From assembly GCF_039830135.1 (NCBI RefSeq), contig NZ_CP156081.1:2838001-2902000 (forward strand): a stretch of 64,000 nucleotides of DNA, read 5' to 3'. Made by a program: the position numbers and the translations under genes. The stretch is from Defluviimonas sp. SAOS-178_SWC. GTDB taxonomy: Bacteria; Pseudomonadota; Alphaproteobacteria; Rhodobacterales; Rhodobacteraceae. Each line of letters starts with the position of its first letter. The stretch's first letter is position 1. Of the stretch, positions 1-64,000 are shown piece by piece. The notes beneath the pieces are model-generated. The model worked only from the letters and a program-made list of their open reading frames with translations, ran no database searches and had not been told where the DNA came from.

Positions 1-924
1 CGCCGGGTGCCGCTCCTCGCCTTCGGCGTCTATGACGCGCCGGGCGACGCGGCCCCCGTCCTCGCCCGCGCGGCAGATGAGGCGGGCGGCGCCGGGCTCA
101 GCCCTGCCACCCCCGCCTGGGACGCGGGGGCGCATGGCGCGGCGCTTGCCCGGATCCTTGCCTATATCGGCGCGGGCGACATCTATCAGGCCAATCTGAC
201 CATGCCGATGCACGCCATGCGGACCGGCACCGCGCTCGGCCTCTACGGCGCGCTCGCGGCGCGCCAGCCGGTCCACCACGGCGGCATCGTCGCCCTGCCG
301 GATCTGCCGGTCCTCATCTCGCGCTCGCCCGAGCTCTTCTTCGCCACCGATGCCGATGGCCGGATCGAGACCCGTCCGATGAAAGGCACCGCGCCGCGCG
401 CCTCAAATCCCGCCCATGACGCGGCGCTCAGGCTCGACTTGCAGCAAAGCCTGAAGAACCGCGCCGAGAACCTTATGATCGTTGATCTTTTGCGCAACGA
501 TATCTCGCGGATCTGCGAGGTCGGCTCGGTGAAGGTGCCTGAGCTTTACGCCATCGAATCCTACACGACCGTGCACCAGATGGTCTCCCGCGTCACCGGC
601 CAGATCCGCCCCGGCATCACGCCGGCGGCGCTTCTGCGCGCGCTCTTCCCCTGCGGCTCGATCACCGGCGCCCCGAAGATCCGGGCGATGGAGATCATCC
701 GCGAACTCGAACCCGCCCCGCGCGGCGCCTATTGCGGCGCCATCGGCTGGATCGGCCCGAACGGCGCCGCGCGCTTCAACGTGGCGATCCGCACGCTGAC
801 GCTCTACGGTGAGAGCGAGGTCGAATTCGGCGTCGGCGGCGGCATCGTCGCGGATTCGACGCCCGAGGGCGAATACGAGGAGGCGCTGTGGAAAGCCCGG
901 TTTGTAGAGCTGACACAAGGCTGA
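1..924 (+). CDS. pabB: Aminodeoxychorismate synthase component I, 5' truncated by window edge
   Basis: This is the chorismate-binding catalytic subunit that, with the PabA glutaminase, converts chorismate and glutamine to 4-amino-4-deoxychorismate for folate synthesis. The reading frame is open from base 1, so the N-terminus lies outside the window; about 307 residues are present. Diagnostic anthranilate-synthase-I-type motifs are visible: DIYQANLT, SRSPELFF, TRPMKGTAPR, NRAENLMIVDLLRNDI and PCGSITGAPKIRAMEII. Its 3' end overlaps the following class IV aminotransferase gene by 37 bases, so the two are probably translationally coupled and act in consecutive steps. The PabB assignment over anthranilate synthase TrpE rests on this partner. 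Confidence 0.9.
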   Translation, partial: RRVPLLAFGVYDAPGDAAPVLARAADEAGGAGLSPATPAWDAGAHGAALARILAYIGAGDIYQANLTMPMHAMRTGTALGLYGALAARQPVHHGGIVALPDLPVLISRSPELFFATDADGRIETRPMKGTAPRASNPAHDAALRLDLQQSLKNRAENLMIVDLLRNDISRICEVGSVKVPELYAIESYTTVHQMVSRVTGQIRPGITPAALLRALFPCGSITGAPKIRAMEIIRELEPAPRGAYCGAIGWIGPNGAARFNVAIRTLTLYGESEVEFGVGGGIVADSTPEGEYEEALWKARFVELTQG

Positions 925-1511
925 TCGAGACCTTCGGATGGGACGGCGCCGGGTCTCGCCGCCTCGACGCCCATCTCGCCCGCGCCCGCGCTTCGGCGGG
1001 GGCGCTCGGCTTTCGCTGGAACCGGGCCGCCATCGACGACGCCCTCGCCACGATCGATGGGTCCGCGCCCCTTCGTGTCCGCCTCACGATCGGTCGCGCC
1101 GGGGACGCCGAGGTGACCACCGCCCCCCTCGCCCCGAACCCGCCCGAATGGCATCTGGTCGTCGCCGCCGACCGTCTCGATCCGGACGCTCCGCTCCGTC
1201 GTCACAAGACGACCGAGCGCGCGCTCTACGACCGAACCCGCGCCGCCCTGCCCCGGGGCATCGACGAGGCGCTTTTCCTCAACACGCGCGGCGAGGCCGC
1301 CGAAGGGACGATCACCAACCTCTTCGCCGATCTCGGCGACGGCCTTCTGACCCCGCCCCTCAGCTCGGGCTGCCTGCCCGGCATCCTGCGCGCCGAGCTT
1401 ATCGCCTCGGGACGGGCGCGCGAAGCGGTCCTAAAAGCCGAAGATCTCGCCCGCGCGCGCCTCTACATGGGCAACGCCCTCCGCGGCCTCATCCCCGCGC
1501 GCTTCGCATAG
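888..1511 (+). CDS. pabC: Class IV aminotransferase, probable aminodeoxychorismate lyase
   Basis: This PLP-dependent fold-type IV enzyme of 207 residues probably splits aminodeoxychorismate into p-aminobenzoate and pyruvate. The likely Schiff-base lysine lies in RRHKTTERALYDR near residue 105. The family signature EALFLNTRGEAAEGTITNLF and the later SSGCLPGILR and YMGNALRGL segments are present. The GTG start is preceded by GAGGAGG at good spacing and lies inside pabB. Branched-chain or D-amino-acid aminotransferases share this fold, so the specific activity is inferred from the pabB coupling. Confidence 0.85.
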   Translation: MESPVCRADTRLIETFGWDGAGSRRLDAHLARARASAGALGFRWNRAAIDDALATIDGSAPLRVRLTIGRAGDAEVTTAPLAPNPPEWHLVVAADRLDPDAPLRRHKTTERALYDRTRAALPRGIDEALFLNTRGEAAEGTITNLFADLGDGLLTPPLSSGCLPGILRAELIASGRAREAVLKAEDLARARLYMGNALRGLIPARFA

Positions 1512-1517
1512 CCCCTT

Positions 1518-1546
1518 GATCTTCTTCTTGTGAAAAATACTCAGGC
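1518..1546 (-). repeat. Copy of a Rhodobacterales-type intergenic motif (GAGTATTTTT..AAGAAGAAGATCA)
   Basis: On the minus strand this spacer reads GAGTATTTTTCACAAGAAGA followed by AGATCA. It sits between the convergent pabC-like and betA genes. It resembles copies near 9474, 12260, 20976 and 51856, all at gene ends and often beside a GC hairpin. A role in transcription termination is an inference. Confidence 0.5.
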
Positions 1547-1580
1547 CGGTCGGCTCGCCGCAGGCGGGACGAAACCGGAC

Positions 1581-3236
1581 CTAGCGCTGTGCCACCTTCC
1601 AGCGCGGGCTCAACCACGGCTCGGAATTCGCCGGCGCCAGCATGCCGCGACCGAGCACGTGGTCGGCGACCTTCTCGCCCACCATGATCGACGGCGCGTT
1701 GAGGTTGCCGTTCGGGATGCGCGGGAAGACCGAACTGTCGGCGACGCGCAAGCCGTCGACGCCGATCACCTTCGCCTCGGCGTCCACCACCGCCATCGGA
1801 TCGTCGCGCCGCCCCATCTTCGCGGTGCCGCAGGGGTGATAGGCGCTTTCGGCATGCTCGCGGATGAAGGCGTCGATCTCCTCGTCGGTCCCGACCGCCG
1901 CGCCGGGCTGGATCTCGTGGCGGACGAAGGGTGCGAACGCCTCCTGCGCGAAGATCTCCCGCGTCAGCCGCACGCATCTGCGGAATTCCACCCAGTCGTC
2001 GGGATGCGACATGTAGTTGAAGCGGATTTCGGGCGCCGCCTTCGGATCGGCCGAGCGCAGCGTCACAGCCCCCCGCGATTTCGAGCGCATCGGCCCGGTA
2101 TGGGCCTGGAACCCGTGCCCTTCCGCCGCCGCCTTGCCATCGTAGCGCACCGCGATCGGCAGGAAGTGATACTGGATGTCGGGATAATCGACCCCCTTGT
2201 CCGAGCGGATGAAGGCCGCGCTTTCGAACTGGTTCGACGCGCCAAGCCCGGTGCCGGTGAAAAGCCACTGCGCCCCGACGAAGGCCTTGCCCCAGAGGTT
2301 CCAGTACTTGTAAAGCGTGATCGGCTGTTTCGAGGCATATTGCATATAGATTTCAAGGTGATCCTGAAGGTTCGCCCCGACACCCGGCCGATCCGCCAGA
2401 ACCTCGATCCCATGCGCACCAAGATGTGCGCCCGGACCCACGCCCGACAGCATCAGAAGCTTCGGCGTGTTGATCGACGACGCGGCGAGGATCACCTCGG
2501 CCCGTGCGCCGATCACCTCGAGATTGCCGCCACGCTCGACCTCGACGCCGATGGCGCGGCCGTCGCGGATCACCACCTTGCGGGCCAGCGCCCGGACCAG
2601 GGTGCAATTGGCGCGCTTCAGCGCCGGCTTCAGATAGGCATTCGCCGCGGACCAGCGCCGGCCCTTCCAGATCGTCGCCTCCATCGGTCCGAAGCCTTCC
2701 TGCTTCTCGCCGTTGTAATCCGATGTCACCTCGTAGCCGGCCTGCCGCCCGGCCTCGACGAAGGCGTGGAAAAGGGGGTTGCTCCGCGGGCCGCGCGTGA
2801 CATGCAAGGGCCCGTTCGCGCCGCGGAATTCGCCCGCGGCACCGTTACCGCCGTGCCAGGTCTCCATCCGCCGGAAGTAGGGCAGAACGTCGGCGTAGGA
2901 CCAGCCAGTCGCTCCAGCTTCGGCCCAGTGGTCGAAATCCTTCGCATGGCCCCGCACGAAGACCATGCCGTTGATCGAGGACGAGCCGCCGATCACCTTG
3001 CCGCGCGGCGTGGCGAGCGTGCGGCCGCCGAGATGCGGCTCCGGCTCCGTCCGGTAGCCCCAGTCGTAGATCCCCATGTTCATCGGGTAGGAGAGCGCAC
3101 CCGGCATCTGGATGAAGGGGCCCGCATCCGACCCGCCATGCTCCACGACGATCACGCTCCGTCCCGCCTCGGCCAGCCGGTAAGCCACCGCGCAACCGCC
3201 GGAGCCTGCGCCGACGACGATGTAATCCGCTTCCAT
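1581..3236 (-). CDS. betA: Choline dehydrogenase (GMC oxidoreductase)
   Basis: This FAD-dependent, membrane-associated enzyme oxidises choline to betaine aldehyde. It has 551 residues, the usual BetA length. The N-terminal dinucleotide-binding motif [18 protein letters not shown] and the C-terminal GMC signature around HPCGTAKMG, with [14 protein letters not shown], are intact. The ATG at 3236 is chosen over an in-frame GTG one codon earlier because it forms a TGATG junction with the betI stop. No betaine aldehyde dehydrogenase (betB) gene is present nearby, so that step is encoded elsewhere or BetA performs both oxidations. Confidence 0.92.
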
Positions 3237-3817
3237 CACACCCCTGCCCCCAATTCGCGCTCAAGACATTCAAGGACGACGGCCGCCGCCGCCGCCCCGT
3301 CCGGCACCCCGCCCTTCAGCGCCTCGCGGATATAGACCCCGTCGATCATCGCGCCGAGCACATGGGCCACATCGCCCGCCCGCGCCCCGACGAGCGGCCG
3401 GAGCGACTGGACGAGGTTGGAGCGCAAGCGGCCCTGATAGATCGCGAGCAGGCGTCGCGCCTCCGGCTGGGTCTGCGCGAGAACGTAGAAATTCAGCCAG
3501 GCGCCGATCACCTCGCGGCGGAAGCTCGACGTCGCGAAGCTTGCCCGCACGATGGCCTGAAGCCGGCCCTTCGGCCCCTCGGCGGCGGCCAGCGCGCCGC
3601 GCACCTCGGCCCCGTAAAGCGTGAGGATATGGCGCATCGCGGCGAGGAAGATCTGTTCCTTCGAGCCAAAGTAATGGTGCGCGAGGGCCGAGGACATGCC
3701 GGCCCGCTTGGCGATCTGGCTCACCGTCACGTCGAGCGAACCGGCGCGCCCGATCTCGGTGATCGTCGCCTTCACCAGTGCCGCCTTGCGAATCGGCTCC
3801 ATTCCAACCTTCGGCAT
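3236..3817 (-). CDS. betI: Choline-responsive TetR-family repressor BetI
   Basis: This 193-residue TetR-family regulator represses choline uptake and oxidation genes until choline is present. The start [19 protein letters not shown] at 3817 matches the expected BetI N-terminus and length; the open frame upstream to 4210 is non-coding. The helix-turn-helix lies at about residues 28-50 ([20 protein letters not shown]). It is the first gene of a betI-betA operon and is divergent from choXWV, with a matching operator in the intergenic region. Confidence 0.92.
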
Positions 3818-3861
3818 CAGACCCGCCTTTCCGAATGAGACCATATTCGCTAGCCGATCCT

Positions 3862-3883
3862 TTATTGACTCGTCAATCAATAA
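3862..3883. promoter_or_regulatory. Probable BetI operator
   Basis: Two nested dyads are seen directly: TTATTGA, 8 bases, TCAATAA, enclosing ATTGA-CTCG-TCAAT. The site lies 45 bases upstream of betI and about 170 upstream of choX, in the shared divergent control region. Its form resembles the known enterobacterial BetI operator core (ATTGA..TCAAT). Binding is inferred from this similarity and from position. Confidence 0.75.
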
Positions 3884-4052
3884 AAATAGACCTCGCTGGG
3901 TCAAAGTCCCTTTTTCCTTTGCGGAACTTGGTCTAGGTTTGCGCCCACTCCAATCTGGCGGGCCCCTCCCCGGGGTTCGAGACTGCTCTTGCCAAGGCCG
4001 GAAGCCCGCCGCCTGACGAAACACCAAACAAGAAAACAGGGAGCAACAAAGG

Positions 4053-4991
4053 ATGACCTTTTCCTCCAACCTCCGGACGACGCTACTTGCCGGCGCCGCG
4101 CTGGCGCTGTCGGCACCAGCCTTCGCAGCGGGCTGCGACAAGGTGATCTTCTCGGATGTCGGCTGGACCGACATCACGGCGACGACCGCCGCGACGACCA
4201 CCATTCTCAACGCGCTCGGCTACGAGACCGAGGTGAAGATCCTCTCGGTCCCGGTCACCTATACCGGTCTCGCCCAGGGCGATATCGACGTCTTCCTCGG
4301 CAACTGGATGCCGACGATGGAGGCCGATATCGCGCCCTACCGCGAGGCCGGCACGGTCGAGACGGTGCGCACCAACCTCGTCGGCGCGAAATACACTCTG
4401 GCGACCAACGAGGCCGGCGCAGGCCTCGGGATCAGCGATTTCGGCAACATCGCCGAATACAGGGACGAACTCGACGCCAAGATCTACGGAATCGAGCCCG
4501 GCAATGACGGCAACCGGCTGATCCTCGACATGATCACGAACGACCAGTTCGGCCTGTCGGATTTCGAGCTCGTCGAAAGCTCGGAACAGGGGATGCTCGC
4601 CCAGGTCGCGAAGGCGGACGGCGACGGCGAGCCGATCGTCTTTCTCGGCTGGGAACCGCACCCGATGAACGCGAACTTCAAGATGACCTATCTCTCGGGC
4701 GGCGACGAAGTCTTCGGCCCGAATTTCGGCGGGGCCGAGGTCGCGACCAATACCCGCGCGGGCTATGTGGCCGAATGCCCGAATACCGGCAAGTTGCTGC
4801 AAAACCTCGAATTCTCGCTCGCGATGGAGAACGAGATCATGGGCGCCATCCTCAATGACGGCGAAGACCCGAACGACGCCGCCAAGGCTTGGCTCGCCGG
4901 CCACAAGGAGGTGCTCGGCCCCTGGCTCGACGGCGTGACGACCAAGGACGGCGGCGACGCGATGGCCGCGGTCGAGGCGGCGCTCAACTGA
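4053..4991 (+). CDS. choX: Choline ABC transporter substrate-binding protein
   Basis: This 312-residue periplasmic binding protein has a cleavable signal peptide (hydrophobic core LLAGAALALSAPAFA, cleavage expected after AFAA). The mature part starts GCDKVIFSDVGWTDITA and has the OpuAC/ProX-like fold of ChoX, including VFLGNWMPTME and FLGWEPHPMN, which supply aromatic residues expected to cage the quaternary amine. It is first in choXWV and opposite to betI-betA, fitting choline import for catabolism or glycine betaine synthesis. Confidence 0.9.
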   Translation: MTFSSNLRTTLLAGAALALSAPAFAAGCDKVIFSDVGWTDITATTAATTTILNALGYETEVKILSVPVTYTGLAQGDIDVFLGNWMPTMEADIAPYREAGTVETVRTNLVGAKYTLATNEAGAGLGISDFGNIAEYRDELDAKIYGIEPGNDGNRLILDMITNDQFGLSDFELVESSEQGMLAQVAKADGDGEPIVFLGWEPHPMNANFKMTYLSGGDEVFGPNFGGAEVATNTRAGYVAECPNTGKLLQNLEFSLAMENEIMGAILNDGEDPNDAAKAWLAGHKEVLGPWLDGVTTKDGGDAMAAVEAALN

Positions 4992-4998
4992 TCCGGCC

Positions 4999-5030
4999 AC
5001 GGCCTTCCGCCCCGGCGGGCAGAAGGCCGT
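4999..5030 (+). other. Intercistronic stem-loop between choX and choW
   Basis: A perfect 9-bp stem, ACGGCCTTC (4999-5007) and GAAGGCCGT (5022-5030), encloses a GC-rich loop just after the choX stop. Such hairpins after a binding-protein gene commonly stabilise the upstream message, so that the binding protein outnumbers the permease. No T-tract follows, so it is not a full intrinsic terminator. Confidence 0.65.
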
Positions 5031-5094
5031 TCACGACCATGCCGGATGGCCGGACGCAACCGGCCACCGGCTTTTCCTCAGGGAGGGCGCGGGG

Positions 5095-5931
5095 ATGGAA
5101 TGGCTGACTGACAGCAAGATTCCGGTCGGCAAGGCCGCCAAACAGACATTCGACTGGCTCAAGGACAATGCCGAGCCGATATTCGACGGCATGTCGCAGG
5201 TGATGGAATGGCTGATCGCCGCGATCCTCTGGGTGCTGCAAACGCCGCATCCGCTGGTCATCGTCGCCGCCTTCGTCGCGTTGACCTGGGTCTTGCAGAA
5301 AAGCTGGAAGACCTGCCTTCTGATCCTCGCGGGGTTCCTCTTCATTCTCAATCAGGGCTACTGGAAGGAAACCACGGAAAGCCTGACACTGGTGCTTTCC
5401 TCCTGCGTCGTCTGCATGGCTGTGGGCGTGCCCATCGGCATAGCGGCGGCGCACAGGCCGAGGCTTTATGCCTGGATGCGTCCCATCCTGGACCTGATGC
5501 AGACGCTGCCGACCTTCGTCTATCTGATCCCGGCCATTGTATTCTTCGGCATCGGCATGGTGCCGGGGCTGATCGCCACCGTGATCTTCGTCCTTCCGGC
5601 TCCGATCCGGCTCACCCATCTCGGGATATCCTCGACGCCACAGCCTCTTCTCGAAGCCGTCACGGCCTTCGGCGGCACCAGGCGCCAGACCCTCTGGAAG
5701 GTCGAACTTCCCTACGCGCTGCCGCAGATCATGGCGGGGCTGAACCAGACGATCATGCTCTCGCTTTCGATGGTGGTCATCGCCGCCCTCGTCGGCGCCA
5801 ACGGGCTTGGCGTCCCGGTCGTCCGCGCGCTGAACTCGGTCAACACCGCGCTCGGGTTTGAGTCCGGCTTCATCATCGTCGTGGTCGCGATCATGCTCGA
5901 CCGGATGCTCCGGATCGGAGGTGCGAAATGA
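5095..5931 (+). CDS. choW: Choline ABC transporter permease
   Basis: This 278-residue inner-membrane permease belongs to the OpuAB/ProW family. After an amphipathic N-terminus it has five to six membrane segments, and the EAA loop appears around VTAFGGTRRQTLWKVELPYA (near residues 187-206). GGGAGG precedes the ATG by 8 bases. Its last codons overlap choV through an ATGA junction, so permease and ATPase are coupled. Confidence 0.9.
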   Translation: MEWLTDSKIPVGKAAKQTFDWLKDNAEPIFDGMSQVMEWLIAAILWVLQTPHPLVIVAAFVALTWVLQKSWKTCLLILAGFLFILNQGYWKETTESLTLVLSSCVVCMAVGVPIGIAAAHRPRLYAWMRPILDLMQTLPTFVYLIPAIVFFGIGMVPGLIATVIFVLPAPIRLTHLGISSTPQPLLEAVTAFGGTRRQTLWKVELPYALPQIMAGLNQTIMLSLSMVVIAALVGANGLGVPVVRALNSVNTALGFESGFIIVVVAIMLDRMLRIGGAK

Positions 5932-6956
5932 CAGTCGCGGTCGAGTTCGACAAGGTCAACATCGTCTTCGGCGATCATCCAGAACAGGCGTTGCCCCTGA
6001 TGGATGAAGGGCTGGACCGGCCGGAGATCCAGCGCCGGACCGGTCAGGTGTTGGGAGTCCACAACTGTTCGCTGACGGTGGAAACCGGCGAAATCCTCGT
6101 CCTCATGGGTCTCTCTGGGTCCGGCAAGTCGACGCTCCTGCGCGCGGTGAACGGCCTGAACCCGGTCTGCCGCGGCAGGGTCACCATCCATGACGAGGGC
6201 TGGTCCTGCGAGGTCGGCCATGCCTCGGTGCCCGACCTTCTCAGGGTACGGCGCGAATGCGTGGCGATGGTGTTCCAGCAATTCGGGCTTTTGCCGTGGC
6301 GAACGGTACACGAGAATGTCGGCCTCGGCCTCGAACTCGCCGGCCAAAGCCCAGCCGAACGGCGGGAAAAGGTCGATCAGCAACTTGCCCTTGTCGGCCT
6401 TTCCGACTGGGCGGACCGCAAGGTGGGCGAGCTTTCGGGCGGCATGCAGCAACGCGTCGGCCTCGCCCGCGCGTTCGCGACCGAGGCGCCGATCCTCCTC
6501 ATGGACGAACCCTTCTCGGCCCTCGACCCCCTGATCCGCACCCGGCTTCAGGACGAGCTTTTGGAACTTCAGGACAAGCTCCGCCGCACGATCATCTTCG
6601 TCAGCCACGACCTCGACGAAGCCTTCAAGATCGGCAACCGGATCGCGCTGATGGAGGGCGGGCGCATCGTCCAGTGCGGCACCGCCCGCGAGATCATCGC
6701 CAACCCGGCCTCGGACTACGTGGCGGATTTCGTCGCCCACATGAACCCCCTGGGCGTGCTCCGCGCCTCGGACATCATGCAGCCCGGCCCGGCCCGTGCG
6801 CCGAACGCGCCCGAGGTCCATCCCGACACCCCGGTGCGCGAGGTGATGGAGCGACTGCGCGAGGTTCCGGCCCTCGCCGTCACCGACGGCGGCAAGACGC
6901 TCGGCCGGATCACGCGGGAAAGCGTGATCGGACGGCTCCTCGACCCGCGCGGCTAG
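5928..6956 (+). CDS. choV: Choline ABC transporter ATP-binding protein
   Basis: This 342-residue ATPase energises choline uptake. Visible motifs are Walker A GLSGSGKSTL (near residue 60), signature LSGGMQQRVGLARA, Walker B ILLMDEPFSALDP and the switch histidine in FVSHDLDEAF. A C-terminal extension of about 70 residues resembles a CBS-type regulatory segment as in ProV/OpuAA. The gene ends 4 bases inside the end of the convergent DMT transporter gene. Confidence 0.92.
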   Translation: MTVAVEFDKVNIVFGDHPEQALPLMDEGLDRPEIQRRTGQVLGVHNCSLTVETGEILVLMGLSGSGKSTLLRAVNGLNPVCRGRVTIHDEGWSCEVGHASVPDLLRVRRECVAMVFQQFGLLPWRTVHENVGLGLELAGQSPAERREKVDQQLALVGLSDWADRKVGELSGGMQQRVGLARAFATEAPILLMDEPFSALDPLIRTRLQDELLELQDKLRRTIIFVSHDLDEAFKIGNRIALMEGGRIVQCGTAREIIANPASDYVADFVAHMNPLGVLRASDIMQPGPARAPNAPEVHPDTPVREVMERLREVPALAVTDGGKTLGRITRESVIGRLLDPRG

Positions 6957-7858
6957 AGCTTCGCGGCCTCCGGCGTGGGCGTCACCGCGCGACGTCGCAA
7001 CTGCGCCTCGCGCCAGGTCATGTAGCTGATCGCTGCGATGATCATCGCGCCGCCCGCCAGGACAAAGGGATCGACCGCCTCGCCGAAGACGAGGGCGCCG
7101 AGGAGTGTCGCCCAGACGAGTTGCAGGAAGACCACCGGCTGGGTCACCGCCAGGGGTGCCGCAACGAAGGCGCGGGTCATGCAGTAATGTCCCGCCGTCG
7201 CGAAAAGCGTGACGAGGACAAGGATCGCGATCTGCGTCAGATCGGGCGTCACCCACACCGTGAGCGCGGGAATGAAAAGCCCGATCGCCACCGTCAGCGA
7301 CATCATCGCCACGACCTCCGTCGCCGAGGCCAAGGCCGACAGCCGCTTGACCATCAGGTAGGAACAGCCAAAGATGATCGCCGCACTCAACTGCGCCAGA
7401 TGCCCCGAGGAAAGCTCCCTCAGCCCCGGCCGGAGCACGATCAGCGCCCCGAGCAGCGCCACCGCAATCGCGGTCAGGCGCCGCGCCGCGAGCTTCTCGC
7501 CCAGAAGGACCGCCGCGCCGAGCGTCACCACGATGGGGTTGAGGTATCCGATCGCGGTGACCTCCGCCACCGGCAGCCGCGCCATCGCGTAAAACCAGAG
7601 CGCGGTCGCGAGCGAATGCAGCGCGCCCCGCGCCGCGAAGAGCGGCAGCGCGCCTTTCGGCAGCCCCGCGCGAAAGACCCGAGCCAGCACCGGTGCCAGA
7701 AGGATCGAGCCGAAGACGAAGCGCAGGAAGGCCGACTCGGCGGCCGGCAGCCCGGTGCCCAAATAGCGCACCGATCCCGTCACCGCGACGAAACAGAGCC
7801 CGGTCGCGAGCATCCAGAGAACCCCTTCGACGGGGCGATTTGCGGGATCATCGTTCAT
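6953..7858 (-). CDS. DMT-superfamily (EamA) transporter
   Basis: This 301-residue inner-membrane protein has about ten hydrophobic helices arranged as two EamA repeats, the drug/metabolite exporter architecture. The start MNDDPANRPVEGVLW at 7858 is preferred to an upstream in-frame start because it opens directly into the first helix. The substrate cannot be read from sequence. It converges with choV with a 4-base overlap. Confidence 0.82.
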   Translation of the reverse strand: MNDDPANRPVEGVLWMLATGLCFVAVTGSVRYLGTGLPAAESAFLRFVFGSILLAPVLARVFRAGLPKGALPLFAARGALHSLATALWFYAMARLPVAEVTAIGYLNPIVVTLGAAVLLGEKLAARRLTAIAVALLGALIVLRPGLRELSSGHLAQLSAAIIFGCSYLMVKRLSALASATEVVAMMSLTVAIGLFIPALTVWVTPDLTQIAILVLVTLFATAGHYCMTRAFVAAPLAVTQPVVFLQLVWATLLGALVFGEAVDPFVLAGGAMIIAAISYMTWREAQLRRRAVTPTPEAAKL

Positions 7859-7895
7859 GGCGCGACATGACGCGATCCGGCGGTCTTGTGCAAGG

Positions 7896-8498
7896 TCAAC
7901 CGACCGCAAGTGTCACGGCGATCGACCACATCACCACACCGACCCCGGCATCAAGCACCCGCCACGCCAGCGGGCGCGCGAAGACTGGCGCAAACACCCT
8001 CGCGCCAAAGCCCAGCGCGAGGAAGAAGGCGAAGGAGGCGAGCGCCGCGCCCGCGCCGAACTCCACCGCCCGGCCCGGATACTGCATCGAAATCGATCCG
8101 ATCAACACGACCGTATCGAGCCAGACATGCGGATTGGCCCAGGTGATGAGCGCGAGGAGGCCGAGGACCTGCGGCAAGGGTTGCGCCTCCCCCCGCGCCA
8201 CCGAGAGTGTCCCGTTACCGCGCCAGGCGGCGCGCAACGACCGCGCGCCGTACCAGAGGAGGAAGGCGACCCCGCCCCAGCGCAGGGTCGGCGCGACCCA
8301 AGGGGCGATGGCGGCAAGCGTGCCGATCCCCGCCACTCCCGCAGAGATCAGCACCGCATCGGAGCCGGCACAGAACAGGCAAACCGCCAGAACGTGCTCG
8401 CGTCGCAATCCCTGCCGCAGGACGAAGGTATTCTGCGCGCCGATCGCCATGATCAGCCCCAAAGACAGTTGGAATCCGGCCAGAAACGCCAGTGACAT
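7896..8498 (-). CDS. lysE: LysE/ArgO-family basic amino acid exporter
   Basis: This 200-residue, roughly six-helix membrane protein begins MSLAFLAGFQLSLGLIMAIG and contains the family segment AIGAQNTFVLRQGLRREHV, then ITWANPHVWLDTVVLIGSIS. The family exports L-lysine and/or L-arginine. ATG 8498 follows a GGGAGAG ribosome site; an in-frame GTG one codon upstream is less likely. It is divergent from an ArgP/LysG regulator, the classic pairing in which basic amino acids induce export. Confidence 0.88.
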   Translation of the reverse strand: MSLAFLAGFQLSLGLIMAIGAQNTFVLRQGLRREHVLAVCLFCAGSDAVLISAGVAGIGTLAAIAPWVAPTLRWGGVAFLLWYGARSLRAAWRGNGTLSVARGEAQPLPQVLGLLALITWANPHVWLDTVVLIGSISMQYPGRAVEFGAGAALASFAFFLALGFGARVFAPVFARPLAWRVLDAGVGVVMWSIAVTLAVG

Positions 8499-8557
8499 CA
8501 CGCTCTCCCAAGGTTCGGTTCGACCCGGTCTAGCGATCGCCCATGATTTCGTCTAAT

Positions 8558-8579
8558 TAATCTGATAGTCTTTGGATTA
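8558..8579. promoter_or_regulatory. Candidate ArgP binding site in the lysE-argP divergent region
   Basis: An inverted repeat TAATC-N12-GATTA lies in an AT-rich stretch starting 10 bases before the argP ATG and about 60 bases from lysE. LysR-type regulators bind interrupted dyads like this between themselves and a divergent target. The position suits autoregulation plus lysE activation; binding is inferred. Confidence 0.5.
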
Positions 8580-8588
8580 GAATCTCTA

Positions 8589-9470
8589 ATGTTCGACTAC
8601 GACCAACTCCAGGCCCTCGCGGCGATCCTTCGCACCGGCAGTTTCGACGGCGCGGCCGCGGAGCTTCACGTCACCTCCTCGGCGATCTCGCAGCGCATCC
8701 GCGCGCTCGAGGACCGCCTCGGCACGGCTCTGGTGATCCGCGCGCAGCCCTGCCGCGCCACCGAGGCCGGCGCGCGGCTTGCGCGGCATGTAGACGACGT
8801 GCGGCTTCTGGAAGCGGCGGTGAAGGGCGATCTCGGCGGCAGGAGCGGCGCCGCGCGCGTGCGCATCGCGGTCAACGCCGACAGCCTCGCCACCTGGTTC
8901 CTGCCGGCCCTCGCCGCCGTTCCGGGCCTTCTTTACGATGTCATCATCGACGACCAGGATCATTCCGCCGACTGGCTCCGGCGCGGCGAGGTGCAGGCGG
9001 CCGTTACCGCCCATGAGAGCGCCGTCACCGGCTGCGACCTCTACCCGCTCGGGCGGATGCGCTACAACGCGACGACAAGCCCCGGTTTCGTGGAGCAATG
9101 GTTCGCGGAGGGCGTCACGGCCGAGACGCTGGCCCGCGCGCCCGCCCTGACCTTCAACCGCAAGGACCGGTTGCAACGCGACTGGGCGCGCCAGGTCGTC
9201 GGCCGCCCGGTGGTCGTGCCCACCCATCTCCTCGCCTCGAGCCAGGGCTTCGTCGATGCCGCCCGGCTCGGCCTCGGATGGGGAATGATTCCCGAGCTTC
9301 TGATCCGGGACGATCTCGCCTCCGGCCGCCTCGTGCCGCTCGTGCCCGGCGCCCCGCTCGACACACCGCTCGTGTGGCAGGTCGGCCGCCTGACCGGCGC
9401 CGCCCTCGCCCCGCTCACCTCGGCAATTCGCCGCTCGGCCGCGGCCGCCCTGCTGCCAGCCGCACCCTGA
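8589..9470 (+). CDS. argP: LysR-family regulator ArgP/LysG
   Basis: This 293-residue LysR-type regulator starts MFDYDQLQALAAILRTGSFD with the N-terminal winged helix (residues about 3-60, including VTSSAISQRIRALEDRLG), followed by a periplasmic-binding-like effector domain. The RAQPCRATEAG segment after the helix-turn-helix is typical of the ArgP/LysG group, which senses lysine or arginine. The divergent lysE gene is the expected target. Confidence 0.88.
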   Translation: MFDYDQLQALAAILRTGSFDGAAAELHVTSSAISQRIRALEDRLGTALVIRAQPCRATEAGARLARHVDDVRLLEAAVKGDLGGRSGAARVRIAVNADSLATWFLPALAAVPGLLYDVIIDDQDHSADWLRRGEVQAAVTAHESAVTGCDLYPLGRMRYNATTSPGFVEQWFAEGVTAETLARAPALTFNRKDRLQRDWARQVVGRPVVVPTHLLASSQGFVDAARLGLGWGMIPELLIRDDLASGRLVPLVPGAPLDTPLVWQVGRLTGAALAPLTSAIRRSAAAALLPAAP

Positions 9471-9473
9471 GGC

Positions 9474-9533
9474 TCATTTCACTTTGCAAAAAATACCTCC
9501 GCCGGAGGCACCGGGCCGCCCCCGGGGCGGCCC
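9474..9533. terminator. Intergenic motif plus GC hairpin between argP and yebC
   Basis: The hairpin GGGCCGCC (9513-9520) / GGCGGCCC (9526-9533) follows a minus-strand copy of the recurring motif, reading GGAGGTATTTTTTGCAAAG. It lies between convergent argP and yebC and probably ends transcription, in the minus direction at least, where the hairpin is followed by a T-run. Confidence 0.6.
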
Positions 9534-9584
9534 GCAACGACATGTAGCGACGCCGAAGGCGTCTCCGCTTGACGACGGCCGTGC

Positions 9585-10325
9585 TCAGAGCGCCGCCGCA
9601 ATCTCTTCCGGGATGTCGAAATTCGCCGTCACGGTCTGGACGTCGTCATCGTCCTCCAGCGTCTCGATCAGCCGCATCAGTTTCTGCGCCGTGTCCAGAT
9701 CGACATTTGTGCGGTTCTGCGGCCGCCAGACCAGCTTCGATTCCTCGCTCTCGCCAAGGACCGCCTCCAGGGCGTCCGAGACCGCCGAAAGATCGCCGTC
9801 GGCGCAATAGATCCAGTGGCCGTCCTCGTCCGATTCCACATCCTCGGCACCCGCCTCGATCGCCGCCAGCATGACGGTGTCTGCATCGCCCGCGCTCGCC
9901 GCGTACATGATCTCGCCCACCCGGTCGAACATGAAACTGACCGAACCCGTGGTGCCGAGGTTCCCGCCGAACTTCGAGAACGTGGACCGCACGTTCGACG
10001 CGGTCCGGTTGAGATTGTCTGTCATCGCCTCGACAATGATCGCGATCCCGTTCGGACCGTAGCCCTCGTAGCGGATCTCGGTATAGTCCGCCGCGTCGCC
10101 GCCGAGCGATTTCTTGATCGCCCGCTCGATCACGTCCTTGGGGCAAGACACGGCCTTCGCCGCCTTCACCGCGAGCCTGAGGCGCGGGTTCTTCTCCGGA
10201 TCCGGGTCGCCCATCTTCGCCGCGACCGTGATTTCCTTGGCGAGTTTGGAAAACAGCTTCGAGCGGGCGGCATCCTGCCGACCCTTGCGATGCTGGATAT
10301 TGGCCCATTTCGAATGGCCTGCCAT
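9585..10325 (-). CDS. yebC: YebC/PmpR-TACO1 family protein
   Basis: This 246-residue cytoplasmic protein opens with the invariant [19 protein letters not shown] and contains [20 protein letters not shown]. The family was long annotated as transcriptional regulators; recent work links it and mitochondrial TACO1 to relief of ribosome stalling, especially at proline-rich stretches. Length and motifs are fully typical. Confidence 0.95.
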
Positions 10326-10441
10326 GACCGTCTCCGTCCGATTTCGAGGTTCGCGCCTCTATATGTCACCCCCACCCCCGCCCGCAAGCCCGGGGCCGGT
10401 CAGGACTTGCATCCAGTCGCAGCGGGGTCTTCACTAGAGAG

Positions 10442-12211
10442 ATGACCCTCGACCAGATCATCCTCTTCGCGCTCTTCGCCCTCGTCTTCGCGGCCCTGAT
10501 CTGGGGGCGGTGGCGCTACGATCTCGTCGCCTTCGCCGCCCTTCTCGCCGGTGTCGTCCTCGGCGTGGTGCCGGCGGAAACGGCTTTCGACGGTTTCGGC
10601 CATCCGGCGACACTGGTCGTGGCGATCGTCCTCGTGGTCTCGGCCGGGCTGACGCGGGCCGGCGTCGTGATGCTGATCACGCGCCGCTTCGTCCAGGCCG
10701 GCCGCGCGCTCGGCGCCCATATCGGCATCATGGGCGCGGTCGGCGGCGTTCTCTCGGCCTTCATGAACAACGTCGCGGCGCTGGCGCTTCTGATGCCGGT
10801 CGACGTGGCGGCGGCGCGCAAAGCCGGGCGGGCGCCGGGCCTTTCGCTCATGCCGCTCTCCTTCGCCACGATCCTGGGCGGCATGGTGACGCTGATCGGC
10901 ACACCGCCCAACATCATCATCGCGACGATCCGCGCGGATTCGCTCGGCGCGCCATTCTCGATGTTCGACTTCGCCCCGGTCGGCGGGATCACCGCGCTGG
11001 CCGGGCTCGTCTTCGTGGCGCTCGTCGGCTGGCGCCTCATCCCCAGGCGCGAAGAGGCGGGGACCACGCGGGAAACCGCCGCGTACATTGCCGAACTGAC
11101 GGTGGCGGAGGGCTCGTCGCTGATCGGACGCACGCTCGACGACCTCTATGACGAAGCCGACCGCACCGGCACCGCGATCATGGCGCTCGTCCGCGACGGC
11201 AAGCGCCGCTACGACGCGCCCCGCGAGACCGGGATCGTCGCCGGCGACGTCGTCCTCGTCGAGGCCGAAGCGGAGGCCATTGACGAGTTCCGCGCGAGCC
11301 TGAAGCTCGATTTCGCCGATCGTCGCCGCAAGAGCTATCTCGAAGCCGAAAAGGCGGGGCTCGTGATGGTCGAGGTGGTTGTTCCCGCGACCGCGCGCAT
11401 TCGCGGCAAGACCGCCGAGGCGGTCGGCCTCGTCTGGCGCCACCGGACCCTCCTGATGGGCATCTCCCGGCGCGGGCATCCGATCTCCGGCCCCTTGCGC
11501 AAGGCCGTGGTCCGTACCGGCGACATCCTCCTCCTCCTCGCACCTGCCGAAACGGCCGACCACGTGGTCGACTGGCTCGGCTGCCTGCCGCTCGCCGAAC
11601 GCGGACTCGCGGTGACGAAGCAGGAACGCACGGGCGCGGCGATCGCGATCTTCGGCGCGGCGGTCCTTGTGGCGAGCCTCGGCTGGGTCGACCTGCCGGT
11701 CGCCCTCGGCTGCGTCGTCGTCGGCTATGTCCTGGCCAAGGTCCTGCCCCTCTCCGAGATCTATGACCACATCGAATGGCCGGTCATCGTGCTCCTCGGC
11801 TCGATGATCCCGCTCGGCGCGGCGCTGGAAACGTCCGGCGGAACCGCGCTCATCGCCCATACGCTCGTCGGCCTCACCACCGGCGCCCCGGCCTGGGTGG
11901 CGCTTCTGCTCCTGATGGTGGTGACGATGACGCTCTCCGACGTCCTCAACAACACCGCTACCGCGATCGTCGCGGCGCCGGTCGGCATCGCGATGGCAAG
12001 GGCGCTCGACGCGTCCCCCGACCCGTTCCTGATGGCGGTCGCGGTGGCCGCATCTTGCGCTTTCCTCACGCCCATCGGCCACAAGAACAACATGCTGATC
12101 CTCGGGCCCGGCGGCTACGAGTTCGGCGACTATTGGCGCATGGGCCTGCCGTTGGAGATCCTGGTGATCGCGGTCTCGCTGCCCTGCATCCTCGTCTTCT
12201 GGCCGCTCTGA
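10442..12211 (+). CDS. SLC13/DASS-type permease with two internal RCK_C domains
   Basis: This 589-residue inner-membrane protein has DASS-like transmembrane halves (about residues 1-200 and 400-589) separated by two TrkA-C (RCK_C) domains at about 215-295 and 305-385. The conserved IGTPPNIII segment, with ATSCAFLTPIGHKNNMLILG-type residues near the C-terminus, marks the substrate-binding hairpins. Relatives transport dicarboxylates, sulfate or other anions with sodium; the substrate here is not predictable. It converges with a second protein of the same architecture. Confidence 0.88.
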   Translation: MTLDQIILFALFALVFAALIWGRWRYDLVAFAALLAGVVLGVVPAETAFDGFGHPATLVVAIVLVVSAGLTRAGVVMLITRRFVQAGRALGAHIGIMGAVGGVLSAFMNNVAALALLMPVDVAAARKAGRAPGLSLMPLSFATILGGMVTLIGTPPNIIIATIRADSLGAPFSMFDFAPVGGITALAGLVFVALVGWRLIPRREEAGTTRETAAYIAELTVAEGSSLIGRTLDDLYDEADRTGTAIMALVRDGKRRYDAPRETGIVAGDVVLVEAEAEAIDEFRASLKLDFADRRRKSYLEAEKAGLVMVEVVVPATARIRGKTAEAVGLVWRHRTLLMGISRRGHPISGPLRKAVVRTGDILLLLAPAETADHVVDWLGCLPLAERGLAVTKQERTGAAIAIFGAAVLVASLGWVDLPVALGCVVVGYVLAKVLPLSEIYDHIEWPVIVLLGSMIPLGAALETSGGTALIAHTLVGLTTGAPAWVALLLLMVVTMTLSDVLNNTATAIVAAPVGIAMARALDASPDPFLMAVAVAASCAFLTPIGHKNNMLILGPGGYEFGDYWRMGLPLEILVIAVSLPCILVFWPL

Positions 12212-12259
12212 TCCAAAGGCCGCGCCGTTCCGGCGCGAAGAGATGTCTCGCCCCCGCGG

Positions 12260-12318
12260 GAGTATTTGGGAACAGAAGAAGGCAGGCCGGTTTCTGCCTT
12301 TTCTGTTCAACAATACTC
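12260..12318. terminator. Head-to-head pair of the intergenic motif forming a long inverted repeat
   Basis: A plus-strand copy (GAGTATT..GAACAGAAGAAGGCAG) and a minus-strand copy (CTGCCTTTTCTGTTC..AATACTC) face each other with an 8-base centre, giving an imperfect stem of about 25 bp. It sits between two convergent SLC13 genes, so a bidirectional terminator or transcription barrier is likely. Weak A/T pairs flank the stem rather than a simple U-tract. Confidence 0.65.
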
Positions 12319-12441
12319 CTCAGGGGTGAATTGCCGCGCCTGCGGCAAGAGGGGGCCGATGCCCCCCAACGCGCCGCGCGCGATGCGCGGCGCCACCGAA
12401 AGGCTTGACGCCACACGGCGTCTCGATTGAACCGGATGCCC

Positions 12442-14220
12442 TCAGAGCGGCCAGATCAGGGGAATTGTCAGGCTGGCCGACACGGCAAGGATCAGGTTGA
12501 GCGGGATCCCCACTTTCAGGTAGTCTGAAAACTTGTACCCGCCCGGCCCGTAGACGAGCATGTTGGTCTGGTATCCGATGGGGGTCGAGAACGCCGCGGA
12601 GGCCGCGAACATCACCGCGACGACCAGTCCGCGCGGGTCGAGCCCGAGCGAATGGCCAAGCTCGATGGCGACCGGCGTGAAGATGACGCCGACCGCATTG
12701 TTCGACACGATCTCGGTCAGCACCATCGCCAGCAGATAGACCGCGAAGATCACCATCTGCGGCGGCAGGTCGGTCAGTGACGGGCTGATCCAGCCGACCA
12801 GAAGCCGCGCCGCACCGGAATGATCGAGCGCGGCCCCCACCGCGAGCATCGAGAAGATCAGCGCGAGAAGCCTCCCTTCGATGAAGGAAAACGCCTCCTC
12901 GGCGTCGATGCAGCGGGTCAGAAGGACGATCGCGACACCCACGACCGAAAGGGCGAGGATCGGGGCCACGCCGATCCCGGAGAGGGCGACGATGCCGGCC
13001 AGCACACCGAAGGCCACGGGCGCCTTGGCACGGCGATAGGCCTTGACCGTCGGTTTCGACACGTCGACGAGTTCCATGTCGGCGGCCAGCCGCTGGATGT
13101 CCTCCGGCGCCCCTTCGAGAAGGAGCGTATCGCCGACAACGACGACGAGATCGTCGAGCTGACGGCCGATATTCTGGTTCCGCCGGTGCACCGCGAGCGT
13201 GTAGACCCCGTAGCGGCGGCGCAGGCGCAGTTCGCCCAGGGACCGCCCGACCATCCGGCAGCCCGGCGAGATCAGCACCTCCACCGTCTCGGTCTGCACC
13301 GAGGACAGCTTGTCGACAAGCCGGATATCCTTGTTCTCCTGCATGCCGAGCAGCTCCGCCATCTCGGTCCTCAGAACGACCCGGTCGCCTTCCTGCAATT
13401 CCACCGGCGCAAGATCGCGGCGGAGCGAGGCGTCGCCCCGCAGGACGTCGATCACCCGCACCCCCGGCCGCTTGAAGAGATCGACCTCGAGCACTTTCTG
13501 GCCGACGAGGTTGGACCCCTCCGGCAGCGCCACCTCGGTGAAGAACTTCAGCTTCCGCCGGTCGCCGAGCATCACCCCCATCGACTGACGGTCCGGCAAA
13601 AGCCGCCGCCCGATGGTCGCGACGTAGATCATGCCGATCAGGACCTGCAATGCGCCGAGGGGCGTGATCTCGAAGATCGAGAAGGGCTTCATGCCCTGCG
13701 CCTTGGCCACGCCGTCGACGAGGAGGTTGGTCGAGGTGCCGATCAGCGTCACCGTGCCGCCGAGGATCGCCGCATAGGAGAGCGGGATCAGGAGTTTCGA
13801 GGCCGAGACGTTCAGCTTCCGCGCGATCGAGACCATCACCGGGATCATCACCACGACGACCGGCGTGTTGTTGAGGAAGGCCGAGGCAAGGGCCACGAAC
13901 CCGAAAAGGATGACCAGCGTCACGGTCGGGCGGTGATCGGCATTCGCCTCGGCCGTGTGGGTCAGCCATTCCAGCGTCCCGGTCCGCACGAGTGCGCCCA
14001 TGATCAGGAACATCGCCGTGATCGTCCAGGGTGCCGGATTCGTCAGCGCCTTGAGCCCGAGGTCATAGGGCAGGATCCCGAGCACGAGGAACAGCGACGC
14101 CCCCGAAATCGCGATCACCTCGGTCGGATAACGCTCGCGCACGAACATCACAAACATGCCCACGACGATCAGCAAGGTCAGGATGGCCTCGCCGTCGGGC
14201 GAGAGGGCTAGGTCGATCAT
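12442..14220 (-). CDS. SLC13/DASS-type permease with two internal RCK_C domains (second copy)
   Basis: This 592-residue membrane protein has the same plan as the convergent permease: N-terminal DASS half with LIGTSTNLLVDGVAKAQG, two RCK_C domains (about residues 210-285 and 295-375), then a C-terminal half with SAAFSTPIGYQTNMLVYGPG. Sequence divergence shows it is a different subfamily rather than a recent duplicate. It begins directly after the stop of the EamA gene (TGA then ATG), as third gene of a ymdB-eamA-SLC13 operon. Confidence 0.88.
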   Translation of the reverse strand: MIDLALSPDGEAILTLLIVVGMFVMFVRERYPTEVIAISGASLFLVLGILPYDLGLKALTNPAPWTITAMFLIMGALVRTGTLEWLTHTAEANADHRPTVTLVILFGFVALASAFLNNTPVVVVMIPVMVSIARKLNVSASKLLIPLSYAAILGGTVTLIGTSTNLLVDGVAKAQGMKPFSIFEITPLGALQVLIGMIYVATIGRRLLPDRQSMGVMLGDRRKLKFFTEVALPEGSNLVGQKVLEVDLFKRPGVRVIDVLRGDASLRRDLAPVELQEGDRVVLRTEMAELLGMQENKDIRLVDKLSSVQTETVEVLISPGCRMVGRSLGELRLRRRYGVYTLAVHRRNQNIGRQLDDLVVVVGDTLLLEGAPEDIQRLAADMELVDVSKPTVKAYRRAKAPVAFGVLAGIVALSGIGVAPILALSVVGVAIVLLTRCIDAEEAFSFIEGRLLALIFSMLAVGAALDHSGAARLLVGWISPSLTDLPPQMVIFAVYLLAMVLTEIVSNNAVGVIFTPVAIELGHSLGLDPRGLVVAVMFAASAAFSTPIGYQTNMLVYGPGGYKFSDYLKVGIPLNLILAVSASLTIPLIWPL

Positions 14221-15174
14221 TCAGTGACCCTTGGGCTCATGAATCGGGATATTACCCTCGCCCAACGGCAGGGCAAGCAAACTTCCGTCGCCGGACCGCG
14301 CGGGGCGCGGCTGCACAAGGAAGAGACCGGCGAAGACGATGCCGAGCGCGCCCCAGATCCAGAGCGAATACCGCTCGCCGAGGATCGCCACGGACCACAG
14401 GATACCGGTGCCGGTGATGATGTAGCTGACCTGCGCCGCAAAGACCGCGCCGCCATGCCCGACGATCCAGACATAGCCCGAATAGGCGACCGCATGGATC
14501 AGCGCCGTCACCACGAGCGACGCCCCCGCCCGGCCCATCGGAAAGCTCGGCGTGATCCAGCTTCCGCTCGCCCAGACGAATGGCAGGACCAGCACGAGGC
14601 CGATGAACGACGCGCCGAACAGCAGCTGGACGGGATCGAGGCCGTCCGTGCCGAGCCGCCCGAGCCCCGTCGCCTCGGCCGCGTAGAAGACCGGGGCGGC
14701 GAGCGCGAAGGGCACGAAGACAAGGGCCGCGCGGTCGGGCAGGCTCGCTTCCGGCAGGATGATCATCGCGATCCCGGCGAGACCGGCGAGGATGCCGAGA
14801 AACCGCAACGGTTCGGGGCGTTCGAGCCTGAGCCCGATAGCGAGCGGCAGGGCGAACATCGGGACCAGCGCGATGAAAAGCGCGACGAGGCCCGCAGGCA
14901 ACCCCTCCTGTGCGGTATAGAAGGCCGCCCCCGGCAGGATCGTGCCGAACATCGCGATGAAGGCATAGCGGGCGAGCGATCCGGGGCTCAGCGGCACCGG
15001 CCGGCGCGCGACGATCAACCAGAAGCCGAGCACCGCCACCGCCACGACCTGTTGCCAGAAGACGATGCCAAAATGGCGATAGCCACCGAGCACGATGTAT
15101 TTCGACAGGGGAGTGGTCAGCCCCCAGGCCGCCCCGATCACGAAAAGCGCGGCGAAAAGCATGCGGGAGGTCAT
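14221..15174 (-). CDS. DMT-superfamily (EamA) transporter
   Basis: This 317-residue membrane protein has about ten helices in two EamA repeats, beginning MTSRMLFAALFVIGAAWGLT. The open frame continues far upstream, but that part is antisense to ymdB; the ATG at 15174 overlaps the ymdB stop as ATGA and is the real start. The exported metabolite is unknown. Confidence 0.82.
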   Translation of the reverse strand: MTSRMLFAALFVIGAAWGLTTPLSKYIVLGGYRHFGIVFWQQVVAVAVLGFWLIVARRPVPLSPGSLARYAFIAMFGTILPGAAFYTAQEGLPAGLVALFIALVPMFALPLAIGLRLERPEPLRFLGILAGLAGIAMIILPEASLPDRAALVFVPFALAAPVFYAAEATGLGRLGTDGLDPVQLLFGASFIGLVLVLPFVWASGSWITPSFPMGRAGASLVVTALIHAVAYSGYVWIVGHGGAVFAAQVSYIITGTGILWSVAILGERYSLWIWGALGIVFAGLFLVQPRPARSGDGSLLALPLGEGNIPIHEPKGH

Positions 15175-15986
15175 CAGGGCCGCGCCTCTTCCAGCCGTCC
15201 GCCGACGCGGATCATCCGGACCCTGGTCGCAAGGCCGGTGCGGTCGTCGGTCTCGACATAGGTGCCTGAGAGGGTGGCCTCGCCGTTTGCCGGGGAGAAA
15301 CGCTCCTTGCCCATGCCGGTGACGAAGCGGCGCATCGGTTCGAGCTTGTCCATCCCGATCACCGAATTGTAGTCGCCACACATGCCGGCGTCGGAGTGAA
15401 ACGCGGTTCCGCCCGGCAGGACCTGCGCATCCGCGGTCGGAACATGGGTGTGGGTGCCGACGACGAGGCTCGCCCGTCCGTCGCACCAGTGGCCGACCCC
15501 CATCTTCTCGCTGGTCGCCTCGCAATGGATGTCGACGATCGCCGCCTGCACCGATCCGCCGAGCGGATGCGCGCGCAGGACCGCGTCGAGTGCCGAGAAC
15601 GGATCGTCGAAGGGCCGCTTCATGAAGACCTGCCCAAGCGCCTGCGTCACCAGAACCTTGCGGCCGCTTTGCGCGGAGAAGACGCGCGCGCCCTTTCCGG
15701 GCGCGGTCTTGGCGTAGTTGAGCGGCCGGAGGATGCGCGGCTCGGTCTCGATGAAGGAGAGCATGTCCTTCTGGTCGAAGGCATGGTCCCCAAGGGTGAT
15801 ACAATCGGCCCCGGCCGCGAGAATGGCCTTCGCATGTTCGGCCGACAGACCCACGCCCGAGGTCGCATTCTCGCCGTTGACCACGACGAAATCGAGGCCC
15901 CACTCCGCCCGCAGCCCAGGAAGCCGCGCCGTCACCGCCGCGCGTCCTGCCCGCCCCATCACATCGCCGAGAAAGAGAAGTTTCAT
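15174..15986 (-). CDS. ymdB: YmdB-type metallophosphoesterase (TIGR00282 family)
   Basis: This 270-residue cytoplasmic calcineurin-like phosphoesterase opens MKLLFLGDVMGRAGRAAV and has the metal ligands of the family: the GDVMG aspartate, NGENAT, the histidine in GDHAFDQ, DIHCEA and GTHTHVPTAD. In Bacillus, YmdB hydrolyses cyclic nucleotides and affects development; its alphaproteobacterial role is not established. It heads a three-gene operon with ATGA coupling. Confidence 0.9.
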   Translation of the reverse strand: MKLLFLGDVMGRAGRAAVTARLPGLRAEWGLDFVVVNGENATSGVGLSAEHAKAILAAGADCITLGDHAFDQKDMLSFIETEPRILRPLNYAKTAPGKGARVFSAQSGRKVLVTQALGQVFMKRPFDDPFSALDAVLRAHPLGGSVQAAIVDIHCEATSEKMGVGHWCDGRASLVVGTHTHVPTADAQVLPGGTAFHSDAGMCGDYNSVIGMDKLEPMRRFVTGMGKERFSPANGEATLSGTYVETDDRTGLATRVRMIRVGGRLEEARP

Positions 15987-16119
15987 GCGCCCTGCCTAGA
16001 GCGGCGCGGGCCGCGACGCAAGCGCCTGAACGCCCGAAACGGAGGGATGAAAGGCGCAGGAACCGGGTCGCTCGAACGGCATCGTTCGACAAGAAAGGGG
16101 AAGTCCGAGGAGAGTGACC

Positions 16120-16716
16120 ATGACCACCGCCGAGATTGCCGCCCTTTTGATCTTCCTCCTGCCGCTGGCCTACAGCCCCGGCCCCGGAAACCTCTTCTTT
16201 GCCGCGAGCGGCGCCCGCTTCGGCTTCGGCGCGACACTCGCCGCCAATCTCGGCTATCACATGGCCACCTGGGTCGTGACCGTCATGATCGGACTCGGCT
16301 TTGCCGGAATCCTCGCCGCCGGAGGCGCGGTCGCCACCACGATCCGGATCGCGGGAAGCGCGTATGTCTTCTGGCTGGCCTGCTCTTTCCTTCGGGCCGG
16401 TCTCGGCGCGGCTGCGCCAATGCCCCGGCGCGCGGGGTTCGTCGGCGGATCCCTCCTCCTTATTCTCAACCCAAAGGCCTATGTCATTATCTTTCTTATG
16501 TTTTCCCAGTTTCTGACGGGACATCTCCCGACCCCGTCCGGCGTTCTGGCCATCGCAACGATCTTCACCATGAACAACTGCCTGGCCTTCACGCTCTACA
16601 CGCTTGCCGGGGACCGGATCGCCCGATCTTTCCGCGACCCCGCCCATTCGCGAATGCTGAATATCGTTTTCGGTCTGATGCTTGCGGCCGTTGCTTCATG
16701 GATGATCACCGCATGA
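16120..16716 (+). CDS. LysE-family (RhtB-type) exporter
   Basis: This 198-residue, six-helix membrane protein has the RhtB/LysE features LPLAYSPGPGNLFFAASGAR at the N-terminus and FVGGSLLLILNPKAYVIIF in the middle. The family exports amino acids or related metabolites. ATG 16120 follows GAGGAGAG; a GTG two codons earlier is in frame but less favoured. The substrate is not predictable. Confidence 0.82.
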   Translation: MTTAEIAALLIFLLPLAYSPGPGNLFFAASGARFGFGATLAANLGYHMATWVVTVMIGLGFAGILAAGGAVATTIRIAGSAYVFWLACSFLRAGLGAAAPMPRRAGFVGGSLLLILNPKAYVIIFLMFSQFLTGHLPTPSGVLAIATIFTMNNCLAFTLYTLAGDRIARSFRDPAHSRMLNIVFGLMLAAVASWMITA

Positions 16717-16814
16717 TTTTCGGCGAGAATCCGCCGTGACATTCACGCGCCAGTTGACGGAACCGCGACGCGCGACCTACCGTTTCCATTGGGTGGGCAG
16801 TCAAGGACAACAAC

Positions 16815-17447
16815 ATGGAAAATCGGGCCATTGGAAACGCCGCGACGATTGTCGCGCTGCTTGCATCGACGGCCGCGGCGAGTGCCGCGACGATCTCCTT
16901 CAGCGCCCTGCCCGACGAAGGAGCTCTCTCCACGACATATACCGAAAACGGCATCACCGCGACGGCGGGGAGCGGCACGCTCGGCTGGTATACGGCGCCC
17001 GGCACCGCCCATGTCGACGATGCCGGCACCGGATTCACCTCGGACATCACCTTCACCACCGGCGGCATCTTCGACGCGACGAGCTTCACGCTCACCTCGC
17101 TCGGCTACAACTTCCTGAATTCGCCCGGCACCGTCTCCGACAACATCCTCGTCGCGGGCTATGTCGGCGGCAGCCTCGTCGCCGGTGCCAACTATACGCT
17201 GTCGGCTGTCGCGGGCACGGTGCAGACGATCCTCCTCGGCTCCGCCTTCACGGCGATCGACGCCTTCACGATCAGTCTGCTCTACCCGCGCACCGGCCGC
17301 GACTGCGATGCGCCTTGCGGGCATTTCGACCTCAATTCGGTGACGCTCGACACCGGCCCGGCCCCGGTGCCACTGCCCCCGGCCGCGCCGCTGATGGGCG
17401 CTGCCGTTCTCGGGCTTTTCGCCCTTCGCCGCCGGCGCGGCGCCTGA
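16815..17447 (+). CDS. VPLPA-CTERM surface protein
   Basis: This 210-residue secreted protein carries an N-terminal signal peptide (IVALLASTAAASAATI) and a C-terminal sorting tail: PVPLPPAAP, a hydrophobic stretch (LMGAAVLGLFAL) and RRRRGA. That tripartite tail is the VPLPA-CTERM signal, recognised by an exosortase-type processing enzyme in alphaproteobacteria. The middle is rich in Gly, Thr and Ser and has few charges, like extracellular matrix proteins. No exosortase gene is in this window, and the function is unknown. Confidence 0.8.
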   Translation: MENRAIGNAATIVALLASTAAASAATISFSALPDEGALSTTYTENGITATAGSGTLGWYTAPGTAHVDDAGTGFTSDITFTTGGIFDATSFTLTSLGYNFLNSPGTVSDNILVAGYVGGSLVAGANYTLSAVAGTVQTILLGSAFTAIDAFTISLLYPRTGRDCDAPCGHFDLNSVTLDTGPAPVPLPPAAPLMGAAVLGLFALRRRRGA

Positions 17448-17468
17448 CCACTGAATTGAAAGGATGTT

Positions 17469-17494
17469 GTCCCGCCCTGCGCACCGGGCGGGAC
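17469..17494. terminator. Hairpin between convergent VPLPA-CTERM and fthC genes
   Basis: A perfect 9-bp stem GTCCCGCCC / GGGCGGGAC with an 8-base loop sits between two convergent genes. No clear T-tract follows on either strand, so termination may be incomplete or Rho-assisted. Confidence 0.55.
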
Positions 17495-17507
17495 GAATGA
17501 CGTTCGA

Positions 17508-18080
17508 TCAGCCTGTTTCCGTCTTGTCCTTCCCAGGCACGATCACTTCTGCCTCGGTGACGATCAGGTCGAGCTTCTGGTCCGTCGCCTCGATCGGCAC
17601 CGCGTCGACTTCCTGCGCCGCGAAGGCAAATCCGATCGCCATGACCGGCCCCGCCGCGCGCAGCGCCTCCAGCGTGCGGTCGTAGAACCCGCCGCCATAG
17701 CCGAGCCGGTAGCCCCGCCGGTCGAAGGCCAGAAGCGGCACGACAAGCACCTCGGGAACGATCCACTCGCCCGACTCCGGGATCAGCGCGCCGAACGCGC
17801 CCGCCACCATCGGCACGTCCGGCGCCCAGCGCCGAAACTTGAGCGCCTGGCCCGGCCCGAGGATCACCGGCACACCGACCGGGCCGTCATGCGCCGCCAT
17901 CGCCGGCAGGCAGTCGATCTCGGTCCGCATCGGCATGTAGCCCGCCAGCGGTCGCGTCCCCTGTTCAGCAAGAACCGCTTTCAACCGGTCGGCATCGCCG
18001 TCCGTTCGCGCCTGAAACGCCACCTTGCGGCGCGCGAACGCCTCGGCCCGCGCCGCCGCCTTTATCTCCGCCAATGTCAC
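17508..18080 (-). CDS. fthC: 5-formyltetrahydrofolate cyclo-ligase
   Basis: This 190-residue enzyme converts 5-formyl-THF to 5,10-methenyl-THF with ATP. Family motifs include RTEIDCLPAM in the middle and the C-terminal GYRLGYGGGFYDRTLEALRA, which forms the ATP/substrate site. The start overlaps the mgtE stop by 4 bases, so the two genes are cotranscribed although functionally unrelated. Confidence 0.92.
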   Translation of the reverse strand: MTLAEIKAAARAEAFARRKVAFQARTDGDADRLKAVLAEQGTRPLAGYMPMRTEIDCLPAMAAHDGPVGVPVILGPGQALKFRRWAPDVPMVAGAFGALIPESGEWIVPEVLVVPLLAFDRRGYRLGYGGGFYDRTLEALRAAGPVMAIGFAFAAQEVDAVPIEATDQKLDLIVTEAEVIVPGKDKTETG

Positions 18081-19459
18081 AAAAGCACCAATGCCGCCAA
18101 TCCCAGGAAGGCGAAGAATCCGACCACATCGGTCACCGTCGTCACGAAGGCCCCCGAGGCGAGCGCCGGGTCCACGCCTGCCTTCTCAAGAGCCACAGGA
18201 ACGAGGATCCCGGCAAGCCCGGCAACGACCAGATTGACCACCATTGCGGCAGCCAGCACCACACCGATCATCGGCGATCCGAACCAGACCCACCCGACCA
18301 GGCCCATCACCAGCGCGAAGACGATTCCGTTGACCGCCCCCACCATCGCCTCGCGCCGCACGACACGCCAGACGTTCGATCCGGTCAGGTCGCGCGTCGC
18401 GATGGCGCGCACCGCCACCGTCAGCGCCTGGGTCCCGGCATTGCCGCCCATCGAGGCGACGATCGGCATCAGCACCGCCAGCGCCACGATCTGGCTGATC
18501 ACCCCTTCGAACTGGGAAATGACTATGGAGGCCAGGATCGCCGTGACGAGGTTCACCGCAAGCCACGGCAACCGCTGCGTCGTCGTCTCGATCACAGTAT
18601 CGGACAACGACCCCTCGCCGACGCCGGCGAGGCGGAGGATATCCTCCTCATGCTCCTCGTCGAGAACCGCCATTGCGTCGTCGATGGTGATCACGCCGAC
18701 AAGCCGGTCGTCGGCATCGACTACGGGGGCCGAGATCAGGTGATACTGGTTGAAGGCATAGGCGACATCGCCTTCCTCCTCCAGCACATCGATGGTGCGG
18801 AAACTGTCCTCTGTGATGTCCTTGAGCGGCACAGAGCGTTTCGACGACAGAAGCTTGCCGAGCGTCACGTACCCCACCGGATGCCAGCGCGGATCGACCA
18901 GGATCACATGGTAGAACTGATCCGGCAACTCCTCGGCGTTTCTCAGAAAATCAATGGCCTCGCCCACCGTCCAGTGTTCCGGGGCCGTCACCACCTCGCG
19001 CTGCATGAGGCGGCCGGCGGAAAACTCCGGATAGGTCAGCGACTGTTCGACCGCGACCCGGTCGCTGTCTTCGAGCGCCCCGAGAATCCGCTCCTGCACC
19101 GGCTCCTCGAGGTCCTCGATGAGATCGACGACGTCGTCCGAGTCGAGCTCGCGCACCGCCTCGGTCAGAACTTCCTGCGGCAGCGCCGCGATCACTTCCT
19201 CGCGGATCGACTCGTCGAGTTCCGAAAGGATCTCGCCGTCGATCCCGCGCGACCAAAGCCGCAGAAGGCCGGCCCGCTGCGCCGGTCCGATCTGTTCGAG
19301 AAGGTCGGCGATGTCGGCCGCGTGAAGCGGCTCCATCAGCTCGTCGATGGTGGCGGCGTCGCCGGCCTCGACCGCGTCCAGGATGGCGTCGACGACCTTA
19401 GGATCGAGGCTGTATTCGTCCTCGTCCCGCTCGGCGATGTCGTCGTCCTGCTCCGCCAT
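18077..19459 (-). CDS. mgtE: Magnesium transporter MgtE
   Basis: This 460-residue Mg2+ channel has the acidic N domain (about residues 30-130), a CBS pair (about 135-260) with DDAMAVLDEEHEEDILRLAG linking to the plug helix, and five C-terminal membrane helices with the pore segment QIVALAVLMPIVASMGGNAG. Intracellular Mg2+ bound between N and CBS domains is known to close the channel in this family. Confidence 0.93.
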   Translation of the reverse strand: MAEQDDDIAERDEDEYSLDPKVVDAILDAVEAGDAATIDELMEPLHAADIADLLEQIGPAQRAGLLRLWSRGIDGEILSELDESIREEVIAALPQEVLTEAVRELDSDDVVDLIEDLEEPVQERILGALEDSDRVAVEQSLTYPEFSAGRLMQREVVTAPEHWTVGEAIDFLRNAEELPDQFYHVILVDPRWHPVGYVTLGKLLSSKRSVPLKDITEDSFRTIDVLEEEGDVAYAFNQYHLISAPVVDADDRLVGVITIDDAMAVLDEEHEEDILRLAGVGEGSLSDTVIETTTQRLPWLAVNLVTAILASIVISQFEGVISQIVALAVLMPIVASMGGNAGTQALTVAVRAIATRDLTGSNVWRVVRREAMVGAVNGIVFALVMGLVGWVWFGSPMIGVVLAAAMVVNLVVAGLAGILVPVALEKAGVDPALASGAFVTTVTDVVGFFAFLGLAALVLL

Positions 19460-19589
19460 TCTTCCCCCGGTCCGATTACCGCGACCTTATCGGAAGCAGT
19501 TTCAAAGAAACAGGGGCAAAGGACGGATTTCCCTGCGCCCCGCATGGGCTTAGACTGGCCGCGCAACAGGAACATGAAGGCGCGCGACC

Positions 19590-20882
19590 ATGACCGACCT
19601 GCTCATCGGCCAGACCTTGAGCTTCAGCGGAAACCCGATGACCGAGGGGATCGCGGCCGCCCGCCATTCGGCGCGCGGCGGCCTATTGATCGAGGGTGGA
19701 AAGATCGCGGCGGTGGGTGAGGCGGACGACCTTCGCCGGGCCCATCCGGACGCGCGCGTGACCGATTACGGCGACGCACTGATCTCGGCCGGCTTCGTCG
19801 ACGCCCATGCCCACTACCCGCAGACCGCGATCATCGCGAGCTGGGGCAAGCGGCTCATCGACTGGCTGAACGCCTATACCTTCCCCGAAGAGATGCGGTT
19901 TTCCGACCCGGCCCATGCGGCCGGGATCGCCGCCCGCTACTTCGACCTGACGCTGTCGATGGGGACGACGACCGTCTGCTCCTATTGCACGATCCATCCC
20001 GAAAGCGTCGATGCCTTTTTCACCGAGGCGCAGCGGCGGGGCCTTCGCGCCTATGCCGGCAAGACCTGCATGGACCGGAACGCCCCCGACGGGCTCCGCG
20101 ACACGCCGCAATCGGCCCATGACGACAGCCGCCGGCTCCTGCAGAAATGGCATGGCGTGGACCGGCTGTCCTATGTCATCACGCCACGCTTCTCGCCGAC
20201 CTCGACGCCGGAACAGCTGTCGGCCCTCGGCGCGCTCTGGGCCGAAAATCCGTCCTGCCTCATGCAGACGCACCTCTCCGAACAGACCGACGAGATCGCC
20301 TGGGTGAAATCGCTCTACCCTTCGGCGCGCGACTATCTCGACACCTACGAGGCGCACGGCCTTCTCGGCCCGGGCGGGCTTTACGGCCACGCGATCCATC
20401 TCGAACCGCGCGAGCGCGACCGGCTGCGCGAGGTCGATGCGAGCCTCATCCACTGCCCGACCTCGAATACCTTCATCGGCTCGGGGCTCTTCGACATGGA
20501 CGGTCTTTCCGCCTCCGGCCACCGGATCGGGCTCGCCACCGATACCGGCGGCGGGTCGAGCTTCTCGATGCTCCGCACGATGGCGGCGGCCTACGAGATC
20601 GCGCAGCTCCGTCACCGGGCCCTGCACCCTGCGGAACTCTGGTGGCTCGCCACCGAAGGGGCCGCCCGCGCCTTGCGCGCCGACGACCGGATCGGCAACC
20701 TCGCGCCGGGAATGGAGGCGGACCTCGTCGTTATCGACCTCGCCTCCACCCCCGCCATCGCCCAGCGCGCGGCGCGCGCGGGCGATATCTGGGAAGCGCT
20801 CTTCCCGACGATCATGATGGGCGACGACCGGGCGATCAGGTCGGTCTGGATTGCCGGCCGCCCACTTCCGAAGACGGCCTGA
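19590..20882 (+). CDS. guaD: Guanine deaminase
   Basis: This 430-residue zinc amidohydrolase converts guanine to xanthine. Expected features are visible: DAHAHYPQTAII for the first metal histidines, CMDRNAPDGLRD, the QTHLSEQTDEI histidine with its catalytic glutamate, GHAIHL, and TDTGGGSSFSMLRTM with the C-terminal metal aspartate. It is convergent with another nucleobase-type deaminase, suggesting a purine-nitrogen salvage area. Confidence 0.93.
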   Translation: MTDLLIGQTLSFSGNPMTEGIAAARHSARGGLLIEGGKIAAVGEADDLRRAHPDARVTDYGDALISAGFVDAHAHYPQTAIIASWGKRLIDWLNAYTFPEEMRFSDPAHAAGIAARYFDLTLSMGTTTVCSYCTIHPESVDAFFTEAQRRGLRAYAGKTCMDRNAPDGLRDTPQSAHDDSRRLLQKWHGVDRLSYVITPRFSPTSTPEQLSALGALWAENPSCLMQTHLSEQTDEIAWVKSLYPSARDYLDTYEAHGLLGPGGLYGHAIHLEPRERDRLREVDASLIHCPTSNTFIGSGLFDMDGLSASGHRIGLATDTGGGSSFSMLRTMAAAYEIAQLRHRALHPAELWWLATEGAARALRADDRIGNLAPGMEADLVVIDLASTPAIAQRAARAGDIWEALFPTIMMGDDRAIRSVWIAGRPLPKTA

Positions 20883-20975
20883 TCCAGCTGCGGCGCCTCC
20901 GGCGCCATTCCTTCACGGGGTCGCCGCGCCGGGGCGCGGCTCCGCTGCCCCGGGCCGATGCCCGTCTTCCGTACC

Positions 20976-21036
20976 CTCCTTCTCGTTTCATCTTGCCCGA
21001 AATACCTTCGGGGGTCCGGGGGCGGAAAGCCCCCGG
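20976..21036 (-). terminator. Intergenic motif plus GC hairpin after the 8-oxoguanine-type deaminase gene
   Basis: In the minus direction the hairpin CCGGGGGC-TTTCC-GCCCCCGG (21016-21036) is followed by a copy of the recurring motif, GAAGGTATTTCGGGCAAGAT. It sits 2 bases past the stop at 21038 and between convergent genes, consistent with a terminator. Confidence 0.65.
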
Positions 21037-21037
21037 C

Positions 21038-22375
21038 CTACGCCATGAGCCGGCGGGCCAGCCGAGACTGGTCGGCGATCGCGCGCCCCAGATCCAGCGT
21101 CGTGACCTGACCGTCGCGCACGACCGGCCGGCCCTCGACGAACAGATCCCGCACCCGCGTCGGCCCGCACAGGATGAGGGCCGCGACCGGGTCCCAGGCG
21201 CCCGCCGCCTCGATCCCCGAGACGTCCCAGATTGCGATGTCTGCCCGTTTGCCAGGCTCCAGCGATCCGCAATCGCGCCGCCCCAGCACCCGCGCGCCGC
21301 CAAGCGTCGCGATCTCCAGCGCCTCGCGGGCGCTCATCGCATCGGCACCGTTCGCCACGCGTTGCAGGAGCATCGCCTGCCGCGCCTCGGCGACAATGTT
21401 GCCGGCGTCGTTCGAGGCCGAACCGTCAACGCCAAGCCCGACCTTGACGCCGGCATCGCGCATCCGGCGTACCGGCGCGATGCCGGAGCCGAGACGGCAG
21501 TTCGAGCAGGGGCAATGGGCGATCCCGGTCCGCGAGCGGGCGAAGAGGTCGATCTCCGCCCTGTCGAGCTTCACGCAATGGGCGTGCCAGACATCGTCGC
21601 CGGTCCAGCCGAGATCTTCGGCATACTGGCCGGGACGGCAGCCGAATTTTTCGAGGGAATAGGCGATATCCTCGTCGTTCTCCGCCAGGTGGGTGTGCAA
21701 CATCACCCCCTTGTCGCGGGCGAGAATCGCCGCCTCGCGCATCAGGTCGCGGCTCACCGAAAAAGGCGAACACGGGGCAAAACCGACCCGGACCATCGCG
21801 CCGTCCGAAGGATCGTGGAAGGCGTCGGCGACGCGCTCCATGTCCTTCAGGATCGCCGGCTCCGCCTCCACCAGCGCGTCGGGTGGCAGCCCGCCCGCGC
21901 TCTCGCCGATGGACATCGCCCCGCGCGTCGGATGGAAGCGCAGCCCGATCTCGCGCGCCGCGTCGATCGTGTCGTCAAGCCGCGCCCCGTTCGGGTAGAG
22001 GTAGAGGTGGTCCGAGGTCAGCGTGCAGCCCGAAAGCGCCAGCTCCGCCAGCCCGACCAGCGCCGAGACCCGCATCTCCTCGGGCCCGAACCGGGCCCAG
22101 ATCGGATAGAGCGTCTTCAGCCAGCCGAAGAGCAGCGCATCCTGTCCGCCCGGCACCGCCCGCGTGAGGGTCTGGTAGAGGTGGTGATGGGTGTTGACGA
22201 GGCCGGGTGTCACCACACAGCCCCTGGCCTCGACGACCTCGCCGGTGGTCTGCAATCCCGGCCCCACCCCGGCGATGACGCCGCCCCGGATCAGCACATC
22301 GGCGCCCGCGACCTCGGCACGGTCGGCGTTCATCGTCACAACGCGCTCGGCGCCCCGGATGAGGATTTCGGACAT
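21038..22375 (-). CDS. 8-oxoguanine deaminase / AtzB-type amidohydrolase
   Basis: This 445-residue amidohydrolase is related to hydroxydechloroatrazine ethylaminohydrolase and bacterial 8-oxoguanine deaminases. Metal-site motifs are VNTHHHLYQTLTRAVPGG, MLHTHLAENDEDI, WHAHCVKL and VDGSASNDAGN. The natural substrate is more likely an oxidised purine or related heterocycle than a triazine, but this is inference. AGGAGG precedes the start by 7 bases. Confidence 0.82.
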   Translation of the reverse strand: MSEILIRGAERVVTMNADRAEVAGADVLIRGGVIAGVGPGLQTTGEVVEARGCVVTPGLVNTHHHLYQTLTRAVPGGQDALLFGWLKTLYPIWARFGPEEMRVSALVGLAELALSGCTLTSDHLYLYPNGARLDDTIDAAREIGLRFHPTRGAMSIGESAGGLPPDALVEAEPAILKDMERVADAFHDPSDGAMVRVGFAPCSPFSVSRDLMREAAILARDKGVMLHTHLAENDEDIAYSLEKFGCRPGQYAEDLGWTGDDVWHAHCVKLDRAEIDLFARSRTGIAHCPCSNCRLGSGIAPVRRMRDAGVKVGLGVDGSASNDAGNIVAEARQAMLLQRVANGADAMSAREALEIATLGGARVLGRRDCGSLEPGKRADIAIWDVSGIEAAGAWDPVAALILCGPTRVRDLFVEGRPVVRDGQVTTLDLGRAIADQSRLARRLMA

Positions 22376-22526
22376 GTGTTCCCTCCTGCCACCCCTTCGG
22401 CGCTACGGGAACGGCCGGCGACAGAAGGGGGAAGGACTCGTCCGGCAAGAGCAAGTCTAGGCAAATGCGGGGACCAGCACCAGCCGTTCGGGCCGAAAGG
22501 ACTTTCGCCCGAAGCCTGCGAATGGA

Positions 22527-23327
22527 TCAGGAATTAAGGACTTCCATGGCCGCGCGATGCATTTCCGCATTCGCCGCGGCGAGGACGCGTCCGCCCTGAT
22601 GAGCCGGCTGCCCTTCCCAGTCGGTGACGATACCGCCTGCCGCCTCGATCACCGCAATCGGCGCCTGCACATCGTAGGCTTGCAGCCCGGCCTCGACCAC
22701 GAGGTCGATCTGCCCGGCCGCGATCAACGCATAGGCATAGCAATCGAGCCCGTAGCGGGTCAGCTTCGCACGCGCCTTCAACCGGTTGAAGGCCGCGCCC
22801 TCCTGTTCGGTGCCGACTTCGGGGAAGGTGGTGAACAGGATCGCCTCGTTCAGGGGCCGTGGTCCGCGGGCCTTCAGCCGTCGCGTTCCCATCGGGCCGA
22901 CAACCTCCGCCACACCGAACCCGCCGCAGAAGCGCTCGCCGATGAAGGGCTGGTCGATCAGGCCGAAGACCGGCCCGGACGCGTCGGCGACGGATATCAA
23001 AACCCCCCAGGTCGGCGTGCCGGAGAGGTAGCTTCGCGTCCCGTCGATCGGATCGAGAACCCATGTCAGGCCGGAGGTTCCCGCCTTGACCCCGAATTCC
23101 TCGCCGAGGATGGCGTCGTCGGGGCGCCGCTCTGCGAGGATCTCGCGCATTCGCTCTTCCGACGCGCGGTCAGCGATCGTCACCGGATCGAAATGCGTCG
23201 TGACCTTGTTGTCGGCGGACAGCCCGTCGGAACGGAAATGCTCCAGCGTCGCCGCGCGCGCGGCGTCGGCCAGAGCATGTGCGGTGGCGATGAGCGCCGC
23301 GCGCTCAGCGTTGGAAATGGGGCTCAT
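22527..23327 (-). CDS. hisN: Histidinol-phosphatase, inositol-monophosphatase type
   Basis: This 266-residue Mg2+-dependent phosphatase of the IMPase fold catalyses dephosphorylation of histidinol phosphate in many alphaproteobacteria. Metal-site motifs are GEEFGVKAG, LDPIDGTRSYLSGTPTWG and the C-terminal DVQAPIAVIEAAGG. Inositol-1-phosphatase (SuhB) is the main alternative; the DPIDGTRSY variant and the length favour HisN. Confidence 0.85.
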   Translation of the reverse strand: MSPISNAERAALIATAHALADAARAATLEHFRSDGLSADNKVTTHFDPVTIADRASEERMREILAERRPDDAILGEEFGVKAGTSGLTWVLDPIDGTRSYLSGTPTWGVLISVADASGPVFGLIDQPFIGERFCGGFGVAEVVGPMGTRRLKARGPRPLNEAILFTTFPEVGTEQEGAAFNRLKARAKLTRYGLDCYAYALIAAGQIDLVVEAGLQAYDVQAPIAVIEAAGGIVTDWEGQPAHQGGRVLAAANAEMHRAAMEVLNS

Positions 23328-23385
23328 CGGGGACCTCGCTTGCTGCCCAAGCGGTAGCCCCCTGCCCCGGTCCGGTCAAGGCGCC

Positions 23386-23748
23386 TCAGGCGGCGTCCGA
23401 AAGCACCTTTGCAAGGTCGAAGAGCCGACGGCGCTGCGCCTCGGGAATCGCGTAGTAGGAGCGGACGAGCATCAGCGCTTCCTTGTCGGCGAGGATATCG
23501 CCGTCGATCTCCTCGACGATCGGGCTGCGCTGGTCGAGACCTTCGAAGAAGAAGCTGATCGGAACGCCCAGCGAATCCGCGATGTCCCAGAGCCGGGAGG
23601 CAGAGATCCGGTTCATGCCGGTTTCGTATTTCTGGATCTGCTGGAACTTGATTCCAACCTTGTCGGCGAGCTGTTGCTGCGTCATGCCCACCATCCAGCG
23701 GCGATGGCGTACGCGCTTGCCAACATGGACGTCAACTGGGTGTTTCAT
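23386..23748 (-). CDS. XRE-family helix-turn-helix regulator
   Basis: This 120-residue protein begins MKHPVDVHVGKRVRHRRWM and has the XRE helix-turn-helix at about residues 10-65 (MTQQQLADKVGIKFQQIQKY, ETGMNRISASRLWDIADSLG). A C-terminal tail of about 50 residues may dimerise. Start 23748 is preferred over two in-frame ATGs just upstream because GGAG then lies 6 bases before it. Very similar single-domain regulators are widespread in alphaproteobacteria; the target is unknown. Confidence 0.85.
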   Translation of the reverse strand: MKHPVDVHVGKRVRHRRWMVGMTQQQLADKVGIKFQQIQKYETGMNRISASRLWDIADSLGVPISFFFEGLDQRSPIVEEIDGDILADKEALMLVRSYYAIPEAQRRRLFDLAKVLSDAA

Positions 23749-24072
23749 CGTCATCTCCATACTATCGCTATAAGAATATCAAGCAAGTTACGTGCCAAAC
23801 AGGCATGCCCCCAAAGTTTTTCACGAAAATATTAAACCGGGGGAACTCGCTCAACGTCACGCGGATAACGCAAAGGAATGCCTGCAATTCGGGAAACAGT
23901 CACCCTATACGAAAATACATGTTCCTCCGCTCGCCTCCGGAGTCCTTCTCATTTTGCATTGCATTTTGCTAATCATGCGGATCAGGATTTTTCCATTTTG
24001 CAACACGCTTTTCCCGAACCGGGCTGGTCCTGCCCTTCCGGTGTGGATAGCTTGGCGCAAAGGGAGACGGTC
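23749..24072. promoter_or_regulatory. AT-rich divergent control region with three CATTTTGC repeats
   Basis: This 324-base spacer between the XRE gene and the quinone oxidoreductase gene holds no convincing gene. It is clearly more AT-rich than its surroundings and carries three direct copies of CATTTTGC at 23950, 23962 and 23994, spaced 12 and 32 bases. They lie 75-125 bases before the oxidoreductase start and could be regulator sites. Confidence 0.45.
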
Positions 24073-25032
24073 ATGGAAGCATTCGGAATTCGCGCCTACG
24101 GCGAGGCGCCGCAACGCCTCGATCTGCCAATGCCGGAGCCGGGGCCCGGTGAGGCGCGTGTGCGCATCGCCGCCTGCGGCCTGAATTTCGCCGATCTCCT
24201 GATGATCGACGGCAAGTACCAGGAACGGCCGGAACCGCCCGTGACGCTCGGCATGGAGCCGGCGGGCTGGGTCGATGCGCTCGGCCCGGATACGGACGGT
24301 CCGCCGGTCGGAACCCGCGTCGTCGTCTATGCGAATGCCGGCGGATTGGGCGAGTACGGCTGCTTTCCGGCCGCGCGCTGCCTGCCGATTCCGGATGCGA
24401 TGCCCTTCGACCATGCCGCGGCCTTCCAGATCGCCTACGGCACGAGCCACCTCGCCCTCGACCACAAGGCGCGGCTTCAGCCCGGAGAGACGCTCCTCGT
24501 CCTCGGCGCCGCCGGCGGCGTCGGGCTGACGGCGGTAGAGATCGGCAAGCGCATGGGCGCGCGGGTCATCGCCTGCGCCCGCGGCGCCGACAAGCTCGAC
24601 GCGGCGCGGGCGGCGGGGGCCGATCACCTCATCGACAGCACGGATGCGGATCTCAGGGCCGAGGTCAAGGCGCTTGGCGGCGCCGAAGTGGTCTACGATC
24701 CGGTCGGCGGGGACCAGTTCGACGCGGCCTTCCGCGCGACCAATCCCGACGGCCGCATCGTTGTCATCGGCTTCGCCAGCGGCAAGGTTCCGCAGATCGC
24801 CGCCAACCACCTTCTGGTCAAGAACATCTCCGTCATCGGACATTACTGGGGCGGATACCTGAAATTCCGGCCCGAGATACTGACCGGCAGCCTCGAAACC
24901 CTGATCGGCTGGTATGCGGAGGGCGGATTGCGCCCGCATGTCTCCCACCGGCTTCCCCTGGCCCGCGCGGGCGAGGCGCTGGAGCTACTGCGCAGCCGTC
25001 AGTCGACCGGAAAAGTCGTCGTCACCCTCTGA
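24073..25032 (+). CDS. NADPH:quinone oxidoreductase-type MDR protein
   Basis: This 319-residue zinc-independent medium-chain reductase begins MEAFGIRAYGEAPQRLDLPM. It contains CGLNFADLLMIDGKYQ, the Rossmann motif LVLGAAGGVGLTAVEIGKRM and the C-terminal substrate segment. It is probably cytosolic and NADPH-dependent, acting on quinones or enoyl compounds. The longer open frame upstream (from 23878) is not coding. Its 3' end overlaps the convergent LysR gene by 48 bases. Confidence 0.85.
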   Translation: MEAFGIRAYGEAPQRLDLPMPEPGPGEARVRIAACGLNFADLLMIDGKYQERPEPPVTLGMEPAGWVDALGPDTDGPPVGTRVVVYANAGGLGEYGCFPAARCLPIPDAMPFDHAAAFQIAYGTSHLALDHKARLQPGETLLVLGAAGGVGLTAVEIGKRMGARVIACARGADKLDAARAAGADHLIDSTDADLRAEVKALGGAEVVYDPVGGDQFDAAFRATNPDGRIVVIGFASGKVPQIAANHLLVKNISVIGHYWGGYLKFRPEILTGSLETLIGWYAEGGLRPHVSHRLPLARAGEALELLRSRQSTGKVVVTL

Positions 25033-25920
25033 GGCGCGATCCCCGGCGATCACCCTCAGGCAGCATTGCGCGTCGCCATAGGCGCAGCGCAATTGCGTCA
25101 CCAGCGCGTTGACGACCTCGCCCTTCTGCACGCCGGCCTGATACATGCAGATGTCGAGATGGCCGAGATCGGGCAGCGCGTTCGCGCCGTCGATGGCGAC
25201 GGTGCCGGTGGGCAAGGCACCGTCCATCCGCGCGCTGATCGAAAGGTCGGCGGCGACCGTCGCATCGGCCACCTGCTCGGATTCCCCCCCCACGGCGATC
25301 TCCCAGCGGATGCCGGCGCCGTTGAGGGCCGCCTGCGCGATGGGCCGGAAGAAACAGGTCTCGACGAAGGCGAGCCTGAGGGGACGCTGCTGCCAGGCGT
25401 TGCCGTCCGGCGCGCCGACCCAGACCAGACGGCGGGTGGCGAGCCGCTCGCCCCCCTCGCCCGGCGCTGCCTCGGTCGTCAGGATCACGTCGTAATCGCC
25501 GCGCGCGAATCCTTCCTTCAGCTTCGAGGTGAAGCAGGAAACGAGATTGATCCGCATCCGCGGATATTCCGCCGCCATCGCCTTCAGGATGCGCGGGATC
25601 TGAGGATAGACGATGTCATGCGGCACACCGAGGCGAAGCTCGCCCTCGAACGCGGTATCGGTCATCCGCGACAGCGCCTCGTCGTTCAGCTCCAGCATCT
25701 TGCGGGCATAGTTGAGAAGCTGTTCCCCCTCCGGCGTCAGCGTCAGCTTGCGCTGCGCGCGCGAAAAGAATTCCAGCCCCAGCCCCTCCTCCAGCCGCTT
25801 GATCTGCATCGAGACGGCCGACTGCGTGAGGTTCAAGAGCCCGGCCGCACGCGTGACGCCGCCGGCATCATTGACGGCGACGAGGGCGCGGAGGGCGGTG
25901 AGGTCGAGATTCCGGGGCAT
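24985..25920 (-). CDS. LysR-family transcriptional regulator
   Basis: This 311-residue regulator starts MPRNLDLTALRALVAVNDAG with the winged helix (LNLTQSAVSMQIKRLEEGLG, about residues 28-47), followed by an effector domain from about residue 92. The effector is unknown. The gene is divergent from a DUF1127 gene and its 3' end overlaps the opposite-strand oxidoreductase gene by 48 bases, so the last codons of both are mutually constrained. Confidence 0.85.
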   Translation of the reverse strand: MPRNLDLTALRALVAVNDAGGVTRAAGLLNLTQSAVSMQIKRLEEGLGLEFFSRAQRKLTLTPEGEQLLNYARKMLELNDEALSRMTDTAFEGELRLGVPHDIVYPQIPRILKAMAAEYPRMRINLVSCFTSKLKEGFARGDYDVILTTEAAPGEGGERLATRRLVWVGAPDGNAWQQRPLRLAFVETCFFRPIAQAALNGAGIRWEIAVGGESEQVADATVAADLSISARMDGALPTGTVAIDGANALPDLGHLDICMYQAGVQKGEVVNALVTQLRCAYGDAQCCLRVIAGDRASEGDDDFSGRLTAAQ

Positions 25921-26042
25921 GTTCAAAATCCGTGATGGAAGATCGGACAATCATTCATTTCCATAATTCATCACAAGGGCGCATATAAATCAAGCCTCCT
26001 GATGGATGCAGCCCGAAACATCACGATCAGACAGGAAACCAG

Positions 26043-26246
26043 ATGGAACACGCCCTTCCCCGCCGTCACCTCAGCCGCCCTGGCCTTCTCGCCCGGCTCC
26101 GCCACCGGATGGCCCATATCCGCCACCGCCGCAGGCTTCGCGACCTCAGCGACCACATCCTCGACGACATCGGAATCAGCCGCGACGCGGCCGAACGCGA
26201 GGCGTCGCGGCCGGTCTGGGACGTCCCCAACACCTGGCGCAGATGA
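26043..26246 (+). CDS. DUF1127 (YjiS-like) small protein
   Basis: This 67-residue basic protein has the arginine-rich DUF1127 core: MAHIRHRRRLRDLSDHILDD, then IGISRDAAEREA and a C-terminal WDVPNTWRR. In related bacteria DUF1127 proteins bind RNA and affect phosphate or stress-related RNA turnover, and some Rhodobacter members are cotranscribed with small RNAs. AGGAAACC precedes the ATG. A strong hairpin follows before the next gene. Confidence 0.85.
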   Translation: MEHALPRRHLSRPGLLARLRHRMAHIRHRRRLRDLSDHILDDIGISRDAAEREASRPVWDVPNTWRR

Positions 26247-26311
26247 ATCGACCAGGCAGTGGACTGAAGATCTTGAATTCTTCCAATTGCTTCCCGATAT
26301 TCCCTTGGGAA

Positions 26312-26333
26312 CGCGCGGCTTTCGGGCCGCGCG
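26312..26333 (+). other. GC-rich hairpin between DUF1127 and Bax-inhibitor-1 genes
   Basis: CGCGCGGC (26312-26319) pairs perfectly with GCCGCGCG (26326-26333) around a 6-base loop, 26 bases before the next start codon. There is no U-tract. It could act as an mRNA processing or stability element, or as the 3' end of a small RNA made from the DUF1127 transcript. Confidence 0.55.
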
Positions 26334-26359
26334 AATAGGAAATGTAACGGGAGGCTTTG

Positions 26360-27139
26360 ATGGCTGACTATCAAACGATCCGCGCCGGCCGGGCTGGTAC
26401 CCGGACGCTTGCGGTCGATGAAGGGCTTCGCGCCCATATGAACAAGGTCTACGGGCTGATGTCCGTCGGCATGCTACTGACGGCCGCTGCGGCCTGGGCG
26501 ATTTCGGGCCTCGCGGTCACGACCGACCCGACGCTCGCCGCGGCGCAGATCGGCGCGGACAAGTACCTGACCGGCTTCGGCGCCGCACTCTACACCTCGC
26601 CGCTGAAATGGCTGGTGATGTTCGCCCCCCTCGCCTTCGTCTTCGCCTTCAGCGCGATGATCGGGCGGATGTCGGCGGCGGCGGCCCAGCTCGTCTTCTA
26701 CGCCTTCGCGGTGACGATGGGCGTGTCGATCAGCTCGATCTTCCTCGTCTTTACCGGCATGTCGATCGTGCAGACCTTCCTCGTGACCGCGATCGCCTTC
26801 GCGGGCCTGTCGCTCTGGGGCTACACGACCAAGAAGGACATCTCGGGCTGGGGCTCGTTCCTGATCATGGGCGTGATCGGGCTTCTGGTGGCGTCGATCG
26901 TCAACATCTTCCTCGGCTCGCCGGCGGTCATGTTCGCGATTTCGGCGCTTGGCGTCCTGATCTTCGCGGGTCTCACCGCGTATGACACGCAGAACATCAA
27001 GAACACCTACATCGCCCATGCCCAGCACGGCGATGCGGAATGGCTGGGCAAGTCGGCGATCATGGGGGCGCTGAACCTCTATCTCGACTTCATCAACATG
27101 TTCATGTTCCTGCTGCAGTTCATGGGCAATCGCGAGTGA
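26360..27139 (+). CDS. Bax inhibitor-1/YccA-family membrane protein
   Basis: This 259-residue inner-membrane protein has about seven helices and the BI-1/UPF0005 features: an N-terminal cytosolic segment with LRAHMNKVYGLMSVGMLLT and the late helix LGVLIFAGLTAYDTQNIKN containing the conserved aspartate pair region. Bacterial members are proton-sensitive calcium leak channels or FtsH modulators. ATG 26360 is chosen over an adjacent TTG; GGGAGG precedes it. Confidence 0.9.
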   Translation: MADYQTIRAGRAGTRTLAVDEGLRAHMNKVYGLMSVGMLLTAAAAWAISGLAVTTDPTLAAAQIGADKYLTGFGAALYTSPLKWLVMFAPLAFVFAFSAMIGRMSAAAAQLVFYAFAVTMGVSISSIFLVFTGMSIVQTFLVTAIAFAGLSLWGYTTKKDISGWGSFLIMGVIGLLVASIVNIFLGSPAVMFAISALGVLIFAGLTAYDTQNIKNTYIAHAQHGDAEWLGKSAIMGALNLYLDFINMFMFLLQFMGNRE

Positions 27140-27164
27140 TCCGAGGCGACCAGACCAAAGACGA

Positions 27165-27195
27165 AGGGCCGGGGATTTCCCCGGCCCTTTTTTCT
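27165..27195 (+). terminator. Intrinsic terminator of the Bax-inhibitor-1 gene
   Basis: A perfect 10-bp stem, GGGCCGGGGA / TCCCCGGCCC with a TT-type loop, is followed directly by TTTTTTCTT, 26 bases after the stop codon. This is a textbook Rho-independent terminator. Confidence 0.92.
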
Positions 27196-27311
27196 TAGCC
27201 GCAACTCAGCGGGACGACGAAGGCCGCGATACCGGAATGGCTGCGTTTCCTGGGCCGGCGGGGCGAAAATATGTCGATTGACTACTTCCGATCCAAGGCG
27301 GGACAAAACGA

Positions 27312-27337
27312 AAAGGCCGCGCAACGGCGCGGCCTTT
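27312..27337 (-). terminator. Intrinsic terminator of rpmG
   Basis: An 11-bp perfect stem AAAGGCCGCGC / GCGCGGCCTTT with loop AACG lies 25 bases past the rpmG stop. On the minus strand the stem ends in TTTTCGTTTT, giving a U-rich tail. Confidence 0.88.
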
Positions 27338-27361
27338 GGATCCTTGCGGAAATGCCAGATC

Positions 27362-27529
27362 TTACTTGATCTTGCCTTCCTTGTATTCGACATGCTCGCG
27401 CTTGACCGGATCGTACTTCCGCACGACCATCTTCTCGGTCATGGTGCGGGCATTCTTCTTGGTCACATAGAAGTGCCCGGTGCCCGCCGTCGAGTTCAGA
27501 CGGATCTTGATCGTCGTCGGCTTCGCCAT
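27362..27529 (-). CDS. rpmG: 50S ribosomal protein L33
   Basis: This 55-residue gene starts [20 protein letters not shown] and ends [11 protein letters not shown]. It matches the standard zinc-free bacterial L33 length and sequence, including [14 protein letters not shown] lies 7 bases before the ATG. It stands alone with its own promoter upstream and terminator downstream. Confidence 0.97.
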
Positions 27530-27585
27530 TGTCGTTCTCCACTAGCCGGACGACCCTGGCCGCCCGCGAAATCCTTGAAGCCCGC

Positions 27586-27613
27586 CTTTTACCGACGCGC
27601 CGGACGGAGTCAA
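27586..27613 (-). promoter_or_regulatory. Probable sigma-70-type promoter of rpmG
   Basis: On the minus strand TTGACT (27608-27613) and TAAAAG (27586-27591) are separated by 16 bases, about 57 bases before the rpmG ATG. The -35 is nearly consensus. The position and strand suit rpmG; transcription has not been observed. Confidence 0.6.
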
Positions 27614-27735
27614 CAGCCAAACCGACAGGACCGGAATCAATTTCCGCGCGGCGGCGGCCCCATCGGGTCGCCGCGGGGGAGGCGGGGGCACCTCACCATC
27701 CGGAAGGCGGTGCGCCCGCCCGACGCCCGTCAACA

Positions 27736-28434
27736 TCACGCGGTCGGGCGCCCCATGGCCTTGTGCAGGCGCGCCCGCGTCGCTGCATCGAGCCCGAGCG
27801 CGGCCGCGAGCTGGGCGAGGTAGGCCTCTTCCGCCGGCGTATCGACCCGGATCGCCATGAGCGAGGTCGCGTAGACCTGTTCGCGCATCGCCGTGCCGGC
27901 ATCCGTGGCAAGGGCCGCGAGGTCCCCGGGCTCGTCCAGAGCGGCCTGGACAAAAGCGATCTCCTCATCGCTGGCATCGTTGAGATGATCGAGAATCTTC
28001 GCCCGCTCCTCCGCGTCGATCTCGCCGTCGGCCTTGGCGGCCATGATCATGGCGCGGATCATCAGCTTGGCGTTCTCCTCGTTCATCGCCGAGGCGGGCG
28101 AGGCGCCGGAGATCGCCTCCATCATGTCGCCCATCATCTTGCCGCCGGCTGTGGCCGCCCCGGTCATCGAGGCGATGAGCCCGCCGAGGCCCGCCTCGGC
28201 CGCCTCCGACGCGCCCCCGAAGCGCTCGTACATCTCCCGCACCGTCTTCGCGCCACCCGGAAGGCCCATCTTCTCGGCCTGCTGGCCCCACTGGTCGACG
28301 GCGCCGCCCGGCTCCCCGGCCTTCTTCATCGCCTCCTTCACGCCGGTCATCCCGCCAGCATCCCTGTACTTGTCATACCCGCGCGCGGCGGCGAACCCGA
28401 TGGCCAGGGTGGCCAGTGTCTTGACGAAACTCAT
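27736..28434 (-). CDS. DUF533/TerB-like tellurite-resistance-fold protein
   Basis: This 232-residue protein begins MSFVKTLATLAIGFAAARGY with an N-terminal hydrophobic helix that may anchor it to the membrane. A glycine/methionine-rich middle follows, then a TerB-like helical domain from about residue 115 (NEENAKLMIRAMIMAAKADG, EIDAEERAKILDHL) with acidic metal-binding-type positions. The family resembles E. coli YebE; function is unknown, with a stress or metal-sensing role suggested by the TerB fold. Confidence 0.8.
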   Translation of the reverse strand: MSFVKTLATLAIGFAAARGYDKYRDAGGMTGVKEAMKKAGEPGGAVDQWGQQAEKMGLPGGAKTVREMYERFGGASEAAEAGLGGLIASMTGAATAGGKMMGDMMEAISGASPASAMNEENAKLMIRAMIMAAKADGEIDAEERAKILDHLNDASDEEIAFVQAALDEPGDLAALATDAGTAMREQVYATSLMAIRVDTPAEEAYLAQLAAALGLDAATRARLHKAMGRPTA

Positions 28435-28567
28435 GTCGGTTACTCCTTGACAGCCCAACCCATCATAACCCGGCTTCCGTGACGCGCACCCACCAATCTG
28501 CGGGGCGGCGAAACCGCGCATGATGGTCCAGCCATCGCAGCGGGACATTTAGCGTGGCCTTGGTGGA

Positions 28568-28979
28568 TAATCTGCGCGGAGGGCCTGTAAGCCGGATTCT
28601 GTCCACCCCGGACCGTGATCCGGGGCTGGATGACCATTCATCTCGCCCCGCCGTTGCCGACGGGATCAAGCTGCCAACCCGGGCCTCTCGGGCTGAAGCG
28701 TCCCTGCGGGCGGTCTCCGTTGCCGGACCGGCCCCCGCGCGAGGCCCCTATTTGGCATTGCTCCCGGTGGGGCTTGCCGTGCCGTCCCTGTCGCCAGGTC
28801 CGCGGTGGGCTCTTACTCCACCGTTTCACCCTTGCTGCCGCCGGAGCGGAAGCGGTTTCTTCTCTGTGGCGCTTTCCCTCGGGTTTCCCCGGCCGGGCGT
28901 TACCCGGCACCGTTGCTTCATGGAGTCCGGACTTTCCTCGAAGGGCGAACCCCTCGCGGTCATCCGGCCCTCCGCGCAA
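28568..28979 (-). ncRNA. rnpB: RNase P RNA, bacterial class A
   Basis: On the minus strand the conserved blocks appear in order: P1 5' arm TGCGCGGAGGGCC (near 28978), GAGGAAAGTCCGGACTCC, GGTAACGCCCGG, AGGGTGAAACGGTG with AAGAGCCCACCGC, GACAGAATCCGGCTTACAGG and the P1 3' arm GGCCCTCCGCGCA (ending 28573). Length is about 410 nt. This is the ribozyme that matures tRNA 5' ends. It follows ampD at 9 bases and its promoter lies inside ampD. Confidence 0.96.
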
Positions 28980-28984
28980 GCGAT

Positions 28985-29013
28985 GAGTTAGGTGTCCCGC
29001 TGGCCGCCGTCAA
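28985..29013 (-). promoter_or_regulatory. rnpB promoter embedded in the end of ampD
   Basis: On the minus strand TTGACG (29008-29013) and TAACTC (28985-28990) are exactly 17 bases apart, and the predicted transcription start falls at the first bases of the RNase P RNA. The -10 box contains the ampD TAA stop codon, and the -35 encodes its C-terminal Val-Asp. Promoter activity is inferred. Confidence 0.7.
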
Positions 29014-29662
29014 CCGGGAAGCGGCGGGAAAGCTCGGCGGCAAGCGCCCGGTCGGCCGCCGCCTCCGGCCCCGAGGCGCCCGGTCGGAACCGCAGTCGAA
29101 ACGCCGCGAGCCGGGCGTCGGGCGCGGCGTCGGGGTAACCGAGCGCACGGGCCGAGGCGGCGAAGTCCGTCTCTGGGTCGCCGTGCATGTCAGGCCAGAC
29201 CGAGAGCCCGCCAAGCGCCAGCCGCCGCCAGTCGAAACGCGGGCCCGGATCGCGCTTGCGTTCCGGCGCCATGTCGGAATGGCCGATGACCCGCTCGGGC
29301 GAGATCGCCCAGCGCGCCATGATACCGGGAAGTAGCGCTTCAAGCGCGGCCATCTGCGGCTCCGGGAACGGCGCGTCGCCGGGATTGGCAAGCTCGATCC
29401 CGATGGAATGGGAATTCACGTCCGTGATGGCGCCCCAGCCACCTGCCCCGGCATGCCAGGCGCGCGCCTCTTCCGGCACCAGTGCCTCGACCTCACCCGA
29501 TTCCGAGATCAGGTAGTGGGCCGAAACCTCCGCCTCGGGGTCGCAAAGGCGCGCCCGTGCCTCCGCGCATGTCGGCATCGCGGTATAGTGGATGACGATC
29601 AGGCTCGGACGCGCGCCATCGCGCCGCTCCCCGAAATTCGGCGAGAGCTGCGACGGGGCCAC
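28988..29662 (-). CDS. ampD: N-acetylmuramoyl-L-alanine amidase (AmpD/amidase_2)
   Basis: This 224-residue zinc amidase probably cleaves anhydro-muropeptides in peptidoglycan recycling. Zinc-site motifs are LIVIHYTAM with the first histidine near residue 25, HAGAGGWGAITDVNSHSIGI, and VIGHSDMAPERKRDPGPRFD with the C-terminal histidine and aspartate. No signal peptide is seen, so it is cytosolic. The start is GTG at 29662, 4 bases after the preceding lipoprotein stop. Confidence 0.9.
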   Translation of the reverse strand: MAPSQLSPNFGERRDGARPSLIVIHYTAMPTCAEARARLCDPEAEVSAHYLISESGEVEALVPEEARAWHAGAGGWGAITDVNSHSIGIELANPGDAPFPEPQMAALEALLPGIMARWAISPERVIGHSDMAPERKRDPGPRFDWRRLALGGLSVWPDMHGDPETDFAASARALGYPDAAPDARLAAFRLRFRPGASGPEAAADRALAAELSRRFPVDGGQRDT

Positions 29663-29666
29663 GGCC

Positions 29667-30461
29667 CTAGCCGCGCGCCTTCTGGAACGGGGTCGGATCC
29701 CAGTAGCAGGCGAAGCCGTCGCCGTCCGGGTCGAGGTTCTTCGGATCGCGCTTCGGCCCGCCCGACTTCAGGAACGCCTGCTGCGCGGCCTCGGGTGTGG
29801 CGTAGCGGGCGCAGGCCTTCTGCGAATTCGACAGCGAGATCTTGGAGCGCGGATAGACCGCCTCACCGATCCGGTTGGGCGCGCTCAGCGCGTACTGGAC
29901 CAGATCGACGGCCCCGCTCGACTCGTCGGTGCGCTGCGGCAGTTCGGTCGGCTGGACCTGCTGATATTGCGCCCGGTTCTGGGCGATGCGGGCCTTGTCG
30001 GATTCGATCGTCTCGCGCGAGGCGACGGCGCTGAAATCCTGCTCGTCCGAGATGCCGGTATGGTTGACCGGAGCGGCCGGGGCATCGGTCGCCGACGGCG
30101 GGTAGTAGGCCGTGCCTTCGGTTACTTGAGGATTCGCCGGCGGGATGTTCGCAGGCAAGGTTCCCGTCGTGCCGAACTGCCCGGACCCGATCCCGGCCTG
30201 GGCGAGGTCCGACGCCGTCGGGGCGCCGTACGCGGAGTCCGTGGGCGCCGCGGCCGTTGCCGGGAACGGCACGACCGGATTCTGCACCGGCGCCTGCACG
30301 ACCTGAGAGGGGGCGGCGATGCGCGCTTGCGCTTCTGCATAGCGGCGCGCCTGATAGTCGGAATAGCTCTCGAACCCGACACCGCCGACGCGGCTGTCCG
30401 GTATCGGCGGCTGACAGCCGGCCACAAGAAGAAGCGCCAGTCCTGGCAACAGAAGTCGCAT
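29667..30461 (-). CDS. Lipoprotein with Excalibur-like C-terminal motif
   Basis: This 264-residue protein starts MRLLLPGLALLLVAGCQPPI with a lipobox (LVAGC, lipidated Cys16). A long Pro/Ala/Gln-rich, probably disordered middle follows. The last 50 residues contain KACARYATPEAAQQAFLKSG and a DPDGDGFACYWDPTPF segment, which resembles the Excalibur calcium-binding DxDxDG motif with its two conserved cysteines. An envelope location is likely; function is unknown. It lies between gatA and ampD in the same run. Confidence 0.75.
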   Translation of the reverse strand: MRLLLPGLALLLVAGCQPPIPDSRVGGVGFESYSDYQARRYAEAQARIAAPSQVVQAPVQNPVVPFPATAAAPTDSAYGAPTASDLAQAGIGSGQFGTTGTLPANIPPANPQVTEGTAYYPPSATDAPAAPVNHTGISDEQDFSAVASRETIESDKARIAQNRAQYQQVQPTELPQRTDESSGAVDLVQYALSAPNRIGEAVYPRSKISLSNSQKACARYATPEAAQQAFLKSGGPKRDPKNLDPDGDGFACYWDPTPFQKARG

Positions 30462-30496
30462 CGCGATGTCCCCGATCCCCATTCTGAACGGGCCCA

Positions 30497-31984
30497 TTAC
30501 CACCATTTCGACGGCTTGGAAACAAATCCTGCCGCGCGTTCCAGCACATAGGCGTGATTCAGCAGATCGCCTTCCTCCCACGGCCGACCGATAAGCTGAA
30601 GCCCCAGGGGCAGCCCCTGACGGTCAAGCCCGGCCGGAACCGCGACACCCGGAAGACCGGCGAGGTTGACCGTCACGGTGAAGACGTCGTTGAGATACAT
30701 GGCAATCGGATCGGCATTCGCCATCTCGCCCAGCCCGAAGGCGGCGGACGGGGTTGCGGGCGTCAGGATCGCGTCGATGCCGTCCGCGAAGACGTCCTCG
30801 AAGTCCTTCTTGATCAGGGCGCGGATCTTGCGGGCACGGTTGTAATAGGCGTCGTAGAACCCGGCGCTGAGCACATAGGTGCCGATCATCACCCGGCGCT
30901 GGACCTCGTGGCCGAAGCCCTCGGCGCGGGTCTTTTCGTACATCTCGGTGATGCCGTCGCCTTGCCCGAGTTTCGCCCGGTGGCCATAGCGCACCCCGTC
31001 ATAGCGCGCGAGATTCGACGACGCCTCGGCCGGCGCCACGACGTAATAGGCGGGCAACGCGTATTTCGTGTGCGGAAGCGAGATGTCCTCGATCTCGGCG
31101 CCCGCGTCCTTCAGCATCGCGGTGCCGTCGGCCCAAAGCTTTTCAATCTCGTCCGGCATCCCGTCCATGCGGTATTCGCGCGGGATGCCGATCTTCTTGC
31201 CGCGAATGTCACCGGTCAGCGCCGCTTCGAAATCCGGCACCGGGATGTCGGCGCTGGTGGAATCCTTCGGATCGTGCCCGCACATCGCGCCCAGCATGAT
31301 CGCCGCGTCGCGCACGTCCTTGGTCATCGGCCCGGCCTGATCGAGGGAGGAGGCGAAGGCCACGATCCCCCAGCGCGAGCAGCGCCCATAGGTCGGCTTG
31401 ATCCCGGTGATGCCGGTGAAAGCGGCGGGCTGGCGGATCGACCCGCCGGTATCGGTGCCGGTCGCCGCGAGGCAGAGATCCGCCGCGACCGCTGCCGCCG
31501 ATCCGCCGGACGATCCGCCGGGCGTGAGCGGGGCTTCGTCATTGCCGCGCCGCCAGGGGTTGACGACATTGCCGTAGCACGAGGTCTCGTTCGACGAGCC
31601 CATGGCGAACTCGTCCATGTTGAGCTTGCCGAGCATGACCGCCCCGGCATCGGCCAGTTGCTGGCTGACGGTGGATTCGTATTCGGGCCGGAAGTTCTTC
31701 AGGATGTTCGACGCCGCCTGCGAAGGCACGCCCCGGGTGCAGAAGAGGTCCTTGATCCCGACCGGGATGCCGCACATCGACGGCGCCTCGCCCGCCTTCA
31801 GCCGCTTGTCGGCCGCCAGCGCACGTTCATGGGCGATCTCGGGTGTCTTGTGGACGAAGGCGTTCAGGACATCCGCCGCCTCGATGGCCGACAGGCAGGC
31901 CTCGGTCAGCTCGGCAGACGTCACCTCGCCCTTGCGGAGCGCGTCACGCGCGGCGGCGATCGTCAGTTTGTTCAGTTCAGTCAT
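30497..31984 (-). CDS. gatA: Glutamyl-tRNA(Gln)/aspartyl-tRNA(Asn) amidotransferase subunit A
   Basis: This 495-residue amidase subunit releases ammonia from glutamine and channels it to GatB for transamidation of misacylated tRNA. The Ser-Ser-Lys catalytic elements are present: the lysine in [14 protein letters not shown] and the serines in [18 protein letters not shown]. Its start overlaps gatC by 4 bases; gatB is not in the adjacent sequence, as is common in this group. Confidence 0.96.
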
Positions 31985-32268
31985 TCGACCACCTTCGGAA
32001 CCGCGAAGAACCCTTCCCGCGCGTCGGGCGCGTTCGACAGGATCTGTTTCTGGATATTGCCGTCCGTCACGACGTCCTGCCGGCGCTTCAGCCGCATCGG
32101 CGTGACCGAGGTCATCGGCTCCACGCCGTCCACGTCCACCTCGTTTAACTGCTCCATGAATGCGAGCACGGCGGAGAGTTCGCCGGCCAGCGCCGGCAGG
32201 TCCTCTTCCTTCACGGCGATCCGCGCCAGATGCGCGACCTTCCGCGCGGTGTCGGTATCGATGGACAT
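31981..32268 (-). CDS. gatC: Amidotransferase subunit C
   Basis: This 95-residue GatC begins [20 protein letters not shown] and includes [20 protein letters not shown] and FAVPKVVE, all typical. It wraps and stabilises the GatA-GatB interface. It is first of the gatC-gatA pair with an ATGA overlap. Confidence 0.95.
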
Positions 32269-32474
32269 GGCTCTACCCGTTATCGCGATTTCCCGCCCCG
32301 TTTAACTTCGCCGGGCCTGGCCTGCAAGCCGGTCCCATGCCCCAGCCCGCAGCAGACGCGCAACGGAATCCACCGCGCGGCGCGCACCCCTGCCGCAGCC
32401 GTTCGCTTCCCGGTTGCCTCGACCCTGCCGCCGATCTAGCCTGTTTTCCTGCCCGGCAACCATCGGAGGACCCC

Positions 32475-33167
32475 ATGAAGATCACCTGGCTCGGCCATTC
32501 CGGCTTTCGCATCGAGATCGAGGGCGCGGTGCTCCTTGTCGATCCCTGGCTGACCGGCAATCCGATGTTCCCCGCCGAACGCCGCGCCGAAGCCGTCGCC
32601 GGCGCCACCCATATCCTGATCACGCACGGGCACGGCGACCATACCGGCGACGCCGTCGGGATCGCCAGGGACGCGAATATCCCGGTCGTCGGAATCTATG
32701 ACCTCGTCAGCCATTGGGAGGCCGCCGAGGGCATCACGGGCATCGGCTTCAACAAGGGCGGCACCGTCGATCTCGGCGGCGCGGCGGTGACGATGGTCAA
32801 CGCCTGCCACTCCTCCTCGATGGCGGGCAAGACCGGGCCGATCTATCTCGGCCACGAGGCGGGCTTCATGATCACCGGCGAAGGCCACACGATCTATCTG
32901 ACGGGCGACACCGCGATCATGGCCGATATGGGCTGGATGGGCGAATATTTCGCCCCCGACATCGGCATCCTCTGCGCCGGCGGGCATTTCACGATGGACA
33001 TGAAGCAGGCGGCCTGGGCGGCGAAGAAGTTCTTCGATTTCAAGACCGTGATCCCGTGCCACTACCGGACCTTCCCGCTCCTCGCGCAGTCGGCGGACGA
33101 GTTGCAGGCGGGCCTGCCAGGCGTTCGCGTGATCGAGCCCGAGGTCCTCGAACCGATCACGATCTGA
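32475..33167 (+). CDS. UPF0173-type metal-dependent hydrolase
   Basis: This 230-residue metallo-beta-lactamase-fold protein starts MKITWLGHSGFRIEIEGAVL and has the HGHGDHTGDAVGIA metal motif near residue 55, followed by NACHSSS and YLTGDTAIMADM. The UPF0173 family lacks an established substrate. GGAGGA precedes ATG 32475; the open frame further upstream is not coding. Confidence 0.9.
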   Translation: MKITWLGHSGFRIEIEGAVLLVDPWLTGNPMFPAERRAEAVAGATHILITHGHGDHTGDAVGIARDANIPVVGIYDLVSHWEAAEGITGIGFNKGGTVDLGGAAVTMVNACHSSSMAGKTGPIYLGHEAGFMITGEGHTIYLTGDTAIMADMGWMGEYFAPDIGILCAGGHFTMDMKQAAWAAKKFFDFKTVIPCHYRTFPLLAQSADELQAGLPGVRVIEPEVLEPITI

Positions 33168-33184
33168 CCTCCGCGCCGGCGTTC

Positions 33185-33204
33185 GGGCAGGGTTTCCCCT
33201 GCCC
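33185..33204. terminator. Bidirectional terminator-like hairpin
   Basis: GGGCAGGG / CCCTGCCC with a 4-base loop lies between the convergent UPF0173 and DUF1127-like genes, 18 bases past one stop and 9 past the other. It probably serves both. Confidence 0.7.
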
Positions 33205-33212
33205 GCCCGGGC

Positions 33213-33434
33213 TTACAGATCCCAGTATTTCCGGCTCTCCGGCCGCGGCACAAGGCCGATATCCCGGCGGATGCGGTCAGAGAGGTCGGCGTCGTACCGC
33301 CGGGGCGGCGGACGCCGCCGGGCGATCAGCGCCGCAAGGGCCAATGCCACGCGGACAAGCCCATGCTCGGCCACGAGCGCCTGCAGGGCGATCGCGGGTT
33401 GCGGGATTTCGGGACTCACTTGTGCATTCATCAT
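33213..33434 (-). CDS. DUF1127-like small protein
   Basis: This 73-residue protein has a hydrophobic helix in the first half (LVRVALALAALIARR), then a basic stretch and YDADLSDRIRRDIGLVPRPE ending RKYWDL. The LSDxxxRDIGL block matches the C-terminal part of the DUF1127 core, as in the 67-residue protein at 26043. Two adjacent ATGs exist at 33434 and 33431; neither has a strong ribosome site. Function is unknown. Confidence 0.7.
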   Translation of the reverse strand: MMNAQVSPEIPQPAIALQALVAEHGLVRVALALAALIARRRPPPRRYDADLSDRIRRDIGLVPRPESRKYWDL

Positions 33435-33590
33435 CTCACACAGCCGGCCGCCTATTCGGCGCGCAGGCTCCTCATGGTCGAATTGGGGACGGGGCTCCAA
33501 AGACCGGAAGACACTTTTCCCGGCATCTGGAAACGGCGGTTGGGGTGGTCTGGGTGGAAGGGGCCCGGCGCTATCGCGGCCGGGTCGGGA

Positions 33591-33686
33591 TCAGCAGTTG
33601 ATGCCGGTGCCCGTGCCGCGCCATGCGGTCAGTCCTTCGATGACGCCAACACCACGGCGGAGTACGACGAGATCATATCTGTTCAT
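33591..33686 (-). CDS. Candidate 31-residue microprotein
   Basis: The frame begins MNRYDLVVLRRG and ends TGTGINC before TGA. AAGGAGG lies 6 bases before the ATG, the best ribosome site in the neighbourhood. The peptide is basic, has one tryptophan and a C-terminal cysteine, and lacks a membrane helix or signal. I do not recognise it. It could be a leader peptide for the DUF1127-like gene 157 bases downstream, or a free microprotein. A small hairpin (33564-33584, CCCGGC/GCCGGG) follows its stop. Confidence 0.55.
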   Translation of the reverse strand: MNRYDLVVLRRGVGVIEGLTAWRGTGTGINC

Positions 33687-33741
33687 CTGACGCCTCCTTC
33701 TTCTGGTGCTGCGACGGGCGAAACATACACCGGAATGCGCT

Positions 33742-33806
33742 GGTACAAAGCACTAGATTGTACCCATCGCTCAGAGCGGATTGTACGTGTCGCAAGGGAC
33801 ACAATC
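33742..33806. promoter_or_regulatory. Inverted repeats upstream of the microprotein gene
   Basis: GGTACAA (33742-33748) and TTGTACC (33758-33764) form a perfect dyad with 9-base spacing. A second dyad, GATTGT (33779-33784) with ACAATC (33801-33806), follows. GTACAATC occurs twice on the minus strand, 23 bases apart. The block lies between tadA and the microprotein start, 55 bases from the latter; a regulator-binding and promoter region is likely. Confidence 0.5.
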
Positions 33807-33891
33807 GGGGTGATGATCGAAGAGCCAAGGCGGCGGACTTGTCCGGGATTTTACCGTCAGCCGGTCGGGTGCGGCACGGGCCCGGCGCGGT

Positions 33892-34347
33892 TTACCCCCG
33901 CCGGTCGCGAAAGAACGCGGCAAGCAGCTCCGCCGATTCCCGCGCGCCGATCCCGTCATAGACCTCCGGAACGTGATGGCATTGCGGATGGGAAAACACC
34001 CGCGCGCCATGCGCAACCCCACCGGATTTCGGATCCTCGGCGCCGTAATAAAGGCGACCGATCCGCGCGAAGGAGATCGCCGCAGCGCACATCGGGCAGG
34101 GTTCGAGCGTGACATAGAGATCATGGCCCGGCAGCCGCTCTGACCCCGCAGTCCCGCACGCGGCCCGCAAGGCGAGGATCTCGGCATGCGCGGTCGGATC
34201 GTTGAGCTCCCGCGTCCGGTTGCCGGCCCGGGCGACGATACCGCCATCCGGCGCCACGACGACCGCGCCCACCGGCACCTCGCCCCGCTTCCCCGCCGCC
34301 CGCGCCTCTTCCAGCGCCAGAGCCATATGGCTTTGAAATCCGCTCAT
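33892..34347 (-). CDS. tadA: tRNA-specific adenosine deaminase
   Basis: This 151-residue enzyme converts the wobble adenosine of tRNA-Arg(ACG) to inosine. The zinc site is complete: HAEILAL (His and catalytic Glu) and LEPCPMCAAAISFARI (two Cys). The start MSGFQSHMALALEEA at 34347 fits family length; the upstream open frame is not coding. Confidence 0.93.
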   Translation of the reverse strand: MSGFQSHMALALEEARAAGKRGEVPVGAVVVAPDGGIVARAGNRTRELNDPTAHAEILALRAACGTAGSERLPGHDLYVTLEPCPMCAAAISFARIGRLYYGAEDPKSGGVAHGARVFSHPQCHHVPEVYDGIGARESAELLAAFFRDRRG

Positions 34348-34445
34348 GCCTCCTGATGCCCCGGCCCGCGCCCGCACGCAAGCGCTTCCCCCCCGGCGCG
34401 TTTGACGGTATGAGCCTCGCTTCAGATCAGTCCCGGGGGCCGAAG

Positions 34446-35885
34446 ATGGCGGAAGAGAAGACAGGCGGCGACCGCATCGCCAAGGTGATGGCCCGCGCGG
34501 GCGTCGCCTCGCGCCGCGACGCCGAGAAGATGATCGTAGAGGGCCGGGTGGCGGTGAACGGCGTGACGGTGAAAAGCCCCGCTCTCGACGTCCTGCCGTC
34601 CGACAAGGTGACGCTGGACGGCAAGCCCATCGACGCCCCGCAGCCGGCGCGGCTCTGGCTTTACTACAAGCCCCTCGGCCTCGTGACCTCGGCCAAGGAC
34701 GAAAAGGGCCGCCAGACCGTCTTCGACACCATGCCCGCCGACATGCCGCGGGTGATGAGCGTCGGCCGGCTCGACCTCAATTCCGAAGGGCTGCTTCTTC
34801 TGACCAATGACGGCGCGCTGAAGCGGCGGCTGGAACTGCCGTCGACCGGCTGGCTCAGGAAGTACCGGGTCCGGGTCAACGGCCGCCCGAACGACGCGAC
34901 CTTCGACCCCCTGCGGCGCGGCGTGATCATCGAGGGCGAGGAGTTCCAGCCGATGGAGGTCACGCTCGATGTGCAGAAGGGCGCCAACGCCTGGCTGACG
35001 GTCGGGCTGCGCGAGGGCAAGAACCGCGAGGTCCGCCGGGCGATGGCCGAGGTCGGGCTGATCGTGAACCGGCTGATCCGGGTCAGCTACGGCCCCTTCC
35101 GGCTCAACACGATGAAACCGGGCGACGTGGTCGAGGTGAAGCAGAAGGTGCTGCGCGACCAGCTTGGCGACCGTCCCGCGCAGGACGATGACAAACCGGC
35201 GGCCCGCCGCGACGGGGATCGCAAGCCGCGCATGACGCGCGACGGCAAGCCCGCCAAACCGCGCGCCCCGCGCGAGGGCTCCGACGCACCACGCGACCGC
35301 AAGGCGTTCAAACCGCGCGGGGACCGCCCGACGGACGACCGCAAGCCCCGGGAGGGCGGCAAGCCGTTCCGACCGCGCGCGGCAGCGGCTGCCGGCGGGC
35401 CCGGCGACCGGACGGAAAGCGACCGGCCACGCAAGGCGCGCCCCCCGCGCGACGGCGATCGCCCGTTCAAACCCCGCCAGGTTCGGGACGGCGATGCACC
35501 TGCGCAAGAGAGGGGCGAACGCCCCTTCAAGCCGCGTCCCCCACGCGACGGTGACTCGCTAACCGGCAACCGGCCTTACAAACAGCGGTCTCCACGCGGC
35601 GACGACGCGCCGGCGCGCGGCAAGGGCGACAGGCCCTACAAGGCCCGGCCGCCGCGTGAGGACGCCACCGCGCCGCGCGGCGAGCGCCCGCAAAAGCCGC
35701 GTCCCCCGCGCGACGGTGACGCGGGGCGGCAGGACCGGGGCGGGCCGCGGGGCAAGGGCGGCTCTGGCGGCAAGCCCTTCGCAGGCAAGCCGTCGCCATC
35801 CAGATCCGGCCCCGGCGGCCCGCGCAAGGGCGGCGACCGTCCATCCGGCGGTCCGCGCCGGGGTGGACCCGGCCCGAAGAAGTGA
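34446..35885 (+). CDS. rluB: RluB-type rRNA pseudouridine synthase with long basic repeat tail
   Basis: The first 250 residues form an RsuA/RluB enzyme: an S4 domain (DRIAKVMARAGVASRRDAEK), the catalytic block VGRLDLNSEGLLLLTNDG with the active aspartate, and LREGKNREVRRAMAEVGLIV. The remaining roughly 230 residues are a low-complexity Arg/Lys/Pro/Asp/Gly tail built from variants of DRPFKPRPPRDGD. The expected product modifies 23S rRNA near position 2605. The tail is probably disordered and RNA-binding. ATG 34446 is preferred; ATG 34410 is also in frame. Confidence 0.88.
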   Translation: MAEEKTGGDRIAKVMARAGVASRRDAEKMIVEGRVAVNGVTVKSPALDVLPSDKVTLDGKPIDAPQPARLWLYYKPLGLVTSAKDEKGRQTVFDTMPADMPRVMSVGRLDLNSEGLLLLTNDGALKRRLELPSTGWLRKYRVRVNGRPNDATFDPLRRGVIIEGEEFQPMEVTLDVQKGANAWLTVGLREGKNREVRRAMAEVGLIVNRLIRVSYGPFRLNTMKPGDVVEVKQKVLRDQLGDRPAQDDDKPAARRDGDRKPRMTRDGKPAKPRAPREGSDAPRDRKAFKPRGDRPTDDRKPREGGKPFRPRAAAAAGGPGDRTESDRPRKARPPRDGDRPFKPRQVRDGDAPAQERGERPFKPRPPRDGDSLTGNRPYKQRSPRGDDAPARGKGDRPYKARPPREDATAPRGERPQKPRPPRDGDAGRQDRGGPRGKGGSGGKPFAGKPSPSRSGPGGPRKGGDRPSGGPRRGGPGPKK

Positions 35886-36015
35886 CCGCGGAACCGGCGC
35901 CTCACGTCGCGTAAACCGCGAAATCCCGCCGTTCGACGGGAGGATGCCCCCTCTCGGGGCTTGGCCATTCCCGCGCGCCGTGCCAGTCTGCGGATCGTGG
36001 CCGTAGGGGGTACGG

Positions 36016-36099
36016 ATGACGGAATCCGGGTTGCAGCGTATCGCCTTCAATCTGTTGCTGGCGCTGACGCTTTATGTCGCCCTCACCGGGGGCGGATGA
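36016..36099 (+). CDS. Candidate 27-residue single-helix membrane microprotein
   Basis: The frame begins MTESGLQR, continues with one hydrophobic helix (IAFNLLLALTLYVALT) and ends GGG before TGA. Its stop overlaps the start of the xpaC gene as ATGA, the same coupling used by real operon partners in this window. TAGGGGG lies 6 bases before the ATG. It would be the first gene of the xpaC-telA operon. It is short enough that chance cannot be excluded. Confidence 0.55.
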   Translation: MTESGLQRIAFNLLLALTLYVALTGGG

Positions 36100-36986
36100 T
36101 GGCCGAGCGCTTCAGCGGCAAATACAGCCCCTCCCCGTCCGGCGCGGACCCGGCCCCGCGACCGCAGGGGGCGAGCCGCGCCGAAAAGCGCACCGGCTGG
36201 CTCTTCCTCGTTGCCCTGCCCTTCGCGGTCAAGGCGTTCTTTCAGGACCCCGCCGGACTGACCCGCAACCTCGCCGCCTTCGCCGTTCTGGTGCTCGCCG
36301 CCTGGCTGACGCGTGAAGGCATTCGCGCCGCCGAAGCCTATGCCGCCCGCAGTACCGCGCGGCGTCCGGCGCTGCCGCGCAAGATGATCGGGTCGATCCT
36401 GACCGCGCTCGGCCTTGGGATCGGCGCAGCATCGGGGGGCGAGATGGCCGCACTTCTTCTCGGGCTGACCGGGGCGGCCCTGCATCTTTATGCCTTCGGT
36501 CCCGACCCGACGCGCGACAAGGGCATGGAGGGGATCGACACATTCCAGCAGGACCGCGTCGGCCGCATCGTCGCCGAGGGCGAGGCCTACCTGAAAGAGA
36601 TGCGCGCCGCCGCCGACCGTGCCGGCGACCGCCAGATCACCGCCCGCGTCGACCGTTTCGCCATCACCGCACGCACGCTCTTCCGCACGGTCGAGGAGGA
36701 TCCCCGCGACCTCACCGCCGCTCGGCGCTATCTTGGCGTCTACCTGATGGGCGCGCGCGATGCGACGATCAAGTTTGCGGACCTCTGGACCAAGACCCGC
36801 GATGCCGGCGCAAGGGCGGACTACGAGGCGCTTCTCGACGATCTCGAGACCAATTTCGCCCAACGCACGACCGCCCTTCTGACCGACAACCGCAGCGACC
36901 TCGACATCGAGATCGGCGTCCTGCGCGATCGGCTGAAGCGCGAGGGCGTGCGGCTGGACCCCTATCCCCCGAAGAGTGGAGAGTAA
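36096..36986 (+). CDS. xpaC: XpaC-family (5-bromo-4-chloroindolyl phosphate hydrolysis) protein
   Basis: This protein of about 296 residues has two to three hydrophobic segments in its first half (TGWLFLVALPFAVKAFF near 33-48, AAFAVLVLAAWLT, and SILTALGLGIGAASGGEMAA) and a helical cytosolic second half with DTFQQDRVGRIVAEGEAYLK. XpaC proteins are consistently linked with TelA in tellurite and chemical-stress loci; no enzyme activity is firmly shown. Tandem ATGs at 36096 and 36099 are possible; the first overlaps the upstream microprotein stop. Confidence 0.82.
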   Translation: MMAERFSGKYSPSPSGADPAPRPQGASRAEKRTGWLFLVALPFAVKAFFQDPAGLTRNLAAFAVLVLAAWLTREGIRAAEAYAARSTARRPALPRKMIGSILTALGLGIGAASGGEMAALLLGLTGAALHLYAFGPDPTRDKGMEGIDTFQQDRVGRIVAEGEAYLKEMRAAADRAGDRQITARVDRFAITARTLFRTVEEDPRDLTAARRYLGVYLMGARDATIKFADLWTKTRDAGARADYEALLDDLETNFAQRTTALLTDNRSDLDIEIGVLRDRLKREGVRLDPYPPKSGE

Positions 36987-36987
36987 T

Positions 36988-38169
36988 ATGTCCAATATCC
37001 GCGAAGACGCTGCCAAGGCCCTTGCCGCCGTCGAGGAAGTGACGGCCGTGATCCTGCCCGAACCGGCGAGCGAGGTCGTTCCCCTGCAGGACGCGCCGAA
37101 ACCGCTTGCCGCCGAGATCCGCAAACGCATCGCCGAACTCGACATGACGGATACCGGATCCATCGTGAATTTCGGCTCGGCCGCGCAGGGAGAGTTGCAG
37201 CAGATCAGCCAGGCGATGCTCGCCGACGTGCGCAACAAGGATGTGGGCCCGGCGGGCGACAGCTTGCGCGATATCGTGACGACGATCCGGGGGTTTTCGG
37301 TCTCCGAACTCGATGTGCGGCGGAAACTCTCCTGGTGGGAACGGCTTCTGGGGCGCACCGCGCCCTTCGCAAAGTTCCTTGCGCGGTTCGAAAGCGTGCA
37401 GGGCCAGATCGACAAGATTACCGGCGACCTGCTGACGCACGAGCATAAATTGCTGAAGGATATCAAATCCCTCGACGTGCTTTATGAGAAGACGCTGAAC
37501 TTCTACGACGAACTCGCGCTTTACATCGCGGCGGGCGAGGCGAAGATCGCGGACCTGGATGCGACCGGGATTCCGGCGAAGGAAGCCGCCGTCGAGAAGG
37601 CGCCCGAGGCCGACAAGGTGATGGCGGCGCAGGAGCTGCGCGACCTGCGATCCGCCCGCGACGATCTGGAGCGGCGGGTGCATGACCTCAAGCTCACAAG
37701 GCAGGTGACGATGCAGTCGTTGCCCTCGATCCGGCTGGTGCAGGAAAACGACAAGAGCCTTGTGACCAAGATCAATTCGACGCTGGTCAACACCGTGCCG
37801 CTTTGGGAAACCCAGCTTGCGCAGGCCGTGACGATCCAGCGGTCAGCCGAGGCGGCCGGCGCGGTTCGCGAGGCCAACGACCTGACCAACGAGCTTCTGA
37901 CCGCGAACGCGAAGAACCTTCGCCAAGCCAATGAAATCGTTCGAACCGAGATGGAGCGTGGCGTATTCGACATCGAGGCGGTGAAGGCCGCCAATGCCGA
38001 GCTGATCGGCACCATCGAAGACAGCCTGCGCATCGCCGACGAGGGCAAGCGCAAGCGCGCCGCGGCCGAGGCCGACCTGAAGAAGATGGAGGCCGACCTG
38101 CGCGATACGCTCGCCGCCGCCAGGGCACGGGCGACCGGCACGGGCGCCAACCTCGGGACCAGCGTCTGA
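36988..38169 (+). CDS. telA: TelA-family toxic anion resistance protein
   Basis: This 393-residue cytosolic, largely alpha-helical protein matches TelA/KlaA: RIAELDMTDTGSIVNFGSAA at about residue 45, SWWERLLGRTAPFAKFLARF, and a C-terminal coiled-coil-rich region. The family gives tellurite and toxic-anion resistance in some hosts by an unknown mechanism. GGAGAG precedes ATG 36988, one base after the xpaC stop. It is central to a conserved stress operon. Confidence 0.88.
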   Translation: MSNIREDAAKALAAVEEVTAVILPEPASEVVPLQDAPKPLAAEIRKRIAELDMTDTGSIVNFGSAAQGELQQISQAMLADVRNKDVGPAGDSLRDIVTTIRGFSVSELDVRRKLSWWERLLGRTAPFAKFLARFESVQGQIDKITGDLLTHEHKLLKDIKSLDVLYEKTLNFYDELALYIAAGEAKIADLDATGIPAKEAAVEKAPEADKVMAAQELRDLRSARDDLERRVHDLKLTRQVTMQSLPSIRLVQENDKSLVTKINSTLVNTVPLWETQLAQAVTIQRSAEAAGAVREANDLTNELLTANAKNLRQANEIVRTEMERGVFDIEAVKAANAELIGTIEDSLRIADEGKRKRAAAEADLKKMEADLRDTLAAARARATGTGANLGTSV

Positions 38170-38173
38170 GATC

Positions 38174-39130
38174 ATGCGCGCCAGCCTTCTCCCCCGGCTT
38201 TTCCTTATCCCCGTCCTGCTGGCGGCACTGGCCGGCTGCGACACGACGGCGGGCTTCGGATCGGGGTCCGCCAGTCAGTTCCCCCGCGACGTGGCGCCGC
38301 CGGAGCCGGTCGTGACCGAACCCTCTGCCGCGACCCGCGCGGCGCGGGATTATTATGCCAGGGTCGAAGCCAATTACTTCGCCCAGGACCTTCTGCGGGC
38401 CGATGGCGGCGGCAGCGACACGCCGTTCACCGCGCGGGATCTGGCCGAGAACTTCATCCGGATCGCCTTCTACGACGAATTCGCCGAACGCGACGGGCAA
38501 CTCATCCAGCAGTCGGTGGAGAACCGCCTGCACCGCTGGCAGGAGCCGATCCGGCTCGACGTCGAATTCGGCTCCTCCATCCCCGCCGATCAGCGCGCCC
38601 GCGACCGGGCCGAGATCGCGGCCTATGTCATGCGGCTCTCCTCGCTCACCGGCCTGCCGATGCGGATGAGCGGCTGGCGCCCCAATCACTCGGTGTTGAT
38701 CCTCAATTCCGACGAACGCAAGACCGCCGCCGCCCGCATCGCGGCCCTCGCGCCCGCAACCGGCGCGGCGGCGATCCGCTCGGTGACGGATATGGCGCCG
38801 GAGACGTACTGCACCGTCTTTTCCTTCACCCCCGGCCGAACGGCGACCTATACCCGCGCGATCACCGTGATCCGGGGGGAGTTGCCCGAGCGGATGCGCC
38901 TGGCCTGCATCCACGAGGAACTGGCGCAAAGCCTCGGCCTCGTGGCCGATTACCCCCGTGCGCGCCCCTCGATCTTCAACGACAACGAAGAATTCGCGCT
39001 GCTGACACGGCAGGACGAGATGATGCTGAAGATGCTCTACGATCCGCGGCTCCGGCCCGGCATGACGCTGAATGAGGCGCGCCCGATCGTCGAGGTGATG
39101 GCGGCAGAGTTGGCGGGCGGCGAGAGCTGA
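38174..39130 (+). CDS. DUF2927 lipoprotein
   Basis: This 318-residue protein has a lipoprotein signal (LFLIPVLLAALAGC, lipidated Cys22) and a DUF2927 domain over about residues 80-310. Typical features are FTARDLAENFIRIAFYDEF, RLACIHEELAQSLGLVADYP with a possible metal-binding HEE, and FALLTRQDEMMLKMLYDPRL. It is presumably anchored in the envelope and may be a degenerate zinc protease. It sits 4 bases after telA and is cotranscribed. Confidence 0.8.
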   Translation: MRASLLPRLFLIPVLLAALAGCDTTAGFGSGSASQFPRDVAPPEPVVTEPSAATRAARDYYARVEANYFAQDLLRADGGGSDTPFTARDLAENFIRIAFYDEFAERDGQLIQQSVENRLHRWQEPIRLDVEFGSSIPADQRARDRAEIAAYVMRLSSLTGLPMRMSGWRPNHSVLILNSDERKTAAARIAALAPATGAAAIRSVTDMAPETYCTVFSFTPGRTATYTRAITVIRGELPERMRLACIHEELAQSLGLVADYPRARPSIFNDNEEFALLTRQDEMMLKMLYDPRLRPGMTLNEARPIVEVMAAELAGGES

Positions 39131-39148
39131 CCGAAACAGGAGGTTGAT

Positions 39149-40261
39149 ATGGGTATTCTCGATTTTCTGACGGGCGAGTTCATCGACGTCATTCACTGGG
39201 TGGACGACACCCGCGACACCATGGTCTGGCGGTTCGAGCGCGAGGGCCACGCGATCAAGTACGGCGCCAAGCTGACGGTGCGCGAGGGTCAGGCAGCGGT
39301 CTTCGTGCACGAGGGGCAGATCGCCGATGTCTTCTCTCCCGGTCTCTACCTTCTGGAGACCAACAACATGCCGATCCTGACGACGCTCCAGCATTGGGAT
39401 CACGGCTTCCAGTCGCCGTTCAAGTCCGAGATCTATTTCGTCAACACGACGCGCTTCACCGATCAGAAATGGGGCACCAAGAACCCGATCATCGCCCGTG
39501 ACCCGGAATTCGGGCCGGTGCGCCTCAGGGCCTACGGGACTTACGTCATGCGGGTTTCCGACCCGGCGAAGTTTCTCTCTCAAATCGTTGGCACGGATGG
39601 AGAATTCACTGCTGATGAGATCAGCTTCCAGATCCGCAACATCATCGTGCAGGAGTTTTCGCGGGTCATCGCCTCGTCCGGGATCCCGGTCCTCGACATG
39701 GCGGCGAACACCGCCGACCTTGGCAAGATCGTCGCCAAGGCGATCACGCCCGCCATCGCGGCCTATGGGCTGGAGATTCCGGAATTCTACATCGAAAACA
39801 TCAGCTTGCCAGACGCCGTTGAAGCGGCGCTCGACAAGCGGACCTCGATGGGGATCGTCGGCGACCTGAATCGCTACATGCAGTATTCCGCCGCCGAGGC
39901 GATGGGCCGGGGCGAAGGCACGGCCGGGGCCACGATGGGCGCCGGCGTCGGCGCCGGGATCGGCATGGCGATGGGCGCGCAGATTGGGCCCTGGGGGGCG
40001 GCGCCACAGGCGGCCCCGTCGGCGGTACCACCCCCGCCCCCGCCGCCACCGGTCGAAAAGGTCTGGCATCTCGCGCGGTCGGGCACCGTTGACGGTCCTT
40101 ATGGCCGCGGGCATCTCGGGCGACTCGTCACCGATGGCAGCTTCACCCGCGAGACGCTGGTCTGGGCGCCGGGTCAGGACGGGTGGAAGCCCGCCGGCGA
40201 CATCGACGAACTGGCGCAGCTGTTCACCGTGATGCCGCCTCCGCCGCCACCGGCCGGCTGA
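39149..40261 (+). CDS. SPFH (virion-core-protein-like) protein with C-terminal GYF_2 domain
   Basis: This 370-residue protein has an SPFH/band-7-like domain (about 30-250) with AAVFVHEGQIADVFSPGLYL, YMQYSAAEAMGRGEG at its end, a Gly-rich hinge, a polyproline run, and a GYF_2-like C-terminus (VWHLARSGTVDGPYGRGHLG, VWAPGQDGWKPA). SPFH proteins form membrane scaffolds and GYF domains bind proline-rich partners. AGGAGG precedes the start by 5 bases. It is fourth in the xpaC-telA operon. Confidence 0.85.
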   Translation: MGILDFLTGEFIDVIHWVDDTRDTMVWRFEREGHAIKYGAKLTVREGQAAVFVHEGQIADVFSPGLYLLETNNMPILTTLQHWDHGFQSPFKSEIYFVNTTRFTDQKWGTKNPIIARDPEFGPVRLRAYGTYVMRVSDPAKFLSQIVGTDGEFTADEISFQIRNIIVQEFSRVIASSGIPVLDMAANTADLGKIVAKAITPAIAAYGLEIPEFYIENISLPDAVEAALDKRTSMGIVGDLNRYMQYSAAEAMGRGEGTAGATMGAGVGAGIGMAMGAQIGPWGAAPQAAPSAVPPPPPPPPVEKVWHLARSGTVDGPYGRGHLGRLVTDGSFTRETLVWAPGQDGWKPAGDIDELAQLFTVMPPPPPPAG

Positions 40262-40271
40262 GCCACACGCC

Positions 40272-41423
40272 ATGCAGGCCCCGACCCAAGCTCCGGCGGA
40301 GGAACACCGCTTCCCCTGCCCGCAATGCGGCGCCGACTTGCGCTTCGCGCCCGGAGAGGGCCGGCTGATCTGCGATCATTGCGGGCACGAGGAGCCGGTC
40401 AGCGCCTCGGGGCGCACCCACCAGCCGATCCCCGAAACCGATTTCCGCCGGGGTGTCGAGGCTGCACTTCCCGATAGCGAGATCGAGGTCGCGCGCTACT
40501 CGAAATGCCCCAATTGCGGCGCCGAGGTGGAATTCGACCCCGCCGTCCACGCCGCCGAATGTCCGTTCTGCGCCACGCCGGTCGTCGCCGATACCGGCGA
40601 GGGACGGCACATCAAGCCGAAAGGCCTCGCCCCGTTCGTCCTGACCGAGCCCGAGGCGCGGAAGGCGATGACGAACTGGCTCGGCTCCTTGTGGCTCGCG
40701 CCTTCGGGTCTGGCGGACTATGCCCGCAAGGGCCGCGCGATGCAGGGCATCTACGTGCCGTACTGGACCTTCGACGCCGACACCGCCTCCGCCTATCGGG
40801 GCCTGCGCGGCACCGTCTATTACGTGACCGAACAGGTCCGCGTCCGCGATCCGAAAGGCGGGGTCCGCACGGAAAGGCGCCAGGTCCCGAAGATCCGCTG
40901 GACGCCGGTCGCGGGCCGCGTCGCGCGGTTTTTCGACGATGTGCTGGTGCTCGCCTCGCGGTCGCTGCCTCAGGGCTACACCGAGGCGCTTCTGCCGTGG
41001 GATCTTTCGCGGCTGGAACCCTACCGACCGGAATTCCTCGCCGGGTTTCGGGCCGAAGGCTACACGGTCAGCCTCGAAGACGGCATGTCGAATGCCCGCG
41101 CCCAGATGGACCGCATGATCGAACGCGACGTGCGTTTCGACATCGGCGGCGACCGGCAGGAGATTCAGTCCATCGAGACAAGGGTTTCGGACGTGACCTT
41201 CAAGCACATCCTGCTCCCGGTCTGGAGCGCCGCCTACCGATACCGGGGCAAGAGCTACCGGTTCGTCGTCAACGGACAGACCGGGAAGGTCAAGGGCGAG
41301 CGGCCCTGGTCGCCGGCCAAGATCGCCATCGCGGTGATCCTTGGACTTATCCTCGCGATCGTGGCGTTCTTCCTCCTGCAATATGCCGACCAACAGGGAT
41401 ATATCGACCTGCAGAGCTATTGA
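40272..41423 (+). CDS. Double zinc-ribbon protein with C-terminal membrane anchor
   Basis: This 383-residue protein opens with two zinc ribbons: CPQCGADL..CDHCGHEE (about residues 16-41) and CPNCGAEVEF..CPFCATPV (about 78-102). A beta-rich middle domain of about 240 residues follows (YVPYWTFDADTASAYRGLRG), and one hydrophobic helix (IAIAVILGLILAIVAFFLLQ) lies near the C-terminus. Database entries for this family are often misnamed as primosomal N' or helicase-like. It probably works with the SPFH protein at the inner membrane. Confidence 0.8.
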   Translation: MQAPTQAPAEEHRFPCPQCGADLRFAPGEGRLICDHCGHEEPVSASGRTHQPIPETDFRRGVEAALPDSEIEVARYSKCPNCGAEVEFDPAVHAAECPFCATPVVADTGEGRHIKPKGLAPFVLTEPEARKAMTNWLGSLWLAPSGLADYARKGRAMQGIYVPYWTFDADTASAYRGLRGTVYYVTEQVRVRDPKGGVRTERRQVPKIRWTPVAGRVARFFDDVLVLASRSLPQGYTEALLPWDLSRLEPYRPEFLAGFRAEGYTVSLEDGMSNARAQMDRMIERDVRFDIGGDRQEIQSIETRVSDVTFKHILLPVWSAAYRYRGKSYRFVVNGQTGKVKGERPWSPAKIAIAVILGLILAIVAFFLLQYADQQGYIDLQSY

Positions 41424-41486
41424 GCCGGCGGGCCGCGCCGAACCCGGAGCGCATGTCCGGGTCGGCCCGCAGTGCGCGTTGCCGGA

Positions 41487-41902
41487 TCAGCTCTTGCCGA
41501 TCGGCACCTTCCGGGACTTCGCGACTTCCGGGGCGGCCCGGGCGACGGTCAGCGTCAGAACCCCGTCCTTGAGGTCTGCGCTGATCTTGCTCTGATCGGC
41601 ATCCGCGGGCAGCCGGAAACTGCGGCTGAAGCTGCCATACTGACGCTCGCTGAAATACCAGGTGTCGCCCTTCTCCTCGCGCTCCTCCTTTTTCTCGCCC
41701 CTCACCGTGACCATACCTTCATCGACAGTCACATCGATGTCCTTCTCTTCGACGCCCGGAAGCTCGATGGCGATGCGGTAGGCCTTGCCGTCCGAGGAGG
41801 CCTCCGAGGCCGGGGCGAGCCATTCGCTGAGACGGGTGCCGAAGTTGCGGAAAGGCTCGTAGAACGACGGCCAGAACGTGCTGGCGGGGGTTTCTCTACC
41901 AT
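41487..41902 (-). pseudogene. Hsp20/alpha-crystallin small heat-shock protein, frameshifted at codon 4-5
   Basis: The alpha-crystallin domain is clear and complete: FYEPFRNFGTRLSEWLAP, YRIAIELPGVEEKDIDVTVD, ERQYGSFSRSFRLPADAD and the edge motif GVLTLTV. The only good start, ATG 41902 with GGAG upstream (M-V-E-K), is in a different frame. Adding one base in the run GAAACCCCCG at about 41888-41896 joins it to TPASTFWPSFYEPF. Without that, no start lies in frame before an upstream TAG. It may be a true loss, a homopolymer sequencing error, or slippage. Confidence 0.8.
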
Positions 41903-42057
41903 TGGAATCTCCAGTTCCATGCTATTTGAGGGAACGGGCGGACCATGCCATCCTTGGGGCCCTGCCGCGTTGACGCGCGTCAAGGCTCTTGATCGTTGCG
42001 ACGACGACGAGGCTCGGGTAAGGGAATGCCGTTTACGCTAACATGAAGGGCCGACCG

Positions 42058-42984
42058 ATGATCCTGAGCTGCGGCGAAGCGCTGATCGACATGCTGCCGA
42101 GGCAGAGCGCGGATGGCGAGGACGCCTTCGCGCCCTATGCCGGTGGCGCGGTCTTCAATACCGCGATCGCGCTCGGGCGGCTCGGCGCGCCTTCCGGGTT
42201 TCTCTCCGGCATCTCGACCGACCTTTTCGGCGAGGTGCTGATCGCCGCGCTCGATGCGTCGGGCGTCGACACCGCCCTGACGATCCGCTCGGCGCGGCCG
42301 ACTACGATGGCCTTCGTCAAGCTCACCGACGGGCAGGCGAGCTACGCCTTCTACGACGAGAACACCGCCGGGCGGATGATCACACCGGACGATCTTCCGG
42401 CCCTGCCCGGCACCGTTGAGGCCCTCTTCTTCGGCGGCATCAGCCTCATGGTGGAGCCGGGTGGCGCCACCTACGAGGCGCTGATGGAGCGCGAGGCGGG
42501 ATCGGGCCGGGTGATGATGATCGACCCCAATATCCGCCCCTCCTTCATCTCGGACGAGGCCGCCTACAGGGCGCGGATCGCGCGGATGATCGGCCTTGCC
42601 GACATCGTCAAGCTGTCGGACGAGGATCTGCGCTGGCTCGAAGGCAGCCACGGCATCGCCGCCGGGGCCAGCGCCATCCTCGCGAAAGGGCCGAAGATCG
42701 TCTTCGTGACCGAAGGCGCGGCCGGCGCGCATGCCTTCACGGCGGCGCATTCCGTCTTCGTGCCCGCCCGCAAGGTCGACGTCGTCGATACCGTAGGCGC
42801 CGGCGATACGTTCAACGCGGGCGTTCTCGCGGCCCTACACAAGGCCGGCCTTCTGACGAGGGCAGGTGTCGCGGCGCCCTCCGAAGAGGCGTTGCGGGCC
42901 GCCCTCACCCTCGGCACCCGCGCGGCGGCCATCACCGTGTCGCGCGCCGGTGCCAATCCGCCCTGGGCGGAGGAGATTGCCTGA
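42058..42984 (+). CDS. PfkB-family sugar kinase, probable fructokinase
   Basis: This 308-residue ribokinase-fold kinase has the N-terminal GEALIDMLP and [20 protein letters not shown] sugar-binding block and the C-terminal [17 protein letters not shown] block with the catalytic aspartate. Fructokinase or 2-keto-3-deoxygluconate kinase activity is likely; the sugar is not certain. ATG 42058 is preferred over 42043 because AAGGG then lies 7 bases upstream. The stop overlaps dtd. Confidence 0.85.
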
Positions 42985-43421
42985 TGCGGGCGCTGGTGCA
43001 ACGGGTCCGGCAAGCGAAGGTCACGGTCGCCGGGCGGGTCACGGGCGAGATCGGCGAGGGGTTGATGATCCTCGTCTGCGCGATGGCGGGGGATACCGAC
43101 GCGAAAGCGGCGCAGCTTGCCCAGAAGATCGCGAAGCTCCGCATCTTCCGCGATGCCGATGACAAGATGAACCGCTCGATCCTCGATACCGGCGGCGCGG
43201 CGCTTGTCGTCAGCCAGTTCACCCTTGCCGCCGACACGTCGCGCGGGAACCGGCCGGGCTTTTCGACCGCCGCACCGCCCGAGGAGGGCGAACGGCTCTA
43301 CATGCGCTTTTCGGACGATCTGCGGGCGCTGGGCATCCAGGTCGAGAATGGGGAGTTCGGCGCCGATATGGACGTGGCGCTCGTCAATCAGGGGCCGGTG
43401 ACGATCTGGCTCGACGTGTGA
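42984..43421 (+). CDS. dtd: D-aminoacyl-tRNA deacylase
   Basis: This 145-residue enzyme hydrolyses D-aminoacyl-tRNAs, protecting translation. Key motifs are [20 protein letters not shown] at the N-terminus, the SQFTLAAD catalytic segment and the cross-subunit Gly-Pro in [11 protein letters not shown]. It starts on the last base of the kinase stop (TGATG) and is translationally coupled to it. Confidence 0.95.
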
Positions 43422-43439
43422 CTTGGGGACGGCCGGCGA

Positions 43440-44363
43440 TCAGCCCTGGGGCGTCATCGCCTTGCGCTGACGGTTGCGTTCGAGGCCGAGGCGGCTCTCA
43501 CGCCAGATGATCAGGATCCCGGCACACACGACCAGCGCCGCGCCACCGATGACCGTCCAGGTCGGCACCTCGCCGAACACCGCATATCCGACGGCGATCG
43601 CCAGCAGCATCGAGGCATAATCGAACGGGGCCACGACCGACGCATCGGCATGGCGGTAGGACGAGGTCAGAAGAACCTGCCCCACCCCACCCAGAAGACC
43701 CGCTGTCACGAGCATTGCCGCACTCGTCGGGTCGGGCCATGCCCAGCCGAAGGGCAACGTCACCAACGACAGGAGGGCCGAGTTTACCGAGAAATAGAAA
43801 ACGATCGCCGTCGTCTTCTCCTCCATCACCAGCCGGCGCACGAAGACTTGGGCGAGCGCCGCGAAGACCGCTCCCACAAGAACGACGATTGCGCCCAGCG
43901 CCTCCTCGGCCCCGATCTGTCCCGACGAAAGCGCCGTGAGGCGCGGCGAGAGCACGATCAGGACCCCGACCATGCCAAGCGCCACTGCGAAGATGCGGAA
44001 GCCGCGGACCTGCTCCCCAAGAAACATCGCCGCAAAGACGACGACGAGAAGCGGGGCCGCATAGCCGATCGCCGTCACCTCCGGCAACGGCAGCAAGCCG
44101 AGGCCGGCAAAGCCGAAGCCCATGGCCGCCGTGCCGACAAGTCCGCGCCAGAAATGGCCGAGGGGGTTGGAGGTCACGAGGCCCGTGCGCAGCGCCCTCG
44201 TTGCGATCAGCCAGATCACGATCACCGGGATCGCGAAGGCCGACCGGAAGAACACCGCCTCCCCCGGCGGCACCGCGTCGGAGGCAGCCTTGATCAGGCT
44301 CGCCATGGCCATGAAGACCGCGACCGAACAGAGCTTCAGTACAATGCCGCGCAGAGGATTCAT
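43440..44363 (-). CDS. DMT-superfamily (EamA) transporter
   Basis: This 307-residue ten-helix membrane protein begins MNPPLR-like (M-N-P-L-R-G-I) and has two EamA repeats, including AVPPGEAVFFRSAFAIPVIV and PLPEVTAIGYAAPLLVVVF. It resembles the S-adenosylmethionine/riboflavin-type EamA exporters in plan, but the substrate is not readable. It converges with dtd. Confidence 0.82.
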   Translation of the reverse strand: MNPLRGIVLKLCSVAVFMAMASLIKAASDAVPPGEAVFFRSAFAIPVIVIWLIATRALRTGLVTSNPLGHFWRGLVGTAAMGFGFAGLGLLPLPEVTAIGYAAPLLVVVFAAMFLGEQVRGFRIFAVALGMVGVLIVLSPRLTALSSGQIGAEEALGAIVVLVGAVFAALAQVFVRRLVMEEKTTAIVFYFSVNSALLSLVTLPFGWAWPDPTSAAMLVTAGLLGGVGQVLLTSSYRHADASVVAPFDYASMLLAIAVGYAVFGEVPTWTVIGGAALVVCAGILIIWRESRLGLERNRQRKAMTPQG

Positions 44364-44544
44364 GCTTGGTCCTTCCCGGAGCGAGAAAGGCGGAAACGCG
44401 CGGCCGCTTCAAGCGGAAAGCGCTCCGGGAGGAACCCGGCCGACGCTTTTCCCGCAAAGCGGCGCCAGAGCGGGGAACACGGATAGTCGCCCACCGCTCT
44501 CCGCCTGTTCTGGTCCGGGCGCCCGCGACGGGCCGGGCCCGAAC

Positions 44545-45342
44545 CTACTCCGGCTTCACCCGCGCCGCCGTCTTGTTCGCGAACGCCTCAAGCCGCCCGC
44601 GCGATGCCGGTTGGGTGTTGACGATCCCGGCGACGACCGCCTCGGCATAGGCCGCGTCGAGCGCGGACATGTTCTGCATGTGGCTGATCGCCGAACAGAT
44701 CGCGAAGTTCGACAGCGGCGGATTCTGCGCGGCCGCGCGCGCGAGTTCCATCGCCTTTGCCTCGCTGTCCTCGACGAGATACTGGCAGAGCCCGACCGAG
44801 ACCGCCTCCTCGCCCTTGTAGATGCGGCCGGTCAGCATCATGTCTATCATCCGCGCCTTGCCGACGAGGTCGGCGACCCGGATCGTCGCGCCGCCGCCGG
44901 TGAAGAGGCCGCGCTGCCCTTCGGGCAAGGCGAAATAGGTCGACGCATCGGCCACGCGGATATGGGCGGCCGAGGCGAGTTCCAGCCCGCCACCGACGAC
45001 CGCGCCCTTGAGCGCAGCGATGATCGGCACGCCCGAATATTCCATCTTGTTGAAGGCTTCGTGCCAGCGCAGGCACACATGCATGAAATCCGCCGCCGAG
45101 CGGTCTTCCTTGAAATGCTCGACAAGATCGAGGCCGGCGCAGAAATGCTCGCCCTCGGCACGCAGCAGCACCGCCCGCACGCCAGACCTAGGCAGGGCGG
45201 AGAAGAGCGTCACCAACTCCTCCACCGTCACCGCGTCGAGGGCGTTGCGTTTGGCGGCGCGGTCAAGCGTCACGGTGGCGATGCCGTCGGCATCCACCGC
45301 GACGGCAAGGTTATGAAGCGGCAACTCGTCGATCGAGGTCAT
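44545..45342 (-). CDS. Crotonase-family enoyl-CoA hydratase/isomerase
   Basis: This 265-residue enzyme has the crotonase fold: [39 protein letters not shown] for the oxyanion hole, and [20 protein letters not shown] followed by [11 protein letters not shown], supplying the two glutamates of hydratases. Start 45342 gives normal length. The CoA substrate is unknown, and no beta-oxidation genes are adjacent. Confidence 0.87.
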
Positions 45343-45483
45343 GTCGGTCCTTCGTCTTGTCTCCGGGCCGAAGATGGCAGAGGGCGGGCGGCTTTGCCAC
45401 ACCCCGCGCCTCCCGATCTGCGATGACACGGCGTCACGGCACCGTGACCGGCCCGATCCTTCCCGCGTCCCGCAACCGGCGCG

Positions 45484-46914
45484 TCAGAGGCCCTTGGACC
45501 GGTAGCTCTTCGCCACCCGGTCGATCGCGACGATATAGGCGGCCATCCGCAGATCGGTCACGTCCTGGCGGCCGTTCCACATCTGGCTGATCGATTGGTA
45601 GGCGCCGCGCATCGTGTCGTCGAGACCGGAGCGCACCAGTTCCAGCTCGCCCGCGCCCTGAAGGTATTGCTGCTTGAAACCCGGCGAAAGCGTCCAGCCG
45701 AGTCCCTTGTCCGCAGACAGCCGTTCAAGCTCGTCGATCAGAAGCTGGTGGCGCGCCTCTTCCTGGCGACGCTGCATGCGGCCGAACCGAATATGGCTGA
45801 GGTTCTTGACCCATTCGAAATAGGACACCGTGACACCGCCCGCATTGGCGTAAAGATCCGGAATGATCACCGTGCCGCGCATCCGCAGGATCTCGTCCGC
45901 GCCGGCGGTGATCGGACCATTCGCGGCCTCGATGATCAGCGGCGCCTTGATGTTGCCGGCGTTGGACTGGTTGATCACGCCCTCCATCGCCGCCGGGATG
46001 AGGATGTCGCATTCCTCTTCGAGAAGCTTCGCGCCATCCTTGACGAAGGTCCCTTCCGGGCAGCCCTCGACGCCGCCCTTCTCGGCCAGCCAGTCGCGCA
46101 CCGCCTGCACGTTCAAGCCCTCGGCGTTGAAAAGCCCCCCGTCGCGTTCGATGATCCCGGTGACACGCAGACCGTCCTCGCCGCGAAGGAACAGGGCCGC
46201 ATGGTAGCCCACGTTGCCGAGGCCCTGGACGATCGCCCGCTTGCCGTCGAGGCTGCCCGTGAGCCCAGCCTTGGCCATGTCGTGAGGATGGCGGAAGAAT
46301 TCGCGCAAGGCATACTGGATGCCGCGCCCCGTGGCCTCGACCCGGCCGGAAATACCGCCGGCGTTCAGGGGCTTGCCGGTGACGCAGGCGGCGCCATTGA
46401 TGTCGGTCGTGTTCATCCGCTTGTACTGGTCGACGATCCAGGCCATCTCGCGCTCCCCCGTGCCCATGTCCGGGGCCGGCACGTTCTGGGCCGGGTTGAT
46501 GAGGTCACGCTTGATGAGCTCATAGGCGAAACGCCGGGTGATCAGTTCCATCTCGTGCTCGTCCCACTCGCGCGGGTCGATGCAGAGCCCGCCCTTCGAG
46601 CCGCCGAAGGGCGTTTCCACGAGCGCGCATTTGTAGGTCATGAGCGCGGCGAGCGCCTCCACCTCGTCCTGATTGACCGATGTCGCGAAACGGATGCCGC
46701 CCTTGACGGGTTCCATATGTTCGGAATGGACCGAGCGGTAGCCGGTAAAGGTATGAATCCCGCCCCGCAGCCGCACGCCGAAGCGGACGGTATAGGTCGA
46801 GTTGCAAACGCGGATCTTCTCCTCCAGCCCCGGCGACAGGTCCATCACCGCGACGGCGCGGTTGAACATGAGATCGACGGATTGTCGGAAACTGGGTTCG
46901 CCGTTGACAGCCAT
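45484..46914 (-). CDS. gdhA: Glu/Leu/Phe/Val dehydrogenase, probable NAD-dependent glutamate dehydrogenase
   Basis: This 476-residue dehydrogenase interconverts glutamate and 2-oxoglutarate plus ammonia. The catalytic lysines are in GGIRFATSVNQDEVEALAAL and VETPFGGSKGGLCIDP, and the Rossmann motif is VQGLGNVGYHAALF. AGGGAGG precedes ATG 46914; the upstream open frame is not coding. Gene name is by family; coenzyme preference is not certain. Confidence 0.87.
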   Translation of the reverse strand: MAVNGEPSFRQSVDLMFNRAVAVMDLSPGLEEKIRVCNSTYTVRFGVRLRGGIHTFTGYRSVHSEHMEPVKGGIRFATSVNQDEVEALAALMTYKCALVETPFGGSKGGLCIDPREWDEHEMELITRRFAYELIKRDLINPAQNVPAPDMGTGEREMAWIVDQYKRMNTTDINGAACVTGKPLNAGGISGRVEATGRGIQYALREFFRHPHDMAKAGLTGSLDGKRAIVQGLGNVGYHAALFLRGEDGLRVTGIIERDGGLFNAEGLNVQAVRDWLAEKGGVEGCPEGTFVKDGAKLLEEECDILIPAAMEGVINQSNAGNIKAPLIIEAANGPITAGADEILRMRGTVIIPDLYANAGGVTVSYFEWVKNLSHIRFGRMQRRQEEARHQLLIDELERLSADKGLGWTLSPGFKQQYLQGAGELELVRSGLDDTMRGAYQSISQMWNGRQDVTDLRMAAYIVAIDRVAKSYRSKGL

Positions 46915-47319
46915 TCGTTCCTCCCTGACCGGCTCCCGGCCGCTTCGGGCCATATCGCGCGCCGCCGCAAATCCATGCGTTCTTGCGAAGCTGGCGTGCA
47001 AGCTACTCAGCCTTGGTTACCAGAGCGCAAAGGAAACACAAGCTGCAAGCGGGTCATTTACGCAGCGGCACCTGCGGGGTCGGCCCGCGGCGCCGGAAAA
47101 GAATCGTTAAGGCAGATTGTCGCGAGATGAGACACGATCATCGACATCGGCGGTCACCGGAACCGATTGCCGGCCAATAACCGCCGACCTGCCGTGGTTG
47201 CCTCATTTTTGCCTCACCTGAGCCCCTAGTTTTGCCGCAAGTAACACCGAGAAGGAATGCCGTGCTCGGTGCGTTCCGAGGAATCCGCTGCGGATTCCGA
47301 CCTGGGGAAAGGGTTTGTG
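46915..47319. promoter_or_regulatory. 405-base control region between gdhA and the pilin cluster
   Basis: No gene is supported here. It should hold promoters for both divergent units. In the tadG leader there is a hairpin GGAATCC (47280-47286) / GGATTCC (47292-47298) with a 5-base loop, 22 bases before the start codon, and it could affect translation. T-rich patches around 47205-47235 (CATTTTTGCCTCA, AGTTTTGCCGCAAG) may contain the tad promoter. Confidence 0.4.
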
Positions 47320-49071
47320 ATGTCGATGATTGCCCCCGAAGTGATTTGTTCGGCTGCCGCCGTTAAACCCCCTGCGTTTTCCAGGGCCCTCGGCCGCTTC
47401 CGGCGCGAGGAAGACGGATCGCTGCTCATCTTCGGGCTTTTCGCCTTCGTCATGATGCTGTTGCTCGCAGGCGTCTCCCTCGACCTGATGCGGTTCGAGG
47501 AACGCCGCACCACGCTGCAAAACACGGTCGACCGCGCCTCGCTGGCGGCGGCCGACCTCAAGCAGACGCTCGATCCCAAGGATGTCGTCCGCGACTACTT
47601 CCAGAAAGCCGGCCTGACGCCGCCGGCGCCGGAGGACATCATCGTCACCCAGGGCACGCTGAGCGACTACCGCAAGGTCGAGATCAAGGTCTCCGAAGAG
47701 ATGCCGACCTGGTTCATGGCCCTTGTCGGCGTCAAGACGCTCTCGACGCCCGCGGCCTCGACCGCCGAGGAAAGCGTCGGCCAGATCGAGATCTCGCTGA
47801 TCCTCGACGTCTCCGGTTCGATGAACTCCAACAGCCGACTGACCAACCTCAAGCCGGCCGCGAAGAGCTTCGTCGACCAGATCTTCGACTCCGCAGAGAA
47901 CGACAAGGTGTCAATCTCGATCATCCCCTACGCGACGCAGGTTGCGATCAGCGACGACCTTGCGAGCTATTTCAACATGACCGTCGAACACTCCTACTCG
48001 AACTGCATCGAGTTCGAGGAAAGCAAAGGTGACTTCGACACGGCCGCGGTGTCGTTCGGAACCGACCCCGGCGACCGTATCTACCAGCGCAACGGCCATT
48101 TCGACCCGTTCTACAAGGCGAGTCCGCCGAACCTGACGAACTGCCCGGCCGAGGCCGACCGTGAGTTGCTGCCCTTCTCGGGCGACCGCAACCAGCTCAA
48201 GACGTTCATCGACGGCCTTTCCGCCGAGGGCAACACGTCCATCGACATCGGCATGAAATGGGGCGCGGCGCTTCTCGATCCCTCGATGCAGGGCGTGGTC
48301 GACGGGATGATCGCGTCGGGCGACCTTCCCGGCACCTTCTCCGAACGGCCTTATGCCTATACCGACGGCGATGTCCTGAAGATCATCGTCCTGATGACCG
48401 ACGGCGCGAACACGACGGAATACCGGCTGCGCAACAACACCACGTCCAATCCCTATTTCGACGAGGGTGTGAGCCTGCTGACGCGCAACCCGTACTACGA
48501 AACGAACGGTGTTTCCTCTGACGACTACACGCTGGAGCAGTATTCGCTCTGGGATGCGTCCAAGAACCAGTACTATATCTTCGCCCTCAACCAGTGGCGC
48601 GACAAGCCGTGGGGCGACAGCACCTATACGACGACTTCGTGCAACAAGTGGGGCACCTGCACCACGACGACCAAGAACGACGTTGGCTATTCCGGATCGC
48701 CCACCTCGATCCCGATGACCTGGCCGGACGTCTGGGCCCAGATGTCGATCTACTATTTCTCGGACAACATCATCTACAAGGCCTATGGAAGCTCGTCCCT
48801 CCGTAACCAGTGGCGCCCGTCCGCGACGTCGAACCCGAAGGCGAACACATACATCAACGACGACAAGGACGCTCTGACGCTCGACATCTGCGGCGCGGCC
48901 AAGAACCAGGGCGTGCGCATCTACACCATCGCGTTCGAGGCGCCGACCGAAGGGCAGCAGTTGCTGAACAATTGCCAGAATGCCGGCTACTACGCGGTGG
49001 AAGGCCTCGACATCAATGACGCGTTCGCGGGCATCGTGAACTCGATCAACAAGCTGAGGCTGACGCACTGA
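47320..49071 (+). CDS. tadG: TadG-like pilus assembly protein with von Willebrand A domain
   Basis: This 583-residue protein has a TadE/G-type N-terminal membrane helix (IFGLFAFVMMLLLAGVSLDL at about residue 46) and a large vWA domain beginning ISLILDVSGSMNSN with the MIDAS DxSxS motif, followed by IIVLMTDGANT and a C-terminal VRIYTIAFEAP. It would be anchored in the inner membrane with the vWA outside, in Flp/tad pilus assembly. ATG 47320 is chosen after GAAAGGG. It is followed by two small TadE-like proteins but no secretion ATPase. Confidence 0.85.
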   Translation: MSMIAPEVICSAAAVKPPAFSRALGRFRREEDGSLLIFGLFAFVMMLLLAGVSLDLMRFEERRTTLQNTVDRASLAAADLKQTLDPKDVVRDYFQKAGLTPPAPEDIIVTQGTLSDYRKVEIKVSEEMPTWFMALVGVKTLSTPAASTAEESVGQIEISLILDVSGSMNSNSRLTNLKPAAKSFVDQIFDSAENDKVSISIIPYATQVAISDDLASYFNMTVEHSYSNCIEFEESKGDFDTAAVSFGTDPGDRIYQRNGHFDPFYKASPPNLTNCPAEADRELLPFSGDRNQLKTFIDGLSAEGNTSIDIGMKWGAALLDPSMQGVVDGMIASGDLPGTFSERPYAYTDGDVLKIIVLMTDGANTTEYRLRNNTTSNPYFDEGVSLLTRNPYYETNGVSSDDYTLEQYSLWDASKNQYYIFALNQWRDKPWGDSTYTTTSCNKWGTCTTTTKNDVGYSGSPTSIPMTWPDVWAQMSIYYFSDNIIYKAYGSSSLRNQWRPSATSNPKANTYINDDKDALTLDICGAAKNQGVRIYTIAFEAPTEGQQLLNNCQNAGYYAVEGLDINDAFAGIVNSINKLRLTH

Positions 49072-49625
49072 TGGGCAACTTCATTTCCGCCATGCGCGCC
49101 TGGCTCGGAAGCAAGGCCAGCGAAGAGGACGGGACCGCGACGATCCCCTTCATCATCTTCCTGCCCTTCTTCATGCTCCTCGTCATGTCCGCGTTGGAAA
49201 TGGGCACGGTCATGCTGCGCCATGTCATGCTCGAACGGGCGCTCGACATCTCGGTGCGGGATCTCCGGCTCGGAAACTGGAACAATCCGACGCACGAGGA
49301 TTTCAAGCGCGTCGTCTGCAACCGCGCCGGGGTCATTCCGGACTGCATGAACGTTCTTCTGGTCGAACTGCGCCCGGTCAGCACCTCGACCTGGGAGCCG
49401 CTGTCCGCCGGTCCGATCTGCGTCGACCGGGCCGAGCCGATCAAGCCGGTGACGACCTTCGATGCCGGCGCCGGGGACGAGATGATGCTGATCCGCGCCT
49501 GCGCGAAATTCGACCCGCTCTTCCCGACCTCGGGGCTCGGGTTCCAGTTGCCGAAGGACAATACCGGGGCCTACGCGCTGATTTCGGCGACCGCCTTCGT
49601 GAACGAACCGGAAATTGGAGGCTGA
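49071..49625 (+). CDS. tadE: TadE-family minor pseudopilin
   Basis: This 184-residue protein has the TadE signature: a short N-terminus, then EEDGTATIPFIIFLPFFMLL and MSALEMGTVMLRHVMLERAL, the processed hydrophobic helix with conserved glutamate. The rest is periplasmic with paired cysteines (CNRAGVIPDC). It starts on the last base of the tadG stop and is followed by another similar gene. Confidence 0.85.
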   Translation: MGNFISAMRAWLGSKASEEDGTATIPFIIFLPFFMLLVMSALEMGTVMLRHVMLERALDISVRDLRLGNWNNPTHEDFKRVVCNRAGVIPDCMNVLLVELRPVSTSTWEPLSAGPICVDRAEPIKPVTTFDAGAGDEMMLIRACAKFDPLFPTSGLGFQLPKDNTGAYALISATAFVNEPEIGG

Positions 49626-49626
49626 G

Positions 49627-50286
49627 ATGTCGCTCTATTCGCGCCTGAAACTCCGGACCCGCCGCCTTGCGGACGATACAAGCGGTTCGATGCCGGTCGA
49701 GGGGCTCCTGGCGAGTACCTTCCTGATCTGGTGGTACATCGCCTCGTTCCAGTTCTTCGACGCCTACCGGCAGAAGAACATCAACCTCAAGGCGGCCTAC
49801 ACGATCGCCGACATGATTTCTCGCGTGCAGCCCGACCAGGCGATCGACTCCGACTATATCGAGGGGTTGAACACGCTCTTCGACTACCTGACCTTCTCGC
49901 GCAAACCGACCTGGGTGCGGGTGTCGAGCGTGATCTGGGACGATACCGCCGACCGCTACGAGATCGCCTGGTCCTATGCGACCGGCTCGACCGGCGGCCA
50001 GACCGACGACTCGATCCAGGCCGACAAGAACCGCATCCCGATCATGCCGGCAGGCGACTCAGTGATCCTCGTCGAAACCAACATGGCCTACGAGCCGATC
50101 TTCAACATCGGCCTCAAGGCACAGTGGTACACGACCTTCATCACCACCCGTCCGCGTTTCACGTCCTGCGTGAAATACGACCTCAAGGACGGGGTGACAC
50201 TGCCGGCCTGCATCTACGACAGCGATGTCGACATGACCGACAATGTCAGCGACGACAACACGACTGACCCGTCGATTGGCCTCTGA
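49627..50286 (+). CDS. TadF-like pilus assembly protein
   Basis: This 219-residue protein has a TadE-like N-terminal part: SGSMPVEGLLASTFLIWWYI with helix and conserved glutamate, then a periplasmic domain. It follows the TadE gene by one base with GGAG before the ATG. It is most likely a second pseudopilin (TadF or Rhodobacterales-specific). The DUF-level family is not certain. Confidence 0.75.
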   Translation: MSLYSRLKLRTRRLADDTSGSMPVEGLLASTFLIWWYIASFQFFDAYRQKNINLKAAYTIADMISRVQPDQAIDSDYIEGLNTLFDYLTFSRKPTWVRVSSVIWDDTADRYEIAWSYATGSTGGQTDDSIQADKNRIPIMPAGDSVILVETNMAYEPIFNIGLKAQWYTTFITTRPRFTSCVKYDLKDGVTLPACIYDSDVDMTDNVSDDNTTDPSIGL

Positions 50287-50289
50287 GGC

Positions 50290-50775
50290 CTAGCGGTCGC
50301 GCCGTGCGACCGACGCGGCGATCAGATCGGCCATCGCCCGCCCCTCGGCGCCTGAGATGACGCCGCCGACGCCGACTCGGCGGCCCATCCGCCACCAGAG
50401 GCCCGGCGCCCACGCACCGGGTCTTTTGTCCTTGAGATGCAGAACGAAGCCGTTCGACGGCTTGAACGCGAAGGCTCCGCGCTCCACCTTGCGGATCTCG
50501 TCCAGGGTCGCGACCACGCGCCCGTCGGAATCCGACAGCGCCTCGGTGGTCAGCACCAGCCCCCGCCCCGCCGCCGCATGGAGTCTGATGCAAAGAACGA
50601 GCGCCACGGCGCCGAGCGCGATCAGCATGGCCTGAAGCGGCAGCGATGCCGGCGGGCGGAGGAAGGCCAGAAGCTCCAGCAACACGCCAAGGCCGCCGAG
50701 AACCGATGTCGCGAACACTCTCCTTGCCGGTGAGGGTGTGATCCGCGCCAGAATTTCCGTGGTCGCATCGTTCAT
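50290..50775 (-). CDS. Conserved hypothetical membrane protein
   Basis: This 161-residue protein has two hydrophobic helices in its first half (VLGGLGVLLELLAFLRPP and LQAMLIALGAVALVLCIRL) and a PH-like cytosolic second half with TLDEIRKVERGAFAFKPSNG and LHLKDKRPGAWAPGLWWRMG. I recognise the type as a conserved Rhodobacterales protein but know no function. It converges with the pilin cluster at 3 bases. Confidence 0.7.
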   Translation of the reverse strand: MNDATTEILARITPSPARRVFATSVLGGLGVLLELLAFLRPPASLPLQAMLIALGAVALVLCIRLHAAAGRGLVLTTEALSDSDGRVVATLDEIRKVERGAFAFKPSNGFVLHLKDKRPGAWAPGLWWRMGRRVGVGGVISGAEGRAMADLIAASVARRDR

Positions 50776-50917
50776 GGCACCCTACCCTCCGAATTTCCGG
50801 ACCGTCGGCCGCTTTGTGCGCCCGGACACAAGAGATGTGCCCCCGATCCTGTGCCCGCCCCCTGCTCCCGGAACGGTTTTCGCCCTATATTACGCGGAGC
50901 GAACAGGAGAAACCCAA

Positions 50918-51829
50918 ATGTCCATCCGCCCGGTCCTCGAATCCCGCCGCGCCATGCCGACCATGGAAGGCGCCGGCGTCAAGCTTCATCGCGCCTTCGG
51001 ATTTCATGATCCCTCGGAACTCGACCCCTTCCTTCTCTTCGACGATTTCCGCAACGAACGGCCGGAGGATTTCCATCGCGGCTTCCCCTGGCATCCGCAC
51101 CGGGGCATCGAGACGATCACCTATGTCCTCGCCGGGACGGTCGAACATGGCGACAGCCTCGGCAATTCCGGCCGGCTCGGCGCGGGCGACGTGCAGTGGA
51201 TGACCGCGGGATCGGGGATCATGCATCAGGAAATGCCGCTCGGGAACGCCAAAGGGCAGATGCACGGCTTCCAGCTCTGGGCCAACCTGCCCTCGCGTCT
51301 CAAGATGACCGCGCCGCGCTATCAGGACGTGAAGTCGGCCGAGATTCCCGAGGTGATCGACGATGATGGCACACGAGTGAAGGTCGTCGTGGGCTCCTTC
51401 TGGGGCCGCACCGGGCCGGTGGACGGCATCGCCGCCGATCCGCAATACCTCGACATCTTCGTGCCAGCTGGCGTCCTGAAGACGTTCAAGGTCGACACGT
51501 ACCGCCGCGCCTTCGCCTATGTCTTCGAAGGCTCGGGCCGCTTTGCCGACGCGTCGCGGCCCGAAGGCGTGCTTCTGGAAAAGGAGGTCATGGGCGAGGA
51601 GGTCAACATCCGCGACATATCCGGCAACCGCACGTTGATCCGCTTCGGCACCGGCGACGAGGTGACGGTGCAGGCCGGCGATCAGGGCATCCGGTTCCTT
51701 CTGATTTCCGGCGCACCGATCGAGGAGCCGGTGGCCTGGCACGGGCCGATCGTGATGAACACAAAGGCCGAGATCCAGCAGGCGATGGCGGATCTGCGCA
51801 ACGGCAATTTCATCCGACCCGCGCACTGA
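50918..51829 (+). CDS. Pirin-family bicupin protein
   Basis: This 303-residue cupin has the N-terminal pirin motif PFLLFDDFRNER and GFPWHPHRGIETITYVLAGT with the iron ligands (His, His, His), then DVQWMTAGSGIMHQEMPL supplying the glutamate. Some pirins are quercetinases, others redox-sensing regulators. AGGAGA lies before ATG 50918. The role here is unknown. Confidence 0.9.
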   Translation: MSIRPVLESRRAMPTMEGAGVKLHRAFGFHDPSELDPFLLFDDFRNERPEDFHRGFPWHPHRGIETITYVLAGTVEHGDSLGNSGRLGAGDVQWMTAGSGIMHQEMPLGNAKGQMHGFQLWANLPSRLKMTAPRYQDVKSAEIPEVIDDDGTRVKVVVGSFWGRTGPVDGIAADPQYLDIFVPAGVLKTFKVDTYRRAFAYVFEGSGRFADASRPEGVLLEKEVMGEEVNIRDISGNRTLIRFGTGDEVTVQAGDQGIRFLLISGAPIEEPVAWHGPIVMNTKAEIQQAMADLRNGNFIRPAH

Positions 51830-51838
51830 TCGTCACGC

Positions 51839-51886
51839 CCGGGGGCGCTGCCCCCGGGCCCCCGGAGTATTTGGGAACAGAAGAAA
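51839..51886 (+). terminator. GC hairpin plus recurring GGAGTATTTGGGAACAGAAG motif
   Basis: CCGGGGGC (51839-51846) / GCCCCCGG (51850-51857) with a GCT loop is followed by CCCCCGGAGTATTTGGGAAC and AGAAGAAAG. It is 10 bases past the pirin stop and faces the tetR gene. The same motif occurs at 12260 with nearly identical bases. Confidence 0.7.
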
Positions 51887-51892
51887 GGGCGG

Positions 51893-52480
51893 TCAGGCGG
51901 CGACGGCCTTGCGCACCATGTCCCAGTAGATGTCGCCGACCTTCTGGCGCGACAGTCGCCCGCCCTCGCGGTACCAGGTGTTGACGCCGGTCAGCATCGC
52001 GATGATCGCGAGCGCGGCAATCTTTGTGTCGGGCGCGGCGAAGACGCCCGCCGCCTGCCCCTCGCGCAGGATCGTTTCCAGCCGCGTCTCGTAATCGCGC
52101 CGAAGCGCCTCAATCGCGGCGAAATTCCCGGACCCGAGGTTGCGCAACTCCATGTAGGACAGGAACACGGCATCGGGGCGTTCGAGGTTGAACCGGATGT
52201 GGAATCGCACGAATCCCTCGAGCCGCGCCACGGGCCCCTCGCCTTTCGGCTCCGCCTCCCAGGCCTCGATGAGATCGTCCATATGCGCCTTCAGGAGGTC
52301 GAAGAGCAGCGTCTCCTTGTCGGGGGTGTAAAGATAGAGCGCGCCGGCCTGCACACCCACCTCCGCCGCGATCTGGCGCATCGAGACAGCGGCGAATCCA
52401 TGCCGCGCGAAGAGCTTGAGCGCGGCATCACGGATGCGCGGGCCAGTGATTTCGGAATGCGAGCCGGTTTTGCGTGCCAT
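51893..52480 (-). CDS. TetR-family transcriptional regulator
   Basis: This 195-residue regulator has the TetR DNA-binding domain (RDAALKLFARHGFAAVSMRQ, IAAEVGVQAGALYLYTPDKE, about residues 15-60) and a helical ligand domain. The pattern resembles regulators of fatty-acid or acyl-CoA genes, but the effector is not known. It is divergent from a small lipoprotein gene. Confidence 0.88.
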   Translation of the reverse strand: MARKTGSHSEITGPRIRDAALKLFARHGFAAVSMRQIAAEVGVQAGALYLYTPDKETLLFDLLKAHMDDLIEAWEAEPKGEGPVARLEGFVRFHIRFNLERPDAVFLSYMELRNLGSGNFAAIEALRRDYETRLETILREGQAAGVFAAPDTKIAALAIIAMLTGVNTWYREGGRLSRQKVGDIYWDMVRKAVAA

Positions 52481-52582
52481 TCCGCCAGATTATCTGAACA
52501 CACGTTCAATACAATCCCCGTGCCGCTTGCGGAGAAAGGCTGCGAAAGACTAAATTCGGCGCGTCCGTCCGAAAGAACCGCA

Positions 52583-52834
52583 ATGCGCGTTGCCCGCCTG
52601 ATCGCCGTCCTTCTGCTGCCGCCGCTCGGCGGCTGCGCGACGTTTCCGGCCCTTGATACCGCACCGCAACCCGGTGCGAGCCAGGCGGCCTATCCGGACC
52701 TCCTGCCGCTTGACGTCTTCATCGCCCGGGTCCCGCCGCCCCCCGAGACCGATCCGGCGGCCGAACTCGCGGCCCGCGCGGCGGCCCTGAAAGCCCGCGC
52801 GGCCGCCTTGCGGGCGGCGGACCTGTCGGGCTGA
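52583..52834 (+). CDS. Small lipoprotein, function unknown
   Basis: This 83-residue protein starts MRVARLIAVLLLPPLGGCAT with a lipobox (PLGGC, lipidated Cys18). A proline-rich segment and an alanine-rich predicted helix (AAELAARAAALKARAAALRA) follow. The end resembles short Rhodobacterales lipoproteins found before hom. ATG 52583 has only a weak ribosome site (AAAGAA). Confidence 0.65.
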   Translation: MRVARLIAVLLLPPLGGCATFPALDTAPQPGASQAAYPDLLPLDVFIARVPPPPETDPAAELAARAAALKARAAALRAADLSG

Positions 52835-52910
52835 CGCGGCCGCATCACGCGCCTGGACCATTTCAGCCCGAGCGCGTTGCAAGCCTGCGAATGTCAGGCT
52901 ACATGCGTCT

Positions 52911-52924
52911 GGCCCGTTCGGGCC
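52911..52924 (+). other. Short hairpin in the hom leader
   Basis: GGCCC-GTTC-GGGCC forms a 5-bp stem 25 bases upstream of the hom start. It could end transcription from the lipoprotein gene or tune hom expression; no matching riboswitch fold is seen. Confidence 0.35.
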
Positions 52925-52948
52925 GATGATCCAACCACGGAGTTTCCC

Positions 52949-54235
52949 ATGACCCAGCCCCTGCGTCTCGGCATTGCCGGTCTCGGCACGGTCGGCATCG
53001 GCACCGTGAAGATCATCCAGCGCCATGCCGGTCTGCTCGCGGCCCGCACGGGGCGTGACATCGCGATCAGCGCCGTCTCGGCCCGCAGCCGCAGCAAGAA
53101 CCGCGATGCCGACCTGTCGGCATATGGGTGGGAAGACGATCCAGTAGCGCTCGCCACTCGCGAGGATATCGACGTCTTCGTCGAGTTGATGGGTGGCTCT
53201 GATGGCCCGGCGCTCGCCGCGACGCGGGCCGCGATCGCCGCCGGCAAGGACGTCGTGACGGCGAACAAGGCCATGCTCGCCCATCACGGACAGACGCTCG
53301 CAGAGGCCGCCGAGGCGAAGGGGCATGTGATCCGGTTCGAGGCCGCCGTCGCGGGCGGTATCCCGGTGGTGAAGGCGCTGACCGAAGGGCTGGCGGGGAA
53401 CGAGATCCGCCGCGTCATGGGCGTGATGAACGGCACCTGCAACTATATCCTGACCCGGATGGAAAGCGCCGGTCTGCCCTATGCCGAGATCTTCGAAGAA
53501 GCGCGCCAGCTCGGCTATCTGGAGGCTGATCCCAACCTCGACGTGGGCGGGATCGACGCCGGTCACAAGCTCAGCCTGCTGGCCTCCATCGCCTTCGGCA
53601 CCAAGGTCTCTTTCGACGCGGTGGAGCTGGAAGGCATTGGCCGGATTTCCATCGACGACATCCGCCGCGCGGGCGACATGGGCTACCGGATCAAGCTGCT
53701 CGGTGTCGCACAGATGACCGGCCGCGGGCTCGAACAGCGGATGTCGCCCTGCCTCGTTCCCGCCGACAGCCCCCTCGGGCAGTTGCAGGGCGGAACCAAC
53801 ATGGTCGTCCTTGAAGGCGACAGCGTCGGCCAGATCGTGCTGCGGGGCGCCGGTGCCGGCGAGGGGCCGACGGCTTCGGCCGTGATGGCCGACGTCATCG
53901 AGATCGCCCGCGGCTGCAGGATCTCGACCTTCGGACAGCCGGCCGCCTCGCTCTCGGACGCGGTCGCTGCGAAGGCGGCGGCGCCGGCGCCCTACTACCT
54001 TCGCATGGAACTCTCGGACAAGCCCGGCGCGCTCGCCAAGGTGGCGACGATCCTCGGCGACGAAGGCATTTCCATCGACCGGATGCGGCAATACGGCCAT
54101 GCCGATACGTCGGCTCCGGTGCTGATCGTTACCCACAAGGCGACCCGCGATGCGATCGACCATGCGATGAAGCGGCTTCCCGCGACCGGCGTGGTGGTGG
54201 GCGACGCGGTGGCGATCCGCATCGAAACCGTCTGA
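52949..54235 (+). CDS. hom: Homoserine dehydrogenase
   Basis: This 428-residue enzyme reduces aspartate semialdehyde to homoserine for threonine, methionine and isoleucine synthesis. It shows the NAD(P) motif GIAGLGTVGIGTVKII, VTANKAMLAHHG, VAGGIPVVKALTEGLAG and the catalytic region GIDAGHKLSLLASIAFGTKV. A C-terminal ACT domain (about 350-425) provides threonine feedback control. GGAG precedes ATG 52949. Confidence 0.95.
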   Translation: MTQPLRLGIAGLGTVGIGTVKIIQRHAGLLAARTGRDIAISAVSARSRSKNRDADLSAYGWEDDPVALATREDIDVFVELMGGSDGPALAATRAAIAAGKDVVTANKAMLAHHGQTLAEAAEAKGHVIRFEAAVAGGIPVVKALTEGLAGNEIRRVMGVMNGTCNYILTRMESAGLPYAEIFEEARQLGYLEADPNLDVGGIDAGHKLSLLASIAFGTKVSFDAVELEGIGRISIDDIRRAGDMGYRIKLLGVAQMTGRGLEQRMSPCLVPADSPLGQLQGGTNMVVLEGDSVGQIVLRGAGAGEGPTASAVMADVIEIARGCRISTFGQPAASLSDAVAAKAAAPAPYYLRMELSDKPGALAKVATILGDEGISIDRMRQYGHADTSAPVLIVTHKATRDAIDHAMKRLPATGVVVGDAVAIRIETV

Positions 54236-54311
54236 CCTCGGCGCCGGGGCCTTGCCCCGCGCCCCCGCGACCGGCTAGATGCTCCTGACCGAAGACCATC
54301 AGGAAGAGACC

Positions 54312-55273
54312 ATGGCCGACGCCCAGGAATTCCACGACCGCATGCTTTCGCTGGGCCTCGCCCGCGTCTCCGAAGCCGCCGCCCACGCCTCGGCCCGCCT
54401 CATCGGGCGCGGCGACGAGAAGGCCGCCGACCAGGCCGCCGTGAACGCGATGCGCGACCAGCTCAACCTTCTCGACATCAAGGGCACCGTCGTCATCGGC
54501 GAGGGCGAGCGCGACGAGGCGCCGATGCTCTTCATCGGCGAGGAGGTCGGCACCGGCAACGGGCCGGAAGTGGACATCGCGCTCGACCCGCTCGAAGGCA
54601 CGACGCTGACGGCCAAGGACATGCCGAACGCGTTGACCGTCATCGCGATGGCGCCGCGCGGTACGCTCCTGCACGCCCCCGACGTCTACATGGACAAACT
54701 CGCCATCGGTCCCGGCCTGCCGAAGAACGCCGTCTCGCTCGACATGAGCCCGACCGAGCGCGTCGTCGAACTCGCCAAGGCCAAGAAATGCAAGCCGACG
54801 GATATCACCGTCTGTATCCTCGAACGCCCCCGGCACGAGGACATGATCACCGAGGTCCGGGCGACCGGCGCGGCGATCCGGCTGATCACCGACGGCGACG
54901 TTGCGGGCGTCATCCATTGCGCCGAAAGCGAGATCACCGGGATCGACATGTACATGGGATCGGGCGGCGCGCCGGAGGGTGTGCTCGCGGCTTCCGCTCT
55001 CAAGTGCATGGGCGGCCAGATGTGGGGCCGGCTTCTCTTCCGCAACGACGACGAACGCGGCCGCGCGGCGAAAGCCGGGATCACCGATCTGAACCGGGTC
55101 TATACCCGCGACGAGATGGTCACGCGCGACGTCATCTTCGCGGCGACCGGCGTCACCAACGGCTCCATCGTCCGCGGCGTCCGGCGCGAGCCGAATTTCA
55201 TCGAGACCGAGACGATCCTGATGCGGTCGAAAACCGGCTCGGTCCGGCGGATGATCTACCGCAACCCGATTAA

Positions 55274-55277
<4 letters not shown>
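54312..55277 (+). CDS. glpX: Class II fructose-1,6-bisphosphatase
   Basis: This 321-residue Mn2+-dependent phosphatase acts in gluconeogenesis. Family motifs are GRGDEKAADQAAVNAMRDQL, IGEGERDEAPMLFIGE, ALDPLEGTTLTAKDMPNALT and the C-terminal FAATGVTNGSIVRGVR. AGGAAGAG precedes ATG 54312. In Calvin-cycle relatives it may also hydrolyse sedoheptulose bisphosphate. It overlaps recJ by 4 bases (GTGA). Confidence 0.94.
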
Positions 55278-57025
<1,748 letters not shown>

Positions 57026-57060
57026 CGCGGGCCGACTACCAAAAATCTGAAAAAACCCTC

Positions 57061-57089
57061 TTGCGAGTCACCGCCCCGTGGCCTAAACA
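57061..57089 (+). promoter_or_regulatory. Probable tRNA-Glu promoter
   Basis: TTGCGA (57061-57066) and TAAACA (57084-57089) are separated by exactly 17 bases, 18 bases before the tRNA. The spacing and position are ideal for a sigma-70 promoter; GC-rich bases follow the -10, as at stringently controlled promoters. Confidence 0.65.
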
Positions 57090-57107
57090 CCGCCGCACGC
57101 CAGAAGT

Positions 57108-57182
57108 GGCCCGTTCGTCTATCGGTTAGGACGTCAGGTTTTCAACCTGAAAAGAGGGGTTCGACTCCCCTACGGGCTGCCA
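57108..57182 (+). tRNA. tRNA-Glu(TTC)
   Basis: The 75-nt sequence folds as a full cloverleaf with encoded CCA. The D stem is GTCT/GGAC, the anticodon stem TCAGG/CCTGA holds the loop TTTTCAA (anticodon TTC), and the T arm is AGGGG-TTCGACT-CCCCT. The 7-bp acceptor stem has a G-U first pair. It marks the left edge of the accessory region. Confidence 0.95.
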
Positions 57183-57355
57183 AACACCCCGCCATTTTGG
57201 AGACATGTGACCCGGGCCGGGTATTGTCGCGCGTCATCCGTGGCTTACGCGACATGGTTCAATCCGGAGACCGCAAATCTGGCGCACAGAGAGCGCAAAT
57301 GCGCGGCCTGTCTCTCTTCGCCGATTTCGTATTTCCAGTTTGGGAGTGAGCAAGA

Positions 57356-58980
57356 TCAGGCGGCGCGGAAGAGCGCGTCCTGCGCGCTCCAATCGGCGGG
57401 GATATCATTCTTCAGGCACCAGTCGGCCGTGAGGAACGAGGGCTGCCGCCCCTCGATGATCTGCCGCACCGAGTGCGGCGAGAGGAACGCAAACTCGAGG
57501 ATCTGCTGGACCCGCTTGACCGACACGCCATGGCCCTCGGCGATGTCCTGGAAGCTTCGACCGGCCGTGACGTCGTCGAGCATCGCGTGCCCCTTGGCAA
57601 TGTTGGCAATCAGCGTCTCGTCGCGGGGAAGCACATCGCCATCCAGTAGCAGCCGGGTTTCGACGCCGCGTCTGCGCAGCGTGGTCGGCGCTTCGAAGCG
57701 CAGGCTGTTTGGGTTTATACGATCGGGCGGAACACTCAGGGCGTGTCCCAAATCCTTCCGCGACAGCGTGAGAGCCAGCCGACCCGCCCCAACCACAACG
57801 CGTTCGATCATCGATAACAGGTCGGTGCCCGCGTCCGCGATCACCGAGGTAGCATCGGCGATCAGCTTTACCTCCGCCAATGGCACCAGGTCCCGCATCA
57901 GAGTAGTCTGGAGATGGCGCCGGACGGCTGCCGCGATACGATCCTCGAAGGCCCTGGCGGGCAGCCGCCAGCCCGTTGTCCTGTCCGGCGGAACCGGAGC
58001 GGTCTTCAGCGCCTGAGAGATGTAATAATCGTAGCGTCGCCCCCGCTTCTGGGTGTGGACTGGCGTCAGCCGCGCGCCCTCCGCGTCGAAGATCTTGCCG
58101 GTCAGCGGCGCGCTGGGTCGACCGGATGTCTTCTGTCCCCGTGGGATCGCCGATTGCTCTTGCAGGACCTGCTGTACCTCCTCCCACTGGTCCACCTCGA
58201 TGATCGCGGGATGCTGGCCTTCGTGGATCACCCCCTTGTGGCAGACCTTGCCGATGTAGAGTGGGTTGGTGAGGATCTTGTGGATATGCCCCCGAGACAT
58301 CTCTTGGCCGCCCTGGTCACGGCCCGACTTGTCACGTAGCGCTTCGACATCAGCTCGAGACGTTGGGCCTCTTTAGCGGCGAGATGCAGCGCGCGATGCG
58401 TCTCGTAAATCGCGAAAAGCGTCCGAACCGTCTCGGCCTCCGCTGTATTGATGTTCAATGTCCGGCCCGCGGCATCGTAGCCGAGAGGCACATAGCCGCC
58501 CATCCACAGCCCCTTCCTCTTTGAGGCGGCGATCTTGTCGCGGATCCGTTCGGCAGTCACCTCGCGTTCGAATTGTGCAAAAGACAAAAGTACATTGAGC
58601 GTCAGCCGCCCCGTGCTGGTTGCGGTATTAAAAGACTGGGTCACCGAGACGAAGGAAGCCTTCGACGCGTCGAGCCGGTCTACAAGCCGGGCGAAGTCGG
58701 CAAGCGAGCGTGTCAGCCGGTCGATCTTGTAGACGACGATCTGCTCCACCCTGCCCTCGTCCACATCTTGCATCAGGCGCTGCAGAGCCGGCCGCTCAAG
58801 GTGCCCGCCGGAGATGCCACCATCGTCATAACGCTCCCGGACCAGTTCCCAGCCCTCGTGGCGCTGGCTGGCGATATAGGCCTCGCAGGCCTCGCGCTGC
58901 GCATCGAGCGAGTTGAACTCCTGCTCCAGCCCTTCATCGGAGGATTTGCGGGTATAGATGCCGCAGCGGATGCGGACCAA
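57356..58980 (-). pseudogene. Serine site-specific recombinase, frameshifted
   Basis: The N-terminal part (58980 to about 58340) is a resolvase/invertase domain: IRCGIYTRKSSDEGLEQEFN with the catalytic serine, YDDGGISGGHLERPALQRL, VVYKIDRLTRSL and LSFAQFEREVTAERIRDKI. After LMSK the frame breaks; a +1 correction at about 58339-58342 continues as LRDKSGRDQGGQEMSRGHIH and KILTNPLYIGKV, the Recombinase-domain consensus. About 541 residues would result. The only start in place is TTG 58980; the true start may be lost at the junction there. Its 3' end faces tRNA-Glu at 173 bases. Confidence 0.85.
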
Positions 58981-60156
58981 CTCACCCTGGGCCTGTACCC
59001 GCGTCTCCGCATCGTCGAGACTGCCCTTGAGAGGCTAACGCAAGCAATGGTTGAGGCGCGCAGCGGCTATCTGCCAATGGCCGAGGCCCATGCGCTACTT
59101 GAAGAGCTACACTCTTCACAGAACCAAACCGAGCGGAGCCTCTTCTTCCAGCTGAAGAATGTGGGCGTCTTGACTGTTGAACCGGTGATCGACGGACCGA
59201 CGATGGTGGAGCAAGTTCGCTTCACCTTTGAGCGATTGAGCGATCATCGGATCGCCCACACGCTCCTCGACACGGCAATAACCGGTGACAATCCAGCGCC
59301 TGCCTTTTCACCGGGTGGAGCGCTTCGCGAATATGTCGTCGGAACCAACGCGTATCGTTTTGCCGGAATAGCCGAAGCCTTCGCCGTACAATTGCCTGAA
59401 CTGTTCGGCACCGAGCTGCTTGATCTCATTAATGACATCAACGCGAGCTACGACCTGCTGCCCGGTTTCCGGACCAGCCTGCTGTGGCGAAGGCAAGAGG
59501 CCTTTAGCGAACGCACGCTGGAACTGCTGGAAGAACACGCAGACTACCTGGACGGCGATCTCTGGCTCGATACCCTGATCGCGGTCGCAACCGAACCCGG
59601 CAATGCCTTCAATGCGGATTATCTCGACAGTTGGTTGCGCCCGATGTCGATGCCGGAGCGGGACGAATTGTGGTCAGTGCGAGCCACGTACATCGCGACC
59701 GATGATGGCAATTCTATTGATACACTGATCCAATGGATTTTGACCAATGGTTACAATCCTATTGAACCCGAGCGTGCCAGGCTTGCCGCGATCACGCTCG
59801 CGTGGCTCACCAGTCTCAGTCACCGGATTGTCCGCGACATGGCGACGAAGGCTCTAGCCGCGCTGTTGGTAAATCGCCGTGAGCTTGGTGTCCATCTCAT
59901 CGATCGATTTGTCGGCCTCGACGACGCTTATGTTGTTGATCGTGTGTTGGCGGCCGTTTACGGCGGCGCGACCCGTAGCAGCAGTAACGAGGGCCTCGCA
60001 GCATTGGCCGACACCGCTTATTCAGCGGTATTCGCGAATGATCCTATTCCCACTCATGCACTGATCCGCGACCATGCACTGGGCATCATCGAACTGGCTG
60101 CTTATCGCTGCGTCCTTTCAGCAAAGGTGTCGCTCGATCGCGCGAGGCCGCCTTAT
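58981..60156 (+). pseudogene. Internal fragment resembling the C-terminal helical region of a STAND-type defence NTPase
   Basis: About 392 codons are open in one frame, from LTLGLYPRLRIVETALERL to VSLDRARPPY, with no stop. VRFTFERLSDHRIAHTLLD, HRIVRDMATKALAALLVNR, DDAYVVDRVLAAVYGGATR and LIRDHALGIIELAAYR resemble, from memory, the superhelical sensor part of large STAND/AVAST-like ATPases. The N-terminal effector and NTPase domains are missing. The left edge abuts the recombinase start and the right edge abuts the MBL gene. Base composition is visibly lower in GC than the core genome. The first ATG is at 59047. Confidence 0.6.
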
Positions 60157-61087
60157 CCGGCATTCCTTCGGCCAACCCTCTACCGATCGTTCCTTTCGCG
60201 ACCTGCTCAGGTGGCACCGCGAAGGGAACAGGGCGCGCTGGCCCAGCCATGTTGCCGTGACGCCGACAGTGCCGCCGGAGCGCAGTGACGAAGCGCGCAT
60301 CACCATGGTGGGCCATGCCACGATGCTGATCCAGGTCGCCGGGCTCAACCTGTTGACCGACCCGGTCTGGTCCGACCGTGCCAGCCCCGTTCGCTTTGCC
60401 GGCCCACGTCGTGTCACTGCGCCGGGGATCGAATTCAACCACCTGCCCCCGATCGACGCGGTGCTGATCAGCCACAACCATTACGACCACCTCGACACCG
60501 CGACTTTGCGCTGGCTGCAGTCGCGCCACCGCCCTCATATGGTGATGCCGCTGGGCACCGATGCCACGATTCGCCGGGCCGTGCGAGGGGCGCAGATCTC
60601 GACCGGAGACTGGCATGATCGAATCACGCTGGCACCCGGGATCTCGGTCACGCTCACTCCCGCCTATCACTGGTCGTCGCGTGGCATCCGCGATCGCCGC
60701 ATGGCGCTGTGGAGCGGGTTCTGGATCGAGAGCCCCGACACGCGCATCTGGTTCGCGGGCGATACCGGCTACGGCGACGGCGCGATCTTTCGCGACATCC
60801 GGGTCCGCCATGGCTCCCCCGAGATCGCGCTGATTTCGATCGGTGCCTACGAGCCGCGCTGGTTCATGTCCGCGCAGCACGTAGCCCCGGACGAGGCGGT
60901 CCGCATCTTTGCTGATATCGGCGCGGACCAGGCGTTGGGATATCATTGGGGCACGTTCCAGTTGACCGACGAGCCGCGGGAGGAACCGGCCGAGCTGCTT
61001 CAAAGCAGCCTGAATGCTGCCGGTATCGACACAGGCCGTTTTACTCCGCTTGCCCCGGGCCAAGCTTACACCGCAAGGCAGCCCTGA
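60074..61087 (+). CDS. Metallo-beta-lactamase-fold hydrolase with replaced N-terminus
   Basis: From about 60167 the protein matches the RomA/NAPE-PLD-like MBL family: PSTDRSFRDLLRWHREGN, ITMVGHATMLIQVAGLNLLT, SHNHYDHLDTATLRWLQ metal motif, WFAGDTGYGDG and LGYHWGTFQLTDEP. The first 31 codons (60074-60166) are out-of-frame sequence of the upstream STAND fragment, so the native N-terminus and start were lost at a junction near 60157-60166. The metal site is intact; activity is possible if the chimeric ATG at 60074 or an internal codon is used. Confidence 0.75.
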   Translation: MHWASSNWLLIAASFQQRCRSIARGRLIRHSFGQPSTDRSFRDLLRWHREGNRARWPSHVAVTPTVPPERSDEARITMVGHATMLIQVAGLNLLTDPVWSDRASPVRFAGPRRVTAPGIEFNHLPPIDAVLISHNHYDHLDTATLRWLQSRHRPHMVMPLGTDATIRRAVRGAQISTGDWHDRITLAPGISVTLTPAYHWSSRGIRDRRMALWSGFWIESPDTRIWFAGDTGYGDGAIFRDIRVRHGSPEIALISIGAYEPRWFMSAQHVAPDEAVRIFADIGADQALGYHWGTFQLTDEPREEPAELLQSSLNAAGIDTGRFTPLAPGQAYTARQP

Positions 61088-61286
61088 GAGAGGAATGGTC
61101 GTCGTGCGCGTCGCAAAAGGCCGCTTTCCACCCGATCGCGTCGATTGACCGCTCGATAGTGTCACAGCGAATCTGGCACATGATGGAGTTCGGTTTTCCG
61201 GCTATCGTACGACAACGCGGCAGATCGGGAGCAATTGGATGCTGCACAAGGGCGACGGGACCGCAAAGGGGGACTCGGAAGGTAAG

Positions 61287-61457
61287 ATGATGGCGGTCGT
61301 GACGACCGGCACGGGAGGCTATGACAAGCTTGACTACAGACGAGTCTCGATACCCGTTCCGGGATCGGGCGAAGTGGCGCTCTCGGTGCTGGCCGCGGGG
61401 GTCAACAATACCGACATCATCACGCGGCTTGGATGGTATTCCGAGTCCGTCAGGGGG
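61287..61457 (+). pseudogene. N-terminal remnant of an MDR-family alcohol dehydrogenase/quinone oxidoreductase
   Basis: Fifty-seven codons, from MMAVVTTGTGGYDKLDYRRV to TRLGWYSESV, match the start of zinc-binding-type dehydrogenases, including EVALSVLAAGVNNTDIITRL. After 61457 the similarity stops; the frame runs to 61502 through unrelated residues. The catalytic and cofactor domains are absent, so this is a broken gene. Confidence 0.75.
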
Positions 61458-61635
61458 GCAGTCTTCATCGGAATGTCCGCACAAGAACCATCGCTTCGAT
61501 GACAGGTCGTGCAACTCAGCGCTCGCAGCGTTGCCACCAGGTCCTTCCACTCCCCCGCCCGCCCAGGGCCCGATTCTCGTTGCCCCTCGGCGACTTTGCA
61601 TTTATCAGTGTCTTTATGCAAAATGGGGTGAAAGC
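61458..61635. other. Unassigned junction spacer
   Basis: This spacer lies between the truncated dehydrogenase and the solute-binding-like gene. No gene is supported. On the minus strand, 61541-61480 could encode a short cysteine-bearing stretch (SCTTCHRSDGSCADIP), possibly another remnant, but it matches no family I can name. Confidence 0.3.
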
Positions 61636-62361
61636 GTGATACCTGACGAAGTTCGTGCCGCCTATGCGCCGACAGGCACGCTGCGCGCGGCCGTGAACCA
61701 TGGGAACCGCGTACTCGTGTCGCGGGACGAAACCGGAGAGGCCCGAGGCATCACCGTCGACCTCGCCCGCACTCTGGCCGAGACGCTGAACCTTCCGCTG
61801 CAGTTCGTGCACTACGAACGGGCTGTCGATGTCTCCTCTTCCGTCACCAGTGGGGACTGGGACATCTGTTTCCTCGCGGTCGACCCAAAGCGAGCCGAAA
61901 CGATCGATTTCACAGACCCCTATGTCCGCATAGAGGGCAGCTACCTTGCCGCGCCCGCCACGCCCTACGATACCTCCGCCGACCTCGTGGCCTCGGGCGA
62001 TCCAGTCGGTTCCGTAGTGGGATCAGCCTACTCGCTGACCCTGATGCGTTTGCCAGGGGCCGAATATGTGGTCATGTACGAAGACATTCACGCCATGCTG
62101 GCCGCGCTCGACAGTGGAGAGGTCAGGGCCGCCGCAGGAATCGGCAGCGTGATGGAAAAGGAGGCCGCCCTGCGACCCGGTGCCCGGATAGTCAGCCCCC
62201 CCTTCATGGAGATCCGGCAGGCCATGGCCATGCCAAAAGGACGTGAACCCGCCGCGACACACCTCAGGACTTTCCTTACCGATCTCGCACGGTCGGGCCG
62301 CGTCGGCGATATCCTCGAGCGGCATGGTGTTGACCGCGACGCGGCCATCCAGCCTGCCTGA
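61636..62361 (+). CDS. Family 3 solute-binding-like protein lacking a signal peptide
   Basis: This protein of 241 residues starts GTG (V-I-P-D-E-V-R-A-A-Y), with GGGG 7 bases upstream. It has the amino-acid-binding fold: TGTLRAAVNHGNRVLVSRDE, GITVDLARTLAETLNLPLQF, WDICFLAVDPKRAETIDFTD and YVRIEGSYLAAP. There is no signal peptide and no ABC permease or ATPase nearby. It may be a cytosolic binding protein acting with the GntR regulator downstream. An upstream in-frame extension has no secretion signal either. Confidence 0.75.
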   Translation: MIPDEVRAAYAPTGTLRAAVNHGNRVLVSRDETGEARGITVDLARTLAETLNLPLQFVHYERAVDVSSSVTSGDWDICFLAVDPKRAETIDFTDPYVRIEGSYLAAPATPYDTSADLVASGDPVGSVVGSAYSLTLMRLPGAEYVVMYEDIHAMLAALDSGEVRAAAGIGSVMEKEAALRPGARIVSPPFMEIRQAMAMPKGREPAATHLRTFLTDLARSGRVGDILERHGVDRDAAIQPA

Positions 62362-62866
62362 CCGATCCCCGGCAAGGACGACCAATCCCCCCGCCGCCGC
62401 AATCGATGCCAAATCAATCGGACCGGCGCGCCCGATGACTGCCCGAATTGACTTAGCCGCCCACACACCCGAGGCCGCCTGCGTGCAGGGCTTGCGGGGC
62501 AGGTCGGCACCGGCGGGATCGTGATCGTCCGGACACGAGCATTCGGCGCCGAAATTCGCCGTATGCCGGATCGCATTCGGACCCTGGTGACTGCACCCTT
62601 GCGGTGGCGCAAATGAATGCCGGACACCCGGGGCCGACCCGGACGAGGGCACCAGACCGGCGTCCATGGTCCTGAACCAGTTGCGACATTCAAGAGCGCT
62701 TCACTTCCTCGCGCCCGGCCACAAACCTTCTTTGCCTTTGTTGCTGGAAAAGTGCCAAAGTAAGGCAGGACACCATGACCTGCTCGAACCACAACAACAC
62801 CGTATATTGAATTTTGCGATCAACTTCGGCAAAAAATTGCACGACGATCAAGGGGAGCATGATCAG
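62362..62866. promoter_or_regulatory. 505-base intergenic region before the GntR gene
   Basis: No convincing gene is seen on either strand; the short open frames lack ribosome sites and family motifs. Near the GntR end there is an imperfect dyad TGCCTT (62733-62738) / AAGGCA (62762-62767), with CTTTG/CAAAG inside it, and a -10-like TATATT at 62803-62808. These may form the operator and promoter of the regulator gene. Confidence 0.4.
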
Positions 62867-63778
62867 ATGAAAGCCAGCCTTCTCGCCGAGAAGATCGCTC
62901 AGGACATCACCCAGAAGATCGCGACGCGTGAAATGCCGGCAGGCGAGCACCTGCGCGCGCAGGCGTTGGCGGATCGTTACGGTGTGTCACGCTCGCCGAT
63001 CCGAGAGGCTTTGAAGCTGCTCGAGACGGCGGGACTTGCCGAACAGAAGACCAACCGCGGGTTCTATGTTGCTGACCGGGCCGAAGGAGTGGCGGCGGCC
63101 GTCCCTGAAGCGCTGAAACAGGAACAGGAAGGCCCCTATCAGCGGATCGCGAACGACTGGCGGAACGACCGCTTGCCGGAAGAGGTGACCGAGAAATTCC
63201 TGCGCGAAACATACGCTCTGACGCGGGTCCAGGTGCGGGACATACTGGCGCGCGCCTCACGCGACGGATGGGCCGAACGAAAGCCGGGTTACGGCTGGCG
63301 GCTTCAGGACGTTGCCAAGTCAAACGAGTCTTTCCGACAGATCTACCAGTTCCGCATGGCAATCGAACCTGCGGCCATGCTGCTTCCGGAATATACCGTT
63401 GACAAAGTCCTTCTGGAAGAACTCAAGACAGCACAGAAACGCATGCTTGAAAGGGACATCGATCGCCTGCCGGTAGAACAATTGCTGAGCGTCGGGGCGG
63501 ACTTCCATGAAGAACTGATCAAGTTCGCCAATAATCCCTACTTCCATACGGCGCTTGTCCGGGCCAACCAGATGCGGCGACTGCTGGAGTACCGCGCCGC
63601 CTATAGGCCTGAGCGGTTCATCCAGCAGTCGACGGAGCATTTAATGATCCTCGAGCTACTCGAACGGGGTGAGATCCTGGAAGCCTCGTTCTCGATGAAG
63701 AAACACTTGGCCGGCGCCCTAACGGAAAAGGCCGAACTTATCAGGGCATTGGACGAAAGATCGGCGGCGCCGGCCTGA
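62867..63778 (+). CDS. GntR-family regulator with two winged-helix segments
   Basis: This 303-residue protein starts MKASLLAEKIAQDITQKIAT with a canonical GntR winged helix (LRAQALADRYGVSRSPIREA, LKLLETAGLAEQKTNRGFYV, residues about 5-70). A second similar segment (EVTEKFLRETYALTRVQVRD, ILARASRDGWAERKPGYGWR, about 110-150) follows, then a helical FCD-like effector domain. Double-HTH GntR proteins are less common. GGGGAG lies 9 bases upstream. The partner may be the aconitase-family gene that converges on it. Confidence 0.85.
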   Translation: MKASLLAEKIAQDITQKIATREMPAGEHLRAQALADRYGVSRSPIREALKLLETAGLAEQKTNRGFYVADRAEGVAAAVPEALKQEQEGPYQRIANDWRNDRLPEEVTEKFLRETYALTRVQVRDILARASRDGWAERKPGYGWRLQDVAKSNESFRQIYQFRMAIEPAAMLLPEYTVDKVLLEELKTAQKRMLERDIDRLPVEQLLSVGADFHEELIKFANNPYFHTALVRANQMRRLLEYRAAYRPERFIQQSTEHLMILELLERGEILEASFSMKKHLAGALTEKAELIRALDERSAAPA

Positions 63779-63808
63779 TCGCTTCGTCGATGCGCCTCGA
63801 GCAGGCCT

Positions 63809-64000
63809 TCAGGCGGATACACGTCGCCCGATCTGTTCGCCAAGTGCCTTGTGCAGGATTGACGGGATGACCCCGCCCGACCTCAGCAGCCGGACGTCCT
63901 GTTGCGTCTCGACAGCCGCCACGGTCTGGATCACCGTTTCCTCGCCATTCGCCCGTTTCAAGACAACCGGAACCTCTTGCCGCGGCACCAGGCTGCCAGG
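63809..64000 (-). CDS. Aconitate hydratase-family protein, C-terminal 63 residues
   Basis: The gene runs off the window edge. The visible part reads PRQEVPVVLKRANGEETVIQ, then VAAVETQQDVRLLRSGGVIP, SILHKAL and a C-terminal RRVSA. It matches the last beta-strand and helix of the AcnA-type swivel domain (consensus Q-E-V..D/E-V..R.GGI...L). Aconitase itself, 2-methylaconitate dehydratase AcnD or a related dehydratase are possible. Convergent with the GntR gene. Confidence 0.65.
   Translation of the reverse strand, partial: PGSLVPRQEVPVVLKRANGEETVIQTVAAVETQQDVRLLRSGGVIPSILHKALGEQIGRRVSA

What the first reader, a model, noticed from the sequence alone, without database searches (positions are those of the whole stretch)
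36016..41423. Compact stress operon: microprotein, XpaC, TelA, DUF2927 lipoprotein, SPFH-GYF and zinc-ribbon membrane protein
Six genes run in one direction with overlaps or gaps of 1-18 bases. They combine a lipoprotein, a membrane-scaffold SPFH protein with a peptide-binding GYF domain, a double zinc ribbon tethered to the membrane, and the XpaC-TelA pair known from tellurite and toxic-anion loci. The set spans envelope to cytosol and suggests one physical complex. TelA and XpaC are known only by phenotype, and I know of no described mechanism for the full set.
Basis: partly seen in the sequence, partly recalled or inferred. Interest (0 to 1): 0.75.

Follow-up and report, generated by a model that had tools for sequence, protein, structure and literature searches.

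The report
Conserved TelA–XpaC–SPFH envelope operon
A six-gene bacterial locus, kept in nearly every relative sampled, seems to encode an envelope-stress machine; it includes a tiny membrane protein found beside XpaC wherever this was checked, and a surface lipoprotein predicted to be shaped like a matrix protease but without its zinc-binding residues.

Summary
In detail: six genes at 36016-41423, one strand, overlapping or 1-18 bases apart. Of 61 genomes of the order, 60 have TelA; in 59 of these SPFH lies on the same strand within 3.5 kb, and all five larger genes are in this order in 47 of 59 stretches. Spacing is tight in only 17 of the 47. (2) DUF2927 has a confident predicted matrix-metalloprotease fold, but HExxHxxGxxH reads EExxQxxGxxN: a pseudo-protease lipoprotein. 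(3) SPFH–zinc ribbon is an older pair, adjacent in 12 of 15 loci outside the family. No PspA lies in the operon, and TelA does not match PspA. Conserved proline-rich segments are in SPFH itself, so GYF docking onto another member is not supported. Best reading: an envelope-stress assembly that works like, but is not, B. subtilis PspA-YdjGHI. No interaction or function was tested.

The parts
36016..36099 (+). 27-aa single-TM microprotein (Gln-Arg/Lys near the start, then hydrophobic, Gly-rich end); its stop overlaps the XpaC start
   Evidence: upstream of XpaC in 56 of 56 loci, control and in-frame selection, moved with XpaC in 4 of 4 genomes of genus g7
36096..36986 (+). XpaC (PF10112), about 3-4 hydrophobic segments in its N-terminal half by family-averaged hydropathy; likely true start 36099 (MAERF)
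36988..38169 (+). TelA (PF05816), no TM segment, all-helical in a low-confidence model
38174..39130 (+). DUF2927 (PF11150) lipoprotein; predicted metzincin/matrixin fold (aligned residues about 93-292) with zinc ligands replaced
38912..38947 (+). degenerate metzincin motif of DUF2927, residues 247-258 H-E-E-L-A-Q-S-L-G-L-V-A (family form from residue 248: EExxQxxGxxN)
   Evidence: register assigned by spacing, not by a residue-level structural alignment
39149..40261 (+). SPFH (PF13421 Band_7_1) + Pro-rich linker + GYF_2 (PF14237) + Pro-rich C-terminal tail
40272..41423 (+). double zinc ribbon protein with conserved middle domain and C-terminal TM (residues about 351-369)

Best explanation
The locus encodes one envelope-stress assembly of this order (Rhodobacterales by the names of near relatives), made by joining two older modules, XpaC-TelA and SPFH-zinc ribbon, and adding a periplasmic lipoprotein. 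Proposed working: the DUF2927 lipoprotein, a matrixin-shaped protein without zinc ligands, binds a peptide-like ligand outside the inner membrane (envelope protein or wall peptide) instead of cutting it; XpaC with its 27-aa TM subunit forms the inner-membrane part; the zinc-ribbon protein is tail-anchored in the membrane and holds the soluble SPFH-GYF oligomer, much as YdjG/YdjH hold YdjI in Bacillus; TelA, a soluble helical protein, is the recruited effector, in the position PspA has there. GYF domains probably clasp the proline-rich tails of neighbouring SPFH subunits and so set the assembly state. Shown here: gene set, order, conservation, microprotein-XpaC bond, domain content. Predicted here: the fold of DUF2927 and, by spacing, its lost motif. 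Inferred: every protein-protein contact, the sensing role, and the stress output.
Against: No expression, interaction or mutant data for this operon. Conserved order inside one family partly reflects shared descent. Only 17 of 47 complete stretches have all gaps of 200 bases or less; the gap exceeds 200 in 15 of 56 DUF2927-SPFH pairs and 27 of 53 SPFH-ZnR pairs, mostly with other ORFs inserted, against 1 of 56 for XpaC-TelA and 0 of 56 for TelA-DUF2927. In 7 of 60 TelA genomes ZnR is not collinear with TelA on the fetched stretch (6, one of them at a contig end and one on the opposite strand, plus G048); in 4 XpaC is elsewhere; DUF2927 was not detected in 3. TelA beside Band_7_1 was not seen in the 192 genomes of the phylum sample outside the family (one, G133, cannot be judged), and my TelA profile hit in 1 of 80 SPFH loci. 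The TelA model is poor (pLDDT 57.4), so its role as effector has no structural support. TelA and PspA profiles do not match.
Confidence: 0.45

Rival explanations
1. Two independent modules (XpaC-TelA with DUF2927, and SPFH-ZnR) are neighbours for co-expression only; there is no single complex.
For: Each pair occurs without the other elsewhere: TelA beside an XpaC-like membrane protein (by eye) with no SPFH in the stretch (L113, L116), SPFH-ZnR without TelA. Insertions cluster before SPFH (15 of 56) and before ZnR (27 of 53), hardly within XpaC-TelA-DUF2927 (1 of 56, 0 of 56). In 4 genomes XpaC, and in several ZnR, is encoded elsewhere.
Against: 59 of 59 stretches keep TelA and SPFH together; the one genome lacking TelA also lacks XpaC, ZnR and a Band_7_1 match over cut-off; a separate TelA-SPFH neighbourhood in Oligoflexia.
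Confidence: 0.28
2. Tellurite/toxic-anion resistance operon proper: the genes act on oxyanions or their redox damage, with TelA as the main factor and the others as helpers.
For: telA of Rhodobacter sphaeroides is listed among chromosomal tellurite-resistance elements (review PMC6955997, passage; the original, O'Gara 1997, is not held). A gene family with a cytochrome b561 member (PF01292) sits between SPFH and ZnR in 14 of 60 stretches.
Against: Presence in 60 of 61 genomes does not look like an occasional resistance trait; the Listeria lmo1967 mutant is affected more for nisin than for tellurite; Pfam shows no transporter or reductase among the six proteins.
Confidence: 0.2
3. TelA is a PspA/ESCRT-III-type membrane remodeller, so the locus is a true phage-shock system with a diverged PspA.
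For: Partners of the same kind as in PspA-YdjGHI; TelA has no TM and is helical in a poor model; PspA itself is found in only 23 of 61 of these genomes, never closer than about 24 kb to the operon.
Against: Profile-profile TelA vs PspA: probability 0.6%, E 0.1; the TelA model is too poor for a fold test.
Confidence: 0.05

Closest known systems
Bacillus subtilis PspA-YdjG-YdjH-YdjI (phage-shock/SPFH complex; PMC8581546, sections 5 and 7 read; PMC11237479, section 19 read)
   Same: A soluble SPFH protein plus a membrane protein with two zinc ribbons, needed to bring a soluble helical stress protein to the membrane
   Different: Effector here would be TelA, not PspA; no TPM-domain protein among the six; extra XpaC, microprotein and DUF2927 lipoprotein; the module after SPFH is GYF, not a zinc ribbon
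XpaC-TelA pairs of Gram-positives (Listeria lmo1966-1967, Lactococcus llmg_1115-1116; PMC12791056 and PMC3139573, passages)
   Same: Adjacent XpaC and TelA genes linked to envelope stress
   Different: No SPFH, ZnR or DUF2927 is mentioned with them in the passages seen; whether they have a microprotein was not tested
Rhodobacter sphaeroides telA tellurite locus (named in PMC6955997, passage)
   Same: Gene of the same name in what is probably the same family of bacteria; orthology not tested
   Different: Only telA is named in the passage seen; the wider operon is not mentioned there
Band-7/SHOCT, DUF4178, DUF350, spermidine-synthase operons (PMC11237479 section 19)
   Same: Band_7_1 gene beside a zinc-ribbon protein (seen here in L128, L167)
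   Different: The zinc-ribbon partner is a DUF4178 protein; only its zinc ribbon matches ours
Matrixins (MMPs, karilysin) and other metzincins
   Same: Predicted fold of DUF2927 residues about 93-292
   Different: HExxHxxGxxH (recalled) replaced by EExxQxxGxxN; a lipoprotein; no protease activity expected

Membership tests
TelA family PF05816 | match above curated cut-off over the whole domain | tested here: met
   356 bits vs 30, profile 5-331 of 332
XpaC family PF10112 | match above curated cut-off | tested here: met
   85.4 bits vs 29.8
Phage-shock (PSP) system | a PspA/IM30 (PF04012) protein in the system | tested here: not met
   none among the six proteins; the genome's own PF04012 match is about 170 kb away; TelA-PspA profile probability 0.6%
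YdjGHI-type SPFH complex | SPFH protein without a TM | tested here: met
   PF13421 341 bits; no TM in 59 of 60
YdjGHI-type SPFH complex | membrane protein with two zinc ribbons beside it | tested here: met
   four or more CxxC in 54 of 55, one TM in 55 of 55
YdjGHI-type SPFH complex | zinc-ribbon protein homologous to YdjG over its full length | not tested
   the B. subtilis sequence was not fetched; a homologue in a Bacillota MAG was found (L187)
YdjGHI-type SPFH complex | TPM-domain YdjH partner | tested here: not met
   no TPM domain among the six proteins; the rest of the genome was not searched
Metzincin/matrixin peptidases | fold | tested here: met
Metzincin/matrixin peptidases | zinc motif HExxHxxGxxH/D (recalled) | tested here: not met
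   EExxQxxG in 79 of 80 rows, with N 60, A 18, D 2 at the third ligand; EExxQxxG in 14 of 14 relatives outside the operon that were recovered, of 15 fetched
Metzincin/matrixin peptidases | proteolytic activity | not testable with these tools
   needs biochemistry
Lipoproteins (type II signal peptide) | N-terminal hydrophobic stretch plus lipobox Cys | tested here: met
   window LAGC with Cys at residue 22; lipobox pattern in 48 of 57 operon DUF2927 proteins, so 9 without
   PPP in SPFH itself 58/60; XpaC 2/56, TelA 1/60, DUF2927 14/57, ZnR 4/55

The most novel reading that the evidence does not exclude
A previously undescribed trans-envelope stress machine of this order in which TelA takes the place that PspA has in Bacillus, XpaC is an obligate two-subunit membrane protein with a 27-aa partner, and a catalytically dead, zinc-less matrixin lipoprotein is the outside sensor; the DUF2927 family as a whole would be a new class of bacterial pseudo-metzincins.
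Probability: 0.33. Interest if true: 0.8.

Novelty: new variant of a known kind. Interest (0 to 1): 0.6.

Why it matters
TelA and XpaC are known mainly by phenotype. This locus gives them fixed partners in a family of bacteria with laboratory strains and makes concrete tests possible: does XpaC need its microprotein, does SPFH-ZnR place TelA at the membrane, and what does a protease-shaped but zinc-less lipoprotein bind? It also suggests that SPFH-zinc ribbon is a membrane platform on which different soluble stress proteins (PspA, TelA) are mounted, and it offers a fold and a motif for a domain of unknown function that no paper in the held library mentions.

Tried and rejected
TelA as a hidden PspA: profile probability 0.6%. 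TelA structure: model mean pLDDT 57.4, pTM 0.47, so I did not search folds with it; no conclusion. GYF docking to another operon member: no conserved proline-rich segment there. DUF2927 by sequence alone: a profile search of solved structures gave only two weak unrelated chains (E 0.071 and 0.47), so the fold claim rests on the predicted model. Solved-structure searches with the SPFH and TelA proteins gave nothing below E 0.02. Zinc-ribbon partners of SPFH (53 of 80 loci): apart from L187 the E-values are weak; the one of these that I scanned with Pfam besides L187 (L128) is a DUF4178 protein, and the DUF4178 proteins of L128 and L167 share only the zinc ribbon with ours, so these are probably not orthologues. 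Known sigma-factor and regulator patterns upstream: none clearly enriched. Tandem repeats in 34300-42000: none. A first gene caller (longest ORF) missed known genes in several loci and was replaced. The 257-aa gene beside TelA in L167 has no Pfam hit, so XpaC is not confirmed there. Of the papers in the listings I opened only PMC8581546, PMC11237479, PMC12791056, PMC3139573 and PMC6955997; two searches listed 20 of 103 and 20 of 107 papers. On checking this report against the calls I found that the tight spacing of the window is kept in 17 of 47 complete stretches only; I lowered the best explanation from 0.50 to 0.45, the novel case from 0.35 to 0.33 and interest from 0.62 to 0.60, and raised the two-module rival from 0.25 to 0.28.
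Full report
What is there. Window 36016-41423 holds six co-directional genes: a 27-aa ORF whose stop overlaps the XpaC start, XpaC (PF10112), TelA (PF05816), a DUF2927 (PF11150) lipoprotein, a Band_7_1 SPFH protein with a GYF_2 domain (PF13421, PF14237), and a protein with two zinc ribbons and one C-terminal TM. Gaps after XpaC are 1, 4, 18 and 10 bases. Simple promoter and terminator scans do not stand out from shuffles.

Is it more than this strain? In 61 genomes of the order (all in one family, own genome included), TelA is in 60, XpaC in 60, the zinc-ribbon protein in 60 and Band_7_1 over its cut-off in 60. The genome without (G011) is the same each time. I fetched 60 stretches from 59 genomes and mapped the genes. 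Leaving out the two stretches of G048, where TelA-DUF2927 and SPFH-ZnR lie on different contigs, 59 stretches remain, the window included: 47 have all five larger genes in this order, 6 lack ZnR in the collinear run (elsewhere in the genome, on the opposite strand in one, past a contig end in one), 3 lack DUF2927, 3 lack XpaC. The genes present are collinear in all 59, and TelA and SPFH are on one strand within 3.5 kb in all 59. The spacing is less strict: all gaps are 200 bases or less in 17 of the 47. Gaps over 200 occur in 1 of 56 XpaC-TelA pairs, 0 of 56 TelA-DUF2927, 15 of 56 DUF2927-SPFH and 27 of 53 SPFH-ZnR, mostly with other ORFs inside, up to about 3.6 kb. The commonest insertion is a family with a cytochrome b561 member, between SPFH and ZnR in 14 of 60 stretches.

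The microprotein is real. Upstream of XpaC, 56 of 56 loci where XpaC was found by tblastn (window included) have a 22-31 aa hydrophobic ORF that ends -7 to +5 bases from the XpaC start (five begin with a non-ATG start). The picker was written knowing the expected answer, so I ran it elsewhere: 55 of 56 for XpaC against 1 of 60 (TelA), 3 of 57 (DUF2927), 0 of 60 (SPFH), 1 of 54 (ZnR) and 17 of 3050 random positions. Substitutions favour the reading frame: pN<pS in 328 of 370 equal-length pairs, against 215 and 17 of 370 in the shifted frames (pairs are not independent, and mean pS of 0.64 means that many are near saturation). Aligned column 14 is Leu in 56 of 56, column 7 Gln in 43, column 8 Lys or Arg in 40, column 11 Tyr or Phe in 56. 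A natural experiment follows: in the four sampled genomes of genus g7, XpaC is not beside TelA. With the picker slightly relaxed, a microprotein of the same type (QRLSF-like core) stands before the relocated XpaC in 4 of 4: its stop overlaps a possible XpaC start in one, lies about 10 bases before the first XpaC start in two, and in the fourth (L210) the XpaC start is not resolved. So the microprotein belongs to XpaC rather than to the operon at large.

Two older modules. In 200 genomes of the phylum, Band_7_1 at E<1e-60 occurs in 23 (8 of them this family), and TelA over cut-off in 28. Outside the family four genomes have both, none shown adjacent: two on different contigs with both genes well inside them, one about 130 kb apart, and one (G133) on two short contigs, where adjacency cannot be judged. 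Of the 15 such Band_7_1 loci outside the family, 12 have the ZnR gene next to SPFH; one of the other three ends at a contig edge. Eight of the 15, and seven of the 12, come from one genus (g77), so the independent cases are fewer. The module after the SPFH domain varies: GYF, an HTH-like stretch (by eye), SHOCT, or zinc ribbons in a Bacillota MAG. In 80 Band_7_1 loci from named genomes (the best 80 of 593), my TelA profile hit one, an Oligoflexia genome, where TelA and an overlapping small membrane-protein gene stand divergent from Band_7_1-SHOCT, DUF4178, DUF350 and spermidine-synthase genes. That is a single case, but an independent one.

How it may work. In B. subtilis, deletion of ydjG or ydjH abolishes membrane foci of the soluble SPFH protein YdjI and of PspA, and two-hybrid tests link the four proteins (PMC8581546, sections 5 and 7 read). 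XpaC-TelA in Listeria are listed as LiaSR-regulated, and an lmo1967 (TelA) mutant is 4-fold more susceptible to nisin and 2-fold to tellurite (PMC12791056, passages); in Lactococcus the pair appears with ratios 10.3 and 3.44 in a membrane-protein overproduction study (PMC3139573, one passage). Rhodobacter sphaeroides telA is listed as a tellurite-resistance element (PMC6955997, passage). Putting these together, I infer a membrane platform (ZnR + SPFH-GYF) that mounts TelA, coupled by XpaC-microprotein to a periplasmic pseudo-protease sensor. PspA is not part of it: PF04012 is found in 23 of 61 of these genomes, nearest about 24 kb away (G057), and TelA is not PspA-like by profile. The GYF domain sits between two proline-rich segments of SPFH itself (linker 57 of 60, tail 58 of 60), so self-association between subunits is the simplest guess.

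Regulation, noted on the way. TTCCCCCTAG-N18-CCTARRTTT with at most one mismatch occurs in 11 of 61 genomes, once in each, and all 11 sites lie just upstream of this operon; the reversed control pattern has none (places compared). The pattern was derived from these loci, so its presence there is expected; its absence elsewhere in those genomes is the informative part. TTCCCCCT alone is upstream of the microprotein in 20 of 56 loci against 9 of 1220 random windows. A weight matrix ranks the upstream site first in its locus in only 17 of 56, and the window itself does not have it, so it is not a feature of every operon.

Limits. Everything here is sequence and prediction. Shared descent inside one family inflates the counts of conserved order. 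No contact between any two of the proteins has been shown for this operon.

Noticed in passing
L216-L226 (upstream of the operon in 11 genomes); not in the window: Motif TTCCCCCTAG-N18-CCTARRTTT, one copy per genome in 11 of 61 genomes, each upstream of this operon; looks like an operon-specific promoter or regulator site in part of the family.
   Followed up: partly
L034-L093, between SPFH and ZnR: A family of small membrane proteins inserted in 14 of 60 stretches; of two members tested one is cytochrome b561 (PF01292, E 4.5e-9), the shorter one has no hit.
   Followed up: partly
L167:4968-11992: Oligoflexia locus with TelA divergent from Band_7_1-SHOCT, DUF4178, DUF350 and a spermidine synthase.
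   Followed up: partly
L207-L210: Genus g7: XpaC and its microprotein lie away from TelA in 4 genomes; in one of them (G048) the rest of the operon is also split.
   Followed up: yes
L242 (second DUF2927 gene of the window's genome): A second DUF2927 copy in the same genome also has the EExxQ form, so the lost zinc motif looks like a family trait.
   Followed up: partly
window 34356-35885: Pseudouridine-synthase-like ORF just upstream with a long Arg/Pro/Asp-rich tail (named by recall); a relative of its first 260 residues is upstream on the same strand in 42 of 59 stretches, window included.
   Followed up: no
L112, L114, L115: TelA near a lipoprotein that looks substrate-binding/VWA-like (by eye) and a weak XpaC match in other genomes of the class.
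   Followed up: no
L104:7610-8725, L107:3643-4671, L108:7705-8721, L187:2165-3298: The domain after the SPFH part is swapped between lineages (GYF, HTH-like, SHOCT-like, zinc ribbons), hinting at interchangeable adaptors.
   Followed up: partly
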